In this document: piece after piece, positions 1 to 64,000 of the stretch | Layout: each line of letters begins with the position of its first letter | Numbering within the stretch: the first letter of the stretch is position 1 | Assembly (NCBI RefSeq): GCF_026210795.1 | Contig: NC_089429.1 | Coordinates: 6,915,001 to 6,979,000 of the forward strand | Reading direction: 5' to 3' | DNA length: 64,000 bases | Source: Rhizophagus irregularis | Taxonomy: Eukaryota; Glomeromycota; Glomeromycetes; Glomerales; Glomeraceae | Notes under the pieces: generated by a model | Told to the model about the DNA's origin: nothing | Databases searched by the model: none | Seen by the model: only the letters and a program-made list of their open reading frames with translations | Translations under genes and position numbers: made by a program

Positions 1-2
1 AG

Positions 3-59
3 GAAGCAAGACGTTTAGAGGAGGAAGATCTACCTTTTCTCTTTCGTAAAAAAATTTAA
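3..59 (+). CDS. possible C-terminal end of a gene cut by the window edge
   Basis: One frame is open from base 3 to a TAA ending at 59. It encodes an 18-residue tail that is first acidic (EARRLEEEDLP) and then basic and aromatic (FLFRKKI). The codon mix is less AT-extreme than the flanking DNA, which suggests the last codons of a gene lying to the left. Too little is present to name a product, and chance openness over 57 bases is quite possible. Confidence 0.25.
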   Translation, partial: EARRLEEEDLPFLFRKKI

Positions 60-734
60 TATTGGAAATACTGAAATGGTCAATGTAGAACAAATTGTCT
101 TTTGTAATTTAGAAGTTTTATCGATCTTTTAGAGCCACACTGATTGGTTACGTCACATAGATCAAGGACATCCTCTATTATTATGATAAATTAAGAGAAC
201 ATTTTTTTTACTTCAAATTAAAATAATGTAGTAAAAATTATTTTTATTGTAGTTTTTTTTTATTATTAACGTGACCATTTGAAAAATGATGTTCCAAAAG
301 TTTTAGTTATGAAATTTGTGTTCAAAAAGTCAAATTAAAGAAGAAAAAGACACCAAATAATATAAAGCAATACAACATAATTCGGTATTTTGAAAATATT
401 GTTATTAAAAATACAAAATTACTTAAGGTTTTTTTCAAAAAAGTGAACATGCTGCATTTTACATACATATCAACTAAATAAAAGTTAAATAAATAACTCA
501 GAGCATGAAAATTTTACTCAATCTAACTAGAACGAAAACTAAGTAATCAAAATACATAATCCCAATGAAGATAAAAGAAATGAAACATGATACATAAATA
601 ACAAAAAATTGAAGTAATGATAAATAACCATACAGTTATGACATACCACTAGATTAAAAATGTCAAAATTACAAAGGAAAGATTGTAACGTTAATCTCAG
701 AAAATAAATTATTAGCTGTAACTTTTATTATTGA
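60..734. other. AT-rich stretch without recognisable genes
   Basis: I see no coding frame, RNA gene or clear repeat here. The sequence is mostly A/T with short homopolymers. Confidence 0.6.
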
Positions 735-1113
735 TTGATTGATGATTTAGAATTCTTTAAAATACGAAACAAATTTGTTTATTCACGAATAATAAACCTT
801 CAAGCTTTTCTTTCAGCAGGAAGAAGGAATTCTCCAGTTTCAAATGAAATAGAACAAATTTTTAATGAAAGACATTATGATAGAGAACCATTTATCTCAT
901 CATTTTCTAGGGCTTTTGTGTTAGCTTATGAAATGTGTGAAAAACATATATCTACTAATCATCCAACTTTACCACTATTTAGAGCAATACTACAATGCTT
1001 TGACCCAAGATTTATTCAATCCAATATCACAGCTCATCGTTGGGAGATTATAGAATTATTGAAGAATTTCAATTTCTGACAGATACTTTAATACAAGAAT
1101 GGAGTATTTACTG
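735..1113 (+). pseudogene. frameshifted transposase-like fragment
   Basis: The open frame begins at a TTG, not an ATG, and encodes 114 residues ending ..FRAILQCFDPRFIQSN..IIELLKNF. After the stop at 1079 a shifted frame continues with a plausible extension (LTDTLIQEWSIYC), so a one-base frameshift near 1073 probably broke the frame. The pattern of a DPR motif followed by a leucine-rich helix and an EW-x-Y motif reminds me of the C-terminal half of DDE transposase-like proteins common in fungal repeats, but I cannot assign a family. No start codon and no partner domains are visible. Confidence 0.35.
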
Positions 1114-1193
1114 TTGATTTGCCCTATAAGAAATATGTATACGGAAAGGAAACGTTTTGTATACATTTTATGTACGTTTCTATAGATTCCGTA

Positions 1194-1210
1194 TACAAAT
1201 TCCGTATATT
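1194..1210. repeat. target-site duplication of LINE insertion, copy next to the 3' end
   Basis: TACAAATTCCGTATATT here recurs exactly at 3796-3812, bracketing the LINE insertion. The first 15 bases are certainly duplicated; the last two could belong to the element. Confidence 0.8.
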
Positions 1211-3795
1211 TTTATTTTTATTTTTATTTAACAGTAATAGTTAGCGGATACAAATTTTATAAACATATCAAAAATGAAAAAGTAAAATAAAAAAATGAAC
1301 TAAACTATCAGAAGAATCTACTTCGACGGTGGGGCAATTAAACACGAAACTATTAAAGATATAACCAACTACACCTAAAAACCATTTCTTTAATTAACCC
1401 ACTACCTCCCATACACTAGCCGAAACTTGGTAAGTTGAAGCCCGCCCTGCAGAAGAAAGTAAAATTGACCCTATAAAATTATATAAATCAACTACTAAAA
1501 TCTACGATGGCGCTACGAAGTAAGATTAGTATAAAATTCTATTATATTTTTGCCAAAATAAATGTAATTTCTAACACTATCTAAAGAATCATAATGAATA
1601 ATATTATTATTACTATTATTATTATTAGGTAATGAACGAACGCTTTTAAACTCTAATTTTTTCTTTTTAGTCAACCCTAAAGAACGTTCAAATTCCTTCA
1701 AATGCGAACACCTTGGAATCCAAACCTCTTCAAATATCTCATTAAAAATAAACTGCCTCATTTGAATTAAAACATCAGCAACGTTTTTCTTTGTAGTCCA
1801 AGAACTCAAAAAATCTGAAAGTGACATAGGTATAAGTCCTTTAATAAGATCAATGAAAGTAAACACGTTAGGATCATAAGATATATCCCATATATCAAGC
1901 GCCATAAGAGCATTAAAATCGTGTATATTATCGTTATATTCCAAAATCCAGGTCAAGAGATGATTAATAGTCTTATCTCTAATGTTGTGAATAATATCAT
2001 AATGACCACTACATGTCCAGACATGATTAAAAGTTTCGTCTTGTAGTCCACATATAGGGCACATCCAACCATCATATAAGTCAAGCAATGATTTCTTCAT
2101 CTGTTCAATTGTAGGAATTTCTTCAATTAATAAGTGAACTTTTTGAGCTTTCATTTTAGAAGAAGAAACAGAAGTTTCATTGTTATTTATATCACAATTT
2201 AAACAACTAAATGTGGATGTCCAGTCAACTTCTAACGTGCGATATTTAGAATTTCTGTTTAAATTAATAAATTTTTCCAATCCTTTGTAGTTGCATATAT
2301 TTTTCAAAAATGAACGCAGCTTATTTTCAATAATAATCCCATTCCAACAAGGAAGAACTTTCATCATACAAGCATCCCGTTGAAAAACTATATAGCGATC
2401 CTGATCAGTATGTGCAATTTTCGCCAAATTATCTACATAATTATTACCCATATCATCACCATGAGCAACAACTTTAAACATTTCCACATGCAAGTTCAAT
2501 GTTAATATAATTCTACATAAAATAGCCCATAAGAAATTATTATTAGCCTTAAAGTATTCTCGTGAAGTTTGAGAAAATCTTGAGTTCTTTAATTTTTCAA
2601 ATTGTGTAATTACGTTAAGCGAATCTGTATTAATTCTAACTTTGCTATTTTTTGGAACAACGCTTAATGCTAAAAGGACTGCTAATAATTCTCCTCTATA
2701 TGCAGAAGGCCATTTATCAATAGTAGAATAAAATTCTATATGAGGTATATCAAATAAATCACTAATCTGAGCGAAAGCGCAACTAATACTACATTGTTCA
2801 GTACCTAATTCTATTAATGATCCATCGGTGTAAAACTCAAAAATATAATAATTGTTGTTGTCAAAAGGAGCTAATGTGCGTTGTATAGTTAACAAGTCAT
2901 TTCTTGAAGTTGAAGAATCTAATAAATCCAAAATTATATTATCTTGCACTTGTGATGAAATCACGTGATTTTGCGTTAACGCTTGATGTATAATATCATA
3001 CTTCTTTTTTGCAAAATCAAAAATGTCAAAAATATTAAATTCTATTAAGTTTGTAAGTTGACTAGGTGCAAATTGAGAATCTGTTAATAATGGTACTAAA
3101 CATTCCCAGTCAGCAGAAAACGTACAAGGTGATCGTAATGATAATGATGCATTAGCAGCACATCCATATTCCATACATTGATATATATAAGTATGTGTAT
3201 TGGTACATCTAGACATATCAATATGAAAATGTTTAATAACAGGTCGTTGTGTATCATCTATTCCTTGAATTTTACCAATAACTACAGAGTTAAATTGTGA
3301 ATTATAAACGGCTATTAAAGATCTATTTTTTTTAGCAATATCATATGATCGAGCCTCTTCCATATTGTCAACACGAGCGCCAAATAATTGTGTTATATTA
3401 AGAGTCAAATGAACACCATCTGAAGTAATTAAGTTTCTAATATCTGAATACCATTTAGTTTCTTTCCGTTGTGAAAAAACAGGAATATAAGCCTTAATAA
3501 GTATTTCTTTCCATAACAATAAACGAGATTTATCACCTGAAATAATTTGATCTAAAAATAAAATATTCTTTTCACGAAGTCTCATCCTATATTTGGAATA
3601 ATATGCATTATCAACCACGTCTTCCAAAGGAATTGTACCTCCTTTAATTGATGGAAAAATAAATTTATCTAAATTTTCTAACGAAATATTGTTATCATAA
3701 CATAATAAAAGCATATTAAGAATATAATTATTTTTTCGTGTATGCGGAACACGATTATAAGGAAGTTTTTCTATCAATGGGCGCGATGTCCATAA
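1209..3795 (-). mobile_element. 5'-truncated LINE (non-LTR retrotransposon) insertion
   Basis: On the minus strand the element runs from about 3795 to 1209. It is bracketed by a perfect 15-17 bp direct repeat (1194-1210 and 3796-3812) and ends in an AAAAT-type A-rich tail (plus strand 1209-1230), the signature of target-primed reverse transcription. It keeps only the 3' half of a LINE ORF2: linker, RNase H and a C-terminal zinc-knuckle region. The reverse transcriptase is missing, as expected for 5' truncation. About 300 bases of 3' untranslated region follow the stop. The perfect duplication and the intact frame indicate a recent event. The target lies in a CCGTATAC-rich repeat that recurs elsewhere (6010-6075, 7195-7415). 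Confidence 0.8.
1513..3777 (-). CDS. LINE ORF2 3' part: RNase H domain protein
   Basis: The frame is open for 754 codons on the minus strand. Its formal start is a TTG at 3777 and the first ATG is codon 22, so it is the tail of a longer ORF2 rather than a complete gene. A type I RNase H fold is readable: FYTDGS (D318), RGELLAVLLAL (the catalytic Glu), NTDSLNVI (second Asp), and a late HGDD..NNYVDNLAK segment giving the last Asp. Near residue 570 a Cys/His cluster CPICG..FNHVWTC matches the zinc-binding region at the C terminus of RNase-H-bearing LINE polyproteins. The RNase H degrades the RNA strand of the cDNA hybrid during retrotransposition. With no reverse transcriptase it cannot be autonomous. 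No stop or frameshift interrupts it. Confidence 0.75.
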   Translation of the reverse strand: MIEKLPYNRVPHTRKNNYILNMLLLCYDNNISLENLDKFIFPSIKGGTIPLEDVVDNAYYSKYRMRLREKNILFLDQIISGDKSRLLLWKEILIKAYIPVFSQRKETKWYSDIRNLITSDGVHLTLNITQLFGARVDNMEEARSYDIAKKNRSLIAVYNSQFNSVVIGKIQGIDDTQRPVIKHFHIDMSRCTNTHTYIYQCMEYGCAANASLSLRSPCTFSADWECLVPLLTDSQFAPSQLTNLIEFNIFDIFDFAKKKYDIIHQALTQNHVISSQVQDNIILDLLDSSTSRNDLLTIQRTLAPFDNNNYYIFEFYTDGSLIELGTEQCSISCAFAQISDLFDIPHIEFYSTIDKWPSAYRGELLAVLLALSVVPKNSKVRINTDSLNVITQFEKLKNSRFSQTSREYFKANNNFLWAILCRIILTLNLHVEMFKVVAHGDDMGNNYVDNLAKIAHTDQDRYIVFQRDACMMKVLPCWNGIIIENKLRSFLKNICNYKGLEKFINLNRNSKYRTLEVDWTSTFSCLNCDINNNETSVSSSKMKAQKVHLLIEEIPTIEQMKKSLLDLYDGWMCPICGLQDETFNHVWTCSGHYDIIHNIRDKTINHLLTWILEYNDNIHDFNALMALDIWDISYDPNVFTFIDLIKGLIPMSLSDFLSSWTTKKNVADVLIQMRQFIFNEIFEEVWIPRCSHLKEFERSLGLTKKKKLEFKSVRSLPNNNNSNNNIIHYDSLDSVRNYIYFGKNIIEFYTNLTS

Positions 3796-3812
3796 TACAA
3801 ATTCCGTATATT

Positions 3813-4284
3813 AAAACAATAAAAAGATATTATTGGGCGTTTTTTATAAAACTAGTAACGATTTTGTTGATCATTTGTTGATCATTTATTTTAAATTTAT
3901 TATAAATTTTGTCACAAGATTTTCTATGGAAATCATTTCTCAATTTGTTATTAAAACACCTGCTGAATTGCCTCGAAATTGAAAATCATTTCCCTTTTTA
4001 TAAAAAAATTTCCTTTTTGGTAAAAAACTCTCAGATTAATCTTATATAACTTTATGTAAATGTCAATGACAATGTCAATGTCAGTGACAATGTCAATGTC
4101 AATGTCAATGTCAATGACAATGACAATGAAAAAAACTTCTAATGCCAACTTTTCGCAAAAACTCTTCCTGTGCCACTAAAAGTCCCTGTTAAATTGTTGC
4201 ATCATTCAATATTTGCATAATTTCATTTTTTTGTTGATCATTAAAATTTCATAAAATATTGCAAAAAAATAAAAAAATTGTAAA
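3813..4284. other. non-coding flank with hexamer microsatellite
   Basis: AT-rich DNA. At 4060-4129 there is a TGTCAA/TGACAA hexamer run; short reading frames across it are artefacts of the repeat. Confidence 0.6.
4060..4129. repeat. TGTCAA/TGACAA hexamer microsatellite
   Basis: About twelve consecutive six-base units with T/A exchange at one position. Confidence 0.85.
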
Positions 4285-4440
4285 AAAAACGTTTCAGCGT
4301 TTTTTCATATAATATTATTAAAAAAAATGCCAAAAACTTTTTTTTTTGCATTACTATTAAGAAAAAAACGTTTTGGCATTTTTCCATATAAAATTATAAA
4401 AAAAATAACACAAAAACGTTTTTTCTTCATTTTTTATTTT
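4285..4440. repeat. CGTTTCGGCG-type palindromic satellite, short copy
   Basis: Units with AAACGTTTYRGCGTTTTTTCATATAA and the complementary half recur, matching the long arrays at 53560-54258 and 57640-57985. Most CpGs here have become TpG or CpA. Confidence 0.7.
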
Positions 4441-5890
4441 TTTAACAAAAAATGTCAAGACTGACATTTTTAATTAAAAAAAACCAATATTTTTTTGATT
4501 TTTAATCACAAAAATGTCAAGTCTGACGTTTTTAATTAAAAAAATCATTTTTTTTGATTTTTTAATTACAAAAACGTCAAGTCTGACGTTTTTAATTAAA
4601 AAAAAACCAATATTTTTTTGATTTTTATTTTTTAATCACAAAAATGTCAAGTCTGACGTTTTTTAATTAAAAAAATCATTTTTTTGATTTTTTAATAACA
4701 AAAACGTCAAGTCTGATGTTTTTAATCAAAAAAATCATTTTTTTTTGATTTTTTAATTACAATAACGTCAAGTCTAACGTTTTTAATCAAAAAAATCATT
4801 TTTTTTTTTGATTTTTTAATTACAAAAACATCAAGTCTGACATTTTTAATCAAAAAAATTATTTTTTTTTGATTTTTTAATTACAAAAACGTCAAGTCTG
4901 ACGTTTTTAATTAAAAAAAACAATATTTTTTTGATTTTTAATTACAAAATGCCAACTGCCAAGTCTGACGTTTTTAATTAAAAAATCAATATTTTTTTGA
5001 TTTTTAATCACAAAAACATCAAGTCTGACATTTTTAATTAAAAAAAACCAATATTTTTTTTGATTTTTAATCACAAAAACGTCAAGTCTGACGTTTTTAA
5101 TAAAAAAATCATTTTTTTGATTTTTTAATTACAAAAACGTCGAGTCTGACGTTTTTAATTAAAAAATCATTTTTTTTGATTTTTTAATTACAAAAACGTC
5201 AAGTCTGACGTTTTTAACTAAAAAATCAATTTTTTTGATTTTTAATTACAAAATTGTCAAATCTAACGTAAAAAATAATTTTTTGAATCATAAAAATGTC
5301 AAATCTGACGTTTTTAATTAAAAAATCATTTTTTTTTATTTTTAATCACAAAAATGTCATGTCTGACGTTTTTAACTAAAAAAATCATTTTTTTTTTTGA
5401 TTTTTTAATTAAAAAACGTCAAGTCTGACGTTTTTTAACTAAAAAAGTCATTTTTTTGATTTTTTAATCACAAAAACGTCAAGTCTGACATTTTTTAACT
5501 AAAAAAGTCATTTTTTTGATTTTTTAATTACAAAAACGTCAAATCTGACGTTTTTAATAAAAAAAATCATTTTTTTTATTTTTAATCACAAAAATGTCAT
5601 GTCTGACGTTTTTTAACTAAAAAAGTCATTTTTTTTTTATTTTTTAATTACAAAAACGTCAAGTCTGACGTTTTTTAACTGAAAAAGTCATTTTTTTTGA
5701 TTTTTTAATTACAAAAATGTCAAGCCTGACATTTTTTAACTAAAAAAGTCATTTTTTTGATTTTTTAATTACAAAAACGTCAAGCCTGACGTTTTTTAAC
5801 TAAAAAAGTCATTTTTTTGTTTTTTTAATTACAAAAACGTCAAGTCTGATGTTTTTAATAAAAAAATCAATTTTTTTTATATTTAATTAT
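4441..5890. repeat. tandem palindromic satellite with TGACGT half-sites, about 24 units
   Basis: The unit is about 58-70 bases: ACGTCAAGTCTGACGT (itself an inverted repeat with an AGTC loop) followed by an A/T arm that is also inverted (TTAATTAAAAA..ATCA, poly-T, TGAT..TTTTTAATTA). I count about 24 copies, some decayed to ATGTC or CTAAC. Because both halves are palindromic the array reads nearly the same on either strand and could extrude serial hairpins. TGACGT is the half-site bound by CREB/ATF-type bZIP proteins, but function is not shown. At its right edge stands GACCCGACCC (5905-5914), the same motif that forms the ends of the 53387-58227 element. Confidence 0.85.
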
Positions 5891-6540
5891 AAAAACGTTT
5901 GATGACCCGACCCAAAATTTACGAGTCAATCTGACAGTATAATGATTATAACTCACTAATAATTACCAAGTTACTCTAGTTTAATAAACAATTCATTTTT
6001 GAACATTTTTTAAAAAAACTAATGTATACGAAATGTATACGGAAAAAATTAATCATACGGAATGTATACGGAATTTTTAAACTTAATATTTTTAGAAAAT
6101 AATTTTACAAAAATCTCGTAACATAACATGAGATCACATGATTGTTTATTGTTTTGTTATGATACGTTTTTTGTTTTTTATATAAACCCTTACTTTGATG
6201 AGTTTGATCTTCCGATCTTCCTTTCTGTCTTTCCCTTCCTTCTCTTTTCTCTTGTTTTATTTTTGTTATTTTTTCTAAATTTTTCTTCTTTTTTCGTCAC
6301 CCCTTTTAAAAAAATATTTTTTTTTTCGTACCTCACTTTAAAAATTTTTTTTTTCGTCACTCCCTTAAAAAAAAAATTTTTTTTGATTTTATTCTTTTAT
6401 TCCCACTATTCCCACTCTTCTTTTTTTAAAAAAAAATTTTTTATTTTTCTAACTTTGACGTCCTCCCTTTAAAAAAAAAAATTTTTTTTAACTTTCCTAA
6501 CTTCGTTACCCTCTTTTTAAAAAAATATTTTTTTTGATTT
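5891..6540. other. T-rich stretch, no genuine gene
   Basis: The stretch contains CCGTATAC-type repeats (6010-6075) and then a degenerate 60-80 base repeat of the form CGTCACYCCCTTTAAAAAAAATTTTTT (6280-6530). The 114-codon frame at 6128-6472 is almost only Phe, Leu, Ser and Lys, and is explained by the poly-T composition. Confidence 0.6.
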
Positions 6541-6940
6541 ATTCTTTATTCCCCTTTCTTTTTTATTTATATATATCCCTTTTTTTATTTCATAGGCCAG
6601 CAGATTTTTTTTTGTGAGAAGATTCAGTTTCTTTTTTCTTTTTTGTAGATCAGTTTGGGAGTCCTTTCCTTTTTGTAGGATTGTTTAGGATTTTTTTCTT
6701 TTTTTAGGTCAGTTCAAATTTTCTTTTTTTTTTTTGTAAGTTGGGTTCAGATTCTTTTCTTTTTGTAGGTTGTTTCAGTTTGTTGCTTCAGAGTCTTCTT
6801 TTTTTGTAGGTCAGTTTTGGATTTATTTTGTTGTTTTGGTTTCTTTTTCATCAGATGCTTCATAATTCTTTTCATTTATGTAGGTCAGACATTCTGGAGT
6901 TCTCTTTCTTTTTTTGTAGGAATGCTGACCTTTGGTGACT
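6541..6940 (+). repeat. degenerate array of 3' splice-site-like units
   Basis: TTTTTTTGTAGG followed by a G/T-rich segment (for example TCAGTTTGGGAGTCC, TTGTTTAGGA, TCAGTTCAAA) recurs about every 40-70 bases, about eight times. It resembles the polypyrimidine-tract plus TAG part of the arrays at 47.7, 51.2, 54.6 and 62-64 kb, but lacks clear GTAAG donors. Confidence 0.5.
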
Positions 6941-7194
6941 TGGACGATTGCAGATACTATATGAAGGGGGGGGTTTTGTTTCCAACTAAGCTAGACATTC
7001 TTATGTTTCTTTTTTTGTTGTTTGACTCCAAATGAACCTGAACTTATAGATAATTTTGGTTGCAATAGGTGGTTTTAATAAAGAGGGAATTTTCATAATG
7101 TATTTGTATTTTGTTTATTTTTTATTTTTTATTTAATTTAAATTTAATAAAGTAAAATTAGATTTATGTAAATATAATTATAGTAAACTGTAAT

Positions 7195-7415
7195 ACAAAT
7201 AGTAAATTCAGTGACCAAATCGTATAAATTTCGTGATAAAATCAGTGATCAAATCATGTAAATTCCATATGAATTCCGTGCAAATTCCGTATCCAAACCA
7301 TATTTTTAGTGATACGGAATTGTGCATTTTTCCGTATCCTATTATGATACGTTATTTCTAAGGAAAAAAATCGTATAAAAACTTTATAAAAAACGTATCC
7401 CAATTTTTTTATAGG
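7195..7415. repeat. interspersed repeat R1, copy 1
   Basis: This segment (AAATTCAGTGACCAAATCGTATAAATT through ATACGGAATTGTGCATTTTTCCGTATCC, ending TTTTTTATAGGG) matches a diverged copy at 59425-59575, which has the same word order and the GGAATTGTGCATTTTCC core. It is probably a degraded mobile element of unknown class. Confidence 0.6.
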
Positions 7416-8956
7416 GATGGAAGAATTTAAAGATTTAGATATACAGCATATTGGCGGTAAATCACATTTTATTACCAGAACTTCGTTCAATATCTACACT
7501 AGATACTGGCCATATATATCTCAAAGCTAATAAACTAAGTTTTTATAGTCATAAAAGTATATTATCAGATAGAAGAGTGACGCTTAAAAAAGAAAGCATT
7601 AAAATGCTTAAATTTCTTTATTTCAATCCGAATGGTAATATTTACAAGTTAGTGAAATTTTTTTGTAAAGACGAAAATTGTAAAATAAATAAATAAAAAA
7701 TCGATTCTGAATTATTTTAATGTTAATTCTGGCTGAAATTATGTTAATTTCGGCCAAAATTATAATCACGATTTTCGCACCATCACGACAACCCATTCTG
7801 GACACCCTAGACTGGCTTCAAGACTGTTTCCTGAATCGCAAATAAGTTTTCATTTTCGAATATTTAAAAAAAATTCAGCTTTTTTTTTATTAATTTGTTT
7901 TTTCTTTTCTGGCACCGGAATCCTAGATAGGTTTTCGAAACGTAGAGTCATCTGATATCACTTGACCTGTTTGAAGCTCTAGACGTGTGTCCAAAGGGAT
8001 CAAGGAACCCAATTTCATAATGAACTATTGAATTCAGTGAACATAAACACTTACGAACAAACCATATTTGAAAAAATATTTGCTACCTTAAATTGGTTTA
8101 TTTACTTTACTTTTCACTTTATTATTAATTTGATATTTATTTTTAGTCATGACAAATTTTTTTTTATTTTTTTCTATAATCTCTGGCGAAAAAAATCTTG
8201 ATTGGGAACTAACAAGTCAAAATCTGAAAGAATGAACAGAAAATTAATTTTGTATTATAAGGATGTTCCATTAAGAAACTAGTACATATAGTTTAATATT
8301 AGAAATATCGATTATATAAAAGTAAATATGGTTTAAACCTTGATTTTTTTTTTTAATTCAAGAAGAGTAGAAATCATTGGCAGAAATACATTTATAGCTA
8401 GTATATGTAATAATAAAAAAACAAAGGGGACTAACTGTAAATCCACACTTGAACATTCATCCCGACACCAGCAAATTCCTGATGGCAGGACCTCACACTT
8501 CGAAAAAAGAGTACGACTTCCCTGATGAAGCTACGCCACCAAAAAAAGTCCAAAGCACTGGGTGAATTAAGGAATGAATAGGGACAAGTCCCTCTTCCCC
8601 GAAGGAGCTAAAGACAATCCTAAAAAAGAAAATTCTAATTAAGATCCGTATTTTGCTTTCGGCACGAGGCCGTCACTTGTCAATACTGTAATAAGTTGAA
8701 TGGTTCACACTATTCTAAATGTTAATGATGTAGTAAAGGTGAAATATATTAACTACGTGTGTAATAGAAAAAAAAATATATGTGACTCTGAAATTATTGC
8801 TCAACAATTGTAAAAATAAGAGCGTCTCCCTTGGCTGAAGAGTCTTCTGGTTTAAAAAAATCAGTCGAAAGACGGAGTTTTTTATCTGGATGTATAAACC
8901 TGTGTAAGTCTAGGTTTTTATTGTTGTTGTATGCGGACGGGTTTTAACTGAAAGTT
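7416..8956. other. intergenic DNA with decayed fragments
   Basis: From 7416 a 33-codon frame starting with ATG (MEEFKDLDIQHIGG) ends in a stop and is not recognised. At 7720-7800 there are GGCCAAAATTATAATC-type words shared with other repeats in the window. At 8430-8700 a stretch of more balanced composition (ACGACTTCCCTGATGAAGC) looks like old coding or LINE tail sequence, but no frame persists. Confidence 0.45.
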
Positions 8957-9478
8957 TTAGTATCGTCTGAGGTATCTCCTTTGTAGAAGTAATCGATCAT
9001 GATCGCTTTTAATTTTTTTCTTTTTGAGTCTGTCACGACGTTCAGAGAACGACGTCATGTGTTTGTGATAAACGTTTTGGAAACGAGTGAGATCTTGCGT
9101 AAGATTCACGCATTGTTCTATTTTCTTAAGAGATGTAATGAGGAGTTTTGATTGATTAGTCTCGTCAATAAGACGTTGTTTGGTTGCTTCTTCTGCATCG
9201 TGGACTCGTTTGAGTCGTCTAACTTCTGTAAACCATCTGTTGCTACCCGGTATTATGAAGGTACGTTTCGTGCGAGTACTCTGTACGTATAGGGGACCAT
9301 TAGGTATAAAAGGTAAAAGGTCATCTGGTATAGCAAAATCATATCCATGATTAAAAACAGGTGTTGTAGAAGGCGTTTGAAGAGGAACTTGATCATAAGT
9401 CGAAACCGAAGTTTTCGATGTAGCCGGTAGGCTAAATGAAGTTGTCAGTTGGTAAAAGAAATTTGTAATTATCTTCAC
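8957..9478 (-). CDS. fragment of an unrecognised protein, 173 codons
   Basis: The frame is open on the minus strand, but its formal start is GTG and it stays open upstream to about 9517, so it is probably an internal or 3' exon, or a broken gene. The product has a Ser/Thr-rich N terminus, a motif IPDDLLPFIPNGPLYVQS followed by TFIIPGSNRWF, then a charged helical region with likely coiled-coil character (LKRVHDAEEATKQRL) and a very basic tail (RRDRLKKKKIKSDHDRLLLQRRYLRRY). The GC content exceeds that of the surroundings. The neighbouring fragment at 9548-9812 is in the same direction and also Arg-rich, so both probably came from one gene or element. No function can be assigned. Confidence 0.4.
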   Translation of the reverse strand: MKIITNFFYQLTTSFSLPATSKTSVSTYDQVPLQTPSTTPVFNHGYDFAIPDDLLPFIPNGPLYVQSTRTKRTFIIPGSNRWFTEVRRLKRVHDAEEATKQRLIDETNQSKLLITSLKKIEQCVNLTQDLTRFQNVYHKHMTSFSERRDRLKKKKIKSDHDRLLLQRRYLRRY

Positions 9479-9547
9479 AAGAATTTTTGATCGAATTTGT
9501 GATATCTCAAGTGTTTAATCGGTTTGTTAACTTGTGATTTTAAAAAA

Positions 9548-9812
9548 AGAAATCTATGTTTTTTTGGCGGTTGCGCATTTGTGTTCCATGTCCATGAGAT
9601 CTGGATCTTTGATCATAGAGTGAGCGGAACGTAAGATGCGATCACAGCGCCGTTTGAAGCGGGCGCGTTGTCTCTTTGCGGTACGAGGGTTTGAACTATA
9701 ATAATGACGAAACTTTCAAATTTTTTGCGATAAATATATCTTTTGTCGTGGTTGAAGAAGAATTGACGGCCATTGGCTTGATAGCTGACTGTATGTTTGA
9801 GGCGGTTTAAAC
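9548..9812 (-). pseudogene. frameshifted upstream part of the same unrecognised gene
   Basis: On the minus strand a frame from about 9812 encodes NRLKHTVSYQANGRQFFFNHD and KRYIYRKKFES. After a one-base shift in a T run near 9713 it continues as RHYYSSNPRTAKRQRARFKR and then RILRSAHSMIKDPDLMDM, ending at a TAG at about 9548. The strongly basic, coding-like sequence and the elevated GC support a former gene. It lies just upstream of the 173-codon frame; the 70 bases between may have been an intron or a deletion. The function is unknown. Confidence 0.45.
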
Positions 9813-10041
9813 CTTAATATTGATTGGGATTTTTCAACAAAGAGACGTATACGATCACGTGATATAGCTGATTACGAAATTTTTACGTAAGAAGATCACG
9901 TGTTGTACTTCATGTGCAACTTGTACGACAAACTTGCAAAGTTTTTCCGGATAAATTTTTGAATAAGAGAAAAAGAAATAAAAGAAATTAAAAATATTCT
10001 TAAAAATATATATAATTTATATTTTGAGATGAATAATATCG

Positions 10042-10077
<36 letters not shown>

Positions 10078-12094
10078 TTAAAAAACTATTATTTTTATTT
10101 TTATCTTAAATATTTCACGCTAAAAAAATACCACTAAATTTTGACAAAATAAAAAAAAATTGGAATTTTTTTTTTCTTTTGCGCTTGTTACTTTGTCTAA
10201 TTTGTTTATATTCAGTTGATAAAAAAAAGGTTCATTTAGTCATGATGCATGTAAAAATGAATATATCAAATCCTGCAACAATCTTTCCTTTTTTAAAAAA
10301 CCATTGATAAAATTTGATAAGTCCTTCCGTACAAATTCCGGATATAATATATACTATATAAATAAAAATTATTAATCTGTAATACTTTAATTGCATGTCT
10401 TTTTAAACAAGTTTTTTTTTTTGAGACTCAATTTGGTTCACAAATATAATATGCATAATTTTTTTTTTTTACATCAGTCATTCAAAGTTAGTTGAAAAAA
10501 AAGGATAAGGATCATATTACTAATAAAAATCTTATTACTAATAGATTGTAAAACTATAAAAAAAAACATACTTTACTTTTTGTTATCAATCACTTTTTCT
10601 AATGGATTCTTCTTTTTTTTTAAAAGAATTCTGTAAATCATGTAACAATTGTAACATTACCTTATCTTTATCAAGAATTGGCGTTTTCCGTTCATTCGAG
10701 AACGTGTTTACCATAAATATAAAATAAAATAAAATAAAATAAAATAAAAAAGATAAAAAAGATAAAAGATAAAAAAAAAAAAAAATTTTTTTTTAAAGTT
10801 ACTCCTATCGCATTGATCATTTGATGCCATTAAATTACTCACTTGTATTACCGTTATTTATTAAAATTATTTACGTTCTTTCACATTAAAAAAACAATTT
10901 ATTATATTTATTTATTGAATGTTTGGTATTTGTTCTCAAATTGTTCTCTTTCGATTGCCTTTTACAGAAATTTGTAGTGTCACGAAACAGGCAACAAAGT
11001 TATACAATGTTATACAATGAATCATCTAAATGGAATTAATTGGATCACTACTGCGGTGATTGAAGTTCATTCCAAAAAAATCCAGCCGATGTTTCCAGAT
11101 TAGGATAAATTTTATAAAACATCGATTTAACCATATATGACTTTATATAAAATATACCAAAATTCCTATTCATTGAAGTTATTGTAAATAAAAAATGTAA
11201 ATAAATAAACAGGATATTTTTTTTTATTCCCACCCATGATTAGTAAATAAACCTTAAGCGTCCCAATTAAAAAGGAAAATACGTACCTAATTGGTTTATT
11301 CTATGAAAAAGAAAAAATTAACAATTTATTACTTTTTATTAATAAAAACAAATATTCAATCAAAAATTAGAAATATTGATAACACTGCGAACTTTAATCT
11401 GATAAATTGTCGTGAAACATTAATTGCAGTTTAAACCATTGTCTGTTCTAATGACTTCGAAGAATAAAAGTGAAGAACAATAGGTTTCATTTTTGTCCTA
11501 TCTTGATAAAATAATTTTCTTTGGTAGGATGTTCATGGATTGTAAAAGAAAAAAAATGAAAAACCTGCTGATAAATCATCGTAATACAGCTGGATACATC
11601 ACCTGCTGGACACATTACCTGCAATTTAGAAAAAAAAAAATCTCACAAACAAGTTTTTTTGATAATAATGACACTATTTCGTATTCCCTTATCTCTTCTT
11701 ATCTTTTTTATTAACCAAATTTATCATTTCATTAGATGTTTACAGGAGAAAAATTTGTTTCATATTAATTCATTCAATGATAAAATTGTTAAGTTTATTG
11801 TTGTAATCCTATAATACTCTATAATAGTGTTATTAAATTCAGATGAAATATTATAAGTATTTATCTATAAAAAAAAAGAATTGAATAAACTGCATGTCAA
11901 TCAAAAAGTTATTTCAACTTTTCTTATAGATAATCTTACCGAATATAAATATTATAAGGATGTTGAAATAGTTATAGTAAATAGGCCTTATAAAAAGACT
12001 AAGGTATTTTTCCTCAAAAAATTCAAAAATTCAAAAAATCAGAATTATTTTCGCCCTACTTAATTCTATAAATTTTTTAAATCATCATGGAATC
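9813..12094. other. AT-rich non-coding stretch with microsatellites
   Basis: There is a (TA)n run at about 10039-10074 and AAAAT and AAAAAAGAT runs at 10716-10775. Several 60-70 codon frames (11048-11233, 11493-11714, 11881-12063) have no domain or plausible composition, and I do not regard them as genes. Confidence 0.55.
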
Positions 12095-12097
12095 TTA

Positions 12098-12230
12098 GGG
12101 CAGTGACATTTATTATGTAATATCCATTTGTTATAAGTTTTAATATAAAATCTTATGTTCCATGATTATATATATTAAGACCTTTCTTTACTCCCCGCCC
12201 TAAAATATTACGTAATAAATGCCATTGCCC
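12098..12230. mobile_element. 133 bp TTA-flanked inverted-repeat element (MITE)
   Basis: The terminal inverted repeats are about 25 bases: GGGCAGTGACATTTATTA.. at the left and GGGCAATGGCATTTATTA.. in reverse complement at the right, with three mismatches. TTA flanks both sides (12095-12097 and 12231-12233). A TTA target duplication with GGG-starting termini fits PIF/Harbinger-type non-autonomous elements. The class is inference from termini alone. Confidence 0.65.
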
Positions 12231-12244
12231 TTACTATTACGATT

Positions 12245-12776
12245 TTGAAGATTCCGAATATCAACAATTTCAACAACAATTTCAACAACTTCAACAACTT
12301 CAACAACTTCAACATCTTCAACAATTTCAACAATTTCAACTTTCGACATTATCAACAATGTCAACAATTTCAACAATTTCAATTTCAACTTTCGACATTA
12401 TCAACAATGTCAACAATATCAACAACCTCAGCAACCTCATTTGTTACGGACAAAGTGACAAACCTTTTTTTCGACTCGGTCGTACGAAATCAATTAAGTA
12501 AATTTACAGTATAATTTTCACACTCATGATTTATTTCCAATTATGTCAATTTAACTTATTTTCGTGTCATTTTTCTTAATACTCCATTCATTAATATTAT
12601 AGCGAAATTATTCTTAAAAAAATGCAAAGAAAAAGAATTAGCAGGTCTAATATTAATTCTAAAAGTACTGCCTCGCTCTCAACATCAGTTAGAAGGTTAA
12701 CTTGCATTAAAACGTGATGAACTCAAAGACGAACAACTTTCAAATAAAGCAGCTGTTCAAGAAATTTTTTTCTAAT
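12245..12776 (+). pseudogene. decayed two-exon gene remnant after an AAC/TTC microsatellite
   Basis: A frame through a CAACAATTTCAACAACTTC repeat (about 12260-12420) becomes ordinary coding sequence, FVTDKVTNLFFDSVVRNQL. A GTAAAT donor at 12498 and a TATTATAG acceptor ending at 12602 define a 105-base intron. Splicing continues in frame as TKLFLKKCKEKELAGLILIL and KVLPRSQHQLEG, then a TAA at 12698. The same frame stays open beyond the stop (LALKRDELKDEQLSNKAAVQ) to 12776, so the stop looks like a later mutation. The frame has no ATG at its beginning. I do not recognise the product. Confidence 0.4.
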
Positions 12777-13562
12777 AATGAGATCAATCAGGACTTTCGT
12801 TATACAAGAAACGTACAAAACCTATTTCTCCAGGTAAAAGCTCACAATAGGATGAAAAGCAACGACAAATGAAACGGACGCGTCAAAAATTTGGAAAATG
12901 TTGTCTGAAGAAGAAAAAAAAACAGTATAAATGCTTTTGATGGCCAAAAATTGGGCCAACCAGTTATTGATATTTTCTCGCATTTATATTAAAGATTTGC
13001 GAGATATAATCTCGTACATTCAATTTTTTTACAATTCGATCGACCATTACATGATTCTATCGATTATTTTTAATTTTAACAAGTAAACATTTAACATAAC
13101 AGGGACCTTCTGATAATTAATAAAAAAAATATAAATCACAAATTAAATTATATATCTTTATTAAATAAATTGTTTAATACGTGTATCATGAATGCTAAAG
13201 CAACCACAGTTTAAGTTTATCTCAAATCTGCTTTTTTTTAAAAAGTTTTTTCGTTTTAATAAAAAAAATGAATTTTTTATTTATTTAATAAAATAATAAA
13301 AAAAAAACAATTCGTCAAGAACTTGTATTTACTATGTTACGTGTATTTTTAAACAAAAACTTCAGTTTAGGGTGCATACTATCACGTTTATTTAAAAAAA
13401 TAATGCAATTTATTATTAAAAAAAAATTTTACTATGAATAGTATGATCCGAAATAATATAATAAAAAAATATATATAACTTATTAAAGCTTTCGTTCCTA
13501 TAAAATTCAAGTTTTTAAATTCATTTTTTTAATTTTTTTCCCAAAATATAAAGTAAAGGTTT
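12777..13562. other. AT-rich stretch without recognisable genes
   Basis: The first 150 bases may be further decayed exon material (YTRNVQNLF-like frame). The rest shows homopolymer-rich DNA only. Confidence 0.5.
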
Positions 13563-13565
13563 TTA

Positions 13566-13739
13566 CCCTATAAAAAAGTTTGTGCTAAATTTGTGCCAAA
13601 TGGGTTAATCATACGATATTTGTTTGGAATTTGTTCAATTTGTTCGAATTTTATATTATATTTTTAGTACAAATTTCGAATAAATGTTGTATGATTAGCC
13701 CGTTTTGGCACAAATTTAGCACAACCCTTTTTTATAGGG
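13566..13739. mobile_element. 174 bp TTA-flanked palindromic MITE
   Basis: The left end is CCCTATAAAAAAGTTTGTGC and the right end in reverse complement is CCCTATAAAAAAGGGTTGTG. The following TAAATTTGTGCCAAA..GGGTTAATCATAC pairs with its complement on the right arm, so roughly 70 bases per side are inverted. TTA stands at 13563-13565 and 13740-13742. The CCCTATAAAA end motif is also seen at 7413, 15567 and 26718, as single ends. Confidence 0.65.
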
Positions 13740-13742
13740 TTA

Positions 13743-14454
13743 TTTTTCATCTGATCACGTATAAGAAATTAAAATTTTGTATCAGTTTACATATTATACA
13801 AATAAATACTATTTGGATAAAATTAATACATACCTATTAATTTTTTTATTTATTTTATTTCATTACAATCTGAAACAGATACATAAAATTTACACACTAA
13901 CTATCTGACGTCACATATTCAACTAGTAATAGTGCACATCCCATAATAAAAGAAGGGTAAGAAGAAAAAAAATCTAAAGAAGAAAAAAGTAAAGTAAAAT
14001 CTAAAGAAAAATCAAATAAATTTAACCTAGGTACATTATGTAAAAAATTAGAGCTAGCAAAATATATCCACATAGTGTCATCCGTCAGTATTTTGGCCGG
14101 CGTTAAGTATTGTAAGAGTTACGATAAAAATAATTGTAACGTTCTCGACGCGTGTTTTTTCGGTCGGAGATTGTTTGAATCGGTCGAATCTTGGTGCGAT
14201 TTTTTGTTGTTTTGCGGGCTCGAAATTTCTTGAAAGAGTTTTCGTTAATATTGTAACGATATTTCCACTCCGCAAATATCTGTGCATATATCATAATGTA
14301 AATAATATACTAAATTATAAACGAAGATTAATAAAAGTTTTTTGAGAAGTTTGTCTGTGCTGATGGGCGGAAAGTGGCTATCAAGTCTTTTGGTATTAGG
14401 TTCAATAAAAAGGTGGTTAATGTCTTGTTTTCTATAATCGTAGAAATATCTATC
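13743..14454. other. non-coding stretch with GC-richer segment
   Basis: 14078-14294 is notably GC-richer and can be read on the minus strand in two overlapping frames. One starts with ATG at 14294 and is Arg/Lys-rich (KKFRARKTTKNRTKIRPIQT). It lies directly downstream of the LINE RNase H pseudogene and is probably its 3' region. Otherwise nothing is recognised. Confidence 0.45.
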
Positions 14455-15185
14455 TTAATGCATCCAATTAAAAAAGTTACAGCGATGAAAACTGTCTTCA
14501 GGGGTGAGAAAGGTCCAGAATAAATCTTTGTGTTTCTGGAAGATTGATATTGAACGTCCCGGAAAATTCCGGTTGAGAATGTCTAGTGTAGGAAGGTTTA
14601 AAGATGATGATTTCATTTTCCAACTTTCTAGTTTACTTAATAGTACGAGCGAACTCGGCGAAGTAGCTCGGTCAAAAGGATTATATAATATCCAGATGTG
14701 AGTGTAACGCCAGTCAGTATAATCGGCAATTGTTAATTCTTTGATCAACGCTAAAGATTTGTATGATAGGTGATGTTCAAAACGACGATAGTTAATGAGT
14801 TTCTTTAGGGTTTTGCAGATATTTCTGTCGATAGTAAATTCCTGATTGAATTCGAGCGTGCTTTTACTTTTTTCAGAGTAACCGTGAGATTTAAAGTTTT
14901 GATGACTTGTTTTATGCCAAATTAAAAGGTTGTTAATTTTCTGGAAACGTCTGTTTTTCAGAGAATTGAGCGGCGAGTAAAAGGTGTGGATAGTAGCTTG
15001 TGAGTCTGTAAATATTTCTTCTGTACTATTAGGAGGACAAATTAATAGTATAGAAAAGATCGCGAACGTTTCTGCTTTTGTGGAGTTAGCTCACTGCTCG
15101 AGAGATTCTTTGTGTGAAAGTGTGATGGTAGTCGATACATTCCTATAATTATTAATAGTAAAATTTCGTAATTAACTTTAGTTCA
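14455..15185 (-). pseudogene. LINE RNase H domain pseudogene
   Basis: On the minus strand one frame reads STTITLSHKESLEQ, stop, ANSTKAETFAIFSIL, then STEEIFTDSQATIHTFY, and on through a leucine-rich C-terminal region ending ..FHRCNFFNWMH at 14455. KAE..AI and the TDSQA motif are the Glu and Asp strands of type I RNase H as found behind LINE reverse transcriptases. The TGA between EQ and ANSTKAE sits where related sequences have Trp, so a TGG to TGA change is likely. The N-terminal DGS strand and the reverse transcriptase are absent. It is a different, older family from the copy at 1513-3777. Confidence 0.6.
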
Positions 15186-16173
15186 TCACGTGATATAATT
15201 TAGAGAAATTTATTGGGTAAACACCACTCTGTTGAAACAATTTTTTTTAACCTTATATTGCCTTATTGTAAATAACAAAAAAAATTTGTTTATTGCAAAT
15301 AAATTGTTACACAATTTTATAGTTTCTCTATAAAAATATTATCCAAACACTTGTTCAGTTTTTTGTTCGGAAAATCGACCCCGTTCCGAACATTTACTTG
15401 ACATTTATTGAACATTTATCATGATATTGTACGCTTTTTATGTGGTCAAAAATTCTCAATCTCCGCATCTTGTATTAAATTGTAACAAATATTGTATAAT
15501 AGCGTGCGAGTGTCCGGAAAATTTGACCCCATTCCGAATATTTATCGGACAAACATTTTTTATAGGGTTTTGTAAAACATCTAGCTACGCCAACTTCTAA
15601 ACTCTAAAGGGTGTAGAGTTTTCTGAAAAATAAAAAATAAAAAATATGAAAATTACAATAAAAAAAATCAAAGTTCATGAGAATTTTAAATTAAATTTTG
15701 TGTTGATTGTCATTTATTTTGTCAAATAAATAAATAAAAAATTCTAACTTAAACAGTATATATATCTACCAAAAATACACTAACAATATAATCTATTATG
15801 ACGCAATAAATAGTAAAGCAATATAATATAAAATAATATAAAATAGTATAATACAATAAAAATAATAAAATAAAAATCGTTTCATTGGTAATTAGTAATT
15901 ACTTAAAACAAAAAAAAAATCATATGAAAAAATTAAAAAATAAAATAAAATAAATAAATTTTTTTTAGAAATAATTAAATCACCGTCACCTGTACTACCA
16001 CGTTTAATGTACTATTTATATTGTATTCTTTGTATATTGTCGCACAGAACAATCCAATTTGGAAAATTTACCGGAGTTGATTCCGATTCCGATGTACATA
16101 AATAAATTATAATTTTCGTCTTCGTTGTTTTCGTTGTTTTCGTTTTTTTTTTTTTTTGAATTTTTGAATAAAA
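15186..16173. other. non-coding upstream region of the F-box gene
   Basis: 15326-15567 is a small repeat. It starts CTCTATAAAAA, ends TTTTTTATAGGG, and contains two direct copies of a GTYCGGAAAATYKACCCC module, followed by ATTCCGAAYATTTA. Further on are A/T homopolymers, and a GTTTTCGTTGTTTTCG run (16120-16145) lies just before the start codon. Confidence 0.5.
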
Positions 16174-17673
16174 ATGTCCAAACTCGGCAAAGACATTCTT
16201 ATCTTAATATTTGAAGAATTACAAGATAATTCAAAATCCTTTTTTCCATGTTTAATGGTTAATAGACTTTGGTGTGAAACAGCTGTTCCAATTTTATGGA
16301 GGGACCCTTGGTCTTATAGCGGTATCGATTATGGAAATAAAAGCTATTTATTTACCATTATTACCAACTATTTTTTTGATAATATTAAAAAATTTATAAC
16401 AGAGGAAAGAATCCAATTGTCTTCAGTTTTAGTTAAATCCACCCTGTTTGATTATTTATCCTTCTGCAGAAGTATCAACGTAAATACTATAAATAGTATA
16501 ATTTCTATTGGATCAACTTTAGCTTATAACCAATTTATTATGCAACAAGAATTTTATTATTTCTTTATAAAAAAATGTCCAAAGTTGAAATATTTGAATA
16601 CGAAATCAATTAAGCATCAAATATTTTACTTTCCAGAAGCTAAGACTTGTCTTGGATCACTTTGTGAATTAGAATTTGATACATCTATTGATTCAACATA
16701 CTTTTATGGATTATCACGTTTCTGTCAACGTATACAGAAACTCGTCATTATTAATAAGGACACAAAACTTAATCATGGGGTTGTTAAATTAATTGAAGTT
16801 CAGAAGAGCTTAAAGCATTTTGAGTGGAAAGATTGTTTTTATGGTGAATATTTTGCGAAAGATGATCCATACGAACAAATTCTTATTGTTCTGGAAAAGA
16901 AAGCAGGAAGTCTCAATTATCTAAGATTATCGTTCCAATATGTGTTAAATTATGAACATACATTATTGTTAGAGATACTTCCAAAATTTTATAAACTAAA
17001 GATATTAATAATTGATCACTATCTTCGTCTTAATAAAGAACAATTAGAACAATCAGAAAAATTGGAAAAGCAGCCCGAACTTGAAATCCTTAATGTAGAA
17101 CGTAATAGATTAAATACAGTTTCTAATATAATTAAAAATAGTGGAGGGCGTCTCAAAAAAATTTTATTCAAACCTTATTCCACTTCCGACTTTGAAACTG
17201 CTGACGAGAACTTTAATGAAAGTTCTCTCAATTTTATTCGTATAGTTTATGAAAATTGTCCTTCAATAGAATATTTGTCAATTTTATTTTCACCAACAAA
17301 GGAAAATTTCACTGAACTCGAAAAATTACTAAAAAGATGCCAAAATTTAAAGTCATTATTAATATTAATATTCGATACTAGCTTTAATGATTACGAAGAC
17401 CATTTAAAGTATGGGGAAGAACTATTAAAAATATTAATTAGATCGGCACCGACTAATTTTAAAGAAATTATATGTGATAGTGAATTCAAATTTTCTTTAA
17501 AAATGATGGAAGAATTCTTAGTAAATTGGAAAGATAGACGTGCACTTACTATATTTACTGTAATTGATCCTTCATCCATCATAGAAGAGGATTTTACAGA
17601 ATTAATCAATAAACATAAAAGTAATGGGGTAGTTAAAAAGTTTATTTATGATAATCCAATTCATGATTTATAA
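16174..17673 (+). CDS. F-box protein with leucine-rich repeat-like C terminus
   Basis: A single-exon frame of 499 codons starts with ATG at 16174, a few bases after an in-frame AT-rich leader. The N terminus (about residues 3-45: LGKDILILIFEEL..FFPCLMVNRLWCETAVPILWRDPW) is a typical F-box, the three-helix motif that binds Skp1 in SCF ubiquitin ligases. The rest is a run of degenerate leucine-rich repeats with recurring LK.L.I and LE.L.I patterns, probably the substrate-binding part. This architecture is strongly expanded in arbuscular mycorrhizal fungi (family knowledge). There is no signal peptide or membrane segment. The frame is intact and its codon use is A/T-biased like that of the genome. 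AATAAA-like signals follow (17763-17768). The substrate is unknown. Confidence 0.88.
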   Translation: MSKLGKDILILIFEELQDNSKSFFPCLMVNRLWCETAVPILWRDPWSYSGIDYGNKSYLFTIITNYFFDNIKKFITEERIQLSSVLVKSTLFDYLSFCRSINVNTINSIISIGSTLAYNQFIMQQEFYYFFIKKCPKLKYLNTKSIKHQIFYFPEAKTCLGSLCELEFDTSIDSTYFYGLSRFCQRIQKLVIINKDTKLNHGVVKLIEVQKSLKHFEWKDCFYGEYFAKDDPYEQILIVLEKKAGSLNYLRLSFQYVLNYEHTLLLEILPKFYKLKILIIDHYLRLNKEQLEQSEKLEKQPELEILNVERNRLNTVSNIIKNSGGRLKKILFKPYSTSDFETADENFNESSLNFIRIVYENCPSIEYLSILFSPTKENFTELEKLLKRCQNLKSLLILIFDTSFNDYEDHLKYGEELLKILIRSAPTNFKEIICDSEFKFSLKMMEEFLVNWKDRRALTIFTVIDPSSIIEEDFTELINKHKSNGVVKKFIYDNPIHDL

Positions 17674-17874
17674 GACAAAATGTTAAAATCAAATTAACAA
17701 GAATTCAAAGTATTATTTGTAAAAATCTGCAGTATAATAATACGATGTAGATAAGAGCTGATTAATAAATTATTTTCTAACATTTTTGAACTTTTTTACA
17801 TTTACATGGCACTTGATGGTTTAAATATTGATTTGTTTTTAACGGAAAAAAATAAAGTATTAAAGTAGTACGTA

Positions 17875-17944
17875 ATGTTAAGGCAGATTACAAAATTAGT
17901 AAGTTCTGAATGTTAAGGCAGATTACAAAATTAGTAAGTTCTGG
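17875..17944. repeat. exact 35 bp tandem duplication
   Basis: ATGTTAAGGCAGATTACAAA and the following 15 bases occur twice head to tail (17875-17909 and 17910-17944), differing at most in the last base. It is a very recent local duplication. Confidence 0.9.
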
Positions 17945-18087
17945 GAATATTAGAAACTCTACCACGCTTAATTGGTCATGGGCCACCCAAAAACTTGTAA
18001 TGGTTGCGATACTAACAGTTAATATTTATTTTGTGAAAATCAAAAAATTTTTTTTTTAAAAAAAATAATTAATTTACTATCTTATCT

Positions 18088-18118
18088 AAATCCACGTACG
18101 TGGAACTTACGTGGATTT
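18088..18118. repeat. 11 bp inverted repeat (hairpin) AAATCCACGTA/TACGTGGATTT
   Basis: Perfect arms with a 9-base spacer that itself contains CGTGG. Confidence 0.7.
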
Positions 18119-18325
18119 TTAATTTGTATTTCATATCAGTTACTAAAATTTTAACACCCTTGAAACTTGTCCGAACTGCCCATCGTTTATTACCAATATA
18201 TTCTTGTTCTTCTACAATTCTCAATGTTTTCGCGTAGTATTAATTTGTGATCTTTAAATAATTGATTTTTTGATCGTAATCATCATCACTTGTTGAACCC
18301 TTGCAATTGAAAGTTGGGTACATTT

Positions 18326-19100
18326 TACGGTGTACCGTTTGGATGAAAAGTGCCAAAATTTCGAAAAATTGATTTTTCGAATTTTTGAATTTTAAAATCT
18401 CCTTATAAGGAGATTCTCCTTATAAGGAAAATCTCCTTTTATGGCAATGTAACGTTACACAAATATCCAAATAAGGAAGTCGGTGTTACCAAATTTCCTT
18501 TTTTGGACGTTTTGTGTAACGTAGATCTATCCTATAAAAGGAAAATTTCCTTATAAGGCGATTTCAAAAGTTCAAAATTTCAAAATTTCAAAATTTCAAA
18601 AAAAAATTACCATAAAAGGAAATTTTTTTAAGATTTTTGAAATTTCGAAATTTCGAAATTTTGAATTTGAAAATCGCCTTTTAAGGAAATTTTCCTTTTA
18701 TGTAAGGGATCTACGTCGCACAATATTTAATTTATAGTGCCAGCCAGAATTATAATCTCCTTATACAGAAATTTTGTTTAAAAATATTTTTTTAACAAAT
18801 CTGGTGGCTAAACTATTTACCCGAATTCCGAAATCATGTGATTGTAATTCTGGCCGGAATTATAATTGATTTTATTAATTTTACAGTTACTTGTGATCAA
18901 TTTTTCAAAAAAGGAAATATTTAATTTCTACCAAAAATTGGAGTAATCCTGGGCGGATTTAAGAAAATTATTAATGTAACGTTACACAAATTTCCAAAAA
19001 AGGAAATTTTACTTCTCGCAAAAAATTGGAAATTTGGTTTCACAAATACTCCAAAAAAGGAAATTTATATGGAGATCACTTAATTCCGGCCAGCATTATA
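18326..19100 (+). repeat. left terminal inverted repeat of the 3.9 kb element
   Basis: Ends inside at ..CCGGCCAGCATTATA, mirrored at 21503. Carries the extra block with GGCCGGAATTATAATTGATT (about 18840-18915) that the right arm lacks. Confidence 0.8.
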
Positions 19101-20129
19101 GCTTAATTATAGTGTGATAATTTTTTTAATATTCTTTTTAATATTCTTTTATATTCTTTAATTTTTATTTAATTTATTAGTAGTATTACTACAAAATTTT
19201 TTTTTTCATGATTTTTTGGCTAGCATTATGAACCATATGATAAATAAAATCATAATAAATAGATTTTAATTACTGAAAAAATTCTGTTTTTAGAATACTT
19301 ATAAAAATGGAAATGTAAAGAGTATTTAAAGTATTTATTATATAAGGAAATAAATTTTTGCTATAATTATATAAGAAAAATTTTGTAATAATACTAAAAA
19401 AGCTATTTATTATAGACATTATACTTTCTATTTTTTATTTTCAATAATTAATCTGTTATTATTTATTATTAGCTAGTGGTAATGTTGTAGGCTAAATTTT
19501 AACAATTGTTTAACTGCTAAATTTTATTTTAGATAATTTTACCTAAAATGCAAATTAATAAAATTTTTTTTTTAATAAATTTTTTATATTTTTTCCAATA
19601 AGTCTCTCCAATATTTGCCTTTAATATCCTTTTTATATTATTTTATTATAAGTAAATTTATTCATTACATATATAATGCATTACACTTTCCTTTTTGAAG
19701 AATGTCTAAAGTAGAAGTAAATTATATAATTTCAAAAAAAAATTTTCACCATATATATAAAATAATACAATCTCTTAAACATATATATTAAATGTACTAT
19801 TTTAATCTGCTCTATAAGTTTACTTAAAATACAAAATGAGGTTTTAAATGCCATTTTCAATTTATTTAAATTTTATTTTTTGTTTTTCTATTTTTGGATA
19901 TAATTAGCAAAATCTTTGTTTAAATATAAAGTTAAAAATAGTATTTAAAAACTATTTTTTTTCTTTAAGTAAACTTATAAAACAGATTAAGATATGCTTA
20001 TTTTATGATTTTCAAATTTATATTAATTTTAATTTATAAAAAAAAGAATATTTATTAAAACAATTTATTAAAAAGAAAAGAATATTTATTAAAAAGAATA
20101 TTTATTAAAAAATTTTATTAAAAAGAATA

Positions 20130-21300
20130 TTAAATAAGTTTATTATATATTGTTTTCTTTTCATTAAAAATATGTTTAATATATCACTTAAATACAAATA
20201 TTGAGTTATTAATAAAATCAGTAATAATTATTTTGTATAATTGAAAATTTAATAAAAAAATTAACAAAAAAAATTAAAAAAAATTAAAAAGCTTATTAAA
20301 AAAAATTAAAATGTTTATTAAGAAAAATTAAAAAGTTTATAAAAAAAGTTTATTAAAAAAAATATAAAAATTATTAAAAATTTATTAAAAAGAATATTAT
20401 ATAAGTTTTATCATATATTGCTTTTTCTTTATTAAAAATATTAATATATCGCTTAAATACAGATATTGGAAAATGCTAGCTATTAGTAAAATTGATAATT
20501 ATTTTGTATACAGTCAACCCTTGATATAGTGAATTTTTCAAACAACTATAATAAATTTCCCTTGTTATAATAAATTAACCAATTAAATCTCTTAAAATCT
20601 TCACTATAGCCTTATAGCGAAGTTGAGGTCTAGAATCTAGGGTTTGTTATAATAAGGGTTGATTGTAATTGAAAATTTGATAAAAAAAAAAATTAAAATG
20701 TTCATTAAGAAAAATTAAAAAGTTTATAAAAAAGTTTATTATAATTTATTAAAAAAAATAAAAAAATTATTTAAAAAGAATATTATATAAGTTTTATCAT
20801 ATATTGCTTTCTCTTTATTAAAAACATTAATATATCGTTTAAATACAAATATTGGAAAATGCTAGCCATTAGTAAAATTGATAATCATTTTGTATAATTG
20901 AAAATAATTTGACAAAAAAAAACAAAAATAATTAAAAAGTTTATTAAGAAAGTTAAAAGAAAAAAAAGTTTTTTAAGAAAAATTAAAAAATAAAAATATA
21001 AAAATTTTATAAAAAAATTTATTAAAAAGAATATTAAATAAATTCATTATATATTGTTTTCTTTTTATTAAAAACATATTTAATACATCACTTAAATATA
21101 AATATTTATTTTGTATAATTAAAAATTTGATTAAAAAACAAAAAAAAAATAAAAATTATTAAAAATTTTATTAATATAAATTTTATCATATATTGCTTTT
21201 TCTTCATTAAAAATATGTATTATTCAAATACAAATATTAGAAGATACTAGCCATTAGTAAAATTGATAATTATTTTGCATAATTAAAAAATTAATATAAT
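20130..21300. repeat. five degenerate internal repeats of the 3.9 kb element
   Basis: Each copy contains ATATAAGTTTTATCATATAT, then TGCTTTTTCTTTATTAAAAA, CTTAAATACAAATATTGGAA, and ends ATTATTTTGTATAATTGAAA. Copies begin near 20131, 20390, 20780, 21030 and 21170. Confidence 0.75.
20511..20665. mobile_element. 155 bp TA-flanked MITE (Tc1/pogo-like)
   Basis: The ends are CAGTCAACCCTTGATATAG and, in reverse complement, CAATCAACCCTTATTATAAC. TA is duplicated at 20509-20510 and 20666-20667. The other internal repeats of the host element read ATTTTGTATAATTGAAAA uninterrupted at this point, so they preserve the empty site. TA targeting and CAGTCAACCC-type ends fit the Tc1/mariner/pogo superfamily. 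Confidence 0.85.
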
Positions 21301-21303
21301 GCT

Positions 21304-21346
21304 AATAATAATAATAATAATAATTATTATTATTATTATTATTTTG
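21304..21346. repeat. (TAA)n-(TTA)n inverted microsatellite
   Basis: A run of AAT units is followed directly by ATT units, making one self-complementary block. Confidence 0.85.
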
Positions 21347-21502
21347 ATAATTGCATTCTATTGGATGGATATAGCTTATGATAATTTGTTTATATGGTAT
21401 ATGAACTTAATATTAATAAAGTATATATAGATCATTAAAAAAAAAATTAAAAGTTTATTAAAAAAATTAAATTTTTTTAATTAAAAAAGAATATAAAAAA
21501 TT

Positions 21503-22204
21503 TATAATGCTGGCCGGAATTAAGTGATCGCCATGTAAATTTCCTTTTTTGGAGTATTTGTGAAACCAAATTTCCAATTTTTTGCGAGAAGCAAAATTTC
21601 CTTTTTTGGAAATTTGTGTAACGTTACATTAATATTTTTCTTAAATCCGGCCAGGATTACTCCAATTTTTGGTAAAAATAAATATTAACACATGATTTCG
21701 GAATTCGGGTAAATAGTTTAGCCACCAGATTTGTTAAAAAAATATTTTTAAACAAAATTTCCGTATAAGGAGATTATAATTCTGGCTGGCACTATAAATT
21801 AAATATTGTGCAACGTAGATCCCTTACATAAAAGGAAAATTTCCTTAAAAGGCGATTTTCAAATTCAAAATTTTGAAATTTCGAAATTTCAAAAATCTTA
21901 AAAAAAATTTCCTTTTATGGTAATTTTTTTTTGAAATTTCGAAATTTTGAAATTTTGAACTTTTAAAATCGCCTTATAAGGAAATTTTCTTTTTATAGGA
22001 TAGATCTACGTTACACAAAATGTCCAAAAAAGGAAATTTGGTAACACCAACTTCCTTATTTGGACATTTGTGTAACGTTACATTGCCATAAAAGGAGATT
22101 TTCCTTATAAGGAGAATCTCCTTATAAGGAGATTTTAAAATTCAAAATTTCGAAAAATCAATTTTTCGAAATTTTGGCACTTTTCGTTCAAACGGTACAC
22201 CGTA
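21503..22204 (-). repeat. right terminal inverted repeat of the 3.9 kb element
   Basis: Reverse complement of 18326-19100, apart from a deletion of about 75 bases and scattered substitutions. A 79-codon frame starting at 22174 crosses its edge and is not a gene. Confidence 0.8.
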
Positions 22205-22210
22205 ACATTT

Positions 22211-24349
22211 ATCGTTATTCATTATCGAAATTTTTTAGCAGCAAAATCCTATTTTATCACGAAATACAGTATCTGTCACATGTGCTGACGGCCATTTCGC
22301 GACCACCCCAGCATAGCCTAAAAAAAATGGCACAAACATTAAAAAGTATTGTTTTGATTTTTCAAATCAACAGCGTTTTTTTCTCGATGGTAAATTACGA
22401 GTTTGTAATATAGTAAATTTTAAGATTATAAGTAATTTATTATTCATTTATTTTTTAACGAATTATTAATATGTCCCATAGTTGTAGAACAAAGAATTTG
22501 CTCTTGAATTTTTATAGACTTCATCATTATTAGATTTTAGTGGTAATATAAAATAAATTATGAAAATATATACCTTTTAATTCAAAATCGCGTATTATGT
22601 GTGTTAACCTCTCCAAGTTAAAGGATTTGTTCTCTTCTGTTGATAAGTCTTTACCTCTTGCACCATCTTTCTAATTGAATTTAAAGTTTTTTTCTACACT
22701 CTTTCTCCATCTAATATTTTTATGCCACCTTTGTAATCTAAGTATGACTTAAATGAAATCTCAACAATTAAAGTGATTAGAGTTTAAATGGTAAGTTTTT
22801 TTGCAAAACTTATCATACATTTGTCTTTTAGTTGAAGTTAAATAGTGTTTCTTATTTATTTTATTTTTGTAGGTCCTTCAAATATCAATTGGAAGTAAAG
22901 GATTTAAAACATTAAGTTTTGTACTGAAACTAGTTACTTTAGAGGGAGGGGTAGAATTAAATTTATTTATTTTTTAATTGAATTTACACTTACTAACTGA
23001 ATATTTTTATATTTTTATTTATTTATTTAGAATCTTTTTTGCAATTAAAATGATTTTTAGTTGGATAATATTATATGTATTTCTGTAAATTATTTTAAAT
23101 AATCTTTCTGTTGAATTATTATTTAATTTTTATTAATTCTCAAGGGAATATAATAGTAATATATGAGATAGTAATATATTCAAGCAAACAAAAAAAATAG
23201 AAAAAGAGAAATTAAAAACTTCTCATCCAACTGATGTTTATTTTTGACTTGGAAATCCCAATCTTCTTTCTGCATTTTTAGAAGTTCTTGAATCGTCTAA
23301 ACTTCTTGTAGTGTGTACTGAGAGGTCTCTAATTGGACCACAAGTTCATTTTTTTCATTAATGGCTATTCTTGAGCTTGTTGGAATACTCAGCAGTATTT
23401 GGCTCCAGAAATATAATTTATTTGAGAGAACCAGTTTGATGTTTAGAGGGACTTTCTAATTATTACTAAAATCCATATTATCATCTTTATTAAAAGAAAA
23501 TGCAGATATTTGTAAGTATTGTATTTTTCTTCTGAAAGATCCCTTGCTTATCTATCTTATTATAACCAGGCTTAGTTGCATTCTTTTGAGAAGACTTCAT
23601 GTCAATGTAGCCCTTGTTGCCATAATTTTTGAATGTTCTTTTTGAAAATTCTCTGATTTTCTTCTTTTTTGCTTTAGGAAATGAAGGCAATATATATCCA
23701 AGGATAAAATTTCTTATACATAAACAAATTGGGTCACCAGTGCATACTTCAAGTTTTTATTTTTCTTAAAATATTCAATAAGCAACTGAAATTTGTTTCT
23801 TTTCTATTTTATAGCTTTTAAGTTTTAACAGTAAAATTGTCTAAATTTTGTGAAACTTATCCCTGTTCTATAGTTGAAGTATGCATATATTACTTGGAAT
23901 GTTTTTAACTATGGCTAATGTCTTTTGCATTTAGAAGTATCCATTTGCCTAGAAACTAATTGACTGAAATCTCTTCTAATATATAGATCCAATTATAATG
24001 TTAGTATTAGTATAAAAATTCAGAATAACATGATAATGAATGTAAATCATTTGGTTTTTTATTATAGCTAAAATTACACAATTTCATATTAAACTTATTA
24101 AACATCTTAAAGTAAAATTGTTCTTGTAATTTACTAGGAACTATATTCTCTCTCTGGTCTTGAAAAATATTAAGTGTCAAAAAATTGCTGCTTAATTTGT
24201 AAGGCCCATCTTCTTTGAGGAGTTGTGAAGAGGTAGTTTTCCATTTGATATATCCCATAATAGCATGCTGACACTATATACATCACTTTTTTCATCTATC
24301 AGGTAAATTGATGCAGAATGATTCTAGCAGCTAATATATATATTATAAA
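22211..24349. other. intergenic DNA without recognised genes
   Basis: Short frames (22174-22413, 23490-23690, 24007-24258) have no domain. At 22860-22875 a TTTTATTTTTGTAGG acceptor-like motif similar to the splice-like arrays occurs once. Confidence 0.5.
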
Positions 24350-24995
24350 TCCCTCTTCAGTTTGCTTCTTCATAAACATTTTGTCTGCATATCAGAAATG
24401 AATTTAAAGGCTTTTAATTATAAATAAACCCAAATTATTGTATAATTAACCCCTTCTTAATTTGCCTCTAAATGAACATTTCTTCTACAGGATTAGGAGA
24501 CTTTTTTTAACCAAAATTATTGGTATTAATTACAATAAATTCCCCTTCAATTTACTTCTTTATAAATATTTAACCTGCATATTAAAAAATCAAAATTGTC
24601 ATATAATAAATTCCTTTTCAATTTGCTTCTTTATATACATTCTATCTGCATATTAGAAATGAATTGGAGAATTTTAAAAACAAAATTGTTATATAATTAA
24701 TCCATCTTCAATTTGCTTCTTTATGAACATTTTTTTTGCAGATTAAAAATGGATTAGAAGGCCTCTTTGAACCAAAATTAATGTTAATTACAAATATTAT
24801 TACCATCCTCCTCACTGTTGCTCCAGCTCTTTTCACAAGTTCATAATGACCTTTTTGGTTTACTTCTTTGTGAAAAGGATTTTAATTTCCTTTTTAGTTT
24901 GATTTTTATACATTACTTCTGCATATTAAAACTGAATTAGGAGGCTTTTTTGATCACAAATAATAAAACCCAAAATTGTTATATAATTTTATTGT
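24350..24995. repeat. about six copies of a ~100 bp degenerate tandem repeat
   Basis: Units follow the order CTTCAATTTGCTTCTTTATG, AACATTTTTTCTGCATATTA, GAAATGAATTAGGAGGCTTT, CCAAAATTGTTATATAATTA. Some carry TTTTGCAG or TTCTACAG acceptor-like words. Confidence 0.7.
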
Positions 24996-27208
24996 ACAAT
25001 TTCAATTTTGAAAGCTCTGCCTTTAACAAAAATTAGATTGCTTACTATATGAATAATTAATCATAATAATATATCATTATAACTTTAGCCTATAAAATCT
25101 TTTGGTTCAATTTTAAATTCCATCAAATCCATAGACATAATAAGTCTTTAAAGTGTTTTTGTTTCAATTTTAAATTCCATTAAATCTATAGACATAAGAA
25201 CTTGATTAATTATCTAGTTACCAGCAGTTAAAATTTTCTCATTGATATTTTTGTTTTTTTTAAGAAAGTAATTCTAAAATTTTGTTTTCTTATTAAGTAT
25301 GTTTTTCATTTTTTGCAAATGGACTTTAGCTACTTTTCTTTTATTTTTGCAATAAACTTTAACAATTATTCACAGTTTCAAAAGTACTACTTGGTATAGA
25401 AATCAAAAACAATTACTAAAATAGTAAATACTGCTGGATTTCATATATGCTTGGTTGTTTTAAAGATATAACCATAATCTTTCTAATAATTTAATTATAA
25501 GAAATTTTTATATAAAAGTAAGTAATAATTATGCCAAATCAATGATTTATGTATTCCTTCTAGCTGTTATGTCAGCAGAAATGCATATTTAAATGAAAAT
25601 TTATTTTTATAAAGGTTCAAGCATTATCTAACATAATAACCAAAATCTTTAATATTATCATGAATTTTTTTTTGTATATGTATTTGGCTTATTGGCTGTA
25701 TATATTTAAGATTGTAATGATTTAAGATTTTCTTTTCATCCTATTTTTATGTTAATTATTTTACTTATTTTCTTTGTAAAGAATATAGAAATGTTTGTAA
25801 AAGACACTAAAATGTCAGAAATTTCTACAAAGGACACTGATTCTTTCTTGTCATTAGAAAGTTCAAATAATAAAAGTTTTAATATTTATAGCATCTATAG
25901 TAATTTTATAATTTAATTCCATAAATAACCATTAGTGAATGTATATACTCAAATATTTCTCTTTTCTATTATGTGAATTATATGAAATCAATGGCTCATA
26001 TATTAATGAATCAATATACACTCTTTCATCTTGATATATTGAATCATATTATATAAATAAGCTGATAAGTAGAAAATTTTCTTCATTTTACTGGAATATT
26101 CCCATTTGATTCTCCCATTTCTTTGCAATGAATTTTGAATGATTATAGGTATAAATGAATTGTTTTATTAAAGAAAAGTGAGTACCGAGATACAAATAGT
26201 GCGTGATCACATATTTATTTATTTTGATTTATATCACAGCACTAACTTTGATCCAAACACAAAAGGTAAAAGAACAAAAAAAAATAGGAAAAAAAATATT
26301 ATTAAAAAAAATTAGTAAAAGACATCATCGCAGCATCGATCTAACCGCTGATCCAAGCTTAAAAGGTGAAAAATAATGAAAAAAATTAGCAAAGTAATAA
26401 TTAGAAAAAAACATTATTATTAAAAAAAAGGTGTTGCAGTGTCATTTCTACCAGATTCAAGTCTAAAAACATTCAAAAAATTATATAAAAGATTTAATAT
26501 ATTATAAAAGAGTTTAAAAAAAAACCTGAAAAAAAACTATACTAAAAAAAATGGTTGTCCAGAAAAATGCAGAGAATGTCCAGTGGAAAATTGCAATATT
26601 CTGGATGTTGAGACATGATTGTGTTTTTCCAGAAAATGACTAGGAGGATTAAAGCCCAGTGTCCAGAAAGTATTTTCCAGACATTTTCGATGACAACAAT
26701 TTCTGATATTTTTTTATAGGGAAGAGTAAACGTATTAGAACCAAAAATAAGATGACGTTATTATTTTAGCTAAAGAAAAATGTCAACATCATTTTCTAAT
26801 TTAATAATAGTACATGTATAAAATAATATTTACAATAAATAATAAAATTTTGATATAATTATATTTAAAACATATCAATATTAAAATTATATATAATTTT
26901 TGATTACTTTTGCAAAAATATTGAATTAAAAGTTTGAAACATTCATTTGCGAGATCTTGAAATTAATATTATGATAATCATCTATTGATTTTTCATATAT
27001 ATTTAAGAATATAATAGAATGGCGTCCTGATGAAATTTTTAATTTGTTGACATGAATCTACGAATTTTGAATTTCTTCACCATTGTGGTAAGTTGAGAAT
27101 TAGCAACTTACTTCTATGATTGTCATTGTACTGTATCTTACTAGGGGTTTTAAAATATTTTTTTAAAAAACTTTTATTTATTTTTATTTGTGTTCCTTTT
27201 ACTTTCGT
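24996..27208. other. intergenic DNA with small duplications
   Basis: 25081-25200 holds two copies of a TTCAATTTTAAATTCCATYA segment with ATAGACATAA. 26210-26460 holds three degenerate ~100 bp units with GATCCAAGCTTAAAAGGTGA. 26540-26725 has clustered CCAGAAAATG and TCCAGAAA words and ends in TTTTTTATAGGG. No gene is recognised. Confidence 0.5.
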
Positions 27209-28279
27209 TGTAAACGGTCGAATATCAAGCATGAAAAGATGATAAAATTCAACCACCAAATGTAATTGCCAAATATTAAGAACGAACAAATTAATTATGA
27301 ATTGACGTAGATGGATAAATAATTAGCCGAAAAGGATAAACATTTAGGAAGAGTAATGATCTACATGATGTAATATTTATCAAATGATTGACAAAGAACC
27401 AATAGGATAAATAGAGTCGATCAATTGGGGCTTAGCAATCTTTAACAATAAGAACGATAAGAAAGAATAATTATAAGCCACAAAAGATAGATTATAAGCA
27501 AAATACATAAAGCGAATTAAAAGAACATATAAAATAATGTCAGAAAGATTAAAAAACATAAAATAATATAAAAGATAACATAAAAAGATAATACAAAGAT
27601 ATTATAAAAGATAATATATATATATATAAAAGATAGCATATTAAAAGATAGCGTATTTAAAATATAGATAGTATATTAGAAAGATAGTTCAAAGATAATA
27701 TGTAAAAAGAATATAAAAGATAGTATATAGATAGAATAGAAAGTAGTGTAAATTTGTATAAATAGAGAACGGGATTCAAAGTAATTCCACAGTTCTCATC
27801 CACAAAACTCAATAAAAATATAAGTTTTATTTTTTTAATTATTTGTTAGTAAAGTTTGATGTTAATTAAAGGTAATAGGTTCGCCCTAAACTTTAATTAA
27901 TGTTTGCTTAATTAATTTTAATTGAATAAATGGAAATTTTAAGATGAATTAAATATACACTTTTGGAAAGTAATAATTCGTAGCGAGAGCTATCGAAGTT
28001 TGAAATTAAAGGTAAAAGTGGATATAATTTGGGAAAATTTAGAGAAGTTAAATTTTATTTTATATCATTCGACGTTTTATATTACTAACGCTATTTATGT
28101 CGTGAACCAAGAATGTTGTATGTTGTTCGTTGATTATGTTGTTTGTTAATTATGTCATTGATTATTAGCTTGTTCGTTTAATTGTTCGTTCGTTCGTTTA
28201 TTCGTTCGTTCGACCATGGGAATGCCCGTTCGATGTGGCAACTCTGTAAATTGATGACAGAGAGAATTGGGGGATCTCA
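27209..28279 (+). repeat. solo LTR of the Ty3-type retrotransposon family
   Basis: The segment begins TGTAAACGGTCGAATATC and ends GGGGGATCTCA, the same ends as the LTRs at 35892-37071 and 46578-47661, and aligns with them over its whole length. TCGT stands immediately before and after (27205-27208 and 28280-28283), a probable 4 bp target duplication. No internal region is attached, so LTR-LTR recombination has removed it. The TATAAATAG box and ACTCAATAAAAAT motif are kept. The 72-codon frame at 28182-28400 overlaps the LTR edge and is not a gene. Confidence 0.85.
27757..27765 (+). promoter_or_regulatory. TATA box of the solo LTR
   Basis: TATAAATAG followed about 60 bases later by CTCAATAAAAATATAAG, as in the other two LTR copies. 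Confidence 0.6.
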
Positions 28280-28283
28280 TCGT

Positions 28284-29799
28284 CTTTGTTGTTTATTTTT
28301 TTATAGTACAGTGGAGGAGCAGTTCTGGAGAAGTGTTGGCTTACGCATCCGAAACAATATTAAGACTAGCCAGTACTTCTTTTTTATATTTCTTCCATGA
28401 TGTTATCCTTGAAATTTGAATTGAATATCTACATTCAGCATATAATGAGTTGACAAATCATTTTAATACTCGATGTAGCTATGAAATGATAAGAATAGCG
28501 TGACTTGTCGAATATTTTTATTTTAGTTATATTTTACTCATCTCTGCAGACGTAAACTTTTGTCTTCCAAATACTGGATTTATAAAAGTAATCTTCTTGA
28601 CAGAATTTCAACTCCAGATATAACATTTGATTTTGTTAATTGAAAAAATTTTTATTATCTCATCTAACTGATTCTCAATGGAAATACCTTTTTTGACATA
28701 TCATGTGGGTTATTATGATTCTGATCCAATAATTCAAAATTCTCAAGCCAAGTAAATAATTAATAACGATAATATTCAAATTATCTAAAGGAATCATCAC
28801 TACATATTTCTTACAAAAAATTTAGTCACGAGGAATTTGTCTGTCCAAGCCAGTCACATCTCCTGATCACGTGTAATCAATTGCAATATTTGAGCATAAA
28901 AGCATAAATAGATAATTACATCTGAAGATAAAAGAAACTTTTGAAAAGGGTCAAATTTTATACTAAGTTTCATAATGAAGTAATATATTTATCTTTTTAA
29001 TAAAGAAGAAACCAAAATAATTTATAAATAAAGTGATTACGCAATCATTGAAAAAGAAATTAAAAAGGGATTAAAATAAACCGAGTAAATTGGTTTATCA
29101 AATCACATATAGAATGATTTCTAAAGCTATGATAGATACATTTGTACCGACGTTAATAGAATAGTTTTATCGCATTTTTTCAATATAAATTTTATATTGT
29201 TTTTAGTATGTGACGACATTTATTTATATAACAAAATTTTATCCAGATAATATGACCGTAACTCAAGGATTTCGAATAATTATTGTTAATACAAAATTTA
29301 TAAATGTTTGCATACTATCAACATTTTATTTCTTTACTTGCTGTTTTACAAAATCTTTTCATAATTATCTCGATTATCCGAAAAATTTACATATAATTAA
29401 ATTAATTATAGCTAAAAAAATATATACGTATATTTATGTATATTAATTACTTACTAGTATCTCTTAATCCTAAATGCAATTTTTGAAATATTTTAATACT
29501 TTAGATAATGTCATCTTTAACAATACTATTTATTTTTAATATACTATCATTATCGTTATTCTAGATTTGATTTATTGAAATCATCAACTAGAAAGAGAAT
29601 TTGATTTAAATATCAAATATGTTCAGGTAAATTATCAAATTGATATAGTTTACTTGTAGATAATCTGCTTGTATAATAAATACTTGTACAAATATTTTTA
29701 TTAATCTTTTTTTTTTAGACAAAACATATAAAAATTTTAAATTATGCATAATTGAATATGTCAAAAGGGTAACTGGCCAATTCATTAATCTTTTTGTGG
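28284..29799. other. AT-rich intergenic DNA
   Basis: No gene is recognised. The frame 29210-29446 has no domain and ordinary intergenic composition. Confidence 0.55.
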
Positions 29800-30215
29800 C
29801 CTAGCACTTATTTAATCCATAATTAATTTATTTGTAGATTTCAGAAGTTGTAATTTATTTATTTTAACGAAACGTTTACTAACATTTCGTTAACTTTTTT
29901 TTTTTTTTAGACGGCCGTATTTCTTGGCAACAACGCATGGGAAGTTCACATTGGTAATTTTTTTTTAAAAAAAAAATTATTTTAACAAAGCATTTACTAA
30001 CATTTCATTATTTTTCTTTTTTTAAATGGTCGATTCTTCAGACCTCAAGATGAATATCGGTATTTTTTTCAAGGTAGATATCAGGCTTGTATTTAAATAA
30101 ATAAATATATATATATTTTTAACAAAACGATCATTGACATTTTTTATTTTTCTTTTAGGTATTGAAGGATCCAATTAGAAAATTTCGTTGTAAAACTTAA
30201 TGTTAACCGTTTACT
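29800..30215 (+). repeat. array of three exon-like units with splice signals
   Basis: The units follow a pattern: GTTTACTAACATTTCGTTAA (a TACTAAC branch-type motif), a long T run ending TTTAG, a GC-richer exon-like segment of 30-43 bases (29910-29953 starts ACGGCCGTATTTCTTGGC), and a donor GTAATTTTT. The second unit (30028-30062) has AA instead of AG at the acceptor; the third begins after TTTTCTTTTAG at 30159. The exon-like segments are unlike each other while the intron-like parts are conserved. Confidence 0.6.
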
Positions 30216-31186
30216 TTTGGAATTAGATTAGTATATAGATTTAGTATAGGTTGATTAATATGTTTTATTAATTTATTAATGTAATAAAATTATGCTATAT
30301 TATTTAACAAATTTTATTTAACGCTACTGGTGATTATTGTCTATTTAACTATATTGATATTACTTGACATGATTTTTATCAATATATCATTCAGGTTAAA
30401 TTCAAATAATTTATCACTAGTACTTATCCATATTGATATTACTCAATATCGATGTATGTTATGCGACCTTTTCATTAACACATGTCCTCTAGAAAAATTT
30501 CCTGATGATATAAATTAGTAAACAACCAAGAAAAAATTTCTTACGATTATGATTATCAGATATTTTCACCAAATCACAGGTTTGAAATATCAATATATAT
30601 ACCGTATAGGACTCAGAAGTATATATAAAAGGGTCAGGTTTGAGTTCGCGTATTTTGAACAAAAAAAAAATCATGAAAATCTTTCCTTTTTAGATAATTT
30701 TTGATAATTCCAGTCGGAATTTTATTTCCTATTATAATATCCGACTAGCATTATCATAATTCTGGCACTGAAAATATGCGTACAGCTCATACATGTAGTA
30801 AAAAAATTTTTTTCATCACCTGATCCATATATGTATATTTCTGGGTCTTTACCATATTCTAAAAATTGACCGGAATTATATGATCATACAAAAATTTCCA
30901 AATTATATTTCAGTTTAACTTAATTGTTGAGTTAATGATGACATGATGTGTAAAATTTGTTATTTTGGGCATAGAAGCAATCTTATAAGATGTGGAAGCC
31001 AATTCAAAGTTTTAATGAATTAGGGTTTTTATTGACCAAATAGAAAAATATTTATTGTTTAGTCAGGGGTAAAGACGATCATCTTTTCATATTCATCCAA
31101 TAAACGATATTCCAAGAAAAAATAAATACATTTTTATGGCGCAGTCTAAAGTATTATATTTTTATTAAATTAATGAAAAGGTATTG
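30216..31186. other. AT-rich intergenic DNA
   Basis: Two overlapping frames on opposite strands (30330-30518, 30489-30674) lack coding features. 30690-30890 contains TTCCAGTCGGAATTTTAT and TTGACCGGAATTATATGATC words shared with the 3.9 kb element. Confidence 0.5.
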
Positions 31187-31244
31187 TTGCTAAAGCTTAC
31201 CGGCGGTGATGGTCACGACCATCACCGCCGGTGAGCTTTAGCAA
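31187..31244. repeat. 58 bp GC-rich near-perfect palindrome
   Basis: Two 28-base arms (left TTGCTAAAGCTTACCGGCGG and 8 more; right complementary) are separated by only AC, with a single mismatch. The central 30 bases (CCGGCGGTGATGGTC and complement) are far GC-richer than anything nearby. Confidence 0.9.
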
Positions 31245-31646
31245 TTTTCAAATTAAAATGTCTAATAAATAATATCATAATTTACAATCTATTTACTATA
31301 TATTTTTTCTGTTAAATTTACTTTCTAAGATATAAATCAAAATCAGTAGTAGAATGCTCAACATTCGACCTTATTGATCTTATAGAAGCAATAGACAAAT
31401 GTTCAATGTAAAATTAATTTAAGATATATCTTCTAATAATGTCTTGTAATATAAAAATGATCTAAATATTACAGAGTTTCTTGCTTTGGGATTTTTTCAA
31501 CGTGCCAAAAAATACAATAATATTAATATTATTTGATTTACTATAAATATTATGATTAATGGCAAAAATTTTCCAAAATAATCCTCTATAAAATAATAGA
31601 ATTAAAAATTTAATGAAATATTAATTATTTACAAATATCAAAATAT

Positions 31647-32003
31647 TTAATTAACAACACACTTACGAGTTATTGTAAAAGATGCACTTTCATCAATTAA
31701 TGAAGTATATTCATTATTTGAAAGTGCAGTAAACCCTTTTTTTTCAATCAAAGTGTTTAAATTATCAAACATTGTTTTGGAACTTGGTTCAATGGCATTT
31801 TTAGCTTCATTTATAGTAAATGATAACAATTTTTTGGGGTAAAAAGGATCATTTTGCCATTTACCATTTGTTGATAATCTTTGTTCATTTACTGGAATTA
31901 CTTTAGAAAATTCTTGAATCATATTCTTAAATAATTCTGACTGATTTGTTTGAAGAAATTTTTTATAAAAAATTTTATGGGTAAAATTTTGATAAATGAT
32001 CAT
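31647..32003 (-). CDS. small unrecognised protein or gene fragment, 118 codons
   Basis: The minus-strand frame starts with ATG at 32003 and ends TAA at 31647. The product is polar and of mixed composition, unlike AT-noise frames: LFKNMIQEFSKVIPVNEQRL, GKWQNDPFYPKKLLSFTINE, SLIDESASFTITRKCVVN. The body looks like one small globular domain with two amphipathic helices and a terminal beta strand. No catalytic motif or signal peptide is seen. An in-frame upstream extension is blocked by stops, but an intron between the 60-codon frame at 32000-32182 and this frame is possible. I do not recognise the family. Confidence 0.45.
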   Translation of the reverse strand: MIIYQNFTHKIFYKKFLQTNQSELFKNMIQEFSKVIPVNEQRLSTNGKWQNDPFYPKKLLSFTINEAKNAIEPSSKTMFDNLNTLIEKKGFTALSNNEYTSLIDESASFTITRKCVVN

Positions 32004-32782
32004 ATGAGAGTAAAGAAATATAAATTTTTTGTGAAAAATTTTAAAAAATTAAGCAAATATATGTGTAAAAGAAAAAAAAATTTTTTTTTCAAAATTTCGT
32101 CTCCTTTATAAAATTTTTCAACCCTCTTTTTTTTTACTTTATTTGGTTTAAAATATAAATTATATGAAACTCTAATATGCATTTGTAACCCATTTTCTAA
32201 ATTATTAGCAAGTATTGTTCATTTTACTAATTTATAGTAATCATTTGTTTTAAAAGTAGGGTACAATAATAATAATAATAATTTATATTATACCATTATT
32301 GATAAGCATTAAATCATTGTGAAACAATAAATTTCACCTACTGCGTCTAATAGACATTGTTTCACTTATGCAGTTCATTACGGATGAAGCCAATTAAAAA
32401 TTTTTTATTAAAAGTATATGGTTGGAAATTCCAATGCATGTTAGCGTTCTAGAATTAGCAATCGGCTTCTTTTTTTAGAAATATTAACCTAACAAACTAG
32501 GACGAATTTATTTCAAAAAGAATTACTTTTTCGCTCTTAAAGTTTACAATTTTTAGAAAAGGATCATCATAAATAAATATTGAAATTTTAATATTGTTCT
32601 CTGTGTTATATAAATATGATGCCTAATTTGATATATTTATTGGATGTCATTTTAGTAACATCTTTTTTAGACTATTCGGGTGTTAAAATAAGAAAAAAGC
32701 CAATTATTTTATTATCATTATTTTTTTTAAAAAAAATAGCTATTGTGTATTAATTATATTTATTTACTTTATAATACTGTTA

Positions 32783-33059
32783 GCGAAGATCAACCAGAAA
32801 TTACCGGAGAAAATATTTCCAATGATCCAAAAAAAAACTGATTATAAGAAACAGATGATGATGAACAATTTATTGATAAAGTAAGTGTCTAAAATTTCTA
32901 TTAACTTAAATAGTTAATAATATAACATATATATTTAATTTAAAATTTGTTCTTTAAGGTACAGTACAAGATGCGGCAGATGATCTCATCGAAAAATTTA
33001 CTATGAACAGTTATTTTAAAATGTTACACTCGCGAGCTAGATGCGTAAAATTATATTTA
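32783..33059 (+). pseudogene. remnant of an intron-containing gene
   Basis: Exon-like sequence EDQPEITGENISNDPKKN is followed by two in-frame stops and then ETDDDEQFIDK. A 78-base intron with GTAAGT donor (32881) and TTCTTTAAG acceptor (ending 32958) follows. After it the frame continues TVQDAADDLIEKFTMNSYFK and LHSRARCVKLYL. Intact splice signals joining two acidic coding stretches in one frame support a former gene. The stops and the lack of a start make it a pseudogene of unknown function. Confidence 0.4.
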
Positions 33060-33480
33060 ATAATCATAATTTTTTTTCAATATTTTTAATAAAAATTCTT
33101 TAAAATTACAACGTTTCCGATATATTTGTGATAGTATTTGATTTAAGTGACAAAATAATAGAACTTTTTTTGAGCTTTTTTTATTTTTTATCATTTTTTA
33201 TTGGCCGTTCGAGAAATGTGTATTGGGTTAACTTAAACGGGCAAAATCTGGACTATTTTTCACACTCATATGGGCTGATTCTTGGAATCTAATTTTTTTA
33301 CACAAAAATAATTTTATTAAAGCAAATATAAATTATCATTTATATAAGAATAATAAATTTATACTAGATAATGCAAAAAAAACTAATTAATTATATAATT
33401 TTTAATTTTTTTTTAATATAAGATATCATTAAAATTTAAAAGATCAAATATAACTCTCATGACAAAATCATTGATAATTC

Positions 33481-34030
33481 TTCGTAGAAATAAGCTATAC
33501 AAATAAATTTACATTCATTTGAAAGAGAAAATCGAGATCTATCTAATGAATCTAAAATCAAGTGAATTGAATCACTAGTTGTTCAGTAATCACGTTCAGT
33601 ATATTTATTGAATTTTATCTAAATTTGATCATTAATTACTTCACATGTAGTGATTCAATTTGAATGATCTTTGCTCCTTAAGGTGATGCCAACTTTTATT
33701 TTTAAAATAAATTTAAAATAATTCGTTTAATATATGTAGATGTTTAGAAATCATCAATTATATTATTAATATAAAATTTTATAAGTTTGATAAAATCTGA
33801 TATAAAAAAAATTATTAAATACCTGTAGATGCAAGCTACACGAATGAAATTATATTCATTTGAAAGAGAAAATTGAGGTCTATCTAATAAGCCTAAAATC
33901 GAATGAATTGAATCACTGGATTGTGAATAATTACGTCTAATATATTTATTTTTAATTTTTAAATTTGATTTGACTTTGATCGTTAATTACGCCTCATCCA
34001 GTGATCCAATTTTCCTGATCTTTGATTTTT
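33481..34030. repeat. two diverged copies of a ~200 bp segment
   Basis: 33485-33675 and 33828-34020 share the order AAGCTACACGAATGAAATTA, CATTTGAAAGAGAAAATYGA, GTCTATCTAATGAATCTAAA, GAATTGAATCACTRG, TAATCACGTYYARTATATTTATT, and a final GTGATYCAATTT..GATCTTTG. It is an old local duplication. Confidence 0.75.
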
Positions 34031-35891
34031 ACGATAGAGCAAATTCTCAGCTTTCAAATGAATGTAAAATGATGACGTTAGCATATCTCCAGGAATAATA
34101 ATGCACGATTTTGTCACCTGCATAAAGTCCGATCTGAAAATTTTATTTCTTACCAAAAAATGCTTTCATAAGAGAATCCCAAATTCTTTTACTTTATTTA
34201 AAAGATTTTATTTGCCATTTAAGGATTTTAGTAGAATAAATCTAATAAAATAATTTTAAAAGATAAAAAACAAATATATAATTAGTTATTTTGAAAAAAA
34301 AAAAAAGAATATCTTATTATTCATTTTACAACTATTTTACATCATAATTATTTTTTATTTGCATGTATTTTTTACAAAGAAAAAATAATAAATTAAAGCT
34401 AAAAATTATGAAAAAATATGTCTTATCTATGTATATAAAATATTAAGTTTTTTCTTTTACTTACCACTTAAAAATAACTGCTATATTTGCTTATAAACTT
34501 TTTTGCCATATTTAATAAAAGTGAATAGAAAAAGGATGGAAAAGTGATGGGCAGTGATGGGGAAAAAGAAGTGGTTATTACCGTTATTTTTGAATATTGA
34601 TTAAAAAATTTTTTTTTATTTTTTATTAAATCTGAGTTACGTAAATATGTAACACATTTAATTTAGATTTGTGTAATGTTAATCTTATTAAAATATTAAA
34701 TTTTTATAAAAATCTTAATTTAGACTAATTCCAAAAATCGGCACATATGTTTCACATCCAGGTGGTATAAAAATTTTCAGAAAAATGATCACGTGTCTGA
34801 GTTTCTTCGGAATAAAACTAGAAAAATTTATTTTTAGAACAGTTCTTTAACATTACATAGCGTGTACCTAATTGTTGCAAAGTTATTTATCGCTGGGTGG
34901 TTATGGTGCATTGATGTTGATATCCATCAGCACACATTTCAGACGACATGCTCGTTATTGATAATCGCATAAAAAAATTCCATACCGTACCACTTACTGT
35001 ACCATACTCGTAACTTGTATACAGCTGATAAAATTAGTAGCGTACCGTACCATGCTGGCTCTATAACAATTATTGTTATTATTATTAACGTTCTTTTTTT
35101 TATTTTTTATTATTTTGCGTGTAATTTTTTTTATATAGTCTAATAGGGAAGAGAATAACGAATAAGACGAGAGTTAGAGCAAACAAACCTTAATTTTGTC
35201 AATAATATTGTCCTTACTTATAAATTTTATATGATCAATATCAGATATCAAATGTACTTTTATAATTATTATTAATCTGATTGTATTGATTTACACTAGC
35301 GAATAAATTTAATCAATATATTATACGCAACATCGGGCATCTTGACGCTGACGATGTCAGTAATTCAATGGTACTGAACTTAAAAAAATATACAGTATAC
35401 AAATATCAAACCGCATCCGTCGTAACCGACAAGAAATAGTGAAAGTTTAAAATTTTTTTATAAAGCAACTGTTTAGTAATTGACTTAAAAAAAGGTGATC
35501 TTAAGAAGAAACTGCACGTTATGCGGTGTAATCTACGTCTGGTTAAGAAATTGTATATTTGGCATTTATAATAAGTCTATGATTTCAAAATTTCTTACGT
35601 CGAGTACAATTAGTGGGTTGTTCGATCGTTTTAATAGTATATGATGCCTAGCCTATATGGCGTTATTGAAATGTTGGATCATATTGTTATTACAAAATCA
35701 TTTTCATTTCTATACAATTCATATACTTGATATGAAAAGGATTTTAAAAGGTTTTCATCATATGATGTATGGAAAATTGGCGATTGTTTGATGTAAATAA
35801 ATTTCTTTTATTCTTTGATATGTATAAATGAAAATTTGGATAATTAAAAAAATTCTAAGGTTGTTTTGTGCAACTTTTTATGATATACTGA
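34031..35891. other. AT-rich intergenic DNA
   Basis: No gene is recognised. Two GTACCGTACCA words (34985 and 35042) are the only notable motif. Confidence 0.5.
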
Positions 35892-37071
35892 TGTAAACGG
35901 TTGAATATCAAGTGCGAAAAGATGATAAAATTTAATCACCAAATGTAATTGCCAAATATTAAGAACGAACAAACTAATTATGAATTGGCGTAGATGGATA
36001 AATAATTAGCCGAAAAGGATAAACATTTAAGAAGAGCAATGATCTACATGATGTAATATTTATCAGATGATTAACAAAAAACCAATAGAATAATTAGAAT
36101 CGATCAATTGCGGCTTAGCAATCTTTAACAATAAGAACAATTAGAAAGAATAATTATAAGCCACAAAAGGTAGATCATATAAAATGGAGGGATAGTGGAC
36201 TAAAGGAACACGCATAACAAAAATACATACATTCATTCTCATGTTTTATTATTTCTTGCGAACATTTGTCTTTCTTTCTTGAAAAATCTTCATTTAATAT
36301 TTCTTTTATTTCAAAGATTTCTAATTCTTTCGAAAAGTATATCGTTTTACAAATAAGTTTTTATTCACAAAATTTACAATATATCTTAAATTTTACTTCC
36401 ATAAATAATAATATAAAAAGATAGTATAAAGATGGAACATAAAAGATAACATATTGGAAAGAACATATATAAAAAGATAGCATATTAGAAAGATAGTTCA
36501 AAGATAATATGTAAAAAGAACATAAAAGATAGTATATAAATAGAATAGAAAGTAGCATAAGATTTGTATAAATAGAGAGCGGAATTCAAAGTAATTCCAC
36601 AGTTCTCATCCACAGAACTCAATAAAAATATAAGTTTCATTTAATTATTTGTTAGTGAAGTTTAATATTAATTAAAGGTAATAAGTTCGCCCTAAACTTT
36701 AATTAATGTTTGCTTAATTAATTTTAATTGAATAAAATGAAAATTTTAAGATGAATTAAATATACATTTTTGGAAAGTAATAATTCGTAGCGAGAGCTAT
36801 CGAAGTTTGAAATTAAAGGTAAAAAGTGGATATAATTTGGGAAAATTTAGAGAAGTTAAATTTTATTTTATATCGTTCGACATTTTATATTACTAACGCT
36901 ATTTATATCGTGAACCAAGAATGTTGTTGTATGTTGTTTGATTATATCGTTGATTATTTGTTTGTTCGTTTAATTGTTCGTTCATGCGATTATTCGTTCG
37001 TTCGACCATGAGAATGCCCGTTCGATGTGGCAACTCTGTAAATTGATGACAGAGGGAATTGGGGGATCTCA
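35892..37071 (+). repeat. 5' LTR
   Basis: Begins TGTAAACGGTTGAATATC and ends GGGGGATCTCA. It contains a 230-base segment (about 36180-36410, starting GGAGGGATAGTGGACTAAAG) that is absent from both other LTRs and replaces the AT-rich GATAATAT repeat region, so it carries an insertion or replacement. TGGTGCATGCTCC at 37074 could be the primer-binding site, but I could not assign it to a tRNA. Confidence 0.85.
36567..36575 (+). promoter_or_regulatory. LTR TATA box (5' LTR)
   Basis: TATAAATAG is followed by GAGAGCGGAATTCAAAG and, about 60 bases on, ACTCAATAAAAATATAAG. It is conserved in all three LTRs and likely drives the genomic RNA. Confidence 0.65.
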
Positions 37072-38668
37072 TATGGTGCATGCTCCAAGAAAGAAAATGA
37101 TCATCATCACATGATTATTAAGAATATGAAGATTTAATTTCGTTAGTAAGTCACTGATAGGTATTATTAATCAATATTTTATTTTTAGAATTTATTTTTA
37201 GATTTCAGGTTTTAACGAGTTCAAAAGGAACCAATAAATCAACAAGGATTTAATTGAGTTAAAAACTTGAAAGGTGAAAGATTGAAGTTTGAAGTCGTGC
37301 AAGTAATCATTTAATCGATAGAAAGCACGAGAATATTTCTTTTGGAAATAAAGTACCTGAGAAATTTCGTAAGGAGACGTGGAAGTGAAAGATGAATTTT
37401 GGAATAAAGATTAATAATGGGAGAACACCAATGCATTATCTGGGGTTCATCTGTGTCGTATGGGTTACGTCTGAGTTTGAATTTTGGATAAATGCTCGAG
37501 ATTGGAAAATTTTTATTCTTCGATATTAAGGATTATAACGTATGGGTTACGTCAAATCTGGATACCCAGCTCAATAATGCGCAAATTGCTTTGGGGACGG
37601 GGAATGAAAATTGTAAAGACACCTACTATCAAGAAACATTGAAAGAATAAAATGGGACAAACCTGTAAACTATCATGCTTTTACCCAATGGGAAAAAGAT
37701 AGAGATAAGCCCAGTATAGGTCCACCAACTTGAGAAAAGATAAGTTAGTTTAGACGAGTTTTATGGATAGCAGATGACTTTTGAAACTGGATTTCAAAAG
37801 GTTAGATTCACCCGTTAAAAGACAAGTCGACTAACGAAAGAAGAAAAGACAGATACGTTGTATTGTTACAGGTCCTAGGCTACATTTCAGATGAGGGTTC
37901 CTGGTGTAGTGTGCTAGGTCACGTTCTCATTACAATGTTCTGTTAAAAGAAGATAAAATAGAAGGATATTTACACATTAACGAGCTGTATAATGAATATT
38001 ACGTGCAGTATTTAATAATAGAGTAAAGTCCAAAAAGAGGATATGAATAAAAACGTTGAAGAAACATTTTATGTATTTGAAAAGAAGAACATTTATTTGA
38101 AAAGAAGGACATTTTGTGTGCTATAAATTAATTTATATAATATAGAATATATAATAAGAAGGATTTATGTGGACGATAAGAAAGATTGAAAATTCACAAA
38201 CTTTAAAAGTTATGAAAATTTTGGAGTTTGTGATATGTGATATGTGAAATTATAAATCTCGGTGATAGAAGATAAATTTTAGAATGTGATATGTGAAATT
38301 ATGGATCACGGTGATAGGAGATAAAATTTTAGAATGTGATATGTGAAATTATGAATATCGGAGATAAAAGATAAATTTTGTGGCGCAGTAAAAACCTCCG
38401 CAGTCTGAGGAGATCGTGGACTTAGGATAATTTTTGAAATTTTGAGGCGCAGTAAAAATTAATAGTAAAATATGGCGTAGCAAATATATAAAACTGAAAG
38501 ATGGAATCTAAAGATTGAAAGAAGTAATCTATTTAAAGATAAAAGAATGTTTAGAAGATCAAAAATAGAAACGAATAAACGATAAGAGTGAAATGTATAT
38601 ATATAGAGAGATAGGAATCCGATTGAGATTCTGGATGGATATTCATAGCAACTTAACTAAAGCATACA
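37072..38668 (+). other. retrotransposon leader
   Basis: There is no long frame. GTATGGGTTACGTC occurs twice (37457 and 37540). At 38226-38380 GTGATATGTGAAATTATGRA..CGGTGATAGAAGATAAA is repeated about three times. AGGCGCAGTAAAAA-type words occur at 38380-38480. These may serve RNA packaging or translation control, but that is speculation. Confidence 0.55.
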
Positions 38669-41260
38669 ATGGAATGGTACCATCAATGGGAAAGTGAATA
38701 TAGAACACATAAAGAGGAACACGAATTAGGAACGGAAGAATTGGACGAATGTTTAAATTGTGAATTATGTCATCCAATAGTAAATGAACCAATAGTATTC
38801 AAGAAATTTTGGGATGCATTATTTAAATTTAAAGATGCAATAATAATATATAACAATGTAACAATTAATGGAGTATTAGATTTATTAAGTATAAATAATT
38901 CAGAAAGAGAAGATACAATACATAAAGGAAAATGTAGGAATATAATGGATAGAATAACGGAATCGATAAGGTATAGGATACAACCAAAAATGAAAGAAAA
39001 AGGATTACGAACAATTATATTAGTAATTGTAAGAGACTGTATTGAAGGAGATTTAGAGAATGAAGTATTTGATAGATTAATTGGAAACCCTGAACTAGTG
39101 GAACACAAATATATTTTAGAAGATTGGGATGTTGAAAGAAGGTTTGAGAAATTTTGGCAATGGTACAAAATCATATCGAAAGAAGTTGAACCATTACGAG
39201 TAAAGATGGGAGCAATAAAGACATTCAGGGAATTACTATATGAAGAAGAAGGAATAGCTATGAATGAGGAGAAAGTAAAAGAATTAATGTCCAATATGGA
39301 ATATGGGAACATAAACATAGAGAATGTTCACGAATATCACAGGAATATGGTACAAAAGATAATAAGAATATTTATAGATACTAGGGGCTTTACAAAAGAA
39401 CCAGAAGATTCAGAAAGTGAAGATAGCTTAGAAAGTTACGAAATGAAGAAGAATTTTAACATGAGTTTATATCTTAGATTTGAAAGATTCAGGTACTGGT
39501 GGAATGACAAATATGAAGGTAAACGAATACATACATATCATGAAAATGATTCATTAGAATGGTTCGAAAAGATGTTATCTGAGGGAGAGAATTTGCAAGA
39601 AGATACTGTAAGGAAGCTGACGGATAGTATGACATTTAAGGATAGCGAAGATATGTATGAAAAAGATCCTATTATATTGAGAATAGATGATGGAGTAATA
39701 GAATGGATTGTAACAGATTTAAAAGAAGCGATGGAAAGAACGCAAAAATTTAAGTTAGTGGAGATAGAGCAAGAAGAAGGTGATGAAATATATGATTCTG
39801 AGGAAGAAATAGAAATAATAGTAGAAGATAAAATGTGGAAGTTAGGTGAAATAAGAATAGGATTAAGACAACTAATAGTAAACCCAAAAGAAAAGCTTAT
39901 CAGGGAAATAATGAAATTTGGAATAAAAGAAAAGATAGAAACAGGAATACTGTTAACGTGTGATTTTATAAGATATTATATTTTTCTGAAAGGGAGATTT
40001 GATAAGTCTGAAGAAATAAAGGAATGGATGGATTCGAGTACGATAATATGTAATAGATGCAGTAAACAGAAATTAGATTATATGATATCAAAAGAAAATG
40101 GCAGATGTGAAGAGTGTAATCAGGAAATACGGGAAGATGAACAAGATGAGTTAATAGAATTAAAAAACAACTTAGAAAAGCTAGGATACGAAATAGATGT
40201 GTCAGAAATTCAAAGAATAAAGAATTTTGGAGTTAATAATCGAATAATAGTGACAGAAGAATTCATAGAAAGGTATATGAAAATAATAGAATTAGAAGAT
40301 AGAGAGTTAAGAAAAGAGGTGCACAGATGGTTAAATGAGAATACAACCTGGTGCGAAAGATGCGAAATAAGATGGATGAATGATATGTTTAGATTAGGAG
40401 GAACTGTATGCAAAGATTGTGAGGAAGAAGATATCGATAAAATTGATGATCGGGTAAAAAGATTTCAGAAGATTTTTGAAGATATTGGAACAATAATAAT
40501 TGAAGAAGAATTGTTAAGATTAACTAGTATGGGATATACAGATGGAGAAATTTTAGATAAAGAATTCATTGGAATCTTTCAAGAAAATAAAAATGAGTCA
40601 GAGAAAGAATTGAAGAAAAAGTTAGATAAGTTGTTGAAAGAACAAGCAGGAATAATAGATAGTGAAGAAAGTGGTGAAAAGAGTGATAATGAAGAATCAG
40701 AAGATAATACAGATGATTCAAAAAAAACTGGAGAAATATTAAACCCAGATGAAATATGGGATGAAAATATTGAAAATTTTAACGAAGATGAGTTTGAAGA
40801 TAAAATTGAAAATGTTATAAATAGAGGAGATATCGACTTAAGTCAAAACTCAGATACGAATAGTTTATTAAATATTAAAAATTCTGACAACGAAAGTGAA
40901 TTATCTGATTACAATTTACAAGATTTATTTCAAGAGGATATATTAAATATGGCAACTGAGAATCAAATAAAAAGATTGATAGAGAATGCTTTAGGTTATC
41001 CAGTTAATACTTTGAATGCAGCAGTAGGAGCGGGAGCAAGTTTGATAGAAAGGATTGAAAATGCAGGGAATGAAGCAGGGGGAGTAATTAGTGTACCACT
41101 CTTTTATGGAAAAGAAGATGAAGACGTTAACGATTGGGTTAGACAATTTGAGGTAGCATTTACAGCAGTCGGAAAAGCAGCTGGAGCTAATGGTACAAGA
41201 CAAGCAGCATACGCAGCAGCACATTTAAGAGGGCAGCAGCACAATGGTATAATGAAATGA
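38669..41260 (+). CDS. large N-terminal ORF: duplicated CxxC modules fused to the start of Gag
   Basis: The ATG at 38669 opens an 863-codon frame. Residues 1-760 are acidic and Lys/Glu-rich and are not a usual part of Ty3 Gag. They contain C28-x2-C31-x2-C34 and two zinc-ribbon-like modules with identical spacing, C461-x2-C464-x15-C480-x2-C483 and C562-x2-C565-x15-C581-x2-C584. Each module is preceded by a helical region of about 75 residues, and a third helical copy without cysteines follows (about 605-665). Residues 670-760 are a Ser/Asp/Glu-rich linker. From M761 (MATENQIKRLIENALGYPVN) the sequence becomes a Gag N terminus, with VPLFYGKEDEDVNDWVRQFE typical of retrotransposon Gag. A one-base deletion near 41232 ends the frame at 41260. 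The function of the extension is unknown; RNA or DNA binding is a guess. Confidence 0.75.
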   Translation: MEWYHQWESEYRTHKEEHELGTEELDECLNCELCHPIVNEPIVFKKFWDALFKFKDAIIIYNNVTINGVLDLLSINNSEREDTIHKGKCRNIMDRITESIRYRIQPKMKEKGLRTIILVIVRDCIEGDLENEVFDRLIGNPELVEHKYILEDWDVERRFEKFWQWYKIISKEVEPLRVKMGAIKTFRELLYEEEGIAMNEEKVKELMSNMEYGNINIENVHEYHRNMVQKIIRIFIDTRGFTKEPEDSESEDSLESYEMKKNFNMSLYLRFERFRYWWNDKYEGKRIHTYHENDSLEWFEKMLSEGENLQEDTVRKLTDSMTFKDSEDMYEKDPIILRIDDGVIEWIVTDLKEAMERTQKFKLVEIEQEEGDEIYDSEEEIEIIVEDKMWKLGEIRIGLRQLIVNPKEKLIREIMKFGIKEKIETGILLTCDFIRYYIFLKGRFDKSEEIKEWMDSSTIICNRCSKQKLDYMISKENGRCEECNQEIREDEQDELIELKNNLEKLGYEIDVSEIQRIKNFGVNNRIIVTEEFIERYMKIIELEDRELRKEVHRWLNENTTWCERCEIRWMNDMFRLGGTVCKDCEEEDIDKIDDRVKRFQKIFEDIGTIIIEEELLRLTSMGYTDGEILDKEFIGIFQENKNESEKELKKKLDKLLKEQAGIIDSEESGEKSDNEESEDNTDDSKKTGEILNPDEIWDENIENFNEDEFEDKIENVINRGDIDLSQNSDTNSLLNIKNSDNESELSDYNLQDLFQEDILNMATENQIKRLIENALGYPVNTLNAAVGAGASLIERIENAGNEAGGVISVPLFYGKEDEDVNDWVRQFEVAFTAVGKAAGANGTRQAAYAAAHLRGQQHNGIMK

Positions 41261-42584
41261 AAGAAGTAAATGTAGGTCACTTAGTGAATTGGGCAGATGT
41301 AGATAATGATAATGATTTAAAACATAGAATAAAGAGGAGATTTACCAGAGAGGATGTTAGAAGAAAGAAAATGCTAGAATTAAGAAAACTCGACAGGAAG
41401 TAAATGAAAGTGTTGAAGAATACACAAGAAGATTTAGACAAATATTAAGAATAGCAACTAGGGGACATGCCTTAGCAGATGAATATCAAGTAGATTTTTA
41501 TATCGAAGGATTAGAACCAACAATAGGGTATCAAGTTAGAAGACAGAATCCAGGGAACTTAAATGGGGCAATAGAAATAGCAGTAAGAGAAGAAGGTGTA
41601 AAGGACGAATTTATTAGGAAAGCAATAGGTACACCAGTTAGTACGAGTATAGACATCAAAAGAGATAATAATAGACAAAATATGTTCGCAAAACCATTGA
41701 ATGAAAACTATGAGGACGAATTAGTTAAAGCGTTTGAAGAAAAGGCAAGAATTAGTAAATTAGAAGGACTGGTATCAAATATAGAGAGAAGATTAAATAA
41801 TGATAATAGGAATAGGTATTGACCAGATGTAGGAAGGAGATTAAATAATGGTAATAGGAATGGTTATCAATCAAATCAGAATAGGGTACCAACATGTTTC
41901 AGATGTAATAAAGTGGGGCATTATAAGAATAATTGTCCTGAAGGAAGGAATGCAAGAGTAAATATGATGGACGAATATGATGACCAAGAGGAATATGATT
42001 ATGATGGATATGAATATGAGAAACCACAATACGATGGAGTATATTATACACAAGGATATTAATATGATTATGAAGATAGGGAATTAAATTATTATAATGA
42101 ATTGTACGCAAAAGATAACGCAATAAAAACAAGAAGACAAACAAGAAGGACGAATCCAACAGTGGGATATAAAAATAATAATGAAGAAGGAAATTTACAA
42201 GAAGAATTAAGAGAAGCGGGAAATAGAATGGATGATAGAAAAATACCAAGTGGTACAATGGCACCAAGTTATACACCTGAACGAACTGAACAGAATTGGG
42301 ATAAACCGATAGGACCAAGAAAAATGAAATGGAGTAATAAAAGGCAAGATTTTTACGACCCAACAGAAGGACTAAGAAAATGGAGAGAAGCAGGGGGACC
42401 AACAAAACCTAGGGTATATGGACCGAGATTAACTGACGAAATACCACCTTACGACATTGTGGGAGACGTGAAAAATTGTAGAGTGAATATAACATATGGA
42501 CAATTAATAAATGAGAATACTAAGTATTATAAGCAATTGAGGGAAGGAACATATAGACCAAGAAGTATGAACAAGAAAAATTGA
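41232..42584 (+). pseudogene. remainder of Gag with CCHC zinc knuckle, broken frames
   Basis: After the shift near 41232 the Gag core continues in another frame (QWYNEMKEVNVGHLVNWADV, HRIKRRFTRED). A one-base loss in an A run near 41386 moves it again (RQEVNESVEEYTRRFRQILR, FYIEGLEPTIGYQV). This is the retrotransposon Gag helical domain. Stops lie at 41820 (TGA) and 42060 (TAA). Between them is the nucleocapsid zinc knuckle CFRCNKVGHYKNNCP (C-x2-C-x4-H-x4-C, 41896-41940). The frame then runs open from 42063 to a TGA at 42582, with a basic, Pro-rich tail. Gag forms the virus-like particle and binds the genomic RNA. Homopolymer shifts could be sequencing errors; the two substitution-type stops less so. 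Confidence 0.75.
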
Positions 42585-42602
42585 CTACACTCGGTGGGAA
42601 CT

Positions 42603-43097
42603 ATGAAAAATGAAGAAAAAAGAACTACAGCAATGAGAACAGAATTAGAAGTTGAAGATCAATTAGTAAATGTAATAATAGATACTGGAGCAGCAGTAAG
42701 TGTGATAACAGATAAATTAAGAAGAAGATTGAATATACCTATATTTGGAAAAAGTAAATTTAGATGTACAATAGCAAATGGGCAAAAGATAGCGGCGTTA
42801 GGAAAGGCAAATATAACTTTGAGGTACAAAGATGAATTAGAGATACTGAAAGAAGTTGAAGTGATCAATTCAGAAGAAGAGGATCTAATTTTGGGAAATG
42901 ACATATGGAAGTTGTATAATGCAAAAATAAATTTTGAAGATCATACCTTAAGAATAGAAGAACAGGGAGAAATAATAACGATTCCAGTAGGATATGAAAG
43001 AGAAGTAGCATATGAAAGTGAGGAGAGTGAGGACGATGAAGAATATGAAAGTAACGATGAAGGAGAGGTATTCAAAATGCACCAGAATTTTAAATAG
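42603..43097 (+). CDS. retropepsin-type aspartic protease
   Basis: This frame is the same as the end of gag, separated only by the TGA at 42582-42584. The first ATG is at 42603. NVIIDTGAAVSVI (catalytic Asp 27 from this ATG) is the retropepsin active-site signature. ILGNDIWKLYNAKINF is the usual second conserved segment, with LGND in place of the more common LGxD/LGRD. The C terminus is acidic (ESEESEDDEEYESNDEGE). It would cleave the Gag-Pol polyprotein as a dimer. It ends with TAG at 43095, and the reverse transcriptase begins in the -1 frame. Confidence 0.8.
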   Translation: MKNEEKRTTAMRTELEVEDQLVNVIIDTGAAVSVITDKLRRRLNIPIFGKSKFRCTIANGQKIAALGKANITLRYKDELEILKEVEVINSEEEDLILGNDIWKLYNAKINFEDHTLRIEEQGEIITIPVGYEREVAYESEESEDDEEYESNDEGEVFKMHQNFK

Positions 43098-43132
43098 AGA
43101 GTCTTGGCTCTGAAGAGAGAGAGACGGAAAAG

Positions 43133-45166
43133 ATGCTCGAACTAAGTGAAAAATTTATGCAAAAACTAAGTATAGGAGAAGTAGAAGAACCAATTTGGGA
43201 AAATATGGTAAAATTACTATTAGAATACCAAGATATTTTAGAATACGACGAGGAAATAGAAGGAATAACAAAAGCAGCGCAACATGAGATAAAGATAAAA
43301 GAAGGGGTAGAACCAATAAAGCAAAGAAGATACAAAGAAACAGATGAAAAGGCAAAATTTATAAGCGAAGAAGTGGATAAATTGTTAAAACAGGGAAGGA
43401 TAAGGAAATCAAAAAGTCCATGGAGTTCACCTGTTACATTAGCAGGAAAGAAAACAGGAAAATATAGGTTCTGTATTGATTACAGAAAGTTAAACAAGAT
43501 AACTATAATGGATAGTTTTCCTTTGCCAAGAATGGATGAATTGTTAGACAAATACAGAAAAGCAAAATGGTTTTCAAGTATAGATCTAGCGGCAGGATTT
43601 AATCAGGTAGAAATGAAAGAAGAAGACAAAGAAAAAACAGCATTTGTATGTTCGAAAGGATTGTTTGAATATAATGTAATGCCATTCGGTTTAACGAATG
43701 CACCAGCAACATTTCAAAGATTAATGGACGAAATATTGGAAGAATACATAAACGATTTTGTAGTAGTATATATCAATGATATTATGATATATTCAGAAAA
43801 TTTGAAAGACCATATGGAACATGTGGAAAAAGTATTAAAGAAGTTACAGGAGAATAATTTAATAATAAAATTGAAGAAATGTAGATTTTTGGAAAGAAAC
43901 ATAGAATTTTTGAAACATATTGTAGGAAATGATGGATTAAGGCCAGACGATAAAAAGATAGAAAAGATAAAAGAAATGAAGGCACCAACCACAGTAAAAG
44001 AAGTAAGATCATTTTTAGGACTTTGTTCATATTACAGAAAATTTGTGAAGAATTTTTCAAAGATAGCAAGACCAATAAGTGATTTGAGAAAGAAGGGAAT
44101 ACCTTTCATTTGGGGAAGAGAACAACAAGAAGCGTTTGAAAAATTGAAAGAAAAGTTAATACAATATCCAATATTACGACATCCAGATTGGAAGAAAGAA
44201 TTTTTATTAATAACAGATGCATCAGGAAAAGGATTAGGTGCAGTATTAAGTCAAAAAGATGAAAAAGGAAAAGAAGTAGTAATAGCATACGCAAGTAGAA
44301 GTTTATTACCAGCAGAAGAAAATTATCCGATAACAGAATTGGAATGTTTAGGAATAGTTTGGGGAATTCAACATTTTCATAAATATTTAATCGATAGAAA
44401 ATTTAAAGTAATAACAGATCACAGTGCATTAAAGGGATTAATGAATGCAAAGATACCGAAAGGAAAAAGAGCGAGATGGGTAATGGAATTACAGCAATAT
44501 AATTTTGAAGTAATACATAGATCAGGAAAAGAAAACACGAATGCTGACGCATTGAGTAGGTTATTAAAGATAGCAGAGGATCAACCAGAAATAGTAATAA
44601 TCGATGGAGTAGATGGATTAGGAAAAACAAGTATAGTACAAAATTTAATTAAAGAATGGGAAAAGCAAGGATTAAAAGTAAGATTCAATACTTATAAAAG
44701 AAGAAGAAAAGATAAAGATAAATTTTATGAATCAAAGATGGAGACAGAATGGAAATTCAGAAAAGAAGTAGTAGAACAAATAAATAGAAGAATGTTAGAA
44801 TATGATGAAAATACAGATATAATAATTTTAGACAAATCACCATATTGTGAATATTATTATCAAAAGACGAAAAGTTTTGACAGAGGATTAATTACTCCAC
44901 ATGGAAATCATGAGATGGAAAAAGAAATATTCAGATTGAAAGAAATAATAGATAAATCAATAGTGATATTTTTAGAAAAAGATGGCGATGTATGTTGGAA
45001 GAATTACATCGGAAGAGAAACAAAGAAAATGGAAAAATCATCATATCCAACATTAAAAAAGGATGAATATTTGGACATGGTTAAAATGTTTGAAGAAAAT
45101 CAGAGTGTGTACAAAGATACCAAAAGATACAGTCGAGTAAAAGTTAAAAACGACAATAGTAGCTAG
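43133..45166 (+). CDS. reverse transcriptase-RNase H fused to a thymidylate-kinase-like P-loop domain
   Basis: The frame has 677 codons and stays open upstream to about 43095; the ATG at 43133 is formal. Residues 60-330 are a Ty3 reverse transcriptase (SPWSSP, FCIDYRKLN, SSIDLAAGF with catalytic D151, MPFGLTNAPATFQ). The YxDD box reads YIND (213-216), so one metal-binding Asp is replaced by Asn. Residues 355-475 are RNase H (TDASGKG D362, E404, TDHSAL D429, NADALSR D472). Directly after this, residues 485-677 are a P-loop kinase: IVIIDGVDGLGKTS (Walker A, 492-500), a DKSPYCEYYYQ motif (567-577) matching the DR-S/Y motif of thymidylate and deoxynucleoside kinases, and a late IGRETKKMEKSS segment resembling their LID. 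Such enzymes phosphorylate (deoxy)nucleotides. The domain is intact except for a shifted C-terminal end after an A run at 45142. Confidence 0.88.
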   Translation: MLELSEKFMQKLSIGEVEEPIWENMVKLLLEYQDILEYDEEIEGITKAAQHEIKIKEGVEPIKQRRYKETDEKAKFISEEVDKLLKQGRIRKSKSPWSSPVTLAGKKTGKYRFCIDYRKLNKITIMDSFPLPRMDELLDKYRKAKWFSSIDLAAGFNQVEMKEEDKEKTAFVCSKGLFEYNVMPFGLTNAPATFQRLMDEILEEYINDFVVVYINDIMIYSENLKDHMEHVEKVLKKLQENNLIIKLKKCRFLERNIEFLKHIVGNDGLRPDDKKIEKIKEMKAPTTVKEVRSFLGLCSYYRKFVKNFSKIARPISDLRKKGIPFIWGREQQEAFEKLKEKLIQYPILRHPDWKKEFLLITDASGKGLGAVLSQKDEKGKEVVIAYASRSLLPAEENYPITELECLGIVWGIQHFHKYLIDRKFKVITDHSALKGLMNAKIPKGKRARWVMELQQYNFEVIHRSGKENTNADALSRLLKIAEDQPEIVIIDGVDGLGKTSIVQNLIKEWEKQGLKVRFNTYKRRRKDKDKFYESKMETEWKFRKEVVEQINRRMLEYDENTDIIILDKSPYCEYYYQKTKSFDRGLITPHGNHEMEKEIFRLKEIIDKSIVIFLEKDGDVCWKNYIGRETKKMEKSSYPTLKKDEYLDMVKMFEENQSVYKDTKRYSRVKVKNDNSS

Positions 45167-45274
45167 AGAAAAGTATTTAAAGAAGTGGAGAAATGGAGAA
45201 GAGCACAGGACTAAAAATATAGAACACATAACGAAAATAACAAATTCAGAAGTAGAATCAATTAAGGAAATATT

Positions 45275-46429
45275 ATGGAAGAAAATAATTATAAGAGAAT
45301 AATAGACAATATCGAAAAAGAGAATAAGTATGAATTGAAAGAGGGAATTTTATATAGAGTGAAAGGACAAAACAAATTTAGAGTAATCAGGGATTATGAA
45401 TACGAAGGATTGATGTACATGATGCATGATAATGAATTATCAGGGCATTTTGGGATAGAAGCGACATTAGATAGAATAAAAGAAAATTATTGGTGGAAAA
45501 ATATGAAGGAAGATGTAGAAGAATATGTAAAGACATGTTGGAATTGTCAGATGAGAGGAAAACCAAGAGGAAAGAACGAATTAACGTCAATAAAGATAAA
45601 TGAACCATTCGAGATGATTGGGATAGATATAGTTGGACCATTAAAAAAGACAGAAAAGGGAAATAAGTACATTGTAGTAGCAATGGATTATTTTACAAAA
45701 TGGCCCGAGGCCGCACCACTAAAAGAAGCTACGGCGAAAGAGGTAGTAGAATTTATTTGGAGGGACATAATTTGTAGACATGGGTGTCCAAAGAAAATAA
45801 TTAGCGATAGAGGGACTCACTTTAACAATAAAATGATGGAAGAATTAGTAGAAAAATGTGGGATAAATCATAGATTAAGTACACCATATAGGCCACAAAC
45901 AAATGGTTTGGTCGAAAGATTCAATAAAACTTTATGCGAGGGATTAGCCAAATTAGGAGAAGAAAATTGGGATAAGCATATACCATCCGTATTATTTGCA
46001 TATAGAACGAAGAAGCAGTCGTCAACAAAAATTAAACCTTTTTATGCAACATATGGAAGAAGAGCAAAACTACCATTAGACAAAGATGAAAATAAGATAA
46101 CATTAGCTGACAGAATAAAAATATTAATTGAGAAGCTACCGGTAATAAGAAGAAAAATAAAAGAAAATGTGAAAGAAGTTCAAGAGAAACAAAAACAACA
46201 ACACGACAAAAGAGGAATTAGAAAACCTAAATTTGAAATAGGAGAAAAAGTATTATTATATGAAGCATGGAGAGAGAAACAATGGTCTGGAAAATTACAG
46301 AACAAATGGAAAGGACCATATTTAATTCATGAAGAATTTGGAAATGGAGCTTATAAACTCAAAGAATTGGATGGAAGAATACTAAAAACACCACAAAATG
46401 GAGAATGGCTAAAGAAATTTTATGATTGA
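45275..46429 (+). CDS. Ty3-type integrase
   Basis: The frame has 384 codons and lies in the same frame as the kinase domain. The linking 110 bases are open only in another frame (KTTIVAREKYLKKWRNGEEH onward), so two compensating one-base shifts (about 45142 and 45277) separate kinase and integrase. The N-terminal zinc-binding domain is H51-x6-H58-x29-C88-x2-C91. The catalytic core is D118 (GIDIVGP), D178 (ISDRGTHF) and E214 (GLVERFN), an exact DD35E. A C-terminal WKGPYLI segment is the GPY/F module. All residues needed for strand transfer are present. It inserts the cDNA into the host genome. Confidence 0.9.
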   Translation: MEENNYKRIIDNIEKENKYELKEGILYRVKGQNKFRVIRDYEYEGLMYMMHDNELSGHFGIEATLDRIKENYWWKNMKEDVEEYVKTCWNCQMRGKPRGKNELTSIKINEPFEMIGIDIVGPLKKTEKGNKYIVVAMDYFTKWPEAAPLKEATAKEVVEFIWRDIICRHGCPKKIISDRGTHFNNKMMEELVEKCGINHRLSTPYRPQTNGLVERFNKTLCEGLAKLGEENWDKHIPSVLFAYRTKKQSSTKIKPFYATYGRRAKLPLDKDENKITLADRIKILIEKLPVIRRKIKENVKEVQEKQKQQHDKRGIRKPKFEIGEKVLLYEAWREKQWSGKLQNKWKGPYLIHEEFGNGAYKLKELDGRILKTPQNGEWLKKFYD

Positions 46430-46577
46430 GGGAGATTTACCCCAAAAATAGTAATTAAAGGAAAAGAGGTATTCGATAAGACCCGAGTTCGATTCGATTA
46501 GAATTATTATGAATAAGACACGAGTTCGATTCTATTAAAGTTATTTGTGAGGTCACAAATAGCGAAGGAGGGGATAA
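46430..46577 (+). other. 3' leader with polypurine tract
   Basis: GAAGGAGGGGATAA (46564-46577) directly abuts the TG of the 3' LTR and is the plus-strand primer. Before it, GAGTTCGATTC occurs twice (about 46486 and 46524) within a near-duplicate AAGACMCGAGTTCGATTC segment. Confidence 0.75.
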
Positions 46578-47661
46578 TGTAAACGGTCAAATATCAAGCA
46601 TGAAAATATGATAAAATTCAACCACCAAATGTAATTACTAAATATTAAGAATGAACAAATTAATTATGAATTGGCGTAGATGGATAAATAATTAGCCGAA
46701 AAGGATAAACATTTAGGAAGAGTAATGATCTACATGATGTAATATTTGTTGAATGATTGACAAAGAACCAATAGGATAATTAGAGTCGATCAATTGCGGC
46801 TTAGCAATCTTTAACAATAAGAACAATTAGAAAGAATAATTATAAGCCACAAAAGATAGATTATAAGTAAAACACATAAAGCGAATTAAGAGAACATATA
46901 AAATAATGTCAGAAAGATTAAAGAACATAAAATAACATAAAAGATAATATAAAAAGATAATACAAAGATATTATAAAAGATAATATAAAAAGATAATACA
47001 AAGATATTATAAAAGATAATATATAAAGATAGCATATTAAAAGATAGCGTATTTAAAATATAGATAGCATATTAGAAAGATAGTTCAAAGATAATATGTA
47101 AAAAGAACGTAAAAGATAGTATATAGATAGAATAGGAAGTAGCATAAAATTTGTATAAATAGAGAGCAGAATTCAAAGTAATTCCACAGTTCTCATCCAC
47201 AGAACTCAATAAAAATATAAGTTTCATTTAATTATTTGTTAGTAAAGTTTAATATTAATTAAAGGTAATAGGTTCGCCCTAAACTTTGATTAATGTTTGC
47301 TTAATTAATTTTAATTGAATAAAATGAAAATTTAAGATGAATTAAATATACACTTTTGAAAAGTAATAAATCGTAGCGAGAGCTATCGAAGTTTGAAATT
47401 AAAGGTAAAAAGTGGATATAATTTGGGGAAAATTTAGAGAAGTTAATTTTTATTTTATATCGCTTAATGTTTTATATTACTAACGCTATTTATGTTATGA
47501 ACCAAGAATGTTGTTGTATGTTGTTCGTTGATTATGTTGTTTGATAATTATGCGGTTGAATATTTGTTCGTTCGTTCGTTTATTCGTTCGTTTGACCATG
47601 GGAATGCCCGTTCGATGTGGCAACTCTGTAAATTGATGACAGAGGGAATCGGGGGACCTCA
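46578..47661 (+). repeat. 3' LTR
   Basis: Begins TGTAAACGGTCAAATATC and ends GGGGGACCTCA. It is closer to the solo LTR at 27209-28279 than to the 5' LTR of this copy, and lacks the 230-base insertion of the latter. Confidence 0.9.
47154..47162 (+). promoter_or_regulatory. LTR TATA box (3' LTR)
   Basis: TATAAATAG in the same context as in the other LTRs; it could drive readthrough into the hAT region downstream. Confidence 0.6.
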
Positions 47662-47669
47662 ACGCCAAA

Positions 47670-48030
47670 CTCAATTTTTTTAGAGGTAAATAATTTTTTT
47701 AAAAAAATCTTTCAGCAACACCTTAACATTTCTTTTTTTATTTTTAGGGATATCAGATATCTTGTTTTTTAAAAAGATTTCTTTTGGAGTATCTAACACT
47801 CTTTTTCTTTTATTTTTGAAAACACTGGACACATTAAAGGTAAATGGGTGTTTTTTTTGAAAAAAAAATTATTATTGAAATTTCGTTAACGTTTCTTTTT
47901 AATTTTTAGGAATACTGATTTTTCTTGAAGCTCAATGTTGTTTTTTTAAAATAAAACCAGGTTCAAAAAATTTTTTTTTTTATTTTATGAATACGACCTA
48001 GAAGGTAAATGGACAATTCTTTTAAAAAAA
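47670..48030 (+). repeat. left subterminal array of splice-like units
   Basis: Repeated AACATTTCTTTTTTTATTTT-AG acceptor-like blocks, short segments (GGATATCAGATATCTTG, GAATACTGATTTTTCTTG) and donor-like AAAGGTAAATGG or AGAAGGTAAATGG words, 110-120 bases apart. Mirrored by 51150-51720. Confidence 0.6.
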
Positions 48031-48594
48031 ACTCCTATCTATTATTAAAAAATTTCTTTGAAAACTTTACTAGCCTTTCTAGAAATCTTGGACTTTCTTG
48101 AACTCTCTTGGTAAAAGAATTTGCGCCTATTTGATTTTAATTAGCAGTTTTATAATAATTTACAGAATCAGCCAATTTATTGACCAATTTGTTAAATATA
48201 TGATCGGCAAATTATTTACTGATTTGTCAACAATGTAACCTAATTAACCAAAAATGGCTCATATAAACAAACCTTTAAAATAAAAAAATAGCAATGAAAA
48301 AAAAATTTTTTGTTTATCTAGACGAAAAAACAACTTATTACGAAATTTTTTTTTTACAAAAAAGTAACCTATTTAACTAAAAATGGCATATATAAACAAA
48401 CCATTTTTTTTGTTTAAAATAAACAAACTAGTAAAATTTATGACGAAAAAATAAACAACTAGTGAAACTTATGACGAAATTTTGTTTTTTACAAAAAAGT
48501 ATGATAAATTTTTTTTTTATTTAAAAAGTAAATAAATAATTAGCGAAAACTAAACATCCTTTTTCTTCTATCTATTTTCATTTTTTATATAAAA
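48031..48594. other. hAT 5' untranslated region
   Basis: AT-rich with repeated ACAAAAAAGTA and GGCATATATAAACAAACC-type words. ACATCCTTTTTCTTCTATC lies shortly before the start codon. Confidence 0.5.
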
Positions 48595-49632
48595 ATGTCA
48601 GAAGTTTGGGAATATTTCCAAAAAATTAGAAATGACAATAATGTCATTATATCATTAAACTGCCAATTATGTGAAACAGAATATGGAGTATTAACTTCTA
48701 CAACAACACTTCGTCGACACTTAAGAAGTATTCATGCTTCTACGTATGTATATGGACCAAACCTTTTATCACAAAACTCTTCTTATACTTCTGCTGAACA
48801 AAAACATATAACAACAAAGCTTACACAATGGGTTACTGTTGATTTACAACCTTTTACTGTTGTTGAACAAGAACAGTTTCAGGAGTTAATTTATACTTTA
48901 GATCCACGTTACATTTTACCATGCAGGCAAACTTTGAAAGAAGAAGTAAATTCATTATTTTTACAAAGAAGAGCAAATGTCAAATCCGAAATTGATAATC
49001 TTACATCAAAAATTTCTTTAACAACTGATATTTGGTCTTCTACATATAATAATACAGCCTTTTTAGGAATTACAATGCATTACATTACCAATAACTGGAC
49101 AATGAAAAAATGTTTATTGGATTTTATTTCCATAGAGGAATCCCATTCAGCAGCACTAATTTTAACTAAACTAACTGATGTTTTACAAGAATTTAATATA
49201 AGTAATAGAATCATATCTCTTACAACTGACAATGGTAGCAACATGTTAGCATGTGGAAGAGAACTTGCTAATGAATTAGAGGCAGGATTTTTTAATTTTA
49301 CATTTTCTCATAATAGATGTGTAGCACATATAATCAATTTGGCAGTTAAGGCTGGAATGAAATATTTGGACTCTTCTATTGTCAAATTGCGAAAATTTGT
49401 TAATAAAATAAAAAATTCTCAATTATTAATTGATGATCTTAAAAGTATTTGTAAAATTAAAAATGTAAAATTTCTAATGCCAATACAAGATGTTGACACA
49501 AGGTGGAATGCAACTTACCAAATGATTGAAAGACAAATTTCTACACGAGATGTAATAGAAATCTTAGTGAATTCTCATAACAATATATTAAAAGATTTAT
49601 ATCCAACAGATATTGAATGGAGAAAAATATTG

Positions 49633-49730
49633 GTATATTTTCAAATTTTTTTTAATTTTTAATTTAAATTAAATTTTTTTATTGAATTAATTTGAAAATT
49701 AATTAAATTAATTTTTTTATATACTATTAG
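49633..49730 (+). other. spliceosomal intron of the hAT transposase
   Basis: Donor GTATAT, acceptor ACTATTAG, 98 bases, very AT-rich. Removal restores an uninterrupted conserved segment. Confidence 0.85.
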
Positions 49731-50072
49731 GAATTAGTTGATGTATTAAAACCTATGTATAAAGCTACTATTTTACTTTCATCAACATCAACACCAACGC
49801 AAGGAGATTTGCGTCTAGCTTTTTTGGGAATGCTAGCTTCTTTGCGACGTCAGCGACAATCAGATCTAGCAAATGCCATATATGACAAACTTTGGACCTA
49901 TTGGAACAGACATTTATCTAAATCATTAGCTATTTCTGCAATTCTTGATCCACGTTACAAACTTACAACTTTTCATAATCAAGAAGAACGCAAAAATTAT
50001 ATTAATCATTTACAAACTTTATTTTCTTCGTACATATCAAATTCCCAAATTACATCAAATACAACAGATGTA

Positions 50073-50630
50073 CACTACCCTCCCAAAAGTATCCGGTCAA
50101 CCAATAAAGATCATATTTTATTAATAATAATTAATATTTAGTTGGCCATCCATGCATGCTTCAATTTGGCGTGGCATGCTCTCAATTAAATTTTAATGTA
50201 AGTTTTGGATGGAATTCTTTCTCACTTTTTTTTTAGCCATTAATCCAGTATTAAAATTTTTGTATCGAACAATTATGTCTGTAACAGTACTTTTTGGAAA
50301 TTTTAGGATATGACTGATTGCTTCATAAGTTTTTATCCTTTCCAAAGGCTAATAATTTTCTCACGCTCACTCAATTCACGAGTTTTTCACATTTTAAAAG
50401 TAGCCGAATGGCACAGTAACAAAAAAAGCAAAGATCAGCATTGGCAAAATTGAGGTGTTATTATTTGTTTTATTGCCAAATCTGGTACAAGCATCGTAAT
50501 ACAATAAAAATACATTCATTTTAATCGTTAGAACCAGGGGAATTGTTTTTTTTTTAAAAAATAATACTTTATATATTCAATCTTGAGAAAATCAAGTTGA
50601 GCTTGGCCGGATACTTTTGGGAAGGTAGTG
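50073..50630 (-). mobile_element. internally deleted Tc1/mariner element inside the hAT transposase
   Basis: Terminal inverted repeats CACTACCCTCCCAAAAGTAT.. and CACTACCTTCCCAAAAGTAT.. (in reverse complement) are flanked by TA on both sides (50071-50072 and 50631-50632). On the minus strand relics of a Tc1 transposase remain. One is the N-terminal helix-turn-helix (RELSEREKIISLWKG, then KFPKSTVTDIIVRYK after a frameshift). The other is a C-terminal piece (ESMPRQIEACMDGQ). The DD34E core is deleted, so it can move only with help. Confidence 0.88.
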
Positions 50631-51149
50631 TAACTTCGCAAGATTCAAGAACTTATTTTTAAATATGATTAATAATAGTCAAAATTATGCAGAAAATTCG
50701 GAATATGATGAAATTAATAATTATTTGAGTACACCATGTGATATTAATGCAGATCCGTTAGTGTGGTGGAATGTTCACCAAAAAAATTATCCTACACTTT
50801 CACTAATAGCAAAGGATTATTTAATTATACAAGCCACAAGTGTATCATCAGAGCAAGCCTTTTCAGTGGCAGGTAATACTATTACACAAACAAGAAATAG
50901 GCTGGATCCTGAAACAGCACGTGCAACTTTATGTCTTAAAAGTTGGATTGAGAATAAGTTGGGAATTAATATAACTAATGAAGATGATAAAGAAACTAGT
51001 AGTAATAGTAGTGATAGTGATTATTGTGATAGTACTAGTATTATTAGCAGTGAAGACAGTGATAATGATGACAGTAATAGTGAAGATAGTGATAGTGAAA
51101 GTGAAAGTTAATGTTTTTTTATTTTAATTATTCATTAATTATGTTTTTA

Positions 51150-51720
51150 CATAAAGGAATTTTCAAAAAAAACTTTCAATAAAGTCCAAATTCAATATTC
51201 CTAAAATAAAGAAAACTTTTAAAAAAATGTATATTTAAAAGAGTTCTAATGGTTTTGGTGTTAAAAAAGAATTTTAACAAATGTCATTTACTTCCAAGAA
51301 AAGAGTTCAGCATTCATAAAAATAATAAAGAAGTCTTTAAAGTTTCTAAATAATTTTTTTTAAAAAAAATTAATTGCATCCAATAAAATCAAAGAAATCA
51401 GATATTTCTAAAAATAAAAAACGTTAGACATTTCTAAAGAATTTTTTTAAAAAAAAATGTCATTACCTTTAAGAAATAGTCTAAGGTATCTGGTGTTCCT
51501 GAAATAAAAGAAAGAAATGTTAGAGACATTTCTAAAAGAATTTTTTATAAAAAAAAACGTCTAATTACATTGTATTTAGCGTTCCTAAAATAAAGAAATA
51601 TTGGAGATGTTTCTAAAGAAATTTTTTTAAAAAAAACGCCAATTTGCCTTTAAGAAAGTCCAAAGAGTTCAGCACCCCTAAAGTTTTTTTTTAAGAAAAA
51701 TGTTTCTAAACTAGTTAATT
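51150..51720 (-). repeat. right subterminal array of splice-like units
   Basis: Read on the minus strand the units are CTAACATTTCTTTCTTTTAT..TTTCAG, an exon-like segment (for example GAACACCAGATACCTTAGAC plus about 12 bases), and the donor GTAATGAC. About five units of 110-120 bases. Opposite in direction to 47670-48030, so both arrays point toward the transposase. Confidence 0.65.
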
Positions 51721-51868
51721 AAAATTAAAATAAAAAATTATCAAAAAAAAAATTTGGTACAAATTTTTTTTCATAGGACCGATCGGTCCTGGTCCACAGT
51801 CCGATCCTGAACTGCGGACTGATGAAGACCGGATCAGGACTGACCAGACCGGACCATTAACATCCTTA

Positions 51869-53386
51869 GGCACAGGAGACCCTAAATCGCAATTTATTTT
51901 TTTGATGTCAAAAAAGCATAAGTATATGCATTATGATTATGAGTATAAATTGTCATACTCATATTCTAATTATAAAGCATAATGCTTTAAGTATTATTAT
52001 AAAATGCAACTCAAATTTTTATTTGAGCTTTTCTAAAATTGATCAAAAAACATATTAATTCTTGATGATCACCTACAACACTATCCAAATTAAGCGAAAA
52101 AATGGATAAATTTGGAAATGATCTGATCACCTTCTACGCTAAAATAAACTAAAAAATCAGACTACCAATTTTTTTTTAATAAAAATGAACTGATTTTTAT
52201 TAAAAAAATCAGTATATTGTTATATTTTTTTTTTAATTAAAAAAGCTGATTTTTATTAAAAAAATCAGTATATTTTTTGATTTTTGATGATCAACACAAA
52301 AGTAAGAAATGTAAATTTCTTCATAATCTATCAAGTCAATAATCATTTTTAGTAGCACAGAAAAATTCAGTGCAAAAGTTTCTATAATGATTGTTTAAAT
52401 CTTAGTGTCTTAAGTCTTAAATCTTATGTCTTAAGTCTTATGTCTTAATTGCCGATCCACGAATGAATCGGACCTAGTGATCGGCAAAATCAAATCTCCA
52501 CTTCCAAAAAAAGTAAAGTCGGTCAATTTTTAGCCAAACCAATTAAATTTTTTTTTTAAAAAAACTTAGAGATTAAATCTATTTTGTAAAAATATAAATT
52601 TAAGTATTTCAAAACTCAAAATTTTGCGAATTGCTTTTAAATATCATCAATTAGCGAAATTTTAGTAAAAATTATTTATCATTTTTTTTTCTAATAAAAA
52701 TACTAGCAAGAAGTCTCAAAATTCACACATATATACTTTGGACATATATTAATAGAATATTTAAAAAAAAATGATATAATAAATGTAAAAATATTTCCTA
52801 CTTTAAGGTTAACTAACAATAATCCATTTTCCCATTTTTAATGCTTATATGAAACTTTTATAAATCAATCTTTAGGAATTTAAAAATGGTAATTTTATCT
52901 TAAAATATAAGTTCTGAACATATTTAAAGCATTTATTTTCAAATTATTAAGTGAAAAAATTTTTCAGTTTTGTGTCGATGGTTACACAAATTACGAATTG
53001 AAGAAATTTAAAGTTTATTGGTGAAAGTTTGACTTTTTTAAGAGCTATTTTTGATACTTTAATAAAATAAAGCAAATGTCAAAGTTTTTTCATTAAAAAT
53101 TTCAATCTATTCGATTAAAAATTGGTGGATATTCCTATATTGGAAATGCAGATTTAAGGGGTGGTCCGATTGGTACATGGATTACTAATTAAGTCTTATA
53201 TACTAAGTACTAAATACTAAGTATATTAAAGATTAAAATGGACCTTTTTTTACCAAAAAGGAAATCTTTTTGAATTCAATGGCTAGATCAATAATAAATT
53301 AGGAAATGATTGACAATAGAAAATTTCTTAAAATTTGAAAAATTCTTCATTTTTGCAAAAAATGCTCAACAAATGATTATCTGAGT
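51869..53386. other. AT-rich intergenic DNA with small hairpins
   Basis: CTGATTTTTATTAAAAAAAT-CAG hairpins occur at about 52190 and 52250. A TAAGTCTTA/TGTCTTA octamer run lies at 52407-52448. TTGCCGATC..GATCGGCAA lies at 52450-52487. No gene is recognised. Confidence 0.5.
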
Positions 53387-53559
53387 TAGTGTTCTGAACG
53401 GATCAGGTCAATTCGGGTGACCCGTCGGGTTGACCCGAAAATTTCGGGTCGGGTCATCAAATTTATGACCCGACCTCGGGTCGGGTCACAGTTTGACCTG
53501 ATTCGTTGACCCGTTTGACCCGACATAATATTTCTGGTCAGATGTGTCAAATATGTAAA

Positions 53560-54258
53560 AAAAAACGCCAAAACGTTTTTTTTTGTATTATTATTAAGAA
53601 AAAATGTTTTGGCGTTTTTTCATATAAAATTATTAAAAAAAATGCAGAAACGTTTTTTTTTATATTAATTATTATATAAAAAACGTTTCGGCATTTTTTC
53701 ATATAAAATTATTAGAAAAAAATGCCGAAACGTTTTTTTTGCATGATTATTAAGAAAAAATGTTTCGGCATTTTTTCATATAAAATTATTAGAAAAAAAA
53801 TGCCGAAACGTTTTTTTTTTGCATTATTATTAAGAAAAAACGTTTCGGCGTTTTTTCATATAAAATTTAAAAAAAACGCCAAAACGTTTTTTTTTATATT
53901 ACTTATTAAGAAAAAACGTTTCGGCGTTTTTTCATGTAAATTATATTTAAAAAAAATGCCGAAACCGTTTTTTTTTTGTATTAGTTGTTAAGAAAAAACA
54001 TTTCGGCATTTTTTCATATAAAATTATTAGAAAAAAACGCGAAACGTTTTTTTTTGTATTAGTTGTTAAGAAAAAACGTTTCAGCATTTTTTCATATAAA
54101 ATTATTAAAAAAAAATGCCGAAACGTTTTTTTTTATATTAATTATTATAGAAAAAACGTTTCGGCGTTTTTTCATATAAAATTATTAGAAAAAAACGCGA
54201 AACGTTTTTTTTTTGCATGATTATTAAGAAAAAACGTTTTGGCGTTTTTTCATATAAA
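53560..54258. repeat. CGCCGAAACG/CGTTTCGGCG palindromic satellite, left part
   Basis: About seven units of roughly 100 bases. Each has AAAAAACGCCGAAACGTTTT, a T run with GTATTAATTATTAAG, the inverse AAAAAACGTTTCGGCGTTTT, then TCATATAAAATTATTA. CpG positions vary to TpG/CpA between units. Frames across it (53722-53991) are artefacts. Confidence 0.85.
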
Positions 54259-54569
54259 ACTAGTTGTAGCCTGTCGCGCTGCGCCGGGGAATGGAGGGTG
54301 CATAATGATTAAAGCAAGAGAGTAATATAGCAATATATTTGTAGCATACCCGATTTGCAATGCAGATTTTTATTGTTATCATATCATTACAATTGTATTA
54401 GTATAAGGCAAAAAAATGTAAATAATTTTATGTCTCTATGACCAATAGAAGGCGAGTTATTCCATATTTTTTCTTCAGAATCGCAGATTCTAAATTATTG
54501 ATAAAATACATATGAACTTATCACCGCCTTTTAATAGTCAAATTTTATGGTTCACTGGTGGATCACGAA

Positions 54570-55680
54570 TTAATTCTTTCCAGAAGTCCATTTTGCCTCC
54601 AGGTGGTGTTCCTATAAAACTATCAATAAAATGTTAGGAAATGTTCTTAAACAAAATTAGCAAAAGAAAACCTTTGTCTCCAAGAGTCTCTGAAAGTCGT
54701 TCCTATAAAAAAAATTATTAAAAGAACATTAGGAACATTCTTGAACAAAATTAACAAAAGAAATAAAAGAAAACTTACTTTTTATCTCCAAGAGTCTCCA
54801 GGGGGCATTCCTATAAAAAAAATTATTGAAAGAACGTTAGAAACATTCTTAAACAGAATTAAGAAAAGAGACGAAAAAGAAAACTTACCTTTCGTCTAGG
54901 GTGTTTTTACAAAAAAAATTATCGAAAGAACATTAGGAAATGTTCTTAAACAAAATTAGCAAAAGAAAATGAAATCCTTTTGTCTCCAAGAGTCTCTGGG
55001 AGGCGTTCCTATAAAAAAATTATTCAAAGAATGTTAGGGAACATTCTTAAATGAAATTAACAAAAGAAAACATAAAAAACTTACCTTTCATCTCCAAGAG
55101 TCACCAGGAGGCGTTCTATAAAAAAAATTATTGGAAGAATGTTAGGAAATGTTCTTAAACGACATTAGCAAAAGAAACAAAAAAGAAACATTACCTTTCA
55201 TCTCCAGAGTCACCAGGAGGCGTTTCTACAAAAAAATTATTGAAAGAATGTTAGGAAACGTTCTTAAATGAAATTAACAAAAGAAAACAAAAAAGAAACA
55301 TTACCTTTCATCTCCAAGAGTCACCAGGAGGTGTTCCTATAAAAAAAATTATTGAAGAACGTTAGGAAATGTTCTTAAATGACATTAACAAAAGAAACAA
55401 AAAAGAAACATTACCTTCATCTCCAGAGTCGCCAGGAGGCGTTCCTACAAAAAAATTATTGAAAGAACGTTAGGAAACGTTCTTAAATGACATTAAAAGA
55501 AAACAAAAAAGAAACATTACCTTTCATCTCCAAGAGTCACCAGGAGGTGTTCCTATAAAAAAAATTACTGAAAGAACGTTAGGAACGTTCTTGAACGAAA
55601 TGAATGGGAAAAAATGAAAAAAACACCTTTTATTTTTAGGAGTCCATTTTGTCTTCAGGGTATTCCTACAAAAAAAGGGT
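54570..55680 (-). repeat. array of 11 exon-like units with splice signals
   Basis: Minus-strand units have a period of about 105-111 bases. Each has a T run ending TTTATAG or TTTGTAG, a conserved 32-base segment GAACGCCTCCTGGTGACTCT plus TGGAGATGAAAG, a donor GTAATG or GTAAG, and about 79 intron-like bases with CCTAACGTTCTTTC before the next acceptor. The exon-like length is not a multiple of three, so joined units would not keep a frame. The most regular units are 55080-55550. Confidence 0.75.
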
Positions 55681-56980
55681 AATGAAAAAAAAACATTATA
55701 AAATGTTCCTAAATGAAGTAAAAATAAAAATAAAAAATAAAAAATAGATTGATTATCTAAATACACAACCAATAAAATTTTAAAATCACATCACGTGATA
55801 GGGTGCATTTGAACGCCAGGTGCGTTTAAATTTTAAACCCTTTTATCTATTATTTATATCTACATATCTATATAACAAAAAAGTCATATAAAATTGTATA
55901 ATGATATAATGTGTATTTATCTGTATTATTGATTTATTATCTGTTATTTTTTAGTTAAATTTTTGGATCGGTAAATCAATATCATGAATACCGATCAATC
56001 TGATCATTTATATCATCATTTTATCATTACAAATGCTGATCATTTTATATAATAAATCATACTATGAACACCGATCATTTCTGTTGACTGAAATTATCAT
56101 AGCTTTATTACCAAATTACCAAAATTTAGATATTTTAAAAAAAGCTATTATAAAATTAAAATTATCTATAATATTATAATTTCGTATGATTTAACATAAA
56201 ATATATTTTTGATCCCTGTTTCATATGATACATCTACATAACATATTATAAATTAATTTTTTCATTATATAGCACATATTAAAGTAAGTTAAATAAAAAA
56301 ATTCTATAGTATTTAGATTACCCTGTATAAATAATTTGAATTGTGTAATGGGTGGTTTGTCTGCTCCCGAAATATTTGATCTATATTATTATGGTTAAAA
56401 TCCATTAATCAGTAAATTATAGCATTAATACCAAATTGCTAATCATTGCTATTTTATTGCTGAAATTAAAAAAAAAATTAATTAGCCCGTTTATTGATTA
56501 CAAATACTTATTATTATAACTATGTACTCTTTTCATGATTAGATTGAAGGTCCTGAAAGTGTGATCCAAAGTATTCGTGTCGGATATTCACTAATTAGAT
56601 TCCAATTTTTTTAAAATAAAATGCAATTAAATGTTTTTTTGATTTTTTTTCTTATAACAATGGGACACAATTATTTTTTTTAAAAATTATATTTATTTCG
56701 TCAATAACAATATTTTTTTCATAATAACAATATTTTTTTCGTCAATAACAATAGGATACAATGTAATTTTTTTTGATATTAATAATGATAACTTTTAATA
56801 TTATTCATTCAATATTAAAATTTTTCGATAACAATAAATTCCACAAATACATTATTTTTATCAAAATGTTCTTTGATAAATCATAAATCATCAACATATA
56901 TTTTATTTTTGTGATAATATATATAAAACATCAATTTTCCATCAACATAATATGTAATATTTTGTTAATACTAAATTAAT
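55681..56980. other. AT-rich interior of the Helentron-like insertion
   Basis: No gene is seen. CATCACGTGATAGGGTGCAT at about 55787 is the only notable motif. Confidence 0.5.
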
Positions 56981-57094
56981 ATGGCTTCACTTCAGGAAAC
57001 ATTTGAAGATAAAATGCCTGAACAATGTAAAAAAAGATTAAATAATGAAAGTCAAACCTGTACAGACATGCATAAATCTCATAGATATCAGTGA
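56981..57094 (+). pseudogene. 37-codon fragment, possibly from a Helitron-type protein
   Basis: An ATG-started frame reads MASLQETFEDKMPEQCKKRL then NNESQTCTDMHKSHRYQ. The ET..EQ..KRL pattern resembles the degenerate Glu/Gln/Arg-rich N-terminal repeats found in front of Helitron helicases in fungi (recollection, not tested). It stops at once and has no helicase or Rep domain. Confidence 0.3.
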
Positions 57095-57639
57095 ATTAAA
57101 ATTCTCATATTACATCAAGAGAACTGTCAGACAAAAAACATTGTATATAATGAAATTTTTCAAAATATTTAACACTCATTTATTGTAAATATAATTTAAA
57201 TTACTTTAATGCACTATAATTATATCATTCTAATATATAGCTACATTATTGTAAATATAATTCATATCATTTCTAAATATAATTTATATTATTCTAATAC
57301 TGTAAATATCATTTTACTAATTGTTAATATGATTTAATATATCTTATTTTAATATTTTTTTGTTAACTAATTATTAACTATATATCAAGTTTTAATTAAT
57401 AAACAAAAAACTGTAACCATTTTTAATTTACATTATAATACCAAATTGTTCTATTTAAACCAACTCATTAGGTCCAGTGCAAAGCAACAGGTAACTGCTA
57501 GTATATATATAAAATAATTAGTACTGTTAGGCGCAAATGAATCATGTGAATCATGCGATACAATTCAAAGATTATTTATACAGGCTAATCTAAACGTTAG
57601 AAGATCGACATGTATTTTTTTATTATATTATATAGATTA

Positions 57640-57985
57640 TTAGAAAAAAAACGCTGAAACGTTTTTTTTTGTATTAATTATTATAGAAAAAATGTTTTGG
57701 CGTTTTTTCATATAAAATTATTAAAAAAAACGCCGAAACGTTTTTTTTTTGTCATTATTATTAAGAAAAAACGTTTTGGCGTTTTTTCATGTAAATTATA
57801 TTAAAAAAATGCCGAAAACGTTTTTTTTTGTATTAGTTGTTAAGAAAAAACGTTTCGGCGTTTTTTCATATAAAATTATAAAAAAAAATGTCGAAACATT
57901 TTTTTTTTGTATTAATTATTAAGAAAAAACGTTTCAGCGTTTTTTCATATAATAAATATTAAAAAAACGCCGAAACGTTACTTTT
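57640..57985. repeat. CGCCGAAACG palindromic satellite, right part
   Basis: Continuation of 53560-54258 beyond the nested insertion, followed at 57990-58080 by single GTCAAGTTTGGC and GTCGGGTTGACG units that relate it to the satellite at 4441-5890. Confidence 0.8.
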
Positions 57986-58429
57986 TAACAGAAAAATGTC
58001 AAGTTTGGCATTTTTTTGTTTTTTTTAACTAAAAAACGTCGGGTTGACGTTTTCAATTAAAAAACCCGGGTTTTTTTAATTTTTTAATCATTTTTGATAC
58101 ACAGGTCAAACGGGTCAAACGGGTCGGATCAGGTAAGACAGATTACCTGACCCAACCCGACCCGATTTTTTTTGTCGGGTCGGGTAAGATGGATTACCCG
58201 ACCTGACCCGACCCGTTCGGAATACTAATCTGAGTGTTATTGTGATATTTCATAAAAAATATTTTTCTTACTATTTTTATTTTTAAACTACTTGAATTTA
58301 TAATTAATGAAAGAATTAATTTAAAATCCATGTCAAGTTATTTTCAAATTTTTATCATCTCAGTTCTTAATTTTCATATTTTTATTTTTTATATAAAATT
58401 TTTTTAAATTAAACTTCTTTTACCAAATA

Positions 58430-59270
58430 CACTATAATCTCCACTTTGGCCAAATGAAATCAACTTTATTTATTAATTGAAAATTGTTTAGATGTGTTGA
58501 AACTAGAGGTCTGCAAACGGGACCTGGAACCCGGAAACCCTAACCCAGCCCGGACCCAGATCTGGATTTTGGCTGGCAAACTTTCTTCAAAATTCACCCA
58601 GGCCGGGTCTGGGCCAACACATGAATTTTCGTTGAACCTGGATTTTCATAATTCTGGCCAAAATCGTCTTAATTCCGGCCAAAATTAATCTGGCCAAAAT
58701 TAAGTTAGCCAATTTTTTTGTTTTTACAACAAAATGATATAATAAAAGTCTGAATCTGGTCCAGGCCAGGTTTTTAATATTTTAAGTCTGGGCCAGGCCA
58801 GGCTGGGCACTTTATGTTAATTTCCAAGTGCGGGCCAGGCTGGGTTGTAAAATAGTAGTCAATGCAGACCTCTAGTTGAAACCACTTGATATGAATGTAG
58901 GTATAGTGCTTAGAGAAATTGCATTTTTCTTGATGATATTAACTCTCTTTTCTGTTTTTTAATTTAGAGTGTAATATTTCCACTTTGGGCAAATGAAATC
59001 AACTTCATTTATTAATTGAAAGTTGTTCAGGCAGGTTGAAACCACTTGAATATTAATTTTCATAAATGTAGGTGTAGTGTTTAAAGAAAATTGCATTTTT
59101 CTTGATGATATTAACTCTCTTTTCTGTTTTTAAATTTAGAGTGTAATATTTCCATTTGGGCAAATGAAATACACTTTATTTATTAATTGAAAGTTGTTCA
59201 GGCAGGTTGAAATACTTGAATATTAGTTTTCATAAGATTTCATTTTTTTGTAGCTGTAATAACTTTAGAA
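58430..59270. repeat. three copies of a ~170 bp tandem repeat
   Basis: The unit order is CTTTGGGCAAATGAAATCAA, TTTATTAATTGAAAGTTGTT, GGTTGAAACCACTTGAATAT, GTAGGTGTAGTGTTTAGAGA, TTGCATTTTTCTTGATGATA, TTAACTCTCTTTTCTGTTTT, TTAGAGTGTAATATTTCCA. Copy 1 is interrupted by the element at 58504-58874. Confidence 0.85.
58504..58874. mobile_element. 371 bp hAT-like MITE with 8 bp duplication
   Basis: The ends TAGAGGTCTGCAAAC and TAGAGGTCTGCATTG (reverse complement) are flanked by GTTGAAAC at 58496-58503 and 58875-58882. The second tandem unit (about 59035-59050) reads GGTTGAAACCACTTG without insertion and is the empty site. The interior carries GGCCAGGCTGGG and CCCGGACCC words. The 64-codon frame inside is not a gene. 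Confidence 0.88.
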
Positions 59271-59424
59271 CACTTATTACAGCTTATGTAAATTATAAAA
59301 ATTAATTTATATTATTGGCTGATTATAATCACATGATCCCATTTGATTTAATAATTTAATAGAATGTTATTATTTAAAATTATATTCATATAAATGCAAC
59401 TAATATTAATAATTATAATTTAAG

Positions 59425-59575
59425 CAGTAAATTCATTGACCAATTCATGTAAATTCTATATTCAAATTATGTAATTTCTTTATATAAATTCAGTATAAAT
59501 TATGGTTAATCATGCAAATGATGCATTTTTGTGATGTGGAATTGTGCATTTTCCTGTATCCCTATATATAGTTTA
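59425..59575. repeat. interspersed repeat R1, copy 2
   Basis: Diverged relative of 7195-7415, sharing AGTAAATTCATTGACCAA, GGAATTGTGCATTTTCCTGT and neighbouring words in the same order. Confidence 0.6.
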
Positions 59576-59639
59576 GATACATCATCAGGAAATTTTATAG
59601 TGCAAAAAATTGCATAAGTTTACAATTTTGTAAGTTTAC

Positions 59640-59990
59640 AAAAGTTTATGGCATAATATTTCAAAAAATTTCAAAATATTATATAAGTTTATAATTTTGT
59701 AAGATTTATGTGATATTACGGTCAAAATATTACACAAGTTTTTAATATCAAAAGATTCACGCAATATTACAGTTGAAATATTTTGAAAATTTACGGTTTT
59801 GTGAACCTGCATAATATTACAGTTGAAATATTTTGAAAATTTACGAGACTGTAAACCTGCGTAATATTACAGTTGAAATATTTTGAAAATTTACGAGACC
59901 ATAAACCTGCGTAATATTACAGTTGAAATATTTTGAAAATTTATGTGACCATAAACCTGCATAATATTACTATTCAGATAAACTTGCAGT
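59640..59990. repeat. 60 bp tandem repeat, about five to six units
   Basis: The unit is GCGTAATATTACAGTTGAAA then TATTTTGAAAATTTACGAGA then CTGTAAACCT. The last four copies are nearly identical. Confidence 0.85.
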
Positions 59991-60021
59991 ATGCAGTAGA
60001 ATGTATACAAGGGCATGTAAT

Positions 60022-60235
60022 TAGTGTTTGGATCTGAAGCGGTTTTATCCGGGGTTTATCCGGTATCCGTTTCGGTTAATTCAGGATGGAACTATCAGAA
60101 TTACCAATTTTTTGATTCATAATATATTAAATATTCTGGTCGAAATTATAGTCTATTCAGAACTGAGATTTACAATCTTTTTTCGGCAATAATCTCATTT
60201 AAAATATTTAAGATTTTATCCAGATCAAAACACTA
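60022..60235. mobile_element. 214 bp hAT-like MITE with 8 bp duplication
   Basis: The ends TAGTGTTTGGATCTG and TAGTGTTTTGATCTG (reverse complement) are flanked by CATGTAAT at 60014-60021 and 60236-60243. The interior starts GGTTTTATCCGGGGTTTATC. The first seven bases equal those of the 4.8 kb element at 53387. Confidence 0.85.
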
Positions 60236-60243
60236 CATGTAAT

Positions 60244-61833
60244 ACTATTGCAAATTTTATTTTATTTTTATTTTTTTTATTTACAAATTTTTATGTTAAT
60301 TTTGATTAAAAATTAAAAGCAAATTCTATTTTTATTTAAAATTTTTTATTATTTACAATTTTTATGTTAATCAATTAAAAATTAAAAGCAAATTCTATTT
60401 TTATTATAACTTATAAAAAAAATACACATTTGATACTTGTTTGCTACTATTTTATAAAATAGTACCCAGGCTATATAACATGAATGTCAGTATCAGTTGC
60501 AGCCCAAAAAAAATGTGAGTCTTTACCCTTTATTTGGTATGGACTGGCCTTCGCTACTCTAAGGATACTGGAGAAACTAAGGAGTTTTGGCAAGTTAGCA
60601 AAATGTTGAAATAGCAAAACTTTGCCAAAACTATATGAAAGTCTTATTAAAAAGTTGGCAAAACTTTGGAGAAAAGTGAAACCTAACAAAACTTATTATA
60701 AATGCTGAAACTGCCAAAATCTTGCCAAAACTATAGTAAAACTATAGTAAAATCTTGAAGAAACTAATCGTAGAATTTTGGAGAGGTTTAGGCAGGTAAC
60801 CTTACATTACTCATTCATGTGTAAATATAAATTTAAAAGTAAAATTATCTTCTTCTATGATACGTAAGTAGGTTTCTTCTCCTCCTACGATCATGGTTCA
60901 TTTCTAAGAAATTTACAGATTTAGTAAATATTATTTATACAAATTTTCATTACAATATAATATTATAATTACTCAGCCTCTCCCAAAAGGCCAAAACCTA
61001 GTTCAGAATAGCCTAAAATACCTTTTGCCAGTACGCGTATATAGTCTTCATCTGGGAATACTATTATGATATAAACAAAAATTCTAAATATCAAAAAAAT
61101 TAACATTAATAAAATGAATAATATTTAATTATATGACAAATATAAAATTTAATATTCAATTTATATTTTTTATTTATTCTTTCATTTACATGATAATCCC
61201 TAAGGAGATTTTGCCACTTCTGGCTGCATTGTTGTCCGGTGAAGTGCGTATCAAATCTGTCATTTATTCTAATTCAATTAAATGGATTAGTTAATTTAAA
61301 GATTTTTCTCAATTTCTATAAAATAAAATATTGTACACATGATAATATGAACCTTCATGCAATTACAGATCAAAATTCTTGGCGGCTTGTCCCATATAAA
61401 CTGTAATATTATGCATTTTTTGTGAACGGTGCCATACTACTGGTCAGAATAGTCCATTTTGTCCAAATTTCAAATTGATGAATGTTGGATGAAAGTTGGT
61501 CTAATTTTGGCCGATCATTGCCAAAAAAATCGTCAAAATTATTATGGACAATTTGCACAGTTTGTCTGCCACTTAGCAATCACAAATCGGCAAAATTCAT
61601 TAAAAATCAGAAATAAACTATTCGTCAACCTTTTGCTAGTCATTCGTCTAAATTTTAAATTGTGAAATTGAGTCTAATTTTGTCTAATTGTTAATGATTT
61701 TTATGTATTTAGTTTATTTTAATTTTGCAATAACAATCAATTAATTATATTTTATTTTTTCACTTTATTAAAATTACACATTAAAAATTATTATATTAAA
61801 TATCAAATATCTACAGTATCTGTCTATTTACAC
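60244..61833. other. AT-rich intergenic DNA
   Basis: 60540-60790 is a degenerate repeat of TTTTGGCAAAACTTTGCCAA-type words; the frames at 60471-60689 and 61459-61665 follow from it or from chance. No gene is recognised. Confidence 0.5.
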
Positions 61834-61990
61834 CTACCATTCACCATTTACCATCCACCATCCACTATTTACCATTTACCATTCACCATCCATTGTCAAC
61901 CATTATCAACCATTGTCAACTATCATCCACATCCATCATCTACTATTCATCATTCACCATCTATCGTCCACCATTATCTACTATCATCCA
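61834..61990. repeat. CACCATTTACCAT minisatellite
   Basis: Irregular 6-7 base units CACCATT, TACCATT, ATCCACC, CATTGTCAAC. Confidence 0.8.
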
Positions 61991-62029
61991 CTCATCCAAA
62001 ATTATCTACAACTTACTTTATCTGACAAA

Positions 62030-64000
62030 AGTCCGAAAGAGAAACCTACAAAAAAAATAAAGAAATGGTTAGTAAACTGTTATTATTTCAATAAAAAAAT
62101 GTCAAAGTTTTGAAGATTCAAAACCTACCCATTCAATAGAAGTCCGAAAGAAAAACCTACAAAAAAAAATAAATAAACGGGTAGTAAACTGATTCTTTAA
62201 TAAAAAAAATTTTAGTTTTGAAATATTTTGAAATTTACCTAACGAAAAATTCAAAGTGAAACCTATAAAAAAAAGAAGAAACGATTAGTTAAAGTTTCTT
62301 TAAAAAAAAAATAATTTCAAAATATGAAATTTACCTGATTTATTCAATATAAAGTGGAAACTTACAAAAAAAGGAAAGAAATGATTAGTTTTTTATTAAA
62401 AAAGTTTTGAAAAAGAAAGTGAAATTTTGAAACTCACCTATTCAAAGCCCAAGGATATCACAACTGATACCTACAAAATAAAAAAATAAATAAATAAAAT
62501 TAAAAATTTATTTTTAAAGTTTTGAAAAGAAACAAAGCTTTGAAACTCACCTATCCAAAATCCAAGAACCAAAAGTCAAAACCTACAAAAATGAAAAAAA
62601 GATTAAAATAAAATTAAAAAAGTAATTTTTTTTAAAAAAAGTTTTGAAGTTATTATTCCAAACTCACCCATATATTCAAAGCCTAATAACTGAAAGCTGA
62701 AACCTACAAAATAGAAAAAAAAATTAAAATAAAATTAAAAAAATCTTTTTTTTAAATAGTTTTAAAGTTTTAACTTCAAAACTTACCCATATATCCAAAG
62801 TCCAACCAAAAGTCGAAACCTACAAAATAGAAAAAAAAGATTAAAATAAAATTAAAAAAAAATCTTTTTTTAAAATAAGTTTCAAAGTTTTACTTCAAAA
62901 CTTACCCATATATCCAAAGCCCAAGAACCAAAAGTCAAAACCTACAAAAAAGAAAAAAAGATTAAAATAAAATAAAAAAAAAATCTTTTTTTTAAATAAG
63001 TTTCAAAGTTTCACTTCAAAACTTACCCATATATCCAAAGCCCAAGAACCAAAAGTCAAAACCTATAAAAAAGAAAAAAAAATTAAAATAAAATTAAAAA
63101 AAAATATTTTTTTTTAAAAAAAAGTTTCAAAGTTTTCCGTATATCCAATGCTCAAAAACTGAAGGCTGAACCTACAAAATGAAAAAAAAAAATTAAAATA
63201 ATTTTTTTCAAAAAAAGTTTTGAAGTTTTACTTTGAAACTTATCCATATATCTAACGCTTAAGAACCAAAAGCTGAAACCTACAAAATAGAAGAAAAAAA
63301 TAAAAAAAATTTAAAAAAAAATAATTTTATTTTAAAGAGTTTTAATTTCTTCGCTTCAAAACTCATCTATATATCTAATGTGAAGCTGAAACCTACAAAA
63401 TAGAAGAAAAAAAAATCAAAAAAAATATAATAAAAATAAAAAAAATAAGATTCGTATTTGTATTTACAAATTTTGGTTTATCTATTCATCAGAAATCCAT
63501 CCAACCTATAAAAAAAAGAGAAAAACGGTTATTAGTAACTATTCGTAATATTAAAAATAAAAAAAAACAAAACTAAGATTTGTATATACTTACGAATTTT
63601 GGTTTTCTGATCTTTGGAAGCCTATTCAAATCTAAAAAAAATGAAAAGAACGGTTATTAGTAACTGTTCATTAATATTAAAAAAAAAATAATAAAAATAA
63701 AACCAAGATTCATATATACTTATGATAAGTAAATCGTTCTTTAAAAAAAAGATAGTTTTGAAGAGATTCTTCAAAACTTACCTTTGGGATTCAGTATCCA
63801 AGTAGGAACCGATTTTCCTACAAGAAAAAGATAAAAAAACATTAAAAAAACGTTTTTTATGACATTAATAGTTTCAAAAAAAAAAATTTTGAAACTAACC
63901 TTTGGGATTTCAGTATCCAAGTAGGAGCCAATATCCCTATAATTAAATATAAAAAAAAATGTTTATTTTAACATTTTTTTTAATAGTTTTGAAGAGATTC
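62030..64000 (-). repeat. array of about 17 exon-like units with splice signals, running off the window
   Basis: On the minus strand each unit of 105-120 bases has TTTTTCTATTTTGTAG, a segment of about 28-38 bases (typical form GTTTTGACTTTTGGTTCTTG plus GGCTTTGGATATATGG), and a donor GTAAGTTTT or GTGAGTTT; the intron-like remainder is A/T-rich with TTTAATC words. Segments at 63900-63930 and 63780-63815 share CCTACTTGGATACTGAA. Lengths vary and include non-multiples of three, and one unit has a TAG in the only shared frame. Confidence 0.75.

Follow-up and report, generated by a model that had tools for sequence, protein, structure and literature searches.

The locus raises the question of why a Ty3 retrotransposon of the arbuscular mycorrhizal fungus Rhizophagus irregularis should carry a nucleotide-kinase-like stretch immediately behind its RNase H. 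The window, i.e. the whole 64-kb stretch of DNA analysed from this 146.7-Mb genome (32 contigs), holds the element at positions 35891-47661, with all features on the forward strand. LTRs lie on both sides of the coding region (35891-37071 and 46577-47661), and a polypurine stretch is found just before the 3′ LTR. An aspartic protease ORF (42594-43097; gag-asp_proteas, 4e-9) is followed by an ORF of 677 aa (43133-45166), in which the reverse transcriptase (RT) and RNase H (43133-44584; RVT_1 6.2e-41, RT_RNaseH 3.6e-37) pass at residue 485 into a P-loop kinase domain of 193 aa (44585-45163), recognized by Pfam, by the profile phrog_761 and by its genomic matches. The integrase ORF, with zinc-binding and core domains (45275-46429; Integrase_H2C2 1.1e-21, rve 3.6e-15), comes last. 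The element thus shows the Ty3/Gypsy order protease-RT-RNase H-integrase, split over several ORFs. An ORF of 863 aa (38669-41260) comprises a long upstream part and a C-terminal part that is gag-like by eye only; it matched no Pfam family at E ≤ 1. Several Cys pairs were seen by eye in the long upstream part, ahead of the gag-like end.

The sequence-only reading had let the integrase continue in the kinase frame. This proved to be incorrect: three in-frame stops (45164, 45212 and 45263) lie in the gap between the two (45164-45274) and the integrase has its own ATG at 45275, so that it is a separate ORF despite the equal frame number. In two sisters of the window copy from its subfamily, the kinase ORF is 16 codons longer and the integrase again starts separately at an ATG of its own. 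Age and damage are evident in the window copy: its LTRs are only 89.8% identical over the aligned bases, its RT active-site motif is altered and its kinase ORF is stopped early. The active site reads YIDD or YLDD in 20 of 22 RT rows, the exceptions being the window and L009, which are one locus, and the early stop is common to one other copy among those listed. The kinase motifs of the window copy are intact. Neither a clear target-site duplication nor a tRNA primer-binding site was identified at the LTR edges. Three further ORFs in the window (48595-51111) may, judging by a motif, represent a broken hAT-type transposase.

The motif set described in the sequence-only reading was recovered behind the RNase H as IVIIDGVDGLGKTS, NTYKRRR, DKSPYCEYYYQ and GRETKK, and in an alignment of 47 relatives the Walker A, KRRR, DKSPY and RE motifs were almost invariant. 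D10 and K14 of the Walker A motif DGVDGLGKTS (44603-44632) are each conserved in 46/46 relatives (one gap), as are D83 and K84 of DKSPYCEYYYQ (44831-44863; one gap), while N35, R39 and R41 of NTYKRRR (44687-44707) and R144 and E145 of RETKK (45014-45028), a LID-like stretch, are each found in 47/47. The P-loop is of the type E/D-G-x-D/E-x-x-G-K-S/T, with the acidic residue that marks thymidylate kinases (TMPKs). DKSPYCEYYYQ is presumably the counterpart of the DR[YH]/ERS motif of known kinases. The DR[YH] motif of TMPKs is absent from the domain and DKS stands in its place, known TMPKs having DR where the element kinase has DK; the serine of DKS has its like in the ERS of deoxynucleoside kinases (dNKs).

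The domain is not limited to the window copy. Searching the whole genome at the protein level with the window kinase gave 151 matches, 150 of them listed; 130 of the listed matches are full-length and 124 of these have no inner stop. All these counts are lower bounds, and at least 130 full-length copies exist, because scoring covered 150 of the 171 candidates from a first look for the kinase and 108 of the 344 for RT. A listed kinase lies at most 1.5 kb downstream on the same strand in 107 of the 108 scored RT-RNase H relatives, the sole exception being the copy C13:673413, which rules out a one-off insertion. Twenty loci of 5.5-7 kb, 42 entries by module and five kinase-less loci were examined closely. 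No listed kinase was found within 3 kb at 62 of 63 RNase H profile matches (the first 63 of the 150 scored), and the five kinase-less loci read (L048-L052) pass from RT-RNase H to integrase with no kinase match. Other Ty3 elements sampled from the same genome are thus without the kinase. One branch of the RT tree (100/100) separates 18 kinase-bearing rows from 5 kinase-less rows, although this tree, built from chosen rows and rooted at its midpoint, does not prove a single origin of the kinase-bearing clade.

Beyond this genome, 76 homologous proteins of the kinase were found at E ≤ 0.01 and a further protein search gave 37 hits. The best named matches are R. irregularis proteins with 94-97% identity; among the other homologs are proteins of R. 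clarus and Glomus cerebriforme, a partial one of R. diaphanus and numerous metagenome proteins. In proteins of R. clarus and G. cerebriforme (P0110, P0105 and P0060), precomputed Pfam annotation shows the kinase joined to RNase H or integrase.

Four subfamilies differ in the distance that separates the kinase from the end of the RT-RNase H match: 12 nt in subfamily A, which includes the window element (45 copies), 231 nt in B (19 copies), 243 nt in C (8 copies) and 271 nt in D (18 copies), the spacing being variable in copies outside them. In the A, B and C copies read, the kinase is the last part of the RT-RNase H ORF and the integrase stands apart; in the D copies read, a stop ends RT-RNase H, and kinase and integrase share one frame. 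The protein P0107 (593 aa, 47 member sequences) is such a D-type kinase-integrase protein. Predicted proteins point to a possible third form, a kinase ORF standing alone: four metagenome kinases of 264 aa (P0008, P0015, P0030 and P0039) start with M-K/R-QKY. The kinase is not the cause of the split between RT and integrase, because in the kinase-less elements read (L048-L052) the integrase is also in a frame other than that of RT or in its own ORF; with the integrase apart from RT in both kinds of element, splicing, recoding or reinitiation may be required for its expression. In the subfamily B locus L015 (4089-4634), kinase and integrase are about 546 nt apart, with an open stretch of more than 100 codons, as compared with only 221 nt in L027. 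The kinase-less locus L049 (1382-2269) encodes about 290 Cys-rich residues in frame after RNase H with no further Pfam match, which represents another insert at the kinase position.

Subfamily B is a clear example of a domain exchanged between lineages of elements. Compared with the window element, its kinase is 88% identical, its RT-RNase H about 65% and its integrase 60%. The DNA of L015 is 95-100% identical to that of L027 over the 500 bases before the kinase and 52-82% identical inside it, whereas in comparison with subfamily A the identity is below 50% just before the kinase (A being without the extension there) and 80-95% inside. Between L015 and L027, dN amounts to 0.037 in the integrase and to 0.248 in the kinase. 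In the RT tree subfamily B groups with L027, L023 and L024 (100/100), whereas in the kinase tree it falls into a clade with A, L031 and P0089 (100/98), in which the A-B fork is weak (81/51). The identity shifts, the dN contrast and the conflict between the trees therefore demonstrate that the kinase of subfamily B was exchanged as a cassette, with a sharp boundary at about the first kinase codon. Template switching between co-packaged RNAs would be a suitable route.

Selection was estimated as pairwise Nei-Gojobori dN/dS, where dS above 1.2 is near saturation. The kinase gave 0.049-0.128 in 11 pairs (dS 0.02-1.2) and 0.095-0.182 in five more diverged pairs, and the ratio was undefined in one near-identical pair; the integrase gave 0.025-0.123, with a single value of 0.327 outside this range. 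The kinase values of subfamily A (0.049-0.074) slightly exceed those of RT (0.035-0.053 for non-identical pairs with dS <1.2), i.e. the kinase is slightly less constrained. The kinase is therefore under purifying selection. The degraded state of the window copy would suit a captured gene fragment that is carried along without function, but we regard this explanation as extremely improbable: dN/dS of 0.05-0.13 in 11 pairs rules out a neutral passenger, 124 of the 130 full-length copies are open and the motifs are near-invariant. Since the kinase is family-wide and under purifying selection, neither of the two outcomes which the sequence-only reading had named as speaking against it, a lack of matches to kinase families and a one-off insertion, applies. 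The nucleotide-kinase module, as we read it from its sequence, is a real, selected and family-wide part of these Ty3 elements, and its function is inferred below.

The name of thymidylate kinase given to the domain in the sequence-only reading is supported only in part: the sequence fits the superfamily, with thymidylate kinase as one candidate family. The profile search proposed there did give matches, to Pfam dNK (PF01712; 3e-5, 24.3 bits) and to Pfam Thymidylate_kin (PF02223; 6e-4, 20.0 bits), both below the curated cut-off of 27. Among 47 relatives at E ≤ 0.01, the TMPK model matches 39, the dNK model 11 and the generic AAA_14 model 40, and PF02223 is the precomputed annotation in 21 of the 76 homologs. 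The best NCBIfam matches are dTMP kinases (2e-4 and 6e-4), far under their cut-offs. The profile phrog_761 ‘thymidylate kinase’ matches the window domain at 2.1e-14, and also 46 of the 47 relatives, but it marks the superfamily only because the dNK of the fungal genome matches it too (2.4e-17). With hhalign, the scores were 69.1 for the host dNK, 47.6 for the host TMPK, 36.9 for E. coli Tmk and 30.2 for the dNK of phage SP-15, against maxima of 27.0, 18.8, 17.4 and 17.8, respectively, in 40 shuffles each; 168, 101, 89 and only 20 columns were aligned. The negative control HolB (14.9) remained inside its shuffle range. Alignment past the P-loop with a score above the shuffles was thus obtained with the host dNK, the host TMPK and Tmk. 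In a profile search of solved structures, FtsY P-loops were best and TMPK chains appeared only at E 0.065 and worse. Hhalign with shuffled controls assigns the element domain to the P-loop kinases of the TMPK/dNK superfamily, where it is nearest to the dNK of the same genome; its place between RNase H and integrase, noted in the sequence-only reading, holds for the family (107/108). It shares with the TMPK family (PF02223) the P-loop with an acidic residue, the D[KR] region and the LID-like stretch, and differs from it in having DK for DR and in lying inside a transposon.

A deoxynucleoside salvage kinase of the dNK type, rather than a monophosphate kinase, is a possible though not the favoured identity. 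The higher Pfam score of dNK, the top hhalign score over 168 columns and the serine of DKS argue for it, while the frequency of TMPK over dNK matches among the relatives, the dTMP kinases at the head of the NCBIfam matches (far below cut-off), the invariant acidic residue of the P-loop and the score of the second dNK tried (SP-15), which is under those of both TMPKs, argue against it. We think it rather unlikely that the domain is a P-loop kinase with another substrate, e.g. 5′ ends of nucleic acids during integration or the processing of cDNA, or that it regulates Pol as an ATP-binding domain. The substrate class is not fixed by the sequence, in the copies that were read the domain has RNase H or integrase as its neighbour (it is fused to integrase in subfamily D) and a phrog ‘polynucleotide kinase’ profile weakly matches P0109 (E 0.0016). 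However, TMPK/dNK profiles and proteins give the longest matches, which run through the DKSPY region, and P0109, the nearest relative found outside the elements, carries a NUDIX domain, a type of domain common in nucleotide metabolism. Much less probable still is an AAA/STAND-type ATPase which merely resembles a kinase. Several AAA, NACHT and NB-ARC Pfam models match at similar E-values, and in two relatives, P0107 and P0109, such models (AAA_18 or AAA_28) extend over more than half of the domain; on the window domain, however, the AAA-type models stop by residue 97, whereas TMPK covers residues 6-175 and phrog_761 residues 3-168, and the dNK of the genome aligns across its 168 columns.

Besides the element kinases, the genome carries an intron-bearing TMPK and a dNK. 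The dNK gene (G000:C28:1224011-1224604, L037; Pfam 1.2e-31) is very A-rich and may belong either to the host or to a mobile element. Elsewhere in the genome, a second stretch resembling thymidylate kinase, of diverged sequence (G000:C24:3288271-3288729, L033), adjoins a stretch that is HMG-box-like by eye.

A clue to the source of the module may come from P0109, a protein of 393 aa from a metagenome contig that combines a NUDIX domain with a kinase 48% identical to that of the window. In contrast to the elements it has the NUDIX domain but neither RT nor integrase, and it is represented by one protein cluster. P0109 forms the longest and outermost branch of the midpoint-rooted kinase tree, and it weakly resembles the N-terminally extended elements from about 30 residues ahead of the kinase onwards. 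The protein may be either ancestor-like or derived. There was no second NUDIX-kinase among 13 proteins from a protein search with P0109, and in the fungal genome 105 scored matches to it cover the kinase part; one match starts inside the NUDIX stretch (residue 114) and is read through six stops. A phage origin, hinted at by phrog_761, is not supported, since the match of this profile to the genomic dNK is no weaker. When 50,697 phage records were searched by tblastn, the window kinase found a single hit (E 8) and P0109 none, and pattern scans for viral and prokaryotic relatives found 3, 42 and 39 stretches fitting the pattern, none of which was confirmed.

On balance, we consider it fairly probable that a Ty3 clade of arbuscular mycorrhizal fungi acquired and retains in pol a selected kinase of the TMPK/dNK superfamily which raises dNTP precursors locally. 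Pol would be made as RT-RNase H-kinase and then cut by the protease; made together with Pol, the kinase would enter the particle and stay at the site of cDNA synthesis. Active on deoxynucleosides or deoxynucleoside monophosphates, it would phosphorylate a DNA precursor there, our first guess being dTMP to dTDP, and the triphosphate would then be completed by a nucleoside diphosphate kinase of the host. Spores and hyphae of arbuscular mycorrhizal fungi are long-lived and mostly non-dividing, and the presumed setting is hyphae and spores mostly without DNA replication. The composition of the elements offers a hint of dTTP demand. The sense strand of the window element (37072-46576) contains 44.3% A and 9.2% C, its flanks being balanced. 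The A content of the RT sense strand is 43-45% in five kinase-bearing elements and 28-37% in five that lack the kinase; in the integrase the two groups differ less (43-46% vs 32-43%), and the host dNK gene, too, has a high A content (47.3%). An A-rich sense strand makes the first-strand cDNA T-rich, so that its synthesis draws most on dTTP. As the genome has its own TMPK and dNK, a need of the element for a kinase of its own does not follow. More speculatively, a self-supplied kinase packaged with RT might be a selectable and exchangeable cassette, perhaps derived from a NUDIX-kinase enzyme of the nucleotide pool; its exchange would then imply pressure on the kinase module itself, e.g. through dNTP limits in non-dividing hyphae and spores.

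Supply of dTTP or dNTP precursors to reverse transcription would plausibly make the kinase a counterpart of the retroelement dUTPases, the fold of which is different from that of the kinase. In non-primate lentiviruses, the dUTPase is located between RNase H and integrase. Such retroviruses resemble the kinase elements in having an added nucleotide enzyme at this position and differ in the enzyme class, the animal hosts and the single polyprotein. Retroviral dUTPase is placed between RT and IN also in the text of PMC5408684. LTR elements of fungi, rotifers and planarians are described as carrying dUTPase (PMC2864245, PMC5408684, PMC6431247), and the word kinase occurs 0 times in the main texts of these three papers. 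The fungal Ty3/Gypsy examples are PosPlaTy3 of Postia placenta and elements of Tuber and Phanerochaete (PMC2864245). As described there, they likewise have an enzyme of nucleotide metabolism in pol at a varying position, but it is a dUTPase at the ends of Pol or at the protease-RT junction, with no kinase; dUTPase was proposed there to help retroelements in non-dividing cells (PMC2864245). Passages in papers on R. irregularis transposons mention kinases among the gene families that are expanded in the host (PMC8647823, PMC11075540). On searching open-licence PMC papers, no title or opening abstract line was found to describe a kinase-bearing Ty3 element, in agreement with the earlier remark that no such arrangement was known. 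To the dUTPase, the nucleotide enzyme named in the retroelement literature as far as these texts go, the selected kinase module of a Ty3 clade adds another. Its retention across a large clade would make it directly testable whether the host dNTP supply limits retroelements. It also follows that some proteins labelled ‘thymidylate kinase’ in their source databases are parts of retrotransposons.
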